Positions 1 through 44,495 of a stretch of 44,495 bases of DNA are shown one piece after another. The notes beneath the pieces were generated by a model. It had not been told where the DNA came from, ran no database searches, and worked only from the letters and a program-made list of their open reading frames with translations. Numbering within the stretch: the stretch's first letter is position 1; each line of letters begins with the position of its first letter. The position numbers and the translations under genes are program-made. Origin of the DNA: Chthoniobacterales bacterium (GTDB lineage Bacteria > Verrucomicrobiota > Verrucomicrobiia > Chthoniobacterales > JACTMZ01); contig JACSRX010000015.1 of assembly GCA_014879535.1 (NCBI GenBank), positions 1 to 44,495 on the forward strand, in the 5' to 3' direction.

Positions 1-1
1 C

Positions 2-1042
2 ACCGGAGACGGCACGCCCGTCTTCACCAAGACCGGCAGCGGAGTGTTCATCGCTTCCGGCGCGGCGGGTAACAACAAATGGAACATTGCCAATGGCACG
101 GTCGTCGTCGGCGCGAATGGCGCCCTCTCGACCGGCACCTCCACAGCCGCACGCGCCATCGACTTGGGCTTCGACGGGACCTCCTCCACGACCAACAACG
201 TGGCCCTCTACGCGAGCAACGGCGTGACCGTGAGCAATTCGATCTACGTCGCCCCCAACGACGGCAGTGCGACACGCACGATCGGCGTGGCCGATGCCTC
301 GTCCGCAGCGACCTTCAACAACGAGATTTACTTGCATGGAAGCGCACGTCTCGAGGCGGCCTCGGGATCGCAGGCAACCTTCTCGGGCAATCTCATCAAC
401 ACCGGAGGCGTCGAGAAGATCGGATCCGGGACCGTGACGCTGAGCGGCAACAACACCTTCAGCGGGGACACGCTCGTCTCTGCGGGGACGCTGAAACTGG
501 ATTCCGCCTCGGGGGGCGCCTTGGCGGCGACGGATTCGCTGACGGTGGACGATACGGCGGTGCTGCTCCTCTCCCGCAGCAACCAAGTGAACGATTCCGC
601 CGATGTGACCCTTTCCGGCGGCACGATCCAGCGTGACGGCGAGGTGAATGAGGTGTTCGGGAATCTGAACCTGACGCAGGCCTCGTTCCTTGATTACGGA
701 TCCGGCGCGGTCGGGCAACTCCGTTTCGGCACTTACAGTGCGGAGTTCCTGCTCACGGTGGGCAACTTCGCAGCCGGGAACACCCTGCTCTTCGGGAGCG
801 ACCTCACCTCGGTGATCACCGATACGGAGTTGTTCTCATTCAGCAGCGAAATTTCCTACGACTGGAATGGCGACACCAGCACCTTCACCATCACGGCGAT
901 TCCGGAACCTTCCGCTTATGCGGCGGCAGCGGGGCTGCTTGGCATGATGCTCTGGCCGGCGCGCCGGCGCATCGTCCGCGACACGAAGCGTATCCTCGGG
1001 TTGCGCGCTCCGATGCGAGACCGCCTGCGCCGGGCGGCCTGA
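2..1042 (+). CDS. PEP-CTERM protein with autotransporter-associated beta-strand repeat, 5'-truncated
   Basis: The reading frame is open from the left edge, so the true start lies outside the window; the GTG at 44 is only an internal codon. The visible 346 residues are Gly/Ser/Thr/Asn-rich, as in a secreted beta-helix. One segment (around nt 400-510, containing GSGTVTLSGNNTFSG and AGTLKLD) matches the autotransporter-associated beta-strand repeat. The C-terminus carries a PEP-CTERM sorting signal: IPEPSAY, a hydrophobic stretch, then the basic cluster PARRR. In this family the signal is cut by an exosortase and the protein ends up in the envelope or outside the cell. Oddly, about 23 residues follow the basic cluster, whereas most such signals end within a few residues of it. 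The ligand or role cannot be told from sequence. Confidence 0.85.
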   Translation, partial: TGDGTPVFTKTGSGVFIASGAAGNNKWNIANGTVVVGANGALSTGTSTAARAIDLGFDGTSSTTNNVALYASNGVTVSNSIYVAPNDGSATRTIGVADASSAATFNNEIYLHGSARLEAASGSQATFSGNLINTGGVEKIGSGTVTLSGNNTFSGDTLVSAGTLKLDSASGGALAATDSLTVDDTAVLLLSRSNQVNDSADVTLSGGTIQRDGEVNEVFGNLNLTQASFLDYGSGAVGQLRFGTYSAEFLLTVGNFAAGNTLLFGSDLTSVITDTELFSFSSEISYDWNGDTSTFTITAIPEPSAYAAAAGLLGMMLWPARRRIVRDTKRILGLRAPMRDRLRRAA

Positions 1043-1062
1043 TACGGTTGTCGTCTCTCACC

Positions 1063-1097
1063 AAACCGCCGTGGTTCCCAAGGCCGCGGCGGTTTTT
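1063..1097 (+). terminator. Rho-independent terminator after the PEP-CTERM gene
   Basis: A perfect 9-bp inverted repeat, AAACCGCCG (1063-1071) and CGGCGGTTT (1087-1095), closes a 15-nt loop and runs into TTTTT (1093-1097). It lies 21 nt after the stop codon and separates this gene from the next. Confidence 0.8.
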
Positions 1098-1270
1098 GCT
1101 TTTCGGGTGGGGGCGGGCATTCCGAGTGTCGCCTCCTTGAACAAAAATCCCCGATCGCTGTCAAAATTACCGGGTTGATCGCGGTGCAGGAGTGCTCCGG
1201 GCACCTGTTACAGACCATGAGGCGCAAACTTGACTTAGCAGCCATTCGAGGCGAGGGTTTTGCACCCCCA

Positions 1271-4200
1271 ATGTTTAAGCGCCCCTCTGCGCCGCGGAGG
1301 CTCCACTTGGCCCTCCTCGGCGTTCTTTTTTTGTTTGCCCAAGCTCCCGCCCTGCGGGCCGAGGCGATGCTGCAGTTGTTCAACGTCTCCTGGGCCGAGG
1401 TCGCCCAGAAAATGCCGGAGCTTGCCGAGGCCGGATACAACTCCATCTGGCTGCCGCCGCCGACGAAGGCTTCGGGCGGGTTGTCGGTCGGCTATGACCT
1501 CTGGGACCCGTTCGACTTGGGGTCGAAGGACCAGCGCAACACGGTGCGCACGCGTTACGGCACGGAAGCCGAACTGCTGCACATGATGGAGGTCGCCCAC
1601 CGCTTCGGCATCCGCATCTATTTCGACAACATCATGAACCACCGGGCCTTTGATGTTCCCGGTTACAATGAGAACACCCCGATCGACATTTATCCGGGAA
1701 TGGTTCCGGAGGATTTCCACCTCCGCAAAACCGAGGATGGCTTTTACCGCAAGTGGGACAACACCCGCGATTGGAGCAGCGCCTGGCAGGTTCAGAACCT
1801 CGGCTTGGCCGACCTCATCGACATCGCCCATGAGACGCCCAATGCCAACTTCGGCATGTCCGAGGGCTCAACCCATCCGAAGTATTCCTTCGTGCGCGAC
1901 CTCGAGCGGCCGGCGCAATACGACCGGGATGCCGGCGGCAATGTCGTCTATTTCGGCTGGCTGATCGACAGAGCCCGCACCGCCCTCGGCACGAATGCCA
2001 CACCGGAACAGCTCCGTCTCCACGCGCGGCAATACGTGGCGGACAATGCCGAGGCCTACAAGGAGGATGTGGGTGGTTACCTGATCCGGGCGGCCCGCTG
2101 GGAGATGGACCGCACCAAGGCGGACGGACTGCGCCTCGACGCGGTCAAGCACGTGCCGGATTACTTCTTCGGCCAGCAGTCCGGCGCCAACAAGGACTCG
2201 AGCGACGCCGGCTACCTCGGCGGGGTGCAGCGGCAATTCAACCTCACGCGCGGCTTCAGCGATGCCAACCACCGCGATTCGGTCTTCGACGAGAAGAAGG
2301 CCCGCGATGACGCGATGGTCTTCGGCGAGCACCTCGGGCAGCCGCCCGGTTACGGCGGCTACTGGGATGCGGGCATGCGCTTGGTGGACAACGACCTGCG
2401 CTCGTCGCTCAACGGCCGGCTTGGAAACCCCTCGGCCGGCCTGCAGGGCCTCGACCAACCGGGGGCGGGCGGCTTCGCTGCCGGGCTGGGCATCACCCAT
2501 GCCAACAGCCATGACAGCGACTATGCGGCGCAGAAAGAATGGCAGCATGCCTACTACATGACCCGCGAGGGCATGGGGCTCATCTATTCGGACGGCTTCA
2601 ACAAGGCGGAGACCCTCGGCGAATCGGGCGGTGCGTTCCCGCGCCATGCCAACACCCAATATCTCGGACAATTCGGCGACCCGCGCATCCCGAACATCCT
2701 CAAGATCCACAACGATTTCGCCCGCGGCATCCAGGAGGGGCGTTGGGCGGACAACGACTACGTGGCGTTCGAGCGGCGTGACAACCGCAATCCGGATGGT
2801 TCCACACGAAGCGGCACCGCGGCCGGGGAGATCACCATGGTCGTGATGATGAACGACAACACCGCCCAAGGTCAGGCGCGCAACATCAGCACCAGTTTCC
2901 CGACCAACGCCTACCTCTACCAATATGCCACAGGTCCGAACGGATCGGGCATGGTCGGATTCTACAAGTATGCCAACGAACTGGGCGGCACGATCGTGCC
3001 CGGCGGCGGATATTTCGTCTTCGGCTACCGCACCCCCGAGACATCCGGTCTGTGGGACAGCCCGATCACCCTCCACCAGAACGGTGCGGAGGCGCCGCGC
3101 ATCACCGTCACGCGCAAGGACGGCCGTGATGGTGACAAGAGTTTCAATCCCTACGGTCTCGCCAACCGCGGTTACCCGACCAACTCGACCCCGGCGGATT
3201 ACACCTACCAGACGACGGTTCCGGTGGTGAAAGGCGGGGCGCCTCTCACCATTGTCGCCCGGGCGGACGGCTCGGCCGAGAACATCCTCCTCAAGCTCGA
3301 CGGCGGCGTGAATCTCAACGGCACCAACCGCCTCGGTTCCGACCCGGCGTTCCGCGACAACCCCCCGGGGCTCCGCACGGACGTGTTCCTCGGCTACGAG
3401 CAGCCGGCCTTCCTCGACCGCCAGCATCCGGAAAAGTTCGCGGCCCGCAATGTCGATCGCAACCAGACCGGGTCCGGCGGCGCGGAAACCTACGTCAAGA
3501 CCATCGGCGGAGGAGTTTCGGTCAACGACGGTCCGACCGGCGCCAATGATTACAACACCTACAGCGGCAATGTGGCGATGTGGGTTTACCACAATCCGAC
3601 CGACACGGTCGGCGGCCCCAACGGCACGAATGGCGTCGGAGACCAGCAGTTCAATGAATCCGGATCCGACATTGTCATCTGGGCCAAGAGCAATTCGGTG
3701 GGCGGCGGCTTCCAGATGCGTGTGTATTACACGCTGGACGGAAGCTTCCCCGAGGGTGCGGGTGGCATCGGACGCGGAACCACCAAAGTTGCCAACCTGA
3801 CGTTCCGCCACAACCAGGGTGCGGACGACTGGTGGGGCTCCGCGAACATCCCCAAGCCTGCCCCGGGAACCGTCCTCACCTACAAGATCGGCACCTACAA
3901 GAACGAGAACACCGGGGCCCCGTCATGGTGGCCCGCCGATGCGGCCAGCGTGAGCTACAAGAAGAAGATGCTCACCACCTTCCGGGTGGCCGATTTCGAC
4001 CCGGCGACCGTCCAGCATTTCCCGCACAACGACTATGCGCGGACCCCGGATTACACCAAGCCCTACAACGAGTGGCCGTGGGCGCTGCAGACCGGGTTGT
4101 CCGAGGGCTTCCATGTGCTCCGCTCGCGTGCCTTCCTCAACCGCGGGGCCAACGAGGCGCCGCTTTACCAGACGTTCACCCAGGTCTTCTACTACGATGC

Positions 4201-7200
4201 GCAGACCCCGCAGGGCGCGATCATGTTCCCGCAGAACAACGGCGACACCGTGGGCGGTTCGAGCTACGAGATGGTCGTCCGCACCGACCTGACCGTCGAG
4301 GAAGTCTGGTATCACATCACGGACACGGACAGCACCAACGACGATGCAGCCACCCGCCAGGTCAACGGCAACGGGGCGGGCTTCGAGCCCTTCACCGATT
4401 CGAACCAGAATGGCGTCCGCGACAGCAACGAACCGTTCACCGATGTCAATGGCAACGGCGTTTACGACACCACCTTGTCCCAAGGTTGGGCCAAGGCCGT
4501 CGAGGTCACCCCGAGTCCCTCCATCAGCAGCCCGCATCAGAAGGAATGGCGGCTGCGCTACAACAACATCCCGGCGACAGGCGCGGGCACGGTGACCATC
4601 CGGTTGCTGGAGGCCTCCTCGTCCCGCAACCTCACGCTGGATGCGGCTTCCGCCCATGTGACCGAGTTGAACAGGAATGTCGAGACGCGGGGTCCCGACG
4701 AGCGTGTCAACATCGCCTGGCCGCAGCACGACGGCGACCGCGTGGATGACAACTACGTGCTCAAGGTCTACTTCACCAAGGCGCTGGCCGACGGCACGAC
4801 CACCGAGAGCCTCAAGGAGCGGTTCACCTTCAGCATCGCCAGCACGCAGTCCGGGGAAAACACCGACCCCGTGATCCAGCCGCGCGACAACTTCGCCATC
4901 AGCTACAACATCAACGACCAGTTCCACGAGTTGGCCATCCCGCTGCCGAATCTCTACAACGACATTGCCGACTTCCTGCACACGTTGAAGGTTGTTTACC
5001 GGTTCCCCGACGGGCGCGAGCGCGAGGCGGTGCGCCTCGTCACGGCCAACCCGAGCACCAAGCCTTTTGTCCGCATCACGCGCCCGACGGAGCTGGGTTC
5101 CGACGGACGCCCCACCGAGATCATCCTGCCTGACGGCCCGGGCGCCGATGCCGCGGATTATGTGGTGCAGGTGGAGACCAGCACGAGCGTGACGAACGCC
5201 CCCGTTCTCACGGGAATCACCACAGCCGGGGCACCCTCGCAGAGCACCAGCGGCAACACCAAGACGTGGAGTTATCTCTGGAACATCACGGCGCCGGGCA
5301 ATTACTTCATCACCGCCGAAGCCAACCTCAACGGGCAAAGCACCACGACTGGACGCAACGCGCGCGTGGTCCTGCGGCAGGTCGTGGAATCGTCCGGCAG
5401 CGACGACGGGGACGACGACAATGACGGCCTGGTCAACATCGACGAGACAAACCAGCGACCGTTGCCCACGACCAATCCGGAGACCTGGAACAACGGTGAT
5501 GTTCACATTCACTATGCCACCGGACGCTCTCTCCCGGTCAGCCCGGACAGCGACGGCGACGGCCTGCCGGATGCCATGGAGGTCGGTTGGCGCACGGCCG
5601 GCTCCGCAACGGACATCGAGGCCGACACCAACGGGGACGGCTACCCGAACTTCATCGGCGATCTCGATCCGCCCCTCTACGCGGTCCTCGAGAACCACGG
5701 GTTCGTTCCCGGTGTCGGTTCTGCAAGCCAGGGGGACAGCCGCACCAGGCAGGCGGCCGGATCGGTGACCGATCCTTCGAGCCCGGACAGCGACGGCGAC
5801 GGTCTGCCCGACGGCGTCGAGGATGCCAACCGCAACGGATGGGTGGACGGGGACGGAAAGTCGCTGCCTCCCGATGCGACGCGCGAGCAATATGCCACCC
5901 ACAGGCCGAATGCCGGCGATTGGCCGAACAACATCATCGAGTCGTTCGAGGCTTGGCGCGAAACCACGCCGACCAAATCCGACAGCGATGGCGACGGTCT
6001 CAGCGACGGCTACGGCGAGGACAAGAACTTCAACGGACGCACGGACCTCTTCCTCAAGGCCGAGAACGGCACGCTCACCGAGTTGCTCCTCAGCGCCCCG
6101 GCCAATGCCGCATTCCGTGTCGGTGACGCGACCTCGCGTGCCGTCAATTATCCGGCGCTGTTGGCTGCCTACTCGCCGGGCGGGGGCGGAACCTCCCAGA
6201 CAGGCGGTTGGCCGAAGCTCCTCATCATCGAAACCGATCCGCTCAACACGGACACCGACGGCGACGGTCTGCCCGACGGGTGGGAGGTCAACCACGGCCT
6301 CGATCCCCTGGACAACGGCACCTACAACTTCCGCATCGGCGGAGCCGGCAATCCGGTCAACGGTGCCGACGGGGATCCCGACGGCGACGGCTTCACGAAC
6401 TCCCAGGAATTGGCCGCCGGAACGCACCCGAACCAAACCAACACCGGCGGTGGCGGTCCGGGCGAGGGTTCCATCAACATCGGGACCTTCATGGATTGGA
6501 ACCACAACGACATGCTTGTCCTCGACGAATACAACGAGGGCGGCAGCCAGGGGGCCGATGTTTACCGCACCAACGAGTATGACAACTCGCGTGACATCGT
6601 CGCCTTCTCGTTCCGCGACGGCGGCGAGGAGGATGGCCGGGTTTACTTCCGCATCGATTTCCTCGACCTCGCCCCGAATGCCTGGGAGGGGCAGGTCGAT
6701 GCCTACATCGTCATCGACACCGGCAACCCGGCGGTCGGCGAGCGCGCCCTGCCGAACGAGGTGGACATCGCGACCGACATGCGTTGGGAGGCTGTGGTGG
6801 CGGTTTACGGCCAGAATTTCGGATCGATCTTCGTCGACACCCAGCGTGCGAACAACACGACGACCCAGTTCCAGGCACCGGACGCCTCGTTCGGCATCAG
6901 CACCCGCAGCTTCGGCGGCCTCAGCCAGGCGGCATGGTCCAGCCGTTACGATGCGGTCGAGGTTTCGGTGGACCGCCAGCACCTGATCGATGCCGGGTGG
7001 CTCGGAGACCCGAACACGCTGAACTTCCAGGTGTTCACCACGATGCCCAACACGATCGGAGCCGGGTCCGGCAACATCTCCGGGCGCAACGACATCCGCG
7101 ACACGATCTACGACGACTGGCTGGCATCGGACTACTGGAAGGATCAGGACAACATCAGCCTCAACGGCAAGCTCTCCGGCTATTTCGGGCGCAACAGCTC

Positions 7201-9649
7201 GAACGACCGCAACAAGTCGGCCAAGGTCATGCTCCTCGCCCACGGCAACCAGGCGATCCAACCGGCGAGTGTCACGCAGTCCCTCGTGCGCAGCGGTTCG
7301 CCGGCGGTCGGCTATTCGCGCCTGATTGAAACCCACGAGGCCTACAATGCGCCGCTCACCCTGCATCTCACACCGACGCTGGCCTCCGCGCTCCAATGGG
7401 CGAAGAACCCTGCGGCCGGGGCGTGGCCGAACAATGACGGACCGACGTTCAATGGGCGCGTTCGGGATCTGGTGGCCGCCGGCCGGGTGTCGCTGCTCGG
7501 CTCGACCTTTGCCGACCATGTGCCGAAATACTTCCTGCAGGCCTTCAACAACGCCAACAAGGAGGTGTCCGAGCAGTTCCTCGACGGCATCTACGGCAGC
7601 GGTTCGCCGGTCGCCTCGCGCAGCGTCTTCTGGGCCTCGGAGCGCGTCCTCGACACGACGTCCGTCGAGATCATCAAGAACATGGGCTATGGCTACACCT
7701 TTGCCGACCAGATGCGCCATTTCCTCAAGTGGTTCGGCCGCTCGTCAGCCCTCGGCACCGCAGGTTACCGGATCAACGAGGTGAACGGCGTGAAGATTTT
7801 CCCGATCCACGACGTCACCAGTGAGTATCTCGACCAGACGCTCGACGAGGGTTCCAGCCTCGCGGTCCGCCAGCTCCTCTCGCGCCGCTCGCGCAGCGGC
7901 GTGCAGGACCAGGTCGTGGTCCTCTGGCGCGACCTCAACGACTTCCAGAGCAACACCCGCGCATCCACCTATGATGCCAACGTCCGGTGGCTGGCGAGCC
8001 GACCGTGGATCCGCGTGGTCACCGCCGGCCAGATCGCCGGCAACCAGATCAGCTACAAGGGCGAGGACGGCAACACCTACACCAACTGGGGCACCGTCAA
8101 TCGCGGCAACGGCCAGACCCTGGTGCAGTCCGCCAAGGATTGGGTGAACTGGGCCAGCACGGAGAATTACGACAACTGGTTCAACCGCCTGAAGACCCAG
8201 ACCTTCGGCGCGGCGACCGAGTTCGGCCAGGTCGGCGTGAGCGGCCATGCCAACGCGGCATGGAACGCCGTGAATGGCACGACGGCACCGAACCTGCAGC
8301 AGGTCGCCCGCGCGGTGATCGGCGGGGCCATGTTCCAGACGGCCTTCCATTTCCCGGCCCAATCCACCGACCTGAGCAAGTTCAGCACGGGCGACTACAT
8401 CAATCCCGCGTCGCAGACAGGGCAGACGATGGCGGATTTCGCCCGCAACACTCAGGCGCAGGCCCGCTTTGCGAAGGTTTACGGGCGGGTGCAGCAGTGG
8501 GCTTCGGCGGCAGGTTCCGGAACGCTTGCGGCCTCCGCGGAGGATGTCGATCTGGACGGCAGCAATGAATACCTGCTCTACAACAACCGCGTCTTCGCCG
8601 TGTTCGAGGCCAAGGGCGGCCGCATGACGGCGGCGTGGCTGCGCAATCCCTCGAACGGCAAGATCTGGCAGGTGGCGGGCAATTTCGCGGCCTACAGCAA
8701 CACGGATACCGAGGACGAGGGGACCACGCACGCCACAGCCTACCGCACCAGCGGGTTCAAGGATTGGTGGACGATCACCGGTGGCATCGGAAGCAATGCC
8801 GGCGTCAACGCCACCTACACGGTGACCCCCGCGACGGGCGGTGAGGTTGGCTGGGTGTTCAGCACCGGCGGCGTCAGCAAGAAGATCACGCTGCCTGATG
8901 CCGTCCGGGGGCAGCTCACCGCGAGCTACACGCTGAGCGGCCCGAGCAAGCTGTTTGTGCGCTTCGGCCTCTCGCCGAACATCCTCGACCTCATGCTCCG
9001 CGGCCATGCGGGCCTCGGCAACGAGATCATCAACGGCTCCCGTGCCATCCTCTCGAACACGAGCGGGGGAGACCTCGTGCGTGCGTGGGTCGATGCCCCC
9101 CAGATCAACGCTTCCGCCGTCGATGTCGAGGGTGCCACGACCACCGTTCTCCGCCGCAACCAGGCCCAGACCCACCAAGTCGAGGCGGAGCTCACCGGCG
9201 CGGGGCCGCATCTGGTGGTGCTCGGATTCGACGAGGGTGCCGATGACACGGGCTTCACCGACGGCATCCCGGATTTCTGGTGGGATCAGCATTCCATCGC
9301 CCCCGGAGACCGCGTGGCTTCCGCCGATCCCGACGGGGACGGTTTGAGCAACATGGACGAATACATCTTCGGATCGAATCCGAAGAATTCCGCCAGCGGG
9401 CGCCCCCACGTGGGCGTCGTGCGCGACGGCACGGGCTTCCATGTCACCTTCCCGACCGTTCCGGGCCGCATTTACACGGTGGTGCGCCGCAGCAGCCTGG
9501 GCAGCGGCGGCTGGACTCCCGTGACCAATGTGGCCGGGGGCCAGACCAACCCGGTTGCCGGCGACGGGGGAAGCAAGACCGTCACGGAAACCGGTCTCAA
9601 CGGCACGGCAGCACGATTCTACCGCGTCGAGGTGACACTCGGGGAATAA
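1271..9649 (+). CDS. Giant secreted amylolytic protein: GH13 plus GH57-like domain with calcium-binding repeats
   Basis: The protein has 2,792 residues. I chose the ATG at 1271 because it gives a signal peptide cut after ALRA (residue 30); an in-frame TTG at 1175 would bury it. Residues 33-620 are a GH13 alpha-amylase domain with all four regions: DNIMNH (D119-H124), GLRLDAVKH (nucleophile D290), FGEH (acid/base E353) and NSHD (D415). Beta-sandwich segments follow. Residues 1375-1715 hold about six TSP3-type repeats (DSDGDGLPD and similar), with another near 2683. Residues 1735-1950 resemble the glucodextranase-type DOMON-like module. Residues 1980-2350 look like GH57: LVAAGRVSLLGSTF, then FWASERVLD with candidate nucleophile E2124. 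The C-terminus is a small module ending YRVEV. It probably degrades alpha-glucan outside the cell; the substrate is inferred from the families only. Confidence 0.85.
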   Translation: MFKRPSAPRRLHLALLGVLFLFAQAPALRAEAMLQLFNVSWAEVAQKMPELAEAGYNSIWLPPPTKASGGLSVGYDLWDPFDLGSKDQRNTVRTRYGTEAELLHMMEVAHRFGIRIYFDNIMNHRAFDVPGYNENTPIDIYPGMVPEDFHLRKTEDGFYRKWDNTRDWSSAWQVQNLGLADLIDIAHETPNANFGMSEGSTHPKYSFVRDLERPAQYDRDAGGNVVYFGWLIDRARTALGTNATPEQLRLHARQYVADNAEAYKEDVGGYLIRAARWEMDRTKADGLRLDAVKHVPDYFFGQQSGANKDSSDAGYLGGVQRQFNLTRGFSDANHRDSVFDEKKARDDAMVFGEHLGQPPGYGGYWDAGMRLVDNDLRSSLNGRLGNPSAGLQGLDQPGAGGFAAGLGITHANSHDSDYAAQKEWQHAYYMTREGMGLIYSDGFNKAETLGESGGAFPRHANTQYLGQFGDPRIPNILKIHNDFARGIQEGRWADNDYVAFERRDNRNPDGSTRSGTAAGEITMVVMMNDNTAQGQARNISTSFPTNAYLYQYATGPNGSGMVGFYKYANELGGTIVPGGGYFVFGYRTPETSGLWDSPITLHQNGAEAPRITVTRKDGRDGDKSFNPYGLANRGYPTNSTPADYTYQTTVPVVKGGAPLTIVARADGSAENILLKLDGGVNLNGTNRLGSDPAFRDNPPGLRTDVFLGYEQPAFLDRQHPEKFAARNVDRNQTGSGGAETYVKTIGGGVSVNDGPTGANDYNTYSGNVAMWVYHNPTDTVGGPNGTNGVGDQQFNESGSDIVIWAKSNSVGGGFQMRVYYTLDGSFPEGAGGIGRGTTKVANLTFRHNQGADDWWGSANIPKPAPGTVLTYKIGTYKNENTGAPSWWPADAASVSYKKKMLTTFRVADFDPATVQHFPHNDYARTPDYTKPYNEWPWALQTGLSEGFHVLRSRAFLNRGANEAPLYQTFTQVFYYDAQTPQGAIMFPQNNGDTVGGSSYEMVVRTDLTVEEVWYHITDTDSTNDDAATRQVNGNGAGFEPFTDSNQNGVRDSNEPFTDVNGNGVYDTTLSQGWAKAVEVTPSPSISSPHQKEWRLRYNNIPATGAGTVTIRLLEASSSRNLTLDAASAHVTELNRNVETRGPDERVNIAWPQHDGDRVDDNYVLKVYFTKALADGTTTESLKERFTFSIASTQSGENTDPVIQPRDNFAISYNINDQFHELAIPLPNLYNDIADFLHTLKVVYRFPDGREREAVRLVTANPSTKPFVRITRPTELGSDGRPTEIILPDGPGADAADYVVQVETSTSVTNAPVLTGITTAGAPSQSTSGNTKTWSYLWNITAPGNYFITAEANLNGQSTTTGRNARVVLRQVVESSGSDDGDDDNDGLVNIDETNQRPLPTTNPETWNNGDVHIHYATGRSLPVSPDSDGDGLPDAMEVGWRTAGSATDIEADTNGDGYPNFIGDLDPPLYAVLENHGFVPGVGSASQGDSRTRQAAGSVTDPSSPDSDGDGLPDGVEDANRNGWVDGDGKSLPPDATREQYATHRPNAGDWPNNIIESFEAWRETTPTKSDSDGDGLSDGYGEDKNFNGRTDLFLKAENGTLTELLLSAPANAAFRVGDATSRAVNYPALLAAYSPGGGGTSQTGGWPKLLIIETDPLNTDTDGDGLPDGWEVNHGLDPLDNGTYNFRIGGAGNPVNGADGDPDGDGFTNSQELAAGTHPNQTNTGGGGPGEGSINIGTFMDWNHNDMLVLDEYNEGGSQGADVYRTNEYDNSRDIVAFSFRDGGEEDGRVYFRIDFLDLAPNAWEGQVDAYIVIDTGNPAVGERALPNEVDIATDMRWEAVVAVYGQNFGSIFVDTQRANNTTTQFQAPDASFGISTRSFGGLSQAAWSSRYDAVEVSVDRQHLIDAGWLGDPNTLNFQVFTTMPNTIGAGSGNISGRNDIRDTIYDDWLASDYWKDQDNISLNGKLSGYFGRNSSNDRNKSAKVMLLAHGNQAIQPASVTQSLVRSGSPAVGYSRLIETHEAYNAPLTLHLTPTLASALQWAKNPAAGAWPNNDGPTFNGRVRDLVAAGRVSLLGSTFADHVPKYFLQAFNNANKEVSEQFLDGIYGSGSPVASRSVFWASERVLDTTSVEIIKNMGYGYTFADQMRHFLKWFGRSSALGTAGYRINEVNGVKIFPIHDVTSEYLDQTLDEGSSLAVRQLLSRRSRSGVQDQVVVLWRDLNDFQSNTRASTYDANVRWLASRPWIRVVTAGQIAGNQISYKGEDGNTYTNWGTVNRGNGQTLVQSAKDWVNWASTENYDNWFNRLKTQTFGAATEFGQVGVSGHANAAWNAVNGTTAPNLQQVARAVIGGAMFQTAFHFPAQSTDLSKFSTGDYINPASQTGQTMADFARNTQAQARFAKVYGRVQQWASAAGSGTLAASAEDVDLDGSNEYLLYNNRVFAVFEAKGGRMTAAWLRNPSNGKIWQVAGNFAAYSNTDTEDEGTTHATAYRTSGFKDWWTITGGIGSNAGVNATYTVTPATGGEVGWVFSTGGVSKKITLPDAVRGQLTASYTLSGPSKLFVRFGLSPNILDLMLRGHAGLGNEIINGSRAILSNTSGGDLVRAWVDAPQINASAVDVEGATTTVLRRNQAQTHQVEAELTGAGPHLVVLGFDEGADDTGFTDGIPDFWWDQHSIAPGDRVASADPDGDGLSNMDEYIFGSNPKNSASGRPHVGVVRDGTGFHVTFPTVPGRIYTVVRRSSLGSGGWTPVTNVAGGQTNPVAGDGGSKTVTETGLNGTAARFYRVEVTLGE

Positions 9650-9659
9650 GCCCTGAAGT

Positions 9660-10139
9660 TCAGTGGGCGTGTCCGCCATGGCTGCCGGTGCCATGGTCGC
9701 AGGTGCAGGCGTATTCGGGCCGATTGCACCCTCCGCAAAGTTCCGCATGGTAATCGATGCGGAAGTTCTGCGGTTTCGTATCCGGGGTGTTCCGGATTTG
9801 CAGGACGATGCGGTAGCCGTCGCCTTCCGGCAGGACGTCCTTGGAGACGAAGGCGTCAACGGTCTTTTCGAATTCCAGCTTTGCCTTTCCCGCCGGCGCT
9901 TCCGCGATGACTGTCACGGTTTGTCCGGCGGGGGCGGCCGGTTTCATGTCCTCTCCGTGGAATGTCACGCTGACTTTCCTGTCGGGCTGGACGAAAAATT
10001 CGGCGTGGCCGCCCTCGACTTCGATGATCCGGCCGCCTTTGGGGCCGGGGATGATTTTGCCGTGACCGTGTTCTTCTCCGGCAGGTGCTCCGGAAGCGAT
10101 GAGCAGCAGTGCAAACAGGGATGGGATGAGTTTTTTCAT
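9660..10139 (-). CDS. His/Cys-rich periplasmic protein closing the metal-efflux operon
   Basis: The protein has 159 residues. I start it at MKKLIPSLF, which gives a standard signal peptide ending at SGAPAG. After the cleavage site comes EEHGHGK. A beta-rich core (around GPKGGRIIEVEGGHAEFF) resembles small proteins found beside Czc-type pumps. The C-terminal 30 residues carry CGGC, then CTCDHG, and end SHGGHAH, a pattern that could bind soft or borderline metal ions. It is the last gene of the minus-strand operon, 34 nt after an outer-membrane factor, and converges on the amylase gene with only 10 nt between the stops. A periplasmic metal buffer or chaperone is my inference; no enzyme motif is visible. 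Confidence 0.7.
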   Translation of the reverse strand: MKKLIPSLFALLLIASGAPAGEEHGHGKIIPGPKGGRIIEVEGGHAEFFVQPDRKVSVTFHGEDMKPAAPAGQTVTVIAEAPAGKAKLEFEKTVDAFVSKDVLPEGDGYRIVLQIRNTPDTKPQNFRIDYHAELCGGCNRPEYACTCDHGTGSHGGHAH

Positions 10140-10173
10140 GGATGGATGTTGTTGGTTTTTGGTTTCGGAAAAA

Positions 10174-11277
10174 TCAGCGGGGTGGCGCCGGATGCGGGAG
10201 CGCCAGGAATTCCAGGTCCAGCGCGTTGCGCCAGGCCTGGATGACCGCGTCATTGCGGGACTGGAGGGCGTCGAGGTATTCACGGTGGGCATCGATGAGG
10301 AGGTTCACGCTGAGCGCTCCGACGCGGTATCGGCGCTCGGCGAGGTCGGAGGCCTCCCTCAGGTTCTCGACGAGTTTCTGGGGGATGGCTGCGGCGACCT
10401 CGCGAGCCGCCCTCACTGCGACCCGGCGCCGGGCGGTTTCCCGGGCGAGTTTGGTGCGGGCGTCCTCCATGAAGCGCGCTTTCGTTCCGTCAACCGTGGA
10501 ACCCGCGGTCGTCCCAGGCCGCGTGGTTCCGGCAGCGGCCTCCCCCCCGCCCAGTCCCTCGCGCGTGAACCATCCGCCGATGGTGAAGGATTCCATTTCG
10601 CCCGCGGCATCAAGGCCTGCAAGGCCGCGCACGATTTCCGCCTCGCGGATTTTCAGGAGCAGGGCGCCGCCGTTTTCCCCGCCGTCCGGTGCCTCCGGTG
10701 GAAGCGCGAAGTTGCCGGTGATGTTCAGGGGCTCGTCTTCCCCGCGTCCAAGCAGGCCGTTGAGCTCCGTGCGAAGGAATTGTTTCCGCACGTCCGCCTC
10801 GGCGGCCTGCCGCACGAACGGCAGCGCGGCGCCCTCCAGGATGCGGCGTTCGATGAGGGCCTCGACGCCCGCGGCGGGGCGTTCCTCGAGCATTTTCACG
10901 AGCGCCGAGATCCGCTCGGCAAGGTCCCCGGCCGTCGCCGCGGTTTCCGAGGCGGCTTTGTATTCCATCGCCCGCAGGCGCGTTTCAGCAGCCAGCGCGA
11001 AGCGGAATTCGTCGAGATAGAGGCGTGCCAGGCCGGCATCGAGATTCAGGACCGCGCTGCGGAAACTTTCCCGCGAACGGAAGTCGAGCGGCTGCGGAAC
11101 GACGGGCGGTTCTGCGCCGGAGGGTTCCGGAAGGGCCGCAACCTGCTGTTCGTAGAAATGCAGTTCGGGGTTGCCGGCCAGCGCGAGGCCGGCGAGTTCC
11201 TCCGGTGTGAGGGCGGGGGCGGCGGTCTCCGCCAGCGCCGAACCGGCGAGCGCAAGGGAAAGGGCGAGCATTTTCAT
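10174..11277 (-). CDS. Second TolC-like outer-membrane factor of the metal operon (short)
   Basis: The protein has 367 residues, shorter than the 420-480 usual for TolC-type proteins. The start at MKMLALSLALAGSALA gives a signal peptide, and its ATG overlaps the pump stop codon by 4 bp (ATGA). The C-terminal half has long Ala/Glu/Arg-rich helices and a closing pattern (YRVGALSVNLLIDAHREYL, then QAWRNALDLEFL) like that of the other outer-membrane factor in this operon, so the two appear paralogous. The N-terminal half is reduced: the usual first helical hairpin and strand pair are hard to place. It may be a variant channel or a non-channel accessory protein. The family assignment is fairly safe and the role is not. 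Confidence 0.7.
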   Translation of the reverse strand: MKMLALSLALAGSALAETAAPALTPEELAGLALAGNPELHFYEQQVAALPEPSGAEPPVVPQPLDFRSRESFRSAVLNLDAGLARLYLDEFRFALAAETRLRAMEYKAASETAATAGDLAERISALVKMLEERPAAGVEALIERRILEGAALPFVRQAAEADVRKQFLRTELNGLLGRGEDEPLNITGNFALPPEAPDGGENGGALLLKIREAEIVRGLAGLDAAGEMESFTIGGWFTREGLGGGEAAAGTTRPGTTAGSTVDGTKARFMEDARTKLARETARRRVAVRAAREVAAAIPQKLVENLREASDLAERRYRVGALSVNLLIDAHREYLDALQSRNDAVIQAWRNALDLEFLALPHPAPPR

Positions 11278-14200
11278 GAGTCGGATTTGGTCTTTCCCAG
11301 CCGGGACTCGAAGACCTGATAGAGGATCGGCAGGATGACGAGGGTGAGGAACGTCGAACTGATGATGCCGCCGATGACGACGGTCGCAAGGGGACGCTGC
11401 ACCTCCGCGCCCGCGCCGTGGCCGAACGCCATCGGCAGGAAGCCGAAGCTGGCGACCATCGCGGTCATCATGACGGGGCGCAACCGGGTGAGGGAGCCCT
11501 CGATCACCGCGTCGAACAGCGTGAGGCCCGCCTCGCGAAGCTGGTTGTAGTAGCTGACCATCATCAGGCCGTTGAGAACGGCGACGCCGGAGAGCGCGAT
11601 GAAGCCCACGCCGGCGCTGATGCTGAACGGCATCCCCCGCAGCCACAGGGCGAAGACGCCCCCGGTCACGGCGAGAGGGATGCCCGTGTAGATGAGCAGG
11701 GCCTGCCGGAGGCTGCCGAACGCCATGAAGATGAGCAGGAAGATGATGAGCAGGGCGACGGGGACGATGATCGTGAGCCGGGCCCGGGCCTCCTGGAGGT
11801 TCTTGAACTGGCCCCCGAATTCCACGGTGTAGCCGGGGGGGAGCTCCACCTGTGCGGCCACTTTCTTCTGAGCTTCGAGGACGAAGCTTTCCACGTCGCG
11901 TCCGCGGAGGTTGACCATGATGGCTGCGCGTCGCTGGCCCATCTCCCGGGCGATGGTGTTGACCTTTTCATCGACGGAGAAATCCGCGACCTGGCCGAGC
12001 GTGACCAGTCCTCCGGCGTCCGTGCGGAGCGGGAGTTTCTTCATCTCATCGATCTTCGCGCGGAGGTTTTCGGGCAGGCGGACGATGATGGGATACCGCC
12101 GGTTGCCGTCGATGATGACGCCGGGTTCCCCCCCGGCCATCGCATTCTCCACCGCTTCGTTGATCTCCCTGGCATGGACGTTGTATTTTGCCATCGCTTC
12201 ACGATTGGGGGTGACTTCAAGCAGCGGCGCCTTGCCGAGCGCGTCAAACTCGACATCGGCGGCTCCGGGCACCGTTTCGAGGATTTCGCGCACCTCCCCG
12301 GCGATCCGCTCGATTTCGGCGTAGTCGTCGCCGAAGACCTTGACCGCGATGTCGGCGCGGGTGCCCTCGAGGATTTCGTTGAAGCGCATCTCGATGGGCT
12401 GCGAAAAGAGATACGCCTGCCCTGGCACCTGGACGCCGAGTTCGGCGCTCATGCGGTCGGCCAGATCGTCCTTTGTCACGGTCCTGCCTCCGGTTTTCGG
12501 CCATTCTTCGAGCGGTTTGTAGAAGATGTAGGTGTCGGCGACGTTCACGCCCATCGGGTCGGTCGCGACCTCGGCGGTTCCGATGCGGGAGAATGTGTGG
12601 GCGACTCCGGGGAAATTCTCCAAAAGCACCTTTTCCGCGCGCTCCTGCATCCGGATCGAGGCGTCAAGGCCGATGCTGGTCGTGCGGATCATGTGCGTTG
12701 CGAAGGAGCCCTCGTCGAGCTGGGGGATGAATTCGGCCCCCATCCGGCTGAAAACGAACAGGGAGAGCGCGAAGAGGGCGGTCGCACCGGCGACAAAAGG
12801 CAGGCGCATCCGGAGGGCCAGACGCAGGACCGGTTCATAGAGGCGCTTGAGAAAGCGGATCATGAAGTTGTCCCCTTCGCTGATCCTGCCGCGCAGGAAA
12901 TACGAGCAGAGCACGGGCATGAGGGTGAGCGAGAGGATCAACGCGCCGACAAGCGCATAGATGACCGTGAGGGCCATCGGTTTGAACATCTTGCCTTCGA
13001 CGCCCACGAGCGAGAGCAGCGGGATGTAAACGATGGTGATGATGAGCACCCCGAAGAACGCGGGGCGTCCGACCTCCTTCGCGGCGGAGAGCACGGTGTG
13101 GAGGCGCTCGTCCTTGTTGAGCAGCCTTCCCAGTTCGTGCTGCCGCAGGCCGAGGCGCCGCACGATGTTTTCCACCATCACGACGGCCCCGTCGATGATG
13201 AGGCCGAAGTCCACGGCGCCCAGGCTCATGAGGTTGCCGGAGAGCTTCGTCCCGACCATGCCGGTGATGGCGAAAAGGAAGGAGAGGGGGATTGCGGAGG
13301 ACACGATGAGGGCGGCGCGCCAGTTGCCGAGCAGCAGGAGCAGCACGACGATCACGAGGATCGCACCCTCGAAAAGGTTCCTCTCGACGGTCGCGATGGT
13401 CTTGTCCACGAGCGTCGTGCGGTCGTAAACGGTTATGATCTCCACGCCCGGGGGCAGTTTCGCGCGGATTTCCCCGATCTTGTCGTCCACGCGTTTGGCG
13501 ATGATGCGGCTGTTCTCGCCGGCGAGCATGAGGGCCGCGCCGAGCACGGCCTCCCGGCCGTTCCATGTGGCGGAGCCGGTGCGGATGTTCTTGCCGATCC
13601 CGACCTCGGCGAGGTCCTTCACGCGGAGCGGTTCGGCGCCGGCCCGGAATTTCACGGGCAGGCCGCCGATTTCCGCGGCGCTCCGGACGCGGCCGTCCGT
13701 GCGGACGGCGATCTGTTCGCCGCCGAGCTGGATGACGCTGCCGCCGGCGTTCTCGACGTTTTCGCCGATGGTGTCGGAGAGTTCCTTGAACGTGACCCCG
13801 CTGGCCATGAGGGTCTCGGGCTTGGGCAGGATGACGATCTGTTTTTCGTAGCCGCCGGAGGCGTTCACTTCGGCGATGCCCGGCACGCCGCGGAGCTGGG
13901 GTTTGACGGTGAAGTCATGGATGAGCTTGAGTTCCATGAGCTGTTCGTCGCGGTTCTCCGGCTTGTCGGGCCCGTCGTAGCCGGGGGCGTAATCGACCAC
14001 GTAGTAGTAGATTTCCCCGAGGCCGGTGGTGATGGGCGCGAGCTTCGGCGAGACGCCGTGGGGAAGGTCATCGACCGCGTTTTGCAGCCGTTCGCTCACG
14101 AGCTGCCGGGCGCGGTAGATGTCCGTGCCCTCCTCGAACACGAGCGTCACCTGGGAGAGGCCGAACTTCGAGAGCGAACGCATTTCGGTCATTCCGGGGA

Positions 14201-14426
14201 TGCCGAACATCTCCATTTCCAGCGGATAGGTGACGAGTTTCTCGATTTCCTCGGGGGCGAGTCCCTTGACCTCGCTGTTGATCTGGACCTGGATGTTCGT
14301 GATGTCGGGAACGGCGTCGACGGGGAGGCGGCTGGCCGACCAAAGGCCGGTGATGAGCAGCCCGAGGGCGCCCAGCAGGACGAAGACCCGCTGGCGCATG
14401 GAGAATTCGATGATTTTTTCGATCAT
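11274..14426 (-). CDS. czcA: Heavy-metal RND efflux pump, CzcA type
   Basis: The protein has 1,050 residues, full length for the HME subfamily of RND pumps. These inner-membrane trimers drive metal ions out through the outer membrane using the proton gradient. The N-terminus (SMRQRVFVLLGALGLLITGL) is the first membrane helix, followed by DAVPDITNIQVQI, typical of CzcA. The proton-relay helix reads AVDFGLIIDGAVVMVEN, giving D406, D412 and E419, which line up with the D/D/E set described for CzcA rather than the CusA version. I therefore lean towards divalent zinc, cobalt, nickel or cadmium over copper or silver. The gene starts 3 nt after the adaptor stop codon and its own stop overlaps the next start (ATGA), so it is tightly coupled on both sides. 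Confidence 0.93.
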   Translation of the reverse strand: MIEKIIEFSMRQRVFVLLGALGLLITGLWSASRLPVDAVPDITNIQVQINSEVKGLAPEEIEKLVTYPLEMEMFGIPGMTEMRSLSKFGLSQVTLVFEEGTDIYRARQLVSERLQNAVDDLPHGVSPKLAPITTGLGEIYYYVVDYAPGYDGPDKPENRDEQLMELKLIHDFTVKPQLRGVPGIAEVNASGGYEKQIVILPKPETLMASGVTFKELSDTIGENVENAGGSVIQLGGEQIAVRTDGRVRSAAEIGGLPVKFRAGAEPLRVKDLAEVGIGKNIRTGSATWNGREAVLGAALMLAGENSRIIAKRVDDKIGEIRAKLPPGVEIITVYDRTTLVDKTIATVERNLFEGAILVIVVLLLLLGNWRAALIVSSAIPLSFLFAITGMVGTKLSGNLMSLGAVDFGLIIDGAVVMVENIVRRLGLRQHELGRLLNKDERLHTVLSAAKEVGRPAFFGVLIITIVYIPLLSLVGVEGKMFKPMALTVIYALVGALILSLTLMPVLCSYFLRGRISEGDNFMIRFLKRLYEPVLRLALRMRLPFVAGATALFALSLFVFSRMGAEFIPQLDEGSFATHMIRTTSIGLDASIRMQERAEKVLLENFPGVAHTFSRIGTAEVATDPMGVNVADTYIFYKPLEEWPKTGGRTVTKDDLADRMSAELGVQVPGQAYLFSQPIEMRFNEILEGTRADIAVKVFGDDYAEIERIAGEVREILETVPGAADVEFDALGKAPLLEVTPNREAMAKYNVHAREINEAVENAMAGGEPGVIIDGNRRYPIIVRLPENLRAKIDEMKKLPLRTDAGGLVTLGQVADFSVDEKVNTIAREMGQRRAAIMVNLRGRDVESFVLEAQKKVAAQVELPPGYTVEFGGQFKNLQEARARLTIIVPVALLIIFLLIFMAFGSLRQALLIYTGIPLAVTGGVFALWLRGMPFSISAGVGFIALSGVAVLNGLMMVSYYNQLREAGLTLFDAVIEGSLTRLRPVMMTAMVASFGFLPMAFGHGAGAEVQRPLATVVIGGIISSTFLTLVILPILYQVFESRLGKTKSDS

Positions 14427-14429
14427 GGT

Positions 14430-15200
14430 TCAGTGGGAGTGTCCGCCGCCCTTGGTGGCGCGCAACTCGATGAGGTAAAGGGTTTCAACGGGATTGGCGG
14501 CGACGACGTCGCCCGCGTAGATGCCTCCGGTGATCTCGGCGTATTCGGCGTTTTCCGCTCCCACGGTGACGGGGGTGCGGAGCAGGTAATCTCCGTTTTG
14601 GACGAAGGCGAACTTGCCCGCGGCCGTTTCCAGCACGGCCGAGCGCGGCACGGTGAGAACGGTCTCTTCGGCTGCGGATTCCCTGACAAACCCGGAAACG
14701 AACTCGCCGACGGCGAGCGTGTTCCGCGGATCGGGAATCTGCAGGATCGCCTCGATGCTGTTTACCGCCTCCTTCGACACGGGGTCGATGCGCCACACGG
14801 TTGCTTCATAGCTGGCGTCATGGATGCCGAGCGTGGCGGGTTCTCCGCCCGCGAGTTTTTCCGCCAGGGCGGAATCCAGGAGCGCGGTGGCGTAGGCGAA
14901 ACCCGTCTGCTCGCCGCCGGCGCGGGAGGGTTCGCCGGCGGCCCGATAAACCTGCGCATTGATCGGCACGAGAGGGGAGAGTTTTTGTTCCCCGGCTTCC
15001 GCGAGTTCCAAGCCGATGGCCCTGCTGGTTTCATCGATCAGCACGATGCCCCTGCCTTCAACAAAGCTCGCGCCGGCCCCCTCGGCGCCGTGATCGTGGT
15101 GGTCGCCGTCGGTTCCGTCCGGCCCGGCGGTTTCGGGGCCGCAGCCGGGCAGGGCGGCGATCAGCAATGCGGCGAAGGCTGGGCGAAGGAACCGTTTCAT
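14430..15200 (-). CDS. Lipoprotein membrane-fusion (adaptor) protein of the metal pump
   Basis: The protein has 256 residues. The start at MKRFLRPAF gives a lipoprotein signal with lipobox ALPGC (C20). Right after it comes DGDHHDHG, and the last residues are GGGHSH, so both ends carry His-rich metal-binding patterns. The body has the beta-barrel and membrane-proximal features of periplasmic adaptors (LTVPRSAVLET, then GDYLLRTPVTVG, GIYAGDVVAANP). It lacks a clear lipoyl/hairpin pair and is short for CusB/CzcB (about 400). It lies between an outer-membrane factor (ATGA overlap) and the pump (3-nt gap), so an adaptor role is well supported by context. How a short adaptor spans the periplasm is an open point. 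Confidence 0.82.
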   Translation of the reverse strand: MKRFLRPAFAALLIAALPGCGPETAGPDGTDGDHHDHGAEGAGASFVEGRGIVLIDETSRAIGLELAEAGEQKLSPLVPINAQVYRAAGEPSRAGGEQTGFAYATALLDSALAEKLAGGEPATLGIHDASYEATVWRIDPVSKEAVNSIEAILQIPDPRNTLAVGEFVSGFVRESAAEETVLTVPRSAVLETAAGKFAFVQNGDYLLRTPVTVGAENAEYAEITGGIYAGDVVAANPVETLYLIELRATKGGGHSH

Positions 15201-16474
15201 GGCCGGCCCTCCTGCGGGGCATCGAGGCTCCCGCCGGTGAGGAGATTGAGATCGAGGAACGTGCGCCATGCGTCGAGCACGGCATTCTGGGAGGTGCGGA
15301 GCGCGCCGAGATAGGCGGCTTGGGCGTCAAGGTAGAGTTGCGCGCCGATGGAACCGTTGCGCAGCTGGGTGCCGGCGAGTCCCGAGGCTTCCCTCACGTT
15401 TTCCAGCAGCCCCGGCGGGATCATGCCGATCTGGCGCCGGGTGAGTTCGTGGGCTTTGAGCAGGTTGACGATCTGGACTTCCACGTCGCGCAACGCCTTC
15501 ACGCGCAGCGCCCCGGCGCCCTCGGCGCGGGCTTTGGCGGTGCGGATGTTTCCGATGTTCCAGTCCCAGAGCGGCACCGTTGCGGTGACGGCCCCGCCGA
15601 AGTTCTGCTCGGTGTCTCCGGCGACATCGCGGCTGAAAAACGGCCCGATGGCGAAGTCCGGCGCAATATCGAGCCGGGCGGCCGTGAGTTCGCGGGCGGA
15701 GCGTTCCAGTTCTTTCTGCCGGATTTTCAACAGGGGGTTGTTGTTCTGCGCGGCGAAGACGACGGCGGATTCGTTGAATCCTCCGGACGGCGGCACGAAC
15801 GCCGAGGAAATCCGGAGGGGCAGGTTCTGCGGGCGCCCCAGCAGGGCGTTGAGTTGCGCGCGGGTGTCTTCGCGGCGCAGGCAGGCCTCCTTGATCGCCG
15901 CCCCGAGCTCCACGAGGCTTGCCTGGACGAGCCGGGTTTCGATCCGGAGGCGAGCTCCGTAGTCCGGCGCCGTTCCGAGCCGCGAGGCGAGTCCGCTGCC
16001 CTGCCTGTAAATCTCCTCCGCCGCGTCCGCCTCCGCGGTGGCGGCCATGTGCTCGTAGGCGAGCAGCCGGACGCGCCCTGCGAGCGAGAGGCGGAATTGC
16101 TCCAGCCCGAGTTCGGCGATTTCGATGTTCTTGTCCGCGATGGCCTTGCGGAGCGTCCCCTTGCCGGGAAACTCGAAGGTCTGCATCAGGGAAACGCCGA
16201 ATGTCGTGCCGTTGCCCTGGAGAAGATTTTCCGAGTCGCGGACTTCGCGGGCGCCGACCTCGACCGAAACCTCCGGATTCCTGAAGAATCCGGCCTGGGT
16301 GCGCTGCCCCCGGGCCGCGTCGGCCTCGGCTTGGAAGCTCCCGAGCTCCGCGTTGTTGTCCATCGCCATCGCGACGAGCTGGTCGATCGAGACGGCGGGG
16401 TTCTCCTGCGCGGAAAGTTCCGCGAGGGGTGCGAGGCAAAGCGCCGCGCATGCCAGCATGTTCCGTCGATTCAT
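15197..16474 (-). CDS. czcC: TolC-family outer-membrane factor, CzcC type
   Basis: The protein has 425 residues, normal length for CzcC/TolC proteins, which form the outer-membrane duct of tripartite pumps. A signal peptide precedes ELSAQE. The first repeat starts SIDQLVAMAMDNNAELGSFQ and contains RNPEVSVEVGAREV and FEFPGKGTLRKAIA; the second contains NNPLLKIRQKELERSA and FAIGPFF. This internal duplication is the family hallmark. The stop overlaps the adaptor start by ATGA, and its own start overlaps the stop of a possible 31-codon ORF in the same way. The symbol follows the CzcA-type signature of the pump and is tentative. Confidence 0.85.
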   Translation of the reverse strand: MNRRNMLACAALCLAPLAELSAQENPAVSIDQLVAMAMDNNAELGSFQAEADAARGQRTQAGFFRNPEVSVEVGAREVRDSENLLQGNGTTFGVSLMQTFEFPGKGTLRKAIADKNIEIAELGLEQFRLSLAGRVRLLAYEHMAATAEADAAEEIYRQGSGLASRLGTAPDYGARLRIETRLVQASLVELGAAIKEACLRREDTRAQLNALLGRPQNLPLRISSAFVPPSGGFNESAVVFAAQNNNPLLKIRQKELERSARELTAARLDIAPDFAIGPFFSRDVAGDTEQNFGGAVTATVPLWDWNIGNIRTAKARAEGAGALRVKALRDVEVQIVNLLKAHELTRRQIGMIPPGLLENVREASGLAGTQLRNGSIGAQLYLDAQAAYLGALRTSQNAVLDAWRTFLDLNLLTGGSLDAPQEGRP

Positions 16475-16566
16475 GGGCGGGGCGCTTCAGTCCCGGAAGC
16501 CGGGGTGACGGCGTGCGCCGGCTTCGTGATTCCGGAACGGATGGATTTTGTTTCGTGAAGTGTCAT
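16471..16566 (-). CDS. Possible 31-codon leader ORF coupled to czcC
   Basis: This short frame starts MTLHETKSIRSG and ends GTEAPRP, with its TGA overlapping the czcC ATG as ATGA. The same 4-bp overlap recurs between most neighbours of this operon, which is the main reason to list it. It has no signal peptide, membrane segment or known domain. I see no convincing Shine-Dalgarno, and czcC itself has none. It may be a translated leader that couples or regulates czcC, or a chance frame in GC-rich DNA. Confidence 0.3.
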   Translation of the reverse strand: MTLHETKSIRSGITKPAHAVTPASGTEAPRP

Positions 16567-16631
16567 GGGTTGTCCTGTCGGTGGTGCGCAGCCGGATGCT
16601 GCGCGGGGTTGGGCGGGGAAGAGCCGCGGCA

Positions 16632-16650
16632 AAGGGGGATGACTCCCCTT
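16632..16650 (-). other. Short inverted repeat between the first two genes of the metal operon
   Basis: AAGGGG (16632-16637) pairs with CCCCTT (16645-16650) around a 7-nt loop, 46 nt after the stop of the Cys/His-rich gene in the direction of transcription. It lacks a U-run, so it may be an attenuator, an mRNA processing or stability hairpin, or chance. The rest of 16567-16695 shows nothing I can name except a CGCCCGCGGGCG palindrome near 16686. Confidence 0.3.
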
Positions 16651-16695
16651 GATGGGCGGCAATCCATTCACACGGGCGCACCGCGCCCGCGGGCG

Positions 16696-17016
16696 TCAGG
16701 ACAATTGGGGCGGGTGGTCGATTTCCCGGACGGGACCCTCGGCGGGAAAATCCTTCAGATCGAAGGAGAAGCCGGAAGTCAGCGCGGCAAAAACGAAATT
16801 CGGGGCTTCAGCCAATGCGACGGGCAGATGGGAGTGGCTGTGGCAGCACGTGTGGCTCGATGCGCAGTCCGACTGTTGGGAAGCGGAAGCCTGATGTTCC
16901 GAAGCATGCCGGGTTGCGCAGGAAAAATCCTCATAGGCATGGACGGCACCGCCGCCCGCCATCAGGAGGATGAAAACGGCCCAGAAAACCCGGGCGTATT
17001 TGAAACAAACACGCAT
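16696..17016 (-). CDS. Small Cys/His-rich secreted protein at the head of the metal operon
   Basis: The protein has 106 residues. An N-terminal hydrophobic stretch (VFWAVFILLMAGGGAVHA) acts as signal peptide or anchor. The mature part holds CATRHASEH, then CASSHTCCHSHSHLP, that is four Cys and several His, a likely metal site. It ends REIDHPPQLS. It resembles the small DUF2946-like proteins that precede Cus/Czc operons, but I cannot assign it to that family firmly. It is the first gene after a candidate promoter and is separated from czcC by about 220 nt. A periplasmic metal sensor or buffer is inferred from composition and position. Confidence 0.65.
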   Translation of the reverse strand: MRVCFKYARVFWAVFILLMAGGGAVHAYEDFSCATRHASEHQASASQQSDCASSHTCCHSHSHLPVALAEAPNFVFAALTSGFSFDLKDFPAEGPVREIDHPPQLS

Positions 17017-17027
17017 CGTCGCAGGCT

Positions 17028-17057
17028 TCTATTCCTGCGGCGCCTGCGTTTTGTCAA
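17028..17057 (-). promoter_or_regulatory. Candidate promoter of the metal-efflux operon
   Basis: Read on the minus strand there is a perfect -35 TTGACA (17057-17052), an 18-bp spacer and a weak -10 AATAGA (17033-17028). The start codon at 17016 lies only 11 nt beyond the -10, so the mRNA would be nearly leaderless. The spacer is filled by a repeat unit described separately, suggesting regulation in the spacer. Confidence 0.45.
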
Positions 17058-17080
17058 CGTGGAAGTTGGCCTGCGGCGCC
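17034..17080. repeat. 11-bp direct repeat in the metal-operon promoter (candidate operator)
   Basis: CCTGCGGCGCC occurs at 17034-17044 and again at 17070-17080, 36 bp apart start to start. The first copy fills most of the spacer between the candidate -10 and -35; the second lies just upstream of the -35. Each contains the GGCGCC palindrome. The placement fits a metal-responsive regulator binding, but no regulator gene is in the window. Confidence 0.4.
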
Positions 17081-17094
17081 CGGGGAAGGGCGGC

Positions 17095-17469
17095 TCAACC
17101 GTAGCTCTTGGAGAATTTCTTTTTGCCGTCGTCCTCGGAGCCGTCCGGCTTCGGGGCCTCGCCGCCCTGGGGGGGGACGGCCTCGACCGCCGGTTTCCCG
17201 GCCTCGACGAAGGCGAGCTGGAGGTCGGCGAGCACCTTGTTGAGCATGTCGCCCTCTTCGGTCGTGAGGTTGCCGCGCGTCTTTTCGCGGATCATTTCGA
17301 GCTGGTCGATGAAGATGCGGGCCACCGGGAGGTTGGGATCCATGGGCTTGCCGTCGGGACCGGGGATTTGCCCGAGCATGAGCGCGATCTGCTGCGCCTG
17401 CATGAGGACGAACTCGATGAATCGGCGGGTCATTTCGCCGGACTGCACGGAATTTTGCACTTCAGCCAT
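17095..17469 (-). CDS. DUF1844 family protein
   Basis: The protein has 124 residues. The core (FIEFVLMQAQQIALMLGQIP, then ARIFIDQLEMIREKTRGNLT and LNKVLADLQLAFVEAG) matches DUF1844, a small helical family of unknown function common in Planctomycetes, Verrucomicrobia and Acidobacteria. The C-terminal third is a charged linker ending KKKFSKSYG. It has no signal peptide, so is probably cytoplasmic. It starts 8 nt after the M16 protease stop and is the last gene of that four-gene run. An 8-C run on the coding strand lies in the linker but the frame is intact. Confidence 0.85.
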   Translation of the reverse strand: MAEVQNSVQSGEMTRRFIEFVLMQAQQIALMLGQIPGPDGKPMDPNLPVARIFIDQLEMIREKTRGNLTTEEGDMLNKVLADLQLAFVEAGKPAVEAVPPQGGEAPKPDGSEDDGKKKFSKSYG

Positions 17470-17477
17470 GGGGATGT

Positions 17478-20084
17478 TTAACCACGAATTGCGCGGATTT
17501 GCACGGATGGGATTGCGCCTTGGGCATCCTTGGGGGTGACCAGGACGGTGGCGCGGTTCGGTTCCAGGAAGTATTTCCGGGCGACGGTGCGGATTTCCCC
17601 GGCCGTGACGGCCCCGATCTCGGCCGCCCTCCGTGTGTAGTGGTCGAACCCCAGGCCGTAAAGCTCATCCACGGCGACGACATGGGCGAAGGATTCGAGG
17701 GACTGGTTGCGGATGGCCTCGCCGCCGATGATCTTTTTCTTGGCACGCGCCAACTCCGCCTCCGTGAGACCGTCGCGGGCCAGGGCACCGATCTCGTCGT
17801 CGAAATTCTTCCTCACGAGGGCGGTTTTGGCGGGGTCTGTTCCGAGATAGAATGTGAAAATGCCGGGGGCGAAGCCCATCATCTGGGCGGCTCCGACGAA
17901 GTAGGCCAGCCCGAGCTCCTCGCGGATGCGGTGGAAGAACCGGGAGGCCATGTCGCTGCTCGCGGTGTCGATGAGCTCGAGCGCGCTGCGATCGGCACTG
18001 AGCGCGTGGGTTCCGAGGAAGCCCACCATGAGCACGGCCTGCTGCTTCGGTTCGTTCACGACCACCTCGACCGGTTCGGGAAGCGGGGATGCCTCCGGGG
18101 GTGCGGTCATGAGAAGCTCCCCGGCGGGAAGCGCCCCGAAAAGTTCCGCGGCGAGGCTGCGGACCGCCCCCGTGTCGATGTCACCGAAGATGGCCAGGAC
18201 GCCGTTGCGGGCTGTCACGCAGCGGTCGCGAAAGGAGAGGAGTTGTTCGCGTGTGAGGACGGCGACGGATTCTTCCGTGCCGCTCGAGCGCAGCCCGTAG
18301 GGATGGGATCCGAAGACGGCGCGGCGCATGGCGTGCTTGGCCACGGTGGTGATCTGTTCGTCCTCGGCCTTGATCGTGGCGATCTGGTCCTCCTTTTCGC
18401 GGGCGATTTCCTTGTCCGGAAACACGGCGTGCACGAGGACATCGGCGAGAAGATCGAGACCGAGCCGGAGGTCGGGGGACATGACCTCGACCGACACGCT
18501 GAAGCTGTTGTTGCCGGAGTCGGCGCGGATCTGTCCGCCGACCGCCTCGATTTCATCGTTGATCTGTTCGGCTGTGCGGCTGGCGGTGCCTTTGACAAGG
18601 GTGCGTGCCGCCAGGGAGGTGATGCCGTTGGTTCCGGGGGTTTCCGCCAGCAGTCCGCCGCGGAAGACGGCAACGGCGTTGACCAGGGGCAGCTTGCGGT
18701 CTTCGCAAACCAGGACGCGGAGCCCGTTGGGCAGTGTGAACTGCTCGATCCGGCGCGGGGAGCCGGCGGCGGCCGGCCGCGGGACACTCCCGAGGGAACC
18801 ATGCGGGTTGATCGAGGTGACAGTGAGTCCGGAAGGTTCGAGGTATTGCCGCGCGACGCGCTGCAAATCCGCAGCCTCAACCCGGCCGATCTCGCCGAGG
18901 TATTCGGATCCGAGGTCGGGGTTGCGTGCCAGCAGCCAGCTTCCCCCGATGTCGGATGCGCGGCCGCGGGCGGTGGCGAGATTGTTCAGCTGGTCGGCAA
19001 GGATGCTTTTGCGGGCTTTGGCAACCTCGCCCGCGGCGGGTTCCTCGTTGCGGTAGCGCGCGATGATGGCGAGGACGGCCTGCTCGGCCTCCGTCCGCCT
19101 GTCCGGTTCGCAGAGGAAGTCGATGCCGAAAAGGCCCATCTCCCCGGCCATGTAAGAGTAGGCGGAGATGTGGTGGACCAGGTTGAGGCGTTCCCGCAAT
19201 TCGCGGTGCAGCGGTGTGCTGCGTCCCCCGCCGAGCACGGTTGCCAGGACGTCGAGGGCCGCGGTATCGGGGTGGGTGACCGGCGGGATGTGCCAGACGA
19301 GAGAGCAGCGTCCGAGTTCGGTTTCGAACTCGGCGTGCTCTTCACGGCGCCCGAGTTGCGGGGGCTCGCGTGGGATGAAGAGGGGGGCGCCGGCGCGGCG
19401 CGCGGCGTCTCCGAACCATTTTCCAGCCAAGGTGAAAATCTCCGCGGGATCGACGTCGCCGGTGACCACGAGGAACATGTTGTCTGGGACATAGCGTGCG
19501 CGGTAGTAGGCCTCCAAGTCGTCCCGGGTGAGTCGGTTGAATATTTCCAGGTGCCCGATGACGGGGTGACGGTAGGGGCTGTGGCTGAAGGCGGTGGCGA
19601 GCATGAGTTCCGTGCTCATGCGGTTGGGATCGTCGAATCCCATCGCGAACTCCCGCCGGATGACTTCCTGTTCCTTGGCAAACTCGGCATCCGGAAGGGT
19701 CGAGTGGAGGGTGGCGTCGGCGAGCAACTCGATGGCCGTTGCCGTGCCGTCCGAGGGGACATCGATCCAATACACCGTGCGGTCGAACGATGTGTAGGCG
19801 TTGATGTAGCCGCCGGCCTCCTGCACGGCCCGTGCGATTTCGTTGGGGCCGCGGGTGGCGGTGCCCTTGAAGATCATGTGCTCGAGGAAATGGGACAGTC
19901 CGCCGCCGAGCCACTTGTCCTCGTGGATGCTTCCGGTCTGCACCCAGACCTGCACGCTGGAAACCGGCGCAGAATGGTCCGGTTCCACCAGGACGGTGAA
20001 GCCGTTGGGCAGCACGCGGGTTTGCGTGCGGCCTCGGACCAGAGCGGCCGCCGCCGGATCGGATTGGGGCAGGAGGTGTTGCAT
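17478..20084 (-). CDS. M16 (pitrilysin/insulinase-like) zinc metallopeptidase, two-domain fusion
   Basis: The protein has 868 residues, starting at MQHLLPQSD. It contains two consecutive M16 units. The first has the inverted zinc motif HFLEH (H65, E68, H69) within LSHFLEHMIFKGT, with third ligand E146 (in EVIRREF) at the usual distance of 77 residues. The second begins near IEQFTLPNGLRVLVCED. It has ITSLAARTLVKGT where the motif should be, so it is catalytically dead and probably forms the other half of the peptide-holding chamber. No signal peptide is evident, so it may act in the cytoplasm on small peptides. It sits in a run with a Minf_1886 protein (20-nt gap) and DUF1844 (8-nt gap). Confidence 0.92.
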   Translation of the reverse strand: MQHLLPQSDPAAAALVRGRTQTRVLPNGFTVLVEPDHSAPVSSVQVWVQTGSIHEDKWLGGGLSHFLEHMIFKGTATRGPNEIARAVQEAGGYINAYTSFDRTVYWIDVPSDGTATAIELLADATLHSTLPDAEFAKEQEVIRREFAMGFDDPNRMSTELMLATAFSHSPYRHPVIGHLEIFNRLTRDDLEAYYRARYVPDNMFLVVTGDVDPAEIFTLAGKWFGDAARRAGAPLFIPREPPQLGRREEHAEFETELGRCSLVWHIPPVTHPDTAALDVLATVLGGGRSTPLHRELRERLNLVHHISAYSYMAGEMGLFGIDFLCEPDRRTEAEQAVLAIIARYRNEEPAAGEVAKARKSILADQLNNLATARGRASDIGGSWLLARNPDLGSEYLGEIGRVEAADLQRVARQYLEPSGLTVTSINPHGSLGSVPRPAAAGSPRRIEQFTLPNGLRVLVCEDRKLPLVNAVAVFRGGLLAETPGTNGITSLAARTLVKGTASRTAEQINDEIEAVGGQIRADSGNNSFSVSVEVMSPDLRLGLDLLADVLVHAVFPDKEIAREKEDQIATIKAEDEQITTVAKHAMRRAVFGSHPYGLRSSGTEESVAVLTREQLLSFRDRCVTARNGVLAIFGDIDTGAVRSLAAELFGALPAGELLMTAPPEASPLPEPVEVVVNEPKQQAVLMVGFLGTHALSADRSALELIDTASSDMASRFFHRIREELGLAYFVGAAQMMGFAPGIFTFYLGTDPAKTALVRKNFDDEIGALARDGLTEAELARAKKKIIGGEAIRNQSLESFAHVVAVDELYGLGFDHYTRRAAEIGAVTAGEIRTVARKYFLEPNRATVLVTPKDAQGAIPSVQIRAIRG

Positions 20085-20104
20085 GGCGCGGTGCCCGGGG
20101 CGGG

Positions 20105-20545
20105 TCAACCGGCTTTCTGGGATGTTTTGCACTTGCGCGCCGCGGGGGACGCGGGACGCTGCCCCTCCGGGCAGAAGGGATCGACGAATGCTTCCTGGAA
20201 GGTGAAGCGGTTCTCGAAGTCCTCGAGCCGGTCGTCCTCCGCGCGTCCGAAAACGCCGGCTTCGATGAGGTTGAACACCATGTTCCCCACGTCGGCGGTC
20301 GAACGGACCCCCCAGTAACCAAGGACGGTGAGGCCCATCGGTCCGAATTGCTGGAGCGAGTATTCTCGGAAACCGTCGAGCAATTCCGAGGCGGAGACAT
20401 GGGTCGATTGGGCGGTCCGCGATTTGCGTCGGCGCTTCTGGGTGAACTCGAGCGCCTCGCGCAGGAAGCCGTAGGCTTCGCGGCTGTAGCGGTTGTCGTG
20501 CTCCAACACCTCGTCGAGTGTTTCGTGGAATGCGGGTTTTTGCAT
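20105..20545 (-). CDS. Minf_1886 family protein (Planctomycetes/Verrucomicrobia conserved)
   Basis: The protein has 146 residues, starting at MQKPAFHETLD. The body (YSREAYGFLREALEFTQ, then HVSASELLDGFREYSLQQFG, GYWGVRSTADVGNMVFNLIE and FENRFTFQEAFVDPF) matches the Minf_1886 conserved hypothetical family, almost confined to the PVC group, which helps place the organism. No function is known. It is soluble, has no signal peptide and has a short basic Cys/Lys tail. It lies between the 44-aa microprotein (5-nt gap) and the M16 protease (20-nt gap), so all four genes are probably one transcript. Confidence 0.88.
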   Translation of the reverse strand: MQKPAFHETLDEVLEHDNRYSREAYGFLREALEFTQKRRRKSRTAQSTHVSASELLDGFREYSLQQFGPMGLTVLGYWGVRSTADVGNMVFNLIEAGVFGRAEDDRLEDFENRFTFQEAFVDPFCPEGQRPASPAARKCKTSQKAG

Positions 20546-20550
20546 GGGGA

Positions 20551-20685
20551 TCAGGGGACCGAAACCTCGGCGACCGCGTCCTCCACCGCCCGGGTTTCCC
20601 TCCAGTGCTTGATGCCAAGCCCGGCAAGGAAGGCCGCAAGGACGAAAGCGACCAGCCGTTTTTCCTGTTGCGTCAGCCTGAACAT
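20551..20685 (-). CDS. 44-aa single-span membrane microprotein
   Basis: The frame starts MFRLTQQEKRL, has one hydrophobic span (VAFVLAAFLAGLGI) and ends with an acidic, Val-rich tail (EDAVAEVSVP). The opening resembles the short LTxxER plus membrane-helix segment seen at the N-terminus of some ComEA-like proteins, but no DNA-binding domain follows. The stop lies 5 nt before the start of the Minf_1886 gene, and the ORF begins the four-gene minus-strand run, which supports its reality. The positive-inside rule puts the N-terminus in the cytoplasm. I cannot assign a function. Confidence 0.6.
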   Translation of the reverse strand: MFRLTQQEKRLVAFVLAAFLAGLGIKHWRETRAVEDAVAEVSVP

Positions 20686-20782
20686 CAGCCCTGCATGTTG
20701 GCGCACCCTGCGGCATTAGGCAAGTGGCCGCTGGCTGGGACAGGAGGCAGCGTCCGGTTGCGCATTGTGCGATCATCGGGTC

Positions 20783-22966
20783 ATGACACACGGCCCGAGT
20801 GCTTCCCCGGACGGCCTTTCGGGTCTTGTCGAGCGTGTCACGTTCCACAATGAGGACACGGGCTTCGCGGTTCTGAAGGTCAAGGTCGAGGGGCGGCGCG
20901 GGTTGGTTGCGGTGGTGGGGACCGTGGCGGCGGTTTCGCCGGGGGAATGGATCACGGCCGAAGGGCATTGGGAACGCAACCGGGACCACGGGATGCAGAT
21001 GAGGGCGACAGCCATCCGCTGTCAGGCGCCATCATCGCTGGAGGGGATCGAAAAATACCTCGGCAGCGGGCTCATCCGGGGGATCGGTCCGGTTTACGCG
21101 AGGAAGATGGTCGCCAAGTTCCGCGAGAAGGTATTCGACATCATCGAGAATGCGTCCGCCCGGCTGCAGGAAGTGGAGGGCATCGGTGCCGGGCGCCGCC
21201 AGCAGATCAAGGCGGCATGGAGCGAGCAGAAGGTGGTGCGGGACATCATGGTGTTCCTGCACAGCCACGGCATCAGCACGAGCCGTGCGCTCCGAGTTTT
21301 CAAGCTCTACGGCGAGGATGCCATCGCCCGCGTCCGGGCGAACCCCTACCTGCTGGCCCGAGACATTCCGGGCATCGGGTTCAAATCGGCCGATGCCGTC
21401 GGCGCGAAGCTCGGGTTCGGCCACGACTCGATCCTGCGGGCGCGCGGCGGATTGCAGCACATTCTGTCCCAGGCGACCGGCGAGGGCCACACGGCGTTGC
21501 CGCGGGAGGCGGTGCTGTCTTCGGCTGCGGAGTTGCTGGGGGTGGACGAGCAGGTCGTTGCGGGAGCACTGGAGCGCGAGGTCACGGACGGACAACTCGT
21601 GGCCGAAGAGTCGGGAGCCGGGACCATGATCTATCCTCCTGCGCTGCGAGCGGCCGAGATCACCATTGCCGACACCCTGCGGCGTCTGGCCGCGCTGCCG
21701 ACGGCATATCCCGGCATCGATTCCGGGAAGGCTCTGGCATGGGTGCAGGAGAAGACGGGGAAAACCTTGTCGCCGAGCCAGGCCGATGCCTTGCGCCGGA
21801 TCCTCGGCGCGCGTGTGGCGGTGGTCACCGGCGGCCCGGGTGTCGGGAAGACGACGCTGCTCGACAGCCTGCTGAGGATCCTCGCGGCAAAACGCGTGAA
21901 ATTCCTGCTATGCGCCCCGACCGGGCGCGCCGCCAAACGGATGGGGGAATCCACCGGCCACACGGCGCAGACGATCCACCGGTTGCTCGAATTCCTGCCC
22001 TCCGGGGGGTTCAAGCGCGGGAAATCGCATCCGCTCGAGGCCGATCTGGTCGTGGTGGACGAGTTTTCCATGGTGGATGTTCCGCTGATGGCCTCGCTCT
22101 GCCGTGCGCTGCCGCCGGGATGCTCCCTCGTGCTTGTCGGTGATCCCGACCAGTTGCCGAGCGTGGGCCCCGGGTCGGTCTTGTCCGACGTGCTGGCGTC
22201 CGGCACGGTTCCGTCCGTGCGGCTCACGGAAATTTTCCGGCAGGCAGAGGCGAGCCGGATTGTGCGGGCGGCCCATGACGTGCGTCATGGACGTCTCCCC
22301 GAGGACGGGGAGAAGGGCGGTGATTTCGCGTTCATCCCCCGCGAGGAACCGGCGGAAATCGCGAGCCTCGTGCTGCGTCTGGTCCGCGAGGAAATTCCCC
22401 GGCGCCTCGGACTCGATCCGTTGCGCGACGTTCAGGTGCTGGCGCCGATGCACCGGGGAAGCCTGGGGATCCGGGAGCTGAATTCGGCCTTGCAGTCCGC
22501 GCTCAATCCGTCCCGCCCGGGGCAGCCGGACGTCGAACGTTTCGGGACGGCATTCCGGATCGGGGACAAGGTCCTGCAGATGCGGAACAACTACGACAAG
22601 GAGGTGTTCAACGGGGATATCGGACGCATTGCCGCGATCGATTCCGAGGCGAGGCAGGTGGGGATCGAATTTGACGGCCGGCGTGTGATTTACGATTTCG
22701 GGGAACTGGACGAGGTCGAGTTGGCGTATGCGATCAGCATCCACAAGAGCCAAGGTTCCGAATTCCCCGCCGTGGTGATGCCGCTGGCCATGCAGCATTT
22801 CATGCTGCTGCAGCGCAACCTGCTTTACACCGGCATCACGCGCGGGAGGCGGTTGGTCGTGGTGGCGGGCCAGCGCAAGGCATTGGCCACCGCCGTGAGG
22901 CAGGATGACACGAGGAAAAGGCATGGAGGATTGCTCGCGCGCCTGCAGACACCCGGTCGGGAGTGA
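20783..22966 (+). CDS. recD2: RecD2-type SF1 DNA helicase
   Basis: The protein has 727 residues. The ATG at 20783 is preferred over an upstream in-frame TTG at 20765. The N-terminal OB-like domain (VERVTFHNEDTGFAVLKV) is followed by helix-hairpin-helix repeats (GIGPVYARKMVAKF, VEGIGAGRRQQIKAAW), then Walker A GGPGVGKTT (about residue 350), VVDEFSMVD (motif II), GDPDQLPSVGPG (motif III) and the C-terminal AYAISIHKSQGSEFP and YTGITRGRR motifs. This matches RecD2, a 5'-3' helicase that works without RecBC in DNA repair or replication. No recB or recC lies nearby. It is divergent from the microprotein/M16 operon (97-bp gap) and converges on the SDR gene with 6 bp between stops. Confidence 0.95.
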   Translation: MTHGPSASPDGLSGLVERVTFHNEDTGFAVLKVKVEGRRGLVAVVGTVAAVSPGEWITAEGHWERNRDHGMQMRATAIRCQAPSSLEGIEKYLGSGLIRGIGPVYARKMVAKFREKVFDIIENASARLQEVEGIGAGRRQQIKAAWSEQKVVRDIMVFLHSHGISTSRALRVFKLYGEDAIARVRANPYLLARDIPGIGFKSADAVGAKLGFGHDSILRARGGLQHILSQATGEGHTALPREAVLSSAAELLGVDEQVVAGALEREVTDGQLVAEESGAGTMIYPPALRAAEITIADTLRRLAALPTAYPGIDSGKALAWVQEKTGKTLSPSQADALRRILGARVAVVTGGPGVGKTTLLDSLLRILAAKRVKFLLCAPTGRAAKRMGESTGHTAQTIHRLLEFLPSGGFKRGKSHPLEADLVVVDEFSMVDVPLMASLCRALPPGCSLVLVGDPDQLPSVGPGSVLSDVLASGTVPSVRLTEIFRQAEASRIVRAAHDVRHGRLPEDGEKGGDFAFIPREEPAEIASLVLRLVREEIPRRLGLDPLRDVQVLAPMHRGSLGIRELNSALQSALNPSRPGQPDVERFGTAFRIGDKVLQMRNNYDKEVFNGDIGRIAAIDSEARQVGIEFDGRRVIYDFGELDEVELAYAISIHKSQGSEFPAVVMPLAMQHFMLLQRNLLYTGITRGRRLVVVAGQRKALATAVRQDDTRKRHGGLLARLQTPGRE

Positions 22967-22972
22967 CGGGCC

Positions 22973-23686
22973 TCAATCGACCGGGATGCCCGGAACGGTG
23001 AGAGCTTGTCCGTTGTCGGATGGTCCGAGCCCCAGCAGGTAGGGGCCCGCAGACCGCACCCATTCCCTCGCGGACGGGTAGGCGGCGGCGCTTTCCCCGC
23101 CGAAGCAGGCTTGGAGCATTTCCGTGTTGATGATGCCGGGGTTGAGGGAGACAGCGGCGACGCCGGATGAAGACACCTCCTGGGCGAGCGCCTGAGTGAG
23201 GCCCTCGATGGCCCATTTGCTGGCACAATACGCGGCGACCTCGGGTGATGCCGAGCGTCCCCATCCGGAACTGAAGTTGACCACCACGCCGGTTCTGCGG
23301 TGGATCATCGCGGGGAGAAAGTGACGCAGCACGTGGGCGGTGCCCTTGATGTTGATGTCGATCACCCGGTCGAACTCATGCACGGGGACTTCCCAGAGCG
23401 GGGCATTGCCGGCGATGACCGCCGCATTGTTGACCAGCAGGTCGGGCGCGCCGAAATGCGCGATGAGATCGCAGGCCCAGACACGGACGGCAGCGTCATC
23501 GGCGACATCCACAACATCGAAATGATGGAGCGGTCCATGCTCCCGTCGCAGTTCGGCGACGACCTGCCGGGAGCGGGCGCAACCGGCCACACGGTGGCCA
23601 TGCGCAAGGTAATATTCGGCGAGGGCCCGGCCGCAACCGCGGGAGATGCCGGTGATGACGATCGTGCGCCCGTGGGCGTGTTTCAT
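22973..23686 (-). CDS. SDR family NAD(P)-dependent oxidoreductase
   Basis: The protein has 237 residues, a classical short-chain dehydrogenase/reductase. Cofactor motif TGISRGCG (12-19) is followed by NNAA (86-89), a catalytic Ser in NFSSGWG (139-140), and YCASK (Y153, K157). There is no acidic residue after strand 2 typical of strict NAD binding (it reads GCARSR), so NADP is slightly favoured. The substrate is unknown. The ATG overlaps the lipA stop by ATGA, so translation is coupled to lipoyl synthase, yet no link between the two activities is established. Confidence 0.88.
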   Translation of the reverse strand: MKHAHGRTIVITGISRGCGRALAEYYLAHGHRVAGCARSRQVVAELRREHGPLHHFDVVDVADDAAVRVWACDLIAHFGAPDLLVNNAAVIAGNAPLWEVPVHEFDRVIDINIKGTAHVLRHFLPAMIHRRTGVVVNFSSGWGRSASPEVAAYCASKWAIEGLTQALAQEVSSSGVAAVSLNPGIINTEMLQACFGGESAAAYPSAREWVRSAGPYLLGLGPSDNGQALTVPGIPVD

Positions 23687-24597
23687 GCCGCCCCTTCCGG
23701 CTTCGCGCCGCCGGATTCGAGCGGGTTGAAGTCGGCGGCATGGTAGGAACTGCGGACAAGCGGCCCACTGGCTACATGGGTGAAGCCCTTGTGGCGGGCG
23801 ATTTCCCCGTAGAGGTCGAAGGTTTCGGGCCGGATGTATTCCACGACCGGCAGGTGCTGCGGGGTCGGGCGCAGGTATTGGCCCATGGTGAGCACCTCCA
23901 CCTCGTGTTCGCGGAGGTCGTCCATGGCCTGGAACACCTCGGTCTCCGTTTCGCCGAGGCCGAGCATGAGGCCGCTTTTGGTCACGACTCCGGGGCGCAG
24001 TTCCTTGGCGCGGCGGAGAAATTCGAGCGAAAGCCGGTATTTCGCGCGGGAGCGGACGACGGGTGTGAGGCGCTCGACGGTTTCGAGGTTGTGGTTGAAA
24101 ATGTGCGGTGCCGCGTCAAGCACCGTGCGCAGGGAATCGTCCTTGCCGTTGAAATCGGGGACGAGGACCTCGATGATGATCGAGGCGTCGCGGCGGCGGA
24201 TCGCCTCGATGGTCCGGGCGAAGTGCAACGCCCCGCCGTCGGCCACGTCGTCGCGGGCGACGGCGGTGATGACAACATGCTTGAGGTTCATGCGCCCGAC
24301 CGCCTCGGCGACACGATCCGGCTCATCCGGCTCGAGGGCGAAGGGTTTTGCCGTGCTGACGGCACAGAATCCGCAGGCCCGTGTGCAGCGATCCCCGGCG
24401 ATCATGAAAGTTGCCGTGCCCTGACTCCAGCATTCCCAGCGGTTCGGGCACTGTGCGCTTTCGCACACCGTGTGCAGCCGGAGGTCCGAGACGAGGGCTT
24501 TGGTCGAGAAAAAGACGGGATTAGAAGGCAGGCGGACCTTGATCCAATCAGGTTTTTTGGCTTGGTGCAGCTCCGGGTCGATTTTCACGCGCGACAT
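23683..24597 (-). CDS. lipA: Lipoyl synthase (radical SAM)
   Basis: The protein has 304 residues. LipA inserts two sulfur atoms into octanoyl groups on lipoyl domains. Both iron-sulfur cluster motifs are intact: C45, C50 and C56 in CESAQCPNRWEC, the auxiliary cluster that donates sulfur, and C71, C75 and C78 in CTRACGFC, the radical-SAM cluster. The C-terminal RSSYHAADF holds the conserved serine that also ligates the auxiliary cluster. LipB is not adjacent. It lies 62 nt after glnD and overlaps the SDR gene by 4 bp. Confidence 0.97.
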   Translation of the reverse strand: MSRVKIDPELHQAKKPDWIKVRLPSNPVFFSTKALVSDLRLHTVCESAQCPNRWECWSQGTATFMIAGDRCTRACGFCAVSTAKPFALEPDEPDRVAEAVGRMNLKHVVITAVARDDVADGGALHFARTIEAIRRRDASIIIEVLVPDFNGKDDSLRTVLDAAPHIFNHNLETVERLTPVVRSRAKYRLSLEFLRRAKELRPGVVTKSGLMLGLGETETEVFQAMDDLREHEVEVLTMGQYLRPTPQHLPVVEYIRPETFDLYGEIARHKGFTHVASGPLVRSSYHAADFNPLESGGAKPEGAA

Positions 24598-24659
24598 CCT
24601 TCGTCCAAGCTACACCCAACAGCGGCCCACGGTGGAGGAAAAGTTTCGGGTCCGGGAAG

Positions 24660-27422
24660 CTACGCAGGTTTCCGGTCGTCCGCGACCGCGGCTGCGTGCA
24701 GGGCGCGCTGCAATGCCTGGATTTCCCTGTCCCTCGACACCTTGGCGCCGTCCTCGGCCCGGCAGACGTAGAAGGTATCCATGGCGACCTCCTTTTCCGT
24801 GGTGATGCGCGCCAGTTCGAGTGTGAGGTTGAGGCGCGTGAACACGGCAAACAAGTCGTAGAGCAGGCCGATGCGGTCCGGAGTTTCGATGTCCACGATG
24901 GTGAAGGATGGATGGTTGCGGCTGTCCACGGTGATCCGGGTGGGGATGTCCGCTTCCTGCGACATGCGGTAGCCCATGCGCTCGCGGGCCCTGGCGATGG
25001 CCGGCTCGAAATTGAACCCGGGATCATGGAGCGATTCGCCGAGCAAAGCCTCGAACGTCCGGTGGTCGCGCTCGCTGTCCACGGGACGGTGCTTGGCATC
25101 GCAGACCCGGAAAATGTCGAGAACAAGGTTGTCGCCGCGGGTGTGGATGTCGGCGCTCAGGATGTTGATGCGGGCCGCGAGGAATGCCCCGCAGATGCGG
25201 ACAATGAGGCCGGGATGGTCCCAGCCGCAGATCAGCACCTCGGAGTGTCCGCGCCCGGGGTGGTGGATCCATTTGACCACGGGACAGAGGCCGCTCACAC
25301 CGTCGCCGAGGTGGGCCTCGAAGAACCGGCGGAACAGGCGGATGTGCGCGGCGATTTCCGAGGCGCTGAAGGTCCGGAAATAGCGTTCCGGCATCTGGGA
25401 AAAGTGGGCGGCGCCCTCGGCGCTGTAATCGGTGGCCAATTTTTTCATGACCTGCTGCCTGAGGTCCTCGAAGTCCACGCGTCGCTGCTCGAAAAACGAG
25501 GCGCCTTCCTCGAGGAACGAACGGGTCGAGCGGTAGAGATGCCAGACCAGGCCCTCCTTCCAATCCGACCAGCTGGTGTCGCTTGTGCCCTGCCCGTCCG
25601 CGAGGGTGATGAGCATGAGGGAGTCGAGGAGGGCGACCGAGTGGATGAAGCCGGCAAAGTGCGAGATGGTGGCGGGATCGTCGAGGTTGCGTGATTGGGA
25701 GGTCTTGGACAGCAGGTAGTGGTTGTCCACGAGCACGACGAGGGCGCGGCGTTGCTCCGCGGGCAGTTGCAGGCGGCGCGCCACGCGGTCGGCCAGCATG
25801 GCGCTTGCCTCCTCGTGATGGCGGCGGAGTTCTGCCTTGCCGGTGTCGTGCATGAGAAGCGCGAGGTAGAGTGTCGAGGGATCCTCGCACTGCTGGAAGA
25901 GGGTGCGGTAGCCCTTGAGCTTCTCGTCCTCGGTGTCGATGAGGGCGTCGAGCTTGTCGATGCAGACGAGGGTGTGTTCGTCGGCGGTGTAGCGGTGGAA
26001 GAATTCGTGCTGGACGAGGCAGGTGAGGCGTCCGAATTCCGGAAGGTAGCGCCCCAGGAAATCGGTCTCGTGCATCATGCGCAGGATGCGGCCGACCTGG
26101 CCCTTGCGGGAGAGGATGGCGAGGAACACCTCGCGTGCGGCCCGGGAATACTGGAAGGTCCTGTTGACGAGGCTGAGGCGGCGGCGGACGAGGTCGCGCA
26201 GGTCGGGGGAGAGTCCGAGTTGGCGCAGCTGTGCATGCTGGAAGAGGCGCATGAGCCGCTGCGGATCCTGCGCGAAGATCGCCGGAGAGTCGGCATGGAG
26301 CAGTCCGTTCTTGGCATGGAAGCCGTCGAAGCGCTCGGCCCGCGGGTCGCGCGAGGCGAAAATGCCGAAGAAACCCCGGGTGGCCGGGACCGGCTTGATC
26401 TCGGGGACCATCCTGTGCACGGCGGTCTCGGTGATGCGCTGGATGTTGCGCGTGTGGTGGTAGTAGTCGCGCATGAAGGCCTCGACTCGGGCGAGCATGT
26501 GCTTCTGCGGGTAGGCGAGGCGCGTGGCGACCTGCCCCTGCAGGTAGAGCGTGAGCGTGTCGATCGGGCGCTTGTTGATGAAGTGCATGTCCGTGCGGAC
26601 GCGCAGGAGGAAGTCGTAGGCCTTCTCGAGGAGGCGCCGCTCGCTCTCGGTGAGGATTTTTTTCTCCACCAGCTTGGCCGTGGAGTTGGCGCGGGCGTGG
26701 AAGCCGCCGATCCAGAGCAGGTTCTGGTAATCGCGAAGGCCGCCGGCGCCGTGTTTGACGTTGGGCTCCTGCATCGAGATGATGCGCCCGTATTGCTCGT
26801 GCAGTTCCTGCTGGTTGACCAGGCGCCATGCGACGTAGGCGTCCTCCTTTCCGCGGATGCATTTGCGGTCGAATTCCCCGCGGAAGCGCGTGAACAGATC
26901 GCGGTCGCCGCAGAGCCAGCGCGATTCGAGCATGGAGGTCTTGGTCTGCAGGTCCTCGTTGGCCTGCGCGATGGCCTGGGGGATCGAGCGGACCGAATGG
27001 CCGACCTTGAAGCCGATGTCCCAGAGCATGCGGATGATTTCCTGGATCGCCTCGGAAGCGGACTTGTCGGGGCGCGACCCTGCATGGAGGAACATGATGT
27101 CCACATCGCTGAAAGGATTCATTTCGCGGCGTCCGTATCCGCCGAAGGCGACCCCGGCCAGGCCGTCGGGCTTGGCCCGGCCGAAGTGCGTCGTGCAGAC
27201 CTGGGCGAAGAGGCGGCGGAAGAGGATGTCGACGAGGTCGCTGCGCTGGCGGACGACCTCGCGCCCCCCGGCGCCGGAAGAAATGCGGAGCCGGAGGCGG
27301 TGTTCCTCGAGTCGGCGGAACCGGCGGTAGGCCTCGAGGGATTCCGCAGCCGATTTTCCTCGTGTCTGGCGATCGAGATCCTCGGAGGCGCGGTCGAGGA
27401 TTTTTTCCAGGTCGTAACTCAT
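24660..27422 (-). CDS. glnD: PII uridylyltransferase / uridylyl-removing enzyme
   Basis: The protein has 920 residues, starting at MSYDLEKIL. GlnD senses glutamine and adds or removes UMP on PII signalling proteins. The nucleotidyltransferase motif GGYGRREMNPFSDVDIMF (near residues 92-110) is intact. A helical domain with NVKHGAGGLRDYQ follows, then an HD phosphohydrolase with LLMHDTGKAELRRHH (about 525), and two C-terminal ACT domains (EVLICGWDHPGLIVRICGAF near 727 and FTIVDIETPDRIGLLYDLF near 839) that bind glutamine. Everything needed for both activities is present. Its PII partner is not in the window. The start is 22 nt after the OmpA-like gene. Confidence 0.96.
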   Translation of the reverse strand: MSYDLEKILDRASEDLDRQTRGKSAAESLEAYRRFRRLEEHRLRLRISSGAGGREVVRQRSDLVDILFRRLFAQVCTTHFGRAKPDGLAGVAFGGYGRREMNPFSDVDIMFLHAGSRPDKSASEAIQEIIRMLWDIGFKVGHSVRSIPQAIAQANEDLQTKTSMLESRWLCGDRDLFTRFRGEFDRKCIRGKEDAYVAWRLVNQQELHEQYGRIISMQEPNVKHGAGGLRDYQNLLWIGGFHARANSTAKLVEKKILTESERRLLEKAYDFLLRVRTDMHFINKRPIDTLTLYLQGQVATRLAYPQKHMLARVEAFMRDYYHHTRNIQRITETAVHRMVPEIKPVPATRGFFGIFASRDPRAERFDGFHAKNGLLHADSPAIFAQDPQRLMRLFQHAQLRQLGLSPDLRDLVRRRLSLVNRTFQYSRAAREVFLAILSRKGQVGRILRMMHETDFLGRYLPEFGRLTCLVQHEFFHRYTADEHTLVCIDKLDALIDTEDEKLKGYRTLFQQCEDPSTLYLALLMHDTGKAELRRHHEEASAMLADRVARRLQLPAEQRRALVVLVDNHYLLSKTSQSRNLDDPATISHFAGFIHSVALLDSLMLITLADGQGTSDTSWSDWKEGLVWHLYRSTRSFLEEGASFFEQRRVDFEDLRQQVMKKLATDYSAEGAAHFSQMPERYFRTFSASEIAAHIRLFRRFFEAHLGDGVSGLCPVVKWIHHPGRGHSEVLICGWDHPGLIVRICGAFLAARINILSADIHTRGDNLVLDIFRVCDAKHRPVDSERDHRTFEALLGESLHDPGFNFEPAIARARERMGYRMSQEADIPTRITVDSRNHPSFTIVDIETPDRIGLLYDLFAVFTRLNLTLELARITTEKEVAMDTFYVCRAEDGAKVSRDREIQALQRALHAAAVADDRKPA

Positions 27423-27444
27423 GGTCCGCGGTTGGCGCTGCGTT

Positions 27445-28434
27445 TTAGCGCCCGCCGCCGGGACGGAGAATGACAATTTCGACCCGTCGGTTGAGCTGCT
27501 GTTCCTCGATGGAACCGGTGGCGGGGACCAGCGGCCGCGTGCTGCCGAAGCCCCGGGTGTCGATGCGGGAAGGGTCGATGCCCATCTGCGCAGCCAGCCA
27601 TTGCCTCACCGACTCCGCCCGGTCGAGGCTGAGGCGGGCATTGTATTCCGCGCCTCCGAAGGTGTCGGTGTGGCCCTCGATGCGGAAGCGGGAGTCGGGA
27701 TTCCGGCGGATCAACTCGCCGAGTTTCTCCAGACTGGTGATGGCCTCGGGGCGCAGGAAGGACTCATCGTAGCCGAACAGCACGTCGGACGGCATGAAGA
27801 TGGGCGCCTGGGTGGCCGAGAGGCCGCCGGTCTGGGCGAGCAAATCGTCAAGGTTGCTGTATCCGGAGGGAACGGTGCTTTCGCCGATCGCGCCTGGGCC
27901 TCCCTCGGCGGCGGCGGCGAGGGTGAGTGCGGGTTGTGCGGCGGAGGAAGGTTGTTCGGCCAGCAGCGCTTCGCGCATGGAATGGAGGTCCTCGTCGAGG
28001 GCGGCGAGGGTGGCACCTTCGGGCAGCGAGGTGGTGTCCGAGGCGGGCAATCCGACTTTGGGCACCGGCTCCTTCTCGATGCCGAGCTGTCCCGGGGTGG
28101 CTGGAGCCGCCATCTGTGTCGGTTTTTCCGCGCTGATGTCTTCGGGGGGCAGGTCCACCGGTGCCGGGGTGATTTTGCGCACGGACTCCGAACCGGCATC
28201 CTCGTTGTCGAGCAGCCGGGCGTCGATTTCCACACGGTCCACCTTGAAGGCGCGGGGCACCATCTCCTCGTAGTAGGAATCGCTGAAGATTTTGACCGGA
28301 TATCCGAGGGCCCACCAGAAGAAGGCCAGATGGGCGGCAATGGAGAGAACAAGCGCGGCAAGGATCCAGAACGCCCAAGGCTCCGCCTCGGGCGGCTGTT
28401 CTTCCAGGCTGTCCATCACCGGGGAACGGCTCAT
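27445..28434 (-). CDS. OmpA-domain envelope protein with N-terminal membrane anchor
   Basis: The protein has 329 residues (MDSLEEQPP at 28416 is an alternative start). One membrane span ([20 protein letters not shown]) follows a short acidic N-terminus, so it is an inner-membrane anchored periplasmic protein, not a beta-barrel. A Pro/Ala-rich linker leads to a C-terminal OmpA domain with [40 protein letters not shown] and NRRVEIVIL, including the Asp and Arg expected to hold peptidoglycan. The layout resembles TonB/TolA-like or MotB-like links between inner membrane and wall; the linker is too short and unspecific to choose. It precedes glnD by 22 nt. Confidence 0.82.
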
Positions 28435-28495
28435 GGTGATGAAGCTTACGGCGGCACGGGGACGATGCAAACCTGCAGGCATCCGAGCTATGAGC

Positions 28496-28523
28496 TTGAC
28501 CGGGGCGCCGGCTCTTTTACGTT
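28496..28523 (+). promoter_or_regulatory. Possible promoter of hisG
   Basis: TTGACC (28496-28501), a 16-bp spacer and TACGTT (28518-28523) sit in the 103-bp gap between the divergent OmpA-like gene and hisG. The -35 is good (5 of 6) and the -10 weak (3 of 6). The start codon is 15 nt beyond, with no visible Shine-Dalgarno. Confidence 0.3.
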
Positions 28524-28537
28524 CGCCCCTCCGGCTC

Positions 28538-29416
28538 ATGAAAAACAACAGTCTCAGGATCGGACTGCCCTCGGGCAGTCTCATGGAGCAGACTTTGGCC
28601 CTGTTCGCCAAGGCTGGGTTTGCCGTCTCCGGCGGCAGGCGCTCCTACCGTCCGTCGGTGGACGACCCCGAACTGGATATCCGGCTCCTGAGGGCCCAGG
28701 AGATCAGCCGCTACGTGGAGCACGGCTTCCTCGATTGCGGGATCACCGGACGGGATTGGGTGGCCGAGAACGGTTCCGACGTGGCTTCGCTTGGTGATCT
28801 GCCCTACAGCAAAGCCACCTCGTTCCCAACCCGATGGGTGGTGGTGGTGCCGGAGGATTCGCCGGTTCGGAGCGTGGAAGACCTGGCCGGCAAGCGCGTG
28901 GCCACCGAGGCGGTGGGGTTGACGCGGGAATTTTTCCGGCGGCGAGGGGTGGAGGCCGAGGTCGAGTTCAGCTGGGGAGCGACCGAGGTGAAGGTGCCCG
29001 ATCTGGTCGATGCAATCGTGGACATCACGGAAACCGGTTCGTCCCTGCGCGCGAACAAGCTGCGCATCCTCGAGACCATCATGGAATCCTATCCGGTCTT
29101 CATCGCCAACCGTGGTGCCTACTCCGACGAATGGAAGCGAGGGAAGATGGACAGGATCCTCTTGTTGCTGCAGGGGGCCCTGGCGGCGCGGGACAAGGTG
29201 GGCCTCAAGATGAACTTGCCCCAAGCCAACTTGGAGAATTTGCTTGAGCAGTTGCCCGCTCTCCGGAATCCTACCGTTTCACCCTTGGCGCACGATGGCT
29301 GGGTCGCTGTCGAGACAGTCATCGACGAAAAGATTGTCCGTGAGATCATTCCTCAACTGAAGGCGCTGGGGGCGGAGGGCATCATAGAGTATCCCCTCAA
29401 CAAATTGGTTTATTAA
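28538..29416 (+). CDS. hisG: ATP phosphoribosyltransferase, long form
   Basis: The protein has 292 residues. HisG joins ATP and PRPP in the first step of histidine synthesis. The sequence has [25 protein letters not shown], the PRPP-binding loop in [19 protein letters not shown], and a C-terminal regulatory ACT-like domain ([15 protein letters not shown]). The long form carries this domain for histidine feedback and does not need HisZ. No other his gene is nearby. It is followed after 9 nt by the COX24-type microprotein and then a TPR protein on the same strand. Confidence 0.95.
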
Positions 29417-29425
29417 CAACGCAGC

Positions 29426-29530
29426 ATGGGTTCGATCAAAAAAAGGCGGAAGGCAAAGATTGCCAAGCACAAGCGTCGCAAGCGCATGAAGCTCAACCGC
29501 CACAAGAAGCGTTTGCGCTACAAGAGCTAA
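29426..29530 (+). CDS. AURKAIP1/COX24-domain microprotein (small ribosomal protein-like)
   Basis: The 34-residue protein starts MGSIKKRRKAKIAKHKRRKR and is extremely basic, with more than half of its residues Lys or Arg. The opening MGSxKKRRK and the spacing of later basic blocks fit the bacterial AURKAIP1/COX24-domain family, homologues of mitochondrial small-subunit protein mS38. These are thought to bind 16S rRNA on the ribosome. It sits 9 nt after hisG and 17 nt before the TPR gene. It is easily missed by gene callers because of its length. Confidence 0.85.
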   Translation: MGSIKKRRKAKIAKHKRRKRMKLNRHKKRLRYKS

Positions 29531-29547
29531 GGGTTACTGTAAACCCC

Positions 29548-31281
29548 ATGTTCGCGAGTTCCTGGTTGCGATTTTCCGCGGCCCGGCACCTGCTCTGCAT
29601 GCTGTTCATGGCGGTGCCCGGGATCGCGCCCGCCCCGGCTGCCGGCTCCTGGCCCGGGGAAGACGCTCCATGGCTCGGAACCGCGGCCCTTTCCGGGGCG
29701 GCGGAGCATCGCGTCGAGGCCATGGCCCGTGTGGCGGCAGGCATCCTGGTTTCCGACCCGGATCCCGATCTCGCCTTCCACCACTACCGCCGGGCCTTGG
29801 ACATTGATCCGTCCAATGCGGCTTTGGCCCAGGAGGTGGCGGGGATGCACCTGCAGCACGGTGAGGTGCCGGAGGCGTTGTCCGTGCTCAAGGATGCCCT
29901 CAAAGAAAACCCCAAGGCGGCCCCGCTGGCCCTGCGCATCGCCGGCATCTATGTGGTGAGCCTGAGCAAGTTCGAAGCTGCCGAGCGGTATGCCGGGGAG
30001 GCGCTGCGCATGGCGCCTGACGAGATCGAGCCCTACCAGATGCTCTTCAGCATCCACAGGGCCAACGGGCGTTCTTCCGAAGCCGGACGTTTGCTGCGGC
30101 AGGCGGAGGAACGCACGAACAGGGATCCGGAATTCTGGGCCGGGCTGGGTGATCTTTTCCTGCGGCAGCAGCGCAACGAGGGCGACATGCACGACAAGGC
30201 CGCGGCGGATGCCGCGTTGCGGCATTACCGGCACGCGGCGGACCTTGCGCGGCAGGATGCGTCGGTGCTGCTGCGCGCGTTGAATTTTTTCTTCGCCGGA
30301 AACCATCTTGAAGATGCCGTCACATGCGCGAGGAGGCTGCTCGTGCTGCAGCCTTCCGATACCCCTTCCCGCGAGAAACTCGCATTGGCGCTGGCCTCCC
30401 TCGGGCGCGAAGACGAGGCGATCATGGAATTGCAGACCGTGGTGGATGACAATCCGGCCAGCCTGCTTGCCTACCGCGCCCACGGTGAGATCCTCATCCA
30501 CCAAGGCGACTATGCCGGCGCGCTTGAGAAGTTCGAGAAGGCGCTGCTGTTGAACGACGGGGATCCGAGGCTCTACCTGGAGATCGTCGATTTGTGCCTG
30601 AAGGGGGAGAACACCGAGAGGGCCGTGTGGTGGCTGGCGCAGGCCCGGGGAAAGTTCACACGCCTTGCGGAGCTGCCCTACTACGAGGGTCAGCTGCTCG
30701 GGCGGCTCCAGCGGTGGAAAGAGGCATTGAACGCATTCGACATGGCAGCCGATGTGGCCACGCAATACCAGCCGTCCTTTTTCACGGCGGATTTCCATTT
30801 CCAGCGCGGTGTCGCGGCGGAACGGGCCGGAGACCACGATGCTGCGGCCGCCTATTTCCGGACGTGTCTTGAAGCGGACGAGAATTACGCCCCAGCGCTG
30901 AACTACCTCGGATACATGTGGGCGGAGCGCGGGGAGAATCTGGTCCAGGCCGAGGACTTCATCCGGCGAGCCGTTGCCGGCGAGCCGGACAACCCGGCCT
31001 TTCTCGACAGTCTCGGATGGGTGCTGTTCCAGCAGGGCCGATACCATGAGGCGCTTCCGCCACTCGAGCAGGCGTCGAAACTGTCGAGCCCGGCCGACCC
31101 CACCATCGAGGAGCATCTTGGCGATGCGCTCGACAAGCTCGGGCGCCGCCACGAGGCGATCAAGGCTTGGGACCGCGCCGCCGCCCTGGAGGGGGCATCC
31201 CCCGACCTTCCAGCCAAGCTCCGGGCCGCCCGGAACTCCGCCCCGGCGGGAGCCGACGAGGCCAAGGCCGCCCGACCGTGA
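29548..31281 (+). CDS. Secreted TPR-repeat protein
   Basis: The protein has 577 residues. The N-terminus (LRFSAARHLLCMLFMAVPGI, then APAPAAG) is a signal peptide. The rest is a run of roughly ten to twelve tetratricopeptide repeats. Clear examples are AFHHYRRALDIDPSNA, ALEKFEKALLLNDGDPR, AAAYFRTCLEADENYAPALNYLGYMWAERG and AFLDSLGWVLFQQGRYHEALPPLEQA, the last two having the ALNYLGY and LDSLGW wording of the outer-membrane-associated TPR family. It probably scaffolds an envelope complex. It ends in an Ala-rich tail, 24 nt from the convergent tolC-like gene. Confidence 0.85.
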   Translation: MFASSWLRFSAARHLLCMLFMAVPGIAPAPAAGSWPGEDAPWLGTAALSGAAEHRVEAMARVAAGILVSDPDPDLAFHHYRRALDIDPSNAALAQEVAGMHLQHGEVPEALSVLKDALKENPKAAPLALRIAGIYVVSLSKFEAAERYAGEALRMAPDEIEPYQMLFSIHRANGRSSEAGRLLRQAEERTNRDPEFWAGLGDLFLRQQRNEGDMHDKAAADAALRHYRHAADLARQDASVLLRALNFFFAGNHLEDAVTCARRLLVLQPSDTPSREKLALALASLGREDEAIMELQTVVDDNPASLLAYRAHGEILIHQGDYAGALEKFEKALLLNDGDPRLYLEIVDLCLKGENTERAVWWLAQARGKFTRLAELPYYEGQLLGRLQRWKEALNAFDMAADVATQYQPSFFTADFHFQRGVAAERAGDHDAAAAYFRTCLEADENYAPALNYLGYMWAERGENLVQAEDFIRRAVAGEPDNPAFLDSLGWVLFQQGRYHEALPPLEQASKLSSPADPTIEEHLGDALDKLGRRHEAIKAWDRAAALEGASPDLPAKLRAARNSAPAGADEAKAARP

Positions 31282-31287
31282 AAACGA

Positions 31288-31302
31288 CCGGCGCCGCGCC
31301 GG
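31288..31302. terminator. Hairpin between convergent genes, possible bidirectional terminator
   Basis: CCGGCG (31288-31293) and CGCCGG (31297-31302) form a GC-only stem with a 3-nt loop in the 24-nt gap between the TPR and TolC stops. On the minus strand it is followed by TCGTTTTC. There is no U-run on the plus strand, so termination there would need Rho. Confidence 0.35.
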
Positions 31303-31305
31303 GTG

Positions 31306-32817
31306 TCAATCGACCATGGTGATGCTATTGCGCCGGAGGGTGGTGGCGGTGGCCTTCTCGTAGCGGGCGACGGCGATGTTGTAATCGGCCATGGCGCGGA
31401 TTTCCGTGATCTCGGCGGAGGCGAGGTCGCGCTGGAATTGCAGGACCTCGAACGTCGTCGCCGTGCCGGCCCGCAGGCGTGCTTCACCGGCGGCGAGCGT
31501 CTCGCCTGCCAGCCTCCGTGCCACACGGGAGGCCTGGATGCGTTTGGCCGCCGTCTCGACCTGTCCGGCCGTGTTGTCCACCTCGATGAGGATGCCCTGC
31601 TCGAGCCGTTTGAGCTCGACCAGCTGCCGTGCGACCTCGAGTTTCGCCGCCTCGAGGTTGCCGAGGCCGGTGCGGTTCGGGATGGGGATGCTGAACACCC
31701 CTCCGATGGAGAATGCGGTGGCGTTGTTTTCCACGGCGCGGTTGATGCTTTCGGAAACATCCCGGTCGATGCCGTTGCTGCCGAGGCTGGCCACGAGGTC
31801 CAGCTGGGGGAGGGCCTGGCTCCGGGTGAAGACGATGTTGATCTTCTTCTTCTCAAGATCCAGCACCGCCTGGCGGAAGTCCGGGCGGTTCTCCACCGCC
31901 GAGGCGAGGTCGGCCCTGCGGGTCTGATCGATGCCGGGCGCCATGGGAGGCGGAACAATGTCGATGCGCAGGGCGAGCACATCCTCGACACGGCTGGTCA
32001 CGAGCTGCTTGAGGAAATTCTCGTTGTCGGCCTGCTCGCGCTCGGCCACGAGCACGCGTTCCTCGCGGGCTGCGACATCGCTTTCCGCCTGGAGGACGTC
32101 GAGGGGGGACATCACGCCGATTTCCGCGCGGCGACGGTTGTCGGCGGCGAGCTGCCGTGCGAGCGAGCGGGAGCGCCGCTCGACCTCGGCGTTGCCCGAG
32201 GCGAACCACAGTTCATTGTAGACCTCGGCCGTGCGCGTGACGGTGTCGATGACCTGGCTGACGTAGGCCCAGCCGGCGATCGCGCTGTCCGCCCGGGCAA
32301 GCCTCACCGAGGCCATGGTGGCCCCGGTTCCGAAATTCCGCAGCAGGGGCTGCGTGATCGTGAACCCGGCAAACGTGGTGTAGCGGTTGTCGTAGTTGCT
32401 CGTGGAGTTCTGCAGGTTCTCGATGGTCACCCCCAGCTCGTAGCTCATTCCCCAGGGGGTGAGCCCCCCGATGTTGGCCTCGGCGAAATCGCGCACGTTG
32501 CGCGTGAAGAGTCCGGGTTGGTCGAGTCCGTCGGCGGGCGCCGGACCCTCGGTGACGGTCAGTCCGCTCAGGTCCTGCTCGTTGTCGTCGCGTGTGTAGG
32601 CGAGGGTCAGAACCGGGTCGAATTTCCCCCCCGCGCTGCGCAGCTGCGCCCGGCTTATGAGCGGATCGTAGGACGAGCCCTCGATGGAGAAATTGTTCTG
32701 CAGCGCCAGCTGCACGGCCTCCGGGTAGGTGAGGCGCGCGAAATACTCGCCATCGGTCGCGGCGCCGCCCGTGCCGGAGGCGAGCAGGAGGGCGAGGATG
32801 ATCGCGCGTGTTCTCAT
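31306..32817 (-). CDS. TolC-family outer-membrane channel of the MacAB-type exporter
   Basis: The protein has 503 residues with a signal peptide (IILALLLASGTGGA). The duplicated TolC fold is plain: LTYPEAVQLALQNNFSIEG opens the first half, MSYELGVTIENLQNS and ITQPLLRNFGTG lie in the strands, and ENRPDFRQAVLDLEKKKINI opens the second half. FSIGGVFSIPIPNRTGLGNLEAAKLE matches the second strand and helix. It starts 4 nt after the permease stop as the last gene of the exporter operon, so the channel is probably dedicated to this pump. Confidence 0.9.
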   Translation of the reverse strand: MRTRAIILALLLASGTGGAATDGEYFARLTYPEAVQLALQNNFSIEGSSYDPLISRAQLRSAGGKFDPVLTLAYTRDDNEQDLSGLTVTEGPAPADGLDQPGLFTRNVRDFAEANIGGLTPWGMSYELGVTIENLQNSTSNYDNRYTTFAGFTITQPLLRNFGTGATMASVRLARADSAIAGWAYVSQVIDTVTRTAEVYNELWFASGNAEVERRSRSLARQLAADNRRRAEIGVMSPLDVLQAESDVAAREERVLVAEREQADNENFLKQLVTSRVEDVLALRIDIVPPPMAPGIDQTRRADLASAVENRPDFRQAVLDLEKKKINIVFTRSQALPQLDLVASLGSNGIDRDVSESINRAVENNATAFSIGGVFSIPIPNRTGLGNLEAAKLEVARQLVELKRLEQGILIEVDNTAGQVETAAKRIQASRVARRLAGETLAAGEARLRAGTATTFEVLQFQRDLASAEITEIRAMADYNIAVARYEKATATTLRRNSITMVD

Positions 32818-32821
32818 CGGG

Positions 32822-34177
32822 TCACTCGTAGCGGAGGGCGGAGATCGGATCGAGGTTCGAGGCGCGCCAAGCGGGGTAGAGGCCGCTGAGGACACCGACG
32901 ACGGTGGCGAATCCCACGCTGATCAGGATGGCGGACAATTCGACCACCGGGGGATTGTCCATCGGCGCGATCGCCCCGAGGAGCTTGAGCAGGAGCACCC
33001 CGGCGCCGAGGCCGAGGAAACCGCCGAGCACCCCGATGACGGTGCTTTCGGCCAGGATCTGCAGGAAGATGTCGCGGCGACGGGCACCGACGGCAAGGCG
33101 GACACCCAGCTCCCGCACGCGCTGGGCGATGCTGGCGAGCATGATGTTGGCGATGCCGATGCCCCCGACAAGGAGGCTGACCCCCGCGATCAGTCCCCCG
33201 CTGAGCTGCGTTGCGCGAAGGCTTGTTTCCATCCGGTCGAACCAGTCTTCGCGCGTGTCGAATCCGTAGTCGTCGATTCCGCGGTGTGCCTGGCGCAGGA
33301 CCGACGACGCTTCGTCAAGAGCCTCACGGAAGTGCGAAAGGTCACGGACGCGGAAATTCAACTGGTCGATCTTGGCCATGGCCAGCGGCGCGGCGTCCTC
33401 CGTGCCCGAGCGGAACTCGTGGTAGAAGGTGGTCAGGGGAACGATGATCGAATTGTTCTTCCACTGGAAGGGGTCGCGGCGCGCCCCACCCATGCCCCGG
33501 CCCCCTGCGAGGGAGACCGAGCCGCCCCGTTGCGAACCGGGGCTGGTGCTTCCGCGGCGCAGGTTCCGTTGGCGGTCCTCCTCCCTTTGGTAATGGACGA
33601 GGATTCCCGCCACGGTGAACGGTCGCCCGTTGATCGTGATGGTCCGGCCCACCCGATCGGCCTCAGGCTCCGAGGGCCAGAGGTCGCGGGCCGCCGTGCT
33701 GCCGAGCACGACGACACGGCTCCCCCTTTCCACGTCGAGCGGCGTGATGAAGCGGCCGCTCTGCACCTCGTGCTGCGAGACGACGAGGTTGTCGGGCCAC
33801 GCGCCGGTGATGCGCCCCGTGATGGTGGCGCCGTCGGTCGCCGACAGGGTGGCCCCGGTCTGCATCTCGGGTGACACATGCGAGATGAAGCGGGAGGACG
33901 CCCGCAGGGCCTCGGCATCGGCCAGTGTGCGCCCGGGGGAGAGCGCCGCGAGATCGGCCAGCTCGAGCGAGACCTCCGCGTCGATGACGCCGATGCGCTC
34001 GAGGCCGCCCATCTGCTGCATGGTCGTGCGCCAGCTCGAGGCGATGCCCGCAGTGAGGCCGAACATGGCCAGGAGACTCGCCACGCCGAGGATCACGCCC
34101 AGCATGGTCAGGAAGCTCCGGAACTTGTGTTCGCGGATCTCCTGCAGCCCGATGAGCAATCCTGCGAACCAGCTCAT
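32822..34177 (-). CDS. MacB-type ABC transporter permease
   Basis: The protein has 451 residues, starting at MSWFAGLLIGLQEIREHKFR. It has the MacB/LolCE topology: one N-terminal span (FLTMLGVILGVASLLAMFGL), a large periplasmic domain, then three C-terminal spans (LIAGVSLLVGGIGIANIMLAS, then STVIGVLGGFLGLGAGVLLL, then ILISVGFATVVGVLSGLYPA). VRELGVRLAVGARRRDI and LYPAWRASNLDPISALRYE are typical of the family. These transporters do not move substrate through the membrane but drive periplasmic export by mechanotransmission. An unusual Gly/Arg/Ser-rich loop (around GSTSPGSQRGGSVSLAGGRG) lies in the periplasmic domain. The start overlaps the ATPase stop (ATGA). Confidence 0.92.
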   Translation of the reverse strand: MSWFAGLLIGLQEIREHKFRSFLTMLGVILGVASLLAMFGLTAGIASSWRTTMQQMGGLERIGVIDAEVSLELADLAALSPGRTLADAEALRASSRFISHVSPEMQTGATLSATDGATITGRITGAWPDNLVVSQHEVQSGRFITPLDVERGSRVVVLGSTAARDLWPSEPEADRVGRTITINGRPFTVAGILVHYQREEDRQRNLRRGSTSPGSQRGGSVSLAGGRGMGGARRDPFQWKNNSIIVPLTTFYHEFRSGTEDAAPLAMAKIDQLNFRVRDLSHFREALDEASSVLRQAHRGIDDYGFDTREDWFDRMETSLRATQLSGGLIAGVSLLVGGIGIANIMLASIAQRVRELGVRLAVGARRRDIFLQILAESTVIGVLGGFLGLGAGVLLLKLLGAIAPMDNPPVVELSAILISVGFATVVGVLSGLYPAWRASNLDPISALRYE

Positions 34178-34854
34178 GTCCTGCCGTCCCTGATCACGCG
34201 TCCGTCGCGAAGCTCCACACGGCGTCCCGCGCGGGCGGCCACGGCGGGGTCGTGGGTGACGAGGACGATGGTCCTGCCCGAGGCGTGGAGTTCGTCGAAG
34301 AGGCGCAGCACTTCCGCGCCGTTGGTGGAGTCGAGGTTGCCGGTCGGCTCGTCGGCGAGGATGAGCGCCGGGTCGTTGACCAGGGCGCGCGCAATGGCCA
34401 CGCGCTGGCATTGGCCGCCACTGAGTTCCGAGGGGCGGTGGGTGAGGCGCGTCGTGAGGTTGACCTTCTCGGCGGCTTCCCGGGCGCGGTTCCTGCGGTC
34501 CCGGGCGGTGACGCCGGAATAGACCAGCGGCAGCTCGATGTTCTTCTGCACGTCGAGGCGCGGCAGGAGGTTGAAGGACTGGAAGACAAAGCCGATGCTC
34601 CGGTTGCGGAGGCGGGCGAGGCGGTCGGTCCTGGCCGAGCTGATGTCCTCCCCGGCGATCATGACGCTTCCCGAGGTCGGCGTGTCGAGGCATCCGACGA
34701 TGTGCATGAGGGTTGACTTGCCGCTGCCGCTGGTTCCGGTGATGGCGACATATTCGCCCGCGTCGATGCGGAGATCCACGCCGTCCAAGGCGGCCACCGG
34801 GTCGGGGCCGGTGCCGTAAATCTTGTGCACGCCGCTGAGTTCGACAACCGCCAT
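34174..34854 (-). CDS. MacB/LolD-type ABC transporter ATPase
   Basis: The protein has 226 residues. Walker A GTSGSGKST (40-48), Q-loop FVFQSFNLLPRL, signature LSGGQCQRVAIARAL, Walker B LILADEPTG, the D-loop NLDS and the H-loop LVTHD are all present, so it should be active. It powers the permease encoded just downstream (ATGA overlap); in E. coli MacB the two are one polypeptide, here they are split. It lies 6 nt after the adaptor gene. Confidence 0.95.
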   Translation of the reverse strand: MAVVELSGVHKIYGTGPDPVAALDGVDLRIDAGEYVAITGTSGSGKSTLMHIVGCLDTPTSGSVMIAGEDISSARTDRLARLRNRSIGFVFQSFNLLPRLDVQKNIELPLVYSGVTARDRRNRAREAAEKVNLTTRLTHRPSELSGGQCQRVAIARALVNDPALILADEPTGNLDSTNGAEVLRLFDELHASGRTIVLVTHDPAVAARAGRRVELRDGRVIRDGRT

Positions 34855-34860
34855 GGGGAT

Positions 34861-35949
34861 TCAGGAGTTGTCGTCGCCGTTGCCCGGCGGATCGAGAAGC
34901 ACCTGCTCGCCCGGGGCGAGTCCGGAGCGGATTTCGGCATGGAACAGGTCGGTCGCGCCGACCTCGATCACGCGTTTCTCGACGTTGGTCCCCCCCTGTG
35001 GAAGATACACCACCTTGCGCCCCCCATCCTCGAACACGGCGCCGACGGGCACGGAGACCGCGTTGGTGGCGCTGGCCACCGGAAGGCGGATGCCCACGGT
35101 CATGCCGGGCCGGAAGATGGAGGTGTCGCCGGTCAGGACGGCCTGGATGGAGAATCCCTTCACGTTGTTCTTCGTGGTGGCGAGGGGTGCGACGAAGCTC
35201 ACCTTGGCCGTCGCCCTCGCCTCGTCGCCGGTGCCCGTGAGGACCTCCACGGAACTGCCCGAGGCGATCTTGCCGATGTCGAGCTGGTTGACGTGGGCGT
35301 CGATGAGCAGGGTGGAGAGGTCGGCCAGCGTGGCCAGGGTGGTGCCCGCATTGACGCTCATGGCGGCGACGACGACCTGACCCGGGATCACGGGGACCGA
35401 GAGGATGGTGCCGTCGGCCGGTGCGACGACGCGGGTCTTGGCGATGCGGTCTTGCACGGTTTCGAATCTGCGCCGTGCGCCCTCGAGGGCGTTCTCGGCG
35501 AGGCGGTGGTCGGCTTCGAGGTTGTCGTAAACCTCCTTGCTGATGAGCTTGGCCGCATAGAGCTCGGCGGCGCGATCGAGGTTTCCGGCCTGCTTTTCCA
35601 CGCTGACGCGCGCACCGTCGATGTCCACCTGGGCGGACGCCAGGTCGATCTGCAATTCGCTGTCGTCGATGACGAACAGCAGGTCGCCCTGCTTCACCTG
35701 CTGGCCGGTTGCGACCCGGACCTCGCGGATTTTGCCGCCCACCTCGGGCTTGATCTCCACCTGGTAGGCCGGGGCGATGTCGCCGCTCAGGCGGATCTGC
35801 TCGCTGATGTCGCGCCGTTCGGCGGCGACGGTTCGGCGCTGCCCCTCACCGGCCCTGTTGTCCCGGGAGCAGGATGGGAGGAGGAAGCATGCTGCAGCCA
35901 GCACCGCTCCGCCGAAGGCGGGTGCCGGGAGCCGCGAAAGTCTGATCAT
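34861..35949 (-). CDS. MacA-type periplasmic adaptor lipoprotein
   Basis: The protein has 362 residues. Lipobox LLPSC puts the lipid on C27. QVEIKPEVGGKIREVRVATGQQVKQGDLLFVIDD is the first half of the lipoyl domain, and a helical hairpin follows (ELYAAKLISKEVYDNLEADHRLAENALEGARRRFE). Then come TRVVAPADGTIL for the second half, and beta-barrel and membrane-proximal domains (FRPGMTVGIRLPVA). This is the standard HlyD/MacA adaptor. It bridges the ABC permease and the TolC channel. The start overlaps the FG-GAP gene stop by ATGA. Confidence 0.92.
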   Translation of the reverse strand: MIRLSRLPAPAFGGAVLAAACFLLPSCSRDNRAGEGQRRTVAAERRDISEQIRLSGDIAPAYQVEIKPEVGGKIREVRVATGQQVKQGDLLFVIDDSELQIDLASAQVDIDGARVSVEKQAGNLDRAAELYAAKLISKEVYDNLEADHRLAENALEGARRRFETVQDRIAKTRVVAPADGTILSVPVIPGQVVVAAMSVNAGTTLATLADLSTLLIDAHVNQLDIGKIASGSSVEVLTGTGDEARATAKVSFVAPLATTKNNVKGFSIQAVLTGDTSIFRPGMTVGIRLPVASATNAVSVPVGAVFEDGGRKVVYLPQGGTNVEKRVIEVGATDLFHAEIRSGLAPGEQVLLDPPGNGDDNS

Positions 35950-37823
35950 CCTGCTGGAACGAGTTTGATGTCGTCCAAGTAAAGAACCCCGTCGGGGGCC
36001 CCGAGTTCGAAAGAAAATTCCAAGATCGCCTCGGAGGTGAATTTTTCCTTGTTCAACTCCCGTTCCTTTTTGAACTCGATCTTATACTGCTTGGTCACGG
36101 TTGACCACGAGGCGCCCGGCCGGAAATCGGAGGTGACCTTGTCGCTGTCGCTGAGCGCGTTTCTTTCCCGGCGAGCGGCCCCGCGTTCGCCGCGGACGAA
36201 ACGGTCCTCGCCGAGCCGCTTGTTGCCGCGCCAGCCGAGCGTGACCGAGGCGTTGCTGATCTTGCTCCCCTTGGCTTGGAACGTGAGCGTGTAGGTCTTC
36301 CCGATCTGGAGCGAGACCTGCTGGCGCAGGATGAAGAAGTTGTTCGGGCCGCCGAGGGACCGGACTTCGGCCGAGTCCCGGAAGATGGCGTCGGTTCCCG
36401 CGGAAGTGCCGCCGCGGTCGAAGAACTTGGTGGGTGCGACGGTGAGTGAAGGCCGTGGAAGGAGTTGGTTCGACGGGGGGGCGTAGCCGAATTTCAGTGC
36501 GCGGGTTCCCTCGACCGGTTGTGCGGCGGGGTCCTCCCCGGCTGTCACCGTGTTGGCGAAGGCCAGGAAATTGCCGCGTGCGACGCCGATGTCCAGGTCC
36601 CACTGGGAGGGCTGGAGCCACGAGGGGGGTGTGGGAGCGGTTCCGTTGAGGTCGGCCGGGGCGGCGAATTTCGGTTGGTCCTTGCTCCCGGTGTTCGGCG
36701 ACCACGCGATGCGCCCGTTGCTTCTTCCGACGAGCAGGTCGAACAATCCGTCACCATTGAGGTCGCCCGTGGCGATCGTGCTGATGCCTGCGCCCAGCGA
36801 GAGCGCCTGGCCTTCCTCGGGGGAGAGTCCCCCGTTTGTGGCGATGAATCCCGAGGGGGAGATCGTGTCGCCCGGTTTCCACGAGGCGGGGCGCAGGTAA
36901 GCCGTGAGGCGTCCACGCCGGTCCGACACGAGAATGTCGGTCAAGCCGTCGCCGTTGATGTCGGCGAGGGCGGGGGTGAGCTGCTCGCGGCCTTCGCCGA
37001 GTGCGAGAGGCTGCTTCTTCTCCTCGTTGAAGATCGGCGCGGCGGGGGAGCCCTGATTGAGCAGGAGATGGATGTTGTTGGCGGAATACGAGCCCTCGCC
37101 GATGAGAAGGTCGTGGCGCCCGTCGCCGTCCCAGTCATGGAGGAGCGGGGCGAAGACATTCCCCCAGCGGCGGTTGGGATCCTTCATCGTCGGGATGATC
37201 CCGCGCAGGAAGGGCTGGGGTTGCGCGAACTGCGGCACCGCGGATGACCCCCGGTTGGGGATGAAGAAAATCTCGCCGAAGTAATTGCCGGCGACAAGGT
37301 CGAGTTTGCCGGTCTTGGTCGTGTCGGCCAGGGCGACGCGCACCCCCTGCCGCCGCCGGGCCCAGCTGAGATTCCATCCGCCGATTTCGGCATTCCCGCC
37401 GAGCGCGGGGGGCACCCACGGCGGGTCGCCTTCGGGGAGGGCGAGGAAGGGAAGCGTCAATTCGCCGATGGTGAATTTCGGCTGCTCCTTGGTGCCGCTG
37501 TTGAAATAGATGCGCATGTAGCCCAGCGGGTCGGAGGTGAGGATGTCCACGAGGCCGTCCCCGTTGAGGTCACCCGCGGCGACGGAGACCGGCATGGGGC
37601 TGTCGGCGATGTTGCCGCTCTCGTTCAGCACGGTGAGGAAACCACGGAACCCCGCGAGGAAGGCGTCCTTGTCCACGCCGCTCCAGAGGTTCGCGGTTTG
37701 CAATGTCCGTTCGAAGCCGCCATTGCGCACCGCCTCGGTCGGGGCGGCGGCGGGTTCCTGGCCCGTCGCGGAAACCGGCAGCAGGGCGGCCAATCCACAG
37801 AGAGAGATCCGGAGGGAACGCAT
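35946..37823 (-). CDS. Secreted FG-GAP/VCBS-repeat protein at the head of the exporter operon
   Basis: The protein has 625 residues, starting at MRSLRISLCGLAALLPVSA, which gives a signal peptide cut before QEPAAAP. Five calcium-binding FG-GAP blades are visible: DLNGDGLVDILTSD, DTTKTGKLDLVAGN (degenerate), DWDGDGRHDLLIGE, DINGDGLTDILVSD and DLNGDGLFDLLVGR, so a beta-propeller is expected. The opening NGGFE and the C-terminal 150 residues (IGKTYTLTFQAKGS to GVLYLDDIKLVPAG) resemble a carbohydrate-binding jelly-roll domain (CBM4/9-like) split by the propeller. The stop overlaps the adaptor start (ATGA). Its being first in a MacAB-TolC operon suggests it is the cargo or a partner of the exporter; that is inference. 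Confidence 0.85.
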   Translation of the reverse strand: MRSLRISLCGLAALLPVSATGQEPAAAPTEAVRNGGFERTLQTANLWSGVDKDAFLAGFRGFLTVLNESGNIADSPMPVSVAAGDLNGDGLVDILTSDPLGYMRIYFNSGTKEQPKFTIGELTLPFLALPEGDPPWVPPALGGNAEIGGWNLSWARRRQGVRVALADTTKTGKLDLVAGNYFGEIFFIPNRGSSAVPQFAQPQPFLRGIIPTMKDPNRRWGNVFAPLLHDWDGDGRHDLLIGEGSYSANNIHLLLNQGSPAAPIFNEEKKQPLALGEGREQLTPALADINGDGLTDILVSDRRGRLTAYLRPASWKPGDTISPSGFIATNGGLSPEEGQALSLGAGISTIATGDLNGDGLFDLLVGRSNGRIAWSPNTGSKDQPKFAAPADLNGTAPTPPSWLQPSQWDLDIGVARGNFLAFANTVTAGEDPAAQPVEGTRALKFGYAPPSNQLLPRPSLTVAPTKFFDRGGTSAGTDAIFRDSAEVRSLGGPNNFFILRQQVSLQIGKTYTLTFQAKGSKISNASVTLGWRGNKRLGEDRFVRGERGAARRERNALSDSDKVTSDFRPGASWSTVTKQYKIEFKKERELNKEKFTSEAILEFSFELGAPDGVLYLDDIKLVPAG

Positions 37824-37903
37824 CCGCGTGAACCTACGCAAAAATTCCACGAGGCGCGAGCAGTCTCTGTTCCGCCGTCTCCCCGGTGGACGGGGAGGCG
37901 GCA

Positions 37904-38674
37904 TCAGGCGGTGCAGCGGGGGACGGCCTTCCGGACGGTCAGGTGCCGCAGGCGGATCGCGCCGCTGTCATCCTCCACCATGGCCGTGCAGTTCTCGACC
38001 CAGTCGCCGGTGTTGTAATACATGACATTCCCGATCCGGCGCACTGCGGGAGTGTGGATGTGGCCGCAGAGGACCGCCTCCACACCGCGGTCCGCCGCGT
38101 AGCGCCCCACGGCCTCCTCGAAGCCGCTGATGAAGTTGACCGCGTTCTTCACCCGCGATTTGACATACGCGCTCAACGACCACGGGGACAGCCCCATGCG
38201 GTGGCGCATCCAATGCACGGGACGGTTCGCCTGCAGGAGCAGTTGGTAGCCGACGTCGCCCGCGTGTGCCAGCCAGCCCATGTTCTGCACCACCGTGTCC
38301 AGTTCGTGCCCGTGCATCACGAGGAGCCGCCGGCCGTCGGGCGTGCGGTGGATGGCGTCCTTGACGATCCCGATGTTGCCGAAATCGCCGGGGAAGCCGG
38401 CGACGAATTCGTCGTGGTTTCCGGGGATGTAGATCAGGCGGCAGCCCTTGCGCGCCTTGCGCAGCAGTTTCTGGATGACGTCATTGTGCGATTGGGGCCA
38501 GTAGCGCCGCCGCCGCAGCGACCAGATGTCCAGCAGGTCGCCGACAAGGTAGAGCGTCTCGAACTCATGGTCGCGCAGGAACTCCAGCAACTCCGCCGCC
38601 CGGCAACCGCGTGTGCCGAGATGCACGTCGGAAATCCATCCCGTGCGGAAGTTTGGCATCCCGACCGATGCCAT
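37904..38674 (-). CDS. LpxH-like metallophosphoesterase (UDP-2,3-diacylglucosamine diphosphatase family)
   Basis: The protein has 256 residues from the ATG at 38674 (another in-frame ATG is at 38659). All five metal-site motifs of calcineurin-like phosphoesterases are present: SDVHLG (D16, H18), GDLLD, GNHDEF, MHGHELD and GHIHTP. The YLVGDLLDIW and RLIYIPGNHDEF wording and the length fit the LpxH-like group, which removes UMP from UDP-2,3-diacylglucosamine in lipid A synthesis. Many relatives have an unproven substrate. It runs in the same direction as the exporter operon, 80 nt upstream of it, and is divergent from the response regulator (120-bp gap). Confidence 0.85.
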   Translation of the reverse strand: MASVGMPNFRTGWISDVHLGTRGCRAAELLEFLRDHEFETLYLVGDLLDIWSLRRRRYWPQSHNDVIQKLLRKARKGCRLIYIPGNHDEFVAGFPGDFGNIGIVKDAIHRTPDGRRLLVMHGHELDTVVQNMGWLAHAGDVGYQLLLQANRPVHWMRHRMGLSPWSLSAYVKSRVKNAVNFISGFEEAVGRYAADRGVEAVLCGHIHTPAVRRIGNVMYYNTGDWVENCTAMVEDDSGAIRLRHLTVRKAVPRCTA

Positions 38675-38794
38675 GGAAGGCCCGCCGGATGGAATGCCCC
38701 CATGGTGACAGATTCGGCACATTTCCGGATTGGCGGGCGCCGTTGTTTCGGCCTATCGAGGACATGCGGCCCGCGGCCGTCCACGCACCAGCGC

Positions 38795-39499
38795 ATGACC
38801 GGCCCAACGACAGCCAAGCACACGGTGCTCATCATCGAGGATGAGCCGGATGTCATCGACCTGCTCCGCCTCAACCTCGCCAAGGCCGGCTTCCGCGTCC
38901 TCGAGGCGCGCGATGGCTTGTCCGGCCTCGCCGTCGCCCGGGAGAAGCGCCCCGATGCCATCATCCTCGACCTCATGCTGCCCGAGATGCGCGGCGAGGA
39001 GGTCTGCCGGCAGCTCAAATCGCGCGGATCCACCGCGGCCATCCCCGTCATCATGCTCACCGCCAAGGCCCAGGCGTCCGAGCGCGTCGCCGGGCTCGAA
39101 CTCGGCGCCGACGACTATGTGGCCAAGCCCTTCAGTCCGCGGGAAATGGTGCTCCGCATCCAGGGAATCCTCCGCCGCCTCGAAACCTCGGCCTCCGACA
39201 GGCTTGCGGTCGGACCGTTCGAGATTGATCGCGGGAGCTTCGAGGTGCGGCTCGACGGCGCCAAGCTCGACCTCACCGTCATCGAGTTCAAGCTCCTCGT
39301 GATGCTGATGGAAAAGCGCGGCCGGGTTCTCAGCCGTGAGGATCTCCTGCGCGACGTCTGGGGTTATCACCGCCTCAGCAACAGCCGCACCGTGGACACC
39401 CACATGCGCCGCCTGCGCACCAAGCTCGGGGATCATGCCGCCCGCCTCGAGACCGTGCGCAGCCATGGCTACCGCTTCCGCGCCGGGCAGGAGGATTGA
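38795..39499 (+). CDS. OmpR/PhoB-type response regulator (orphan)
   Basis: The protein has 234 residues. The receiver domain has acidic pocket residues E15 and D16, phospho-acceptor D59 (IILDLMLPE), T89 and K111 (VAKPFSP), all intact. The C-terminal winged helix (FKLLVMLMEKRGRVLSREDLL, then RTVDTHMRRLRTKLGD and VRSHGYRF) is PhoB-like. No histidine kinase lies on either side: upstream is a divergent phosphoesterase and downstream is a 26-aa microprotein unit with its own promoter. Target genes are unknown; the adjacent unit is an obvious candidate, though a sigma-54 promoter would normally need an AAA+ activator, which this protein is not. Confidence 0.93.
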   Translation: MTGPTTAKHTVLIIEDEPDVIDLLRLNLAKAGFRVLEARDGLSGLAVAREKRPDAIILDLMLPEMRGEEVCRQLKSRGSTAAIPVIMLTAKAQASERVAGLELGADDYVAKPFSPREMVLRIQGILRRLETSASDRLAVGPFEIDRGSFEVRLDGAKLDLTVIEFKLLVMLMEKRGRVLSREDLLRDVWGYHRLSNSRTVDTHMRRLRTKLGDHAARLETVRSHGYRFRAGQED

Positions 39500-39516
39500 C
39501 GCCGTCCCGCCTCAAC

Positions 39517-39533
39517 TTGGCACACCAAATGCT
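39517..39533 (+). promoter_or_regulatory. Candidate sigma-54 (-24/-12) promoter
   Basis: TTGGCACACCAAATGCT lies 17 nt after the regulator stop. The -24 box TGGCAC matches perfectly and the -12 box ATGC matches TTGC in three of four positions. The invariant GG (39519-39520) and GC (39531-39532) are separated by exactly 10 nt, as required. The start site would be near 39544. A small inverted repeat, GAACA (39552-39556) and TGTTC (39561-39565), lies in the predicted leader. Confidence 0.55.
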
Positions 39534-39583
39534 CCTCCGATCTTTCAACGGGAACACCGTTGTTCATCCCCGGAACACAACAG

Positions 39584-39593
39584 AAGGAGGTGA
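39584..39593 (+). promoter_or_regulatory. Near-perfect Shine-Dalgarno site
   Basis: AAGGAGGTGA is almost fully complementary to the 3' end of 16S rRNA. The GGAGG ends 7 nt before the ATG at 39598, the best spacing. Almost no other gene in this window has a recognisable Shine-Dalgarno, so this site stands out and decides the start of the microprotein. Confidence 0.85.
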
Positions 39594-39597
39594 ACTC

Positions 39598-39678
39598 ATG
39601 ATGACCGTGACAATCATCATCGCGTCCATGTCACTGGCCACAATGGTCGCCGGCTACATCGCGATGGTGAAAGTTTGA
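39598..39678 (+). CDS. 26-aa single-span membrane microprotein
   Basis: The frame begins MMTVTIIIASMSLATMVAGY and ends IAMVKV: one hydrophobic helix with a single Lys near the C-terminus and no other charge. Small size, a transmembrane helix and a very strong ribosome site resemble known bacterial membrane microproteins that bind and regulate larger membrane proteins, but I recognise no family. It is framed by a candidate sigma-54 promoter upstream and a strong terminator 48 nt after the stop, so it appears to be a one-gene transcript of about 210 nt. The weak net positive charge at the C-terminus suggests that end faces the cytoplasm. Function unknown. Confidence 0.65.
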   Translation: MMTVTIIIASMSLATMVAGYIAMVKV

Positions 39679-39725
39679 TCAATTGGTGGTGTTGAAGGCA
39701 AATGCCCCTGATTGGTCGATCTTCG

Positions 39726-39756
39726 GGAAGGCGGGAGAAATCCCGCCTTCCTTTTT
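39726..39756 (+). terminator. Strong Rho-independent terminator after the microprotein
   Basis: GGAAGGCGGGA (39726-39736) and TCCCGCCTTCC (39741-39751) form a perfect 11-bp stem capped by a GAAA tetraloop and followed by TTTTT (39752-39756). It is the best terminator in the window. Confidence 0.93.
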
Positions 39757-40035
39757 GTCGAACCATGCTTTGGTTGGAGTCAGGCGGAGGCGAACATTCC
39801 CCAAATCGCGCGTGAACCGGAGGGACAGGCTGCCCGAGTGCCGCCGGTCACTCTGGCAACGAAACGGCCTGCGAAGATTTTGATTGAACATGCGTTTGAA
39901 TGGATTCTAACTGTGGTTGAAATGAAGACGATGCGGCACCCACCCCCCGGCGCCGGCTCCGGGAGCTGGCTCACTGCCCAGAAAATCAAGAAAGGCTGCC
40001 TTACGGCGGCCTTTTTCATTATTGCGGAAGCGGAG
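39757..40035 (+). other. Non-coding stretch between terminator and frameshifted gene
   Basis: No credible gene is visible. Frames on both strands are short, lack start signals and match nothing I know. It contains a second terminator-like hairpin near its right end. In-frame ATGs at 39922 and 39931 could extend the following gene leftwards, through KKGCLTAAFFIIAEA, which looks like a weak signal peptide core. Confidence 0.4.
39991..40016 (+). terminator. Second terminator-like hairpin
   Basis: AAAGGCTGCC (39991-40000) pairs with GGCGGCCTTT (40005-40014), ten pairs with one G-U, around a TTAC loop, and is followed by TTTTT (40012-40016). It lies 20 nt before the ATG at 40036 of the frameshifted gene. 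Either it ends a transcript from the left, or it controls entry into that gene. Confidence 0.7.
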
Positions 40036-40886
40036 ATGATCGAGGGGAGCACGATCAACTACGCCTCCACGCTGAATCGCACGAATCTGACGAGTTCGGG
40101 CGAGGTGATGGGGGGGCCTTCAAGTTCGAGCTCGGAGTGTTCAAGCCCGGCTTCGTGCCGGCGGCGACCAACACCAGCCAGTGGCTGGCGAACTGGGTTC
40201 CGGCCCAGCGAGCCCCCTACAACACGACGAACAAGTGGTTCACCTCCAACTACACGGTGACGAACAACCCGCCGCCTTTCACGGTTGGAGCCGCCGGCTA
40301 TGTCTGGGGGTTCAGCGGCGGGGAGACGGCGGGGGAATGGATTTTGTTCCGGGCGACAAACTGGACGTGGCCTGCACCGAATCCGGAGAGTCCGATCGTG
40401 CTGTTTTGGACCGCAAGGAACGCGACGACCATCGTGCTGGGTGAAATCCAGACCTCGGGGGCGTTCCACATGAAGTCCGCCGCGGTGAGCGGTGCGCTGG
40501 CGCCCACGGTCACTTGGGACGAATGGCGGGTGACCGAACTGGCTGTCTCCGGGAACGGCACCCAGAAGGATCTGAACGCGAACGGGGTTCCGGATGTTCT
40601 GGATTATGCGCTGCACCGCGGGGCGAATCCCGATCCCGGGGCTTGGCTGGAGTGGTATGACACGGGCACGGAACGTTATCTGGAGTTGCGCATCCCGCGA
40701 AGGCGTGATCGTCAAGCCACGTTCCTCGTCGAGGTCTCGGATGATCTTGTGACTTGGGAGTCCGGCTCCTCGGTGACCGAGGTTGTCGAGGACACGGCGG
40801 AGGCCCTGGTTGTGCAGGACAGGACTCCGCTGGGTGAGGGCGGCGGCCGCCGGTTCATGCGGGTTCAAACCATCGTGGGAAATTGA
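40036..40886 (+). pseudogene. Secreted verrucomicrobial-type protein, interrupted by one-base frameshift in a G7 tract
   Basis: The first part, from MIEGSTINYAS to SSGEVMGG, is in one frame. From the G7 run onwards the frame shifts, and the second part reads AFKFELGVFKPGFVP, then GYVWGFSGGETAGEWILFRATNW, then AFHMKSAAVS, and ends RRFMRVQTIVGN. Both parts belong together: proteins of this verrucomicrobial type have the SSG-G-FxFELGVF and GEWILFR blocks in one chain. One extra G in the run would restore a frame of about 280 codons. The 3' part has a DLNANGVPDVLDYAL calcium-type motif. The true start may lie at 39922 with a weak signal peptide. Decay, phase variation or a sequence error are the options; see the findings. 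Confidence 0.7.
40110..40116 (+). repeat. G7 homopolymer at the frameshift point
   Basis: Seven consecutive G residues straddle the frame switch (ATG GGG GGG then CCT in the upstream frame; GCC TTC AAG in the downstream frame). Eight G would join the frames. Poly-G runs of this size are slippage-prone. Confidence 0.7.
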
Positions 40887-40936
40887 CGTTGCCGCGCGAC
40901 CCGTGATCGGTCCGGGCCGCAGGGCCGTGACATTTC

Positions 40937-42238
40937 TCAGGATGCCCGGCCGCGCGTGAGCCGGAGGCACAGCCAGAGGAGGATGCCGCAGACGAGGAAT
41001 GCGGCGGGCAGCCAGGAAATGGCAAGGGCGAAGATGCCGTTTTCCCCGGCGTCGGGGTGCGCGGAACGCATGTGGGCCGTCAGGCGGGCGAAGAGCAGTC
41101 CGGCCGCCGCGTAGCCGAGGTTGAAGGCAACCCCGCGGAAGCTGAGGACGGTGGCACGGACGCGGGAATCGGTCCAGAGGTTGAGGTAGTTCGAGGTGAA
41201 GAATTGGAGGGCCGACATGGCCAGTCCGAGCGGAATGACGACCCACGCGCCCCAGACGGGCCAGACGACGGGCAGCCCGGCGAGGCCGAGGAGGACGAGG
41301 GCGGCGACGATGGTGAAGTTGGTTTTCGCGCCGAACCGGGCGGTCATGCGCCGCGCCGCCGGGGCGGCTGCGAAACCGAGGAGCGCCAGGCCGGAACCGA
41401 GAAGTCCGTTGACGGCGGGCGGCAGGTCGATGAGCCGGTAGTAGTTGCTGGCAAAGGTGAGGAAGAGCCGCACGAAGCTGTCCATGAGCAGCGCGCCTGC
41501 CATGAGGAAGAGGATTTTCCGTGATGTGAACACATGGACGGCGCCCGCGAGGACATTCTGCCAAGCGCGGATCACGGCATGATGTCCGGAGGAGGCGCTT
41601 GCGGGCGGTTCGCGGAACCCCATGGCCACCGCCAGGCAGAGGACGGATGTGGCCAGTGTCGCGTAAACCGGCCAGCGCACCGTCGTGCCGGGCACCCAGC
41701 CGGTGCCCCCGAGCAGGGACGCCATCAGATCGCGGTCGAAGAGGGCGGCACCTGAGATCATGGCGACGAAGAATGCGCCAGATTTCCAGCGCATCAGGGA
41801 TTCGAGCACGCGGGACCAAGCCTTGTCGCGGTCTTCCTCGGGCAGCGAGTCGAAGGCCAGGGCCTCGTCGGCCCCGCTGGCACACGCCTCGGCGGCGCCG
41901 CTGAGGAGGCGGTTGAGCAGCAGGAGCCAGAACAGCCACGGGCTGGACGGCGCGAAGCAAAAGACGGTCATCTCCGCCACCATGAGCGCGGCGGCCAGCA
42001 CGACCATGCGCTTCCGGCCGATGACGTCGGCGAGCGCACCCGAGGGGATTTCCAGGAGGATGATGGCGACGGCCCAGACGACGTTGAGCAGCGCGTATTG
42101 CTCGAGCGTCAGTCCGAGGTCAAGGAACAGGACCCCGAGGACCGGGTAGTAGAAGCGTGCGTTGAAAAGCACGCTGAACGCGACATACAGCGGCAGGTTG
42201 CGCCGGAGCGCGCGGTCCGGCGGGGCGCCCGTGTCCAT
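40937..42238 (-). CDS. MFS transporter
   Basis: The protein has 433 residues with about twelve hydrophobic spans. The loop 2-3 signature of the major facilitator superfamily is clear (SGALADVIGRKRMVVLAA), after a first span in NLPLYVAFSVLFNARFYYPVLG. The half-way loop has RMTARFGAKTNFTIV. The substrate is unknown. The last spans end LRLTRGRAS. It starts 23 nt after the HAD phosphatase stop, so the two are probably one transcript, and it converges on the frameshifted gene. Confidence 0.9.
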   Translation of the reverse strand: MDTGAPPDRALRRNLPLYVAFSVLFNARFYYPVLGVLFLDLGLTLEQYALLNVVWAVAIILLEIPSGALADVIGRKRMVVLAAALMVAEMTVFCFAPSSPWLFWLLLLNRLLSGAAEACASGADEALAFDSLPEEDRDKAWSRVLESLMRWKSGAFFVAMISGAALFDRDLMASLLGGTGWVPGTTVRWPVYATLATSVLCLAVAMGFREPPASASSGHHAVIRAWQNVLAGAVHVFTSRKILFLMAGALLMDSFVRLFLTFASNYYRLIDLPPAVNGLLGSGLALLGFAAAPAARRMTARFGAKTNFTIVAALVLLGLAGLPVVWPVWGAWVVIPLGLAMSALQFFTSNYLNLWTDSRVRATVLSFRGVAFNLGYAAAGLLFARLTAHMRSAHPDAGENGIFALAISWLPAAFLVCGILLWLCLRLTRGRAS

Positions 42239-42261
42239 GGGGTCGCGCTCCGCGTGCGGTG

Positions 42262-43143
42262 TCAGTGCTTCGGGGCGCGGACCGTGACGGCCTCGAGGTC
42301 GCTGCGCCGGCGCTCGACGATGCTGTCGGCGATCTCGGTGATCATTTCCTCGAGGATCAGGCGCAAGTGGCTGCCCGGGCGGTAGTCGGCCGGCGCGATG
42401 TGGCGCACGCGGTCGGCGTGGGCGATGAGCTGGTAGCACTTCTTGAAGCTCACGCGGGTGGCGTCCTGCGGGTTGTAAACGGCGATGGCGCGGCCGCCGG
42501 TCTGCTTCATGACGGTGAAGCAGGGCACGTCGGTGGGGCCGTCGCCCACGTAGATCATGTTCTGGAAGGGGATCGGCCGCATGTCGCCCGGCATGTGGTC
42601 GTTGACGTCTTGGGAGAGGTCGAGCATCCCCTTGTTGATGCGGAAGAGGAACTGCGTCTTCTGGGTGTGGCTGATGACGCGCTTCGGGAAGGTGATGCGT
42701 CCGTCGGCATCCTCGGCGTATTCGCAGCCGAAGATTTTGCGGACGTAGGGCTCGATGCGGCTGCCGACGATGAGTTCCTTGATGCCGGAACTGACGATGT
42801 AGTGCTCGAGGGTGATGCCGTGCGCGTCGTGCTCGGGGGAGAGCAGCCCGGTGTTGAACTCCTGGAACATCTCCGGGATGCCGGGGAAGAAGCTGAGTTT
42901 CGCGCCCAACTCGCGGAGCTGGGCGTTGGTCGGGCGGTCGAGGTCGAGGTAATCGAGGAGTGCCTTCATGTAGGCCAGCTCGTGCTCGTAGCCGTGCTTC
43001 TGGACGAGTTCCCCGCAGCGCTGCCAGAACTGTTTCCCGTTGATGCCGAAATGCGGGAAAATCGCCTCCTCCTGCATGTAATTCGGGCTCAGGGTCTGGT
43101 CGTAATCGTAGATGATGGCGATGGTGCTTTGCGGAACGGACAT
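42262..43143 (-). CDS. HAD-superfamily phosphatase-like protein
   Basis: The protein has 293 residues, starting at MSVPQSTIAIIYDYDQTLSP. Motif I is DYDQT (nucleophile D13, acid/base D15), motif II is in VSSGIKELI, motif III is probably the Lys in FPKRVISHTQKTQFL, and motif IV is YVGDGPTDVPCF. All catalytic parts are present, with a large helical cap after motif I (FPHFGINGKQFWQRC and following). It is cytoplasmic with no signal peptide. The substrate cannot be read from sequence. It lies upstream of an MFS gene on the same strand. Confidence 0.88.
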   Translation of the reverse strand: MSVPQSTIAIIYDYDQTLSPNYMQEEAIFPHFGINGKQFWQRCGELVQKHGYEHELAYMKALLDYLDLDRPTNAQLRELGAKLSFFPGIPEMFQEFNTGLLSPEHDAHGITLEHYIVSSGIKELIVGSRIEPYVRKIFGCEYAEDADGRITFPKRVISHTQKTQFLFRINKGMLDLSQDVNDHMPGDMRPIPFQNMIYVGDGPTDVPCFTVMKQTGGRAIAVYNPQDATRVSFKKCYQLIAHADRVRHIAPADYRPGSHLRLILEEMITEIADSIVERRRSDLEAVTVRAPKH

Positions 43144-43182
43144 GGTATGCGGGCGCCTCATGCGCCAATGGGCCATGATACC
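43144..43182 (-). promoter_or_regulatory. Nested inverted repeat in the HAD/lemA divergent region
   Basis: GGTAT (43144-43148) pairs with ATACC (43178-43182), and inside it GGCGC (43152-43156) pairs with GCGCC (43162-43166). It abuts the HAD start codon, so it would fold in that mRNA leader or serve as an operator between the divergent genes. Arms are short and the case is weak. Confidence 0.25.
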
Positions 43183-43281
43183 GGGCCGCCGGGAGACTTC
43201 CACCCTTGTTTCTTGTGCCTTCAGGCGGCACTGCAAATTCCCTCGCAAGCATCCGGTCTTTGCGCGATACAGGCCGTCAGC

Positions 43282-43887
43282 ATGAAAATTCCCCGTTTTC
43301 TCCTCCTCGCGGTGGCGGCGTCCCTGCTGACCGGTTGCGGTTACAACCGCCTTGTCAGCCTCCGCCAGCAGACCGAAAGCAGCTGGGCCAATGTCGAGAA
43401 CGTCTATCAGCGCCGTGCCGACCTCGTGCCGAATCTGGTCAAGACGGTCGAGGGCGCGGCGGACTTCGAGAAGTCCACGCTCACGGACGTCATCCAGGCG
43501 CGGCAGCAGGTGACCAACATCAAGCTCGACCCGAACTCGCCGCCGGCCAGCCCGGAGGCCATGGCGGCGTTCCAACAGACGCAGGATGCGCTCTCCGGCG
43601 CCTTGTCGCGGTTGCTGGTCACGGTCGAGCGTTATCCCGAGCTCAAGGCCAATGCGAACTTCCGCGACCTCCAGGCGCAACTTGAAGGCACGGAAAACCG
43701 CATCGCGGTCGAGCGCCGGAAGTTCAACGAGGTCGTGCAGGAATACAACACGGCGATCAAGCAGTTCCCGACGGTGATTTATTCCGGCTGGCTGGGGTTC
43801 AAGGACCGCCCTTATTTCGCGGCCAGCGCCGGGGCGGACAAGGCGCCGGAGGTGCAGTTCAACTTCGGTGCGCGGCCCGGCTCCTGA
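43282..43887 (+). CDS. lemA: LemA family lipoprotein
   Basis: The protein has 201 residues. The lipobox LLTGC anchors it at C19. The family core is clear: GYNRLVSLRQQTESSWANVE, VYQRRADLVPNLVKTVEGAA, LKANANFRDLQAQLEGTENR, IAVERRKFNEVVQEYNTAI and the closing FKDRPYF. LemA proteins are membrane-anchored helical bundles of unclear role, often encoded next to TPM-domain proteins, as here. The next gene starts 20 nt before this one ends, so they are one operon. Confidence 0.95.
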   Translation: MKIPRFLLLAVAASLLTGCGYNRLVSLRQQTESSWANVENVYQRRADLVPNLVKTVEGAADFEKSTLTDVIQARQQVTNIKLDPNSPPASPEAMAAFQQTQDALSGALSRLLVTVERYPELKANANFRDLQAQLEGTENRIAVERRKFNEVVQEYNTAIKQFPTVIYSGWLGFKDRPYFAASAGADKAPEVQFNFGARPGS

Positions 43888-44458
43888 CCGCAAGCGGATC
43901 GTGCGGATCTGTCTGACAGGACTGCTCCTGCTGGCGGCATCGGCCGCGGTGGTGTCTTCCGCGCTGCCTGCGAAGCCGTCCGACCATGTGCTTGACGCGG
44001 CGCATGTGCTGGCCCCGGCGCAGCGGGAGGACTTGGCGAGGAAGTTGGCACAGTATGAACGGGAGACATCGAACCAGCTCCTTGTCGTGACGATGCCCCG
44101 GGTGCCGGAGGATCATGTGCTGGAGGACTTCACGCAGCGCACCGCGGAGTCGTGGGGCGTCGGGCGGAAGGACCGCGACAATGGCATCGTCTTGTTCGTC
44201 TTTCCGGAATCGCGGGAGACGCGGATCGAAGTCGGCTACGGGCTGGAGGGCGCGGTGCCGGATGCCTTGGCCAACGGCATCATCCAAGCGGAGATGATTC
44301 CGCGGTTCCGCGCCGGGGACATGGCCGGCGGAGTCCTGCAGGGGATGGATGCGCTCATGGCGGCGGCCCGGGGGGAGTATCAAGGCGAAGGGCGCACCCT
44401 TGAGGAGCGCAGCACGGAGACGCCGTTGTTCGTCCCCATTTTCTGGTTTCTGGTGCTC
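43868..44458 (+). CDS. TPM-domain (YgcG-like) envelope protein, 3'-truncated at contig end
   Basis: About 197 residues are visible. A signal peptide (ICLTGLLLLAASAAVVSSA) precedes a TPM domain: DHVLDAAHVLAPAQREDL, NQLLVVTMPRVPED, WGVGRKDRDNGIVLFVFPES, RIEVGYGLEGAVPDALANGI and GDMAGGVLQGMDALM. After it, FVPIFWFLVLL begins a membrane span, as in YgcG proteins. Start: GTG at 43868 overlaps lemA by 20 nt; GTG at 43901 is an alternative that avoids the overlap. Genome sequence ends at 44458. The apparent C-terminus read through to the stop at 44479 is encoded by sequencing adapter and is not real. Confidence 0.88.
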
Positions 44459-44495
44459 CTGTCTCTTATACACATCTGACGCTGCCGACGACGGA
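44459..44495. other. Illumina Nextera adapter contamination
   Basis: The 19-bp Tn5 mosaic end as read through (CTGTCTCTTATACACATCT, 44459-44477) is followed by GACGCTGCCGACGA (44478-44491), the Nextera read-2 side adapter. The final four bases, CGGA, would be the beginning of the index. This stretch is not biological. Confidence 0.98.

Follow-up and report, generated by a model that had tools for sequence, protein, structure and literature searches.

A candidate stand-alone gene for a 26-residue predicted membrane microprotein in Verrucomicrobiota

Within the 44,495-nucleotide stretch of DNA analysed here (the window), positions 39517-39756 hold a compact unit of leader, Shine-Dalgarno (SD) sequence, 26-codon reading frame and two 3' hairpins, which is conserved as a block in two congeneric species and patchily distributed in the genus. 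We read it, with a probability of about 0.62, as a stand-alone gene, organized as a leader/SD/double-hairpin unit with its own short mRNA, whose 26-residue product would cross the inner membrane once and tune a membrane partner. The gene is well bounded and previously unnamed, and it comes from an uncultured freshwater group whose small proteins have been little studied; the freshwater origin of the genus is read from the isolate names. The range of the microprotein is narrow, covering a few sister species of one genus.

The unit, its relatives and its surroundings

The unit and its upstream neighbour are laid out in the window as follows.

38795-39499, + strand: PhoB-type response regulator gene, the upstream neighbour; not beside the homologues elsewhere
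39518-39533, + strand: sigma-54-like -24/-12 match, TGGCACACCAAATGCT; candidate only, unconserved
39562-39597, + strand: conserved 5' leader
39584-39593, + strand: SD, AAGGAGGTGA, with the ATG at 39598
39598-39678, + strand: ORF, MMTVTIIIASMSLATMVAGYIAMVKV, 26 codons, predicted single transmembrane segment
39672-39721 (approximate), + strand: stem-loop over the stop codon, filling the 3' UTR
39725-39757, + strand: intrinsic terminator, 11 perfect pairs and one G-U, GAAA loop, T5

The original prediction had named four signals in this stretch, a sigma-54-like match, an SD, a 26-codon ORF and a terminator, and all four are found where it placed them, with the ORF, the perfect SD and the 11-bp GAAA-loop terminator as it described them. 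The stem arms of the terminator are 39726-39736 and 39741-39751; no other perfect stem in the window both reaches 10 bp and carries a T tail, and first-order random windows yield 0.1 stems of at least 9 bp. The view that the stretch encodes a membrane microprotein in a self-contained unit is borne out by two congeneric homologues that lie in another context and by purifying selection on the frame.

These homologues, in the species G004 and G007, share 54% and 46% identity with the peptide encoded in the window, and their leader, SD, ORF, 3' region and terminator are all as in the window unit. Both follow uvrD rather than phoB, and linkage to phoB was therefore rejected; downstream they are followed by different genes, a PiT-family phosphate transporter (G004) and a convergent phosphofructokinase (G007). 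In the genome to which the window belongs, uvrD is on a different contig from the microprotein gene, and no such element is present in the sequence just after it. The same layout at a different locus therefore indicates a discrete unit whose neighbours have changed. Its edges are sharp: identity is down to 0.26-0.39 immediately before the leader and to 0.19-0.45 beyond the terminator. As a separate observation, the sequence directly after the own-genome uvrD (locus L123, ~6950-7160, G000:C95) contains GGAGGCGACGGGAGTCGAACCCGTGTCC, which resembles an opposite-strand tmRNA 3' end.

The gene is accessory, patchily distributed and decayed in one sister species. The original prediction had counted relatives lacking the ORF against the gene, and such relatives do exist: seven of the ten congeneric Verrucomicrobiota MAGs compared (completeness 65-100%, so a few copies may be hidden) gave no significant match, and an eighth, G010, is broken, with a remnant after uvrD that retains the 3' hairpin, the terminator and the latter half of the ORF but has lost the SD and start. 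The ORF is nevertheless intact in G004 and G007, and it is the absence from seven congeners together with the G010 remnant that makes the gene accessory. In G002, the flanks of the G010 remnant locus match on both sides and nothing of the unit lies between them. Beyond the genus, a protein profile and an RNA model found no homologue in 213 genomes of the order, and the same holds for 388 genomes of the phylum and for IMG/VR viral contigs, plasmids and phages. The order-level matches with E of 0.003-0.05 were rejected, as those read were unrelated sequence without the SD-ORF-terminator layout. The best reading is that the microprotein is lineage-restricted among the genomes, viral contigs and plasmids searched.

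The reading frame and the RNA around it

The substitution pattern identifies the product as a protein under purifying selection. In three pairwise comparisons, dS is 0.60-1.66 while dN is 0.16-0.42, with dN/dS at about 0.2-0.3, and Fisher tests of substituted versus unsubstituted sites give p values of 0.005, 0.013 and 0.035; all three point in the same direction, and they rest on few changes because only three intact sequences are available, with small counts and comparisons that are not independent. Nonsynonymous changes are thus held down in the relatives, as the original prediction had anticipated for a real gene, and the frame has no indels across the three homologues. Each of the three products has one hydrophobic segment (19-residue Kyte-Doolittle means of 2.06-2.29, with 2.06 for the window peptide), from which membrane insertion is predicted. 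Neither the peptide nor the unit matches any Pfam, NCBIfam or Rfam family above threshold, in line with the original prediction, which recognised no described family for it.

The RNA is also strongly structured. The whole unit folds better than its dinucleotide shuffles in the three homologues (z of -5.2, -5.3 and -3.9), and the stem-loop between the ORF end and the terminator, which the original prediction had missed, has z of -3.7 to -6.6 in the three homologues and -4.7 in the G010 remnant. Across the two 3' hairpins in these four sequences, 95.4% of cells stay paired and four pairs change on both sides, a number matched by 18 of 500 shuffles; this lends modest covariation support to the stem-loop and the terminator hairpin. 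Part of the strong fold may represent ordinary 3'-end protection.

Between G004 and G007 the leader differs at only one of 43 columns, compared with 16 of 78 in the ORF and 36 of 57 upstream, and this near-identity indicates that the leader is under its own constraint. It is predicted to pair with the SD region through GUUCAUC (39562-39568) and GGUGAAC (39589-39595), and in all three homologues GUUCAYC could form this pairing with GGUGAAC. Regulated SD occlusion was rejected as a proven feature because this pairing does not go beyond shuffles: the real leaders leave the SD at least as accessible as shuffled ones do, and 6-23% of the shuffled leaders also form a 7-bp leader:SD helix.

The Shine-Dalgarno sequence and a genus-wide lipoprotein gene

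The SD is the sole zero-mismatch match in the window, and the exact pattern AAGGAGGTGA-N2-7-ATG occurs once only in the 3.17-Mb own genome (G000, 97 contigs). As reversed-pattern controls give 0-3 matches per genome, this uniqueness alone is little proof; the proof is conservation, and the exact SD is kept in both homologues. In the 11 genus genomes, exact AAGGAGGTGA precedes an ATG 13 times, at three microprotein genes, seven genes for a 37-aa lipoprotein and three other frames. A search of GTDB contigs for the exact SD-ATG pattern returned the two known homologues and four unrelated matches.

The 37-aa lipoprotein, MNIVKIIAIVAVAAASLSLGACASKPKPAPVSASYSK, is encoded in all 11 genus genomes (loci L125-L135).

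G004:C62:32683-32793, G000:C64:13437-13547 and nine further genomes: 37-aa lipoprotein gene

In four genomes its SD is inexact, and the three leaders read, including that of the own genome, each carry AAGGGGGTGA. Like the microprotein gene, the lipoprotein gene has a near-identical SD (AGAAGGAGGTGAA), encodes a tiny envelope protein and ends in two hairpins followed by a U-run; unlike the microprotein, the lipoprotein has a lipobox and is present in every genome of the genus. Common ancestry of the two was rejected, since BLASTP gives no alignment. The SD and the compact, hairpin-ended transcript that both genes share therefore look like a recurrent design among small envelope-protein genes in this lineage, and the perfect SD, as a marker of such genes, offers a practical handle for finding others. 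We also noticed that a motif near GATTTTCGTTGTCC recurs ~45-60 nt upstream of the lipoprotein SD.

Possible roles and alternative explanations

In the reading that we prefer, transcription would begin at a promoter just upstream, with sigma-54 possible in the window species only, and would produce an mRNA of ~200 nt closed by two stacked hairpins, the second of which would be the intrinsic terminator. Translation would start from the near-perfect SD behind the constrained leader and would probably be good, and the 26-residue product is expected to insert in the inner membrane. By analogy, it most probably works as a small membrane protein on some partner in the membrane, which its size and topology suggest it might tune in the way of MgtS or AcrZ. 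AcrZ is a small single-pass regulator of a transporter. MgtS is a small membrane protein of 31 aa that acts on PitA and MgtA (PMC10710835). The microprotein resembles regulators of this type in size class, in its one hydrophobic segment and in having its own short mRNA; the likeness is one of size and topology, and no Pfam or NCBIfam family matches above the cut-off. The neighbours, phoB in the window, the PiT transporter in G004 and phosphofructokinase in G007, agree on no partner. The PiT transporter, which lies next downstream of the G004 homologue, is a further likeness to these regulators, but as a lead it is confined to that single genome, because neither the window nor G007 has such a transporter beside the gene.

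How the gene is switched on bears on the original proposal of a sigma-54-controlled microprotein gene turned on by an AAA+ activator. The candidate element (TGGCAC-N5-ATGCT) agrees with the consensus at 10 of 11 letters, has exact GG-N10-GC spacing and predicts a start ~54 nt before the ATG, and RpoN is indeed encoded in the own genome (PF04552 at 188.6 bits), as had been suggested for checking, and in nine of the ten congeners. However, the single match of such quality in the window compares with 1.1 expected by chance at the same composition, and no comparable -24/-12 element lies within ~500 bases upstream of either homologue, where the best sigma-54-like sites have 7-8 of 11 letters, mostly lack the GG/GC and are far upstream or inside uvrD. 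The sigma-54 promoter thus stands at chance level, and the proposal as a whole appears unlikely to us; sigma-54 control in the window species is possible. The promoter region is unconserved even between G004 and G007, and the best upstream sigma-70 alternative reaches at most 8 of 12.

A different role would be that of a type I toxin-like peptide, which would harm its own membrane and be easily lost, and which a structured leader together with an RNA antitoxin would silence. Published membrane type I toxins are shorter than 60 aa, and RBS-sequestering leaders occur in some of them (PMC8309996); such toxins are known from Proteobacteria, Firmicutes and Tenericutes and, by one report, from Cyanobacteria (PMC12390103). 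The unit resembles ZorO, Ibs, ShoB and Fst in its short hydrophobic peptide, its stable structured mRNA, the possible SD-pairing leader predicted in all three homologues and its patchiness, with relocation and decay, and its leader is more constrained than its protein. It differs from them in that the SD pairing is no tighter than in shuffled leaders, that no family matches and that no RNA antitoxin was found: the minus-strand scan gave no antisense promoter better than shuffles, and the own genome holds no sequence plausibly complementary to the leader. The gene is, moreover, single-copy and tolerates C-terminal charge changes, and we consider a toxin-like function doubtful. Somewhat more doubtful still is the proposal that the unit is a compact leader-SD-ORF-double-hairpin cassette, shifting place and decaying between sister species, for a membrane peptide of a new kind, either type I toxin-like or riboregulated in some other way; if true, it would place such a cassette in a phylum for which the papers cited here list none. 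The strong fold, a leader more conserved than the ORF, and the 3' hairpin and terminator retained in the G010 remnant without SD or start would also suit an element that is chiefly a small RNA of leader and two hairpins, with an incidental peptide. This is improbable, given that the perfect SD and start are kept in all three homologues, that nonsynonymous changes are held down in an indel-free ORF and that no Rfam family matches. Chance alignment of signals in the intergenic stretch after phoB would account for the sigma-54 part, but the remaining parts have been conserved as a set at another genomic location, which makes this explanation scarcely credible.

Two minor observations concern the DNA downstream of the unit. 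A frame opening near 39923 seems to run on in a different frame past a seven-G run (ATGGGGGGGCC) at window positions 40105-40140, which has the look of a frameshifted surface-protein gene; either a misassembly or a slippery tract could be the cause. Inside this putative frame, at 39989-40016 and ~240 bases past the terminator, lies another hairpin and its T run (AAGGCTGCCTTACGGCGGCCTTTTTC).
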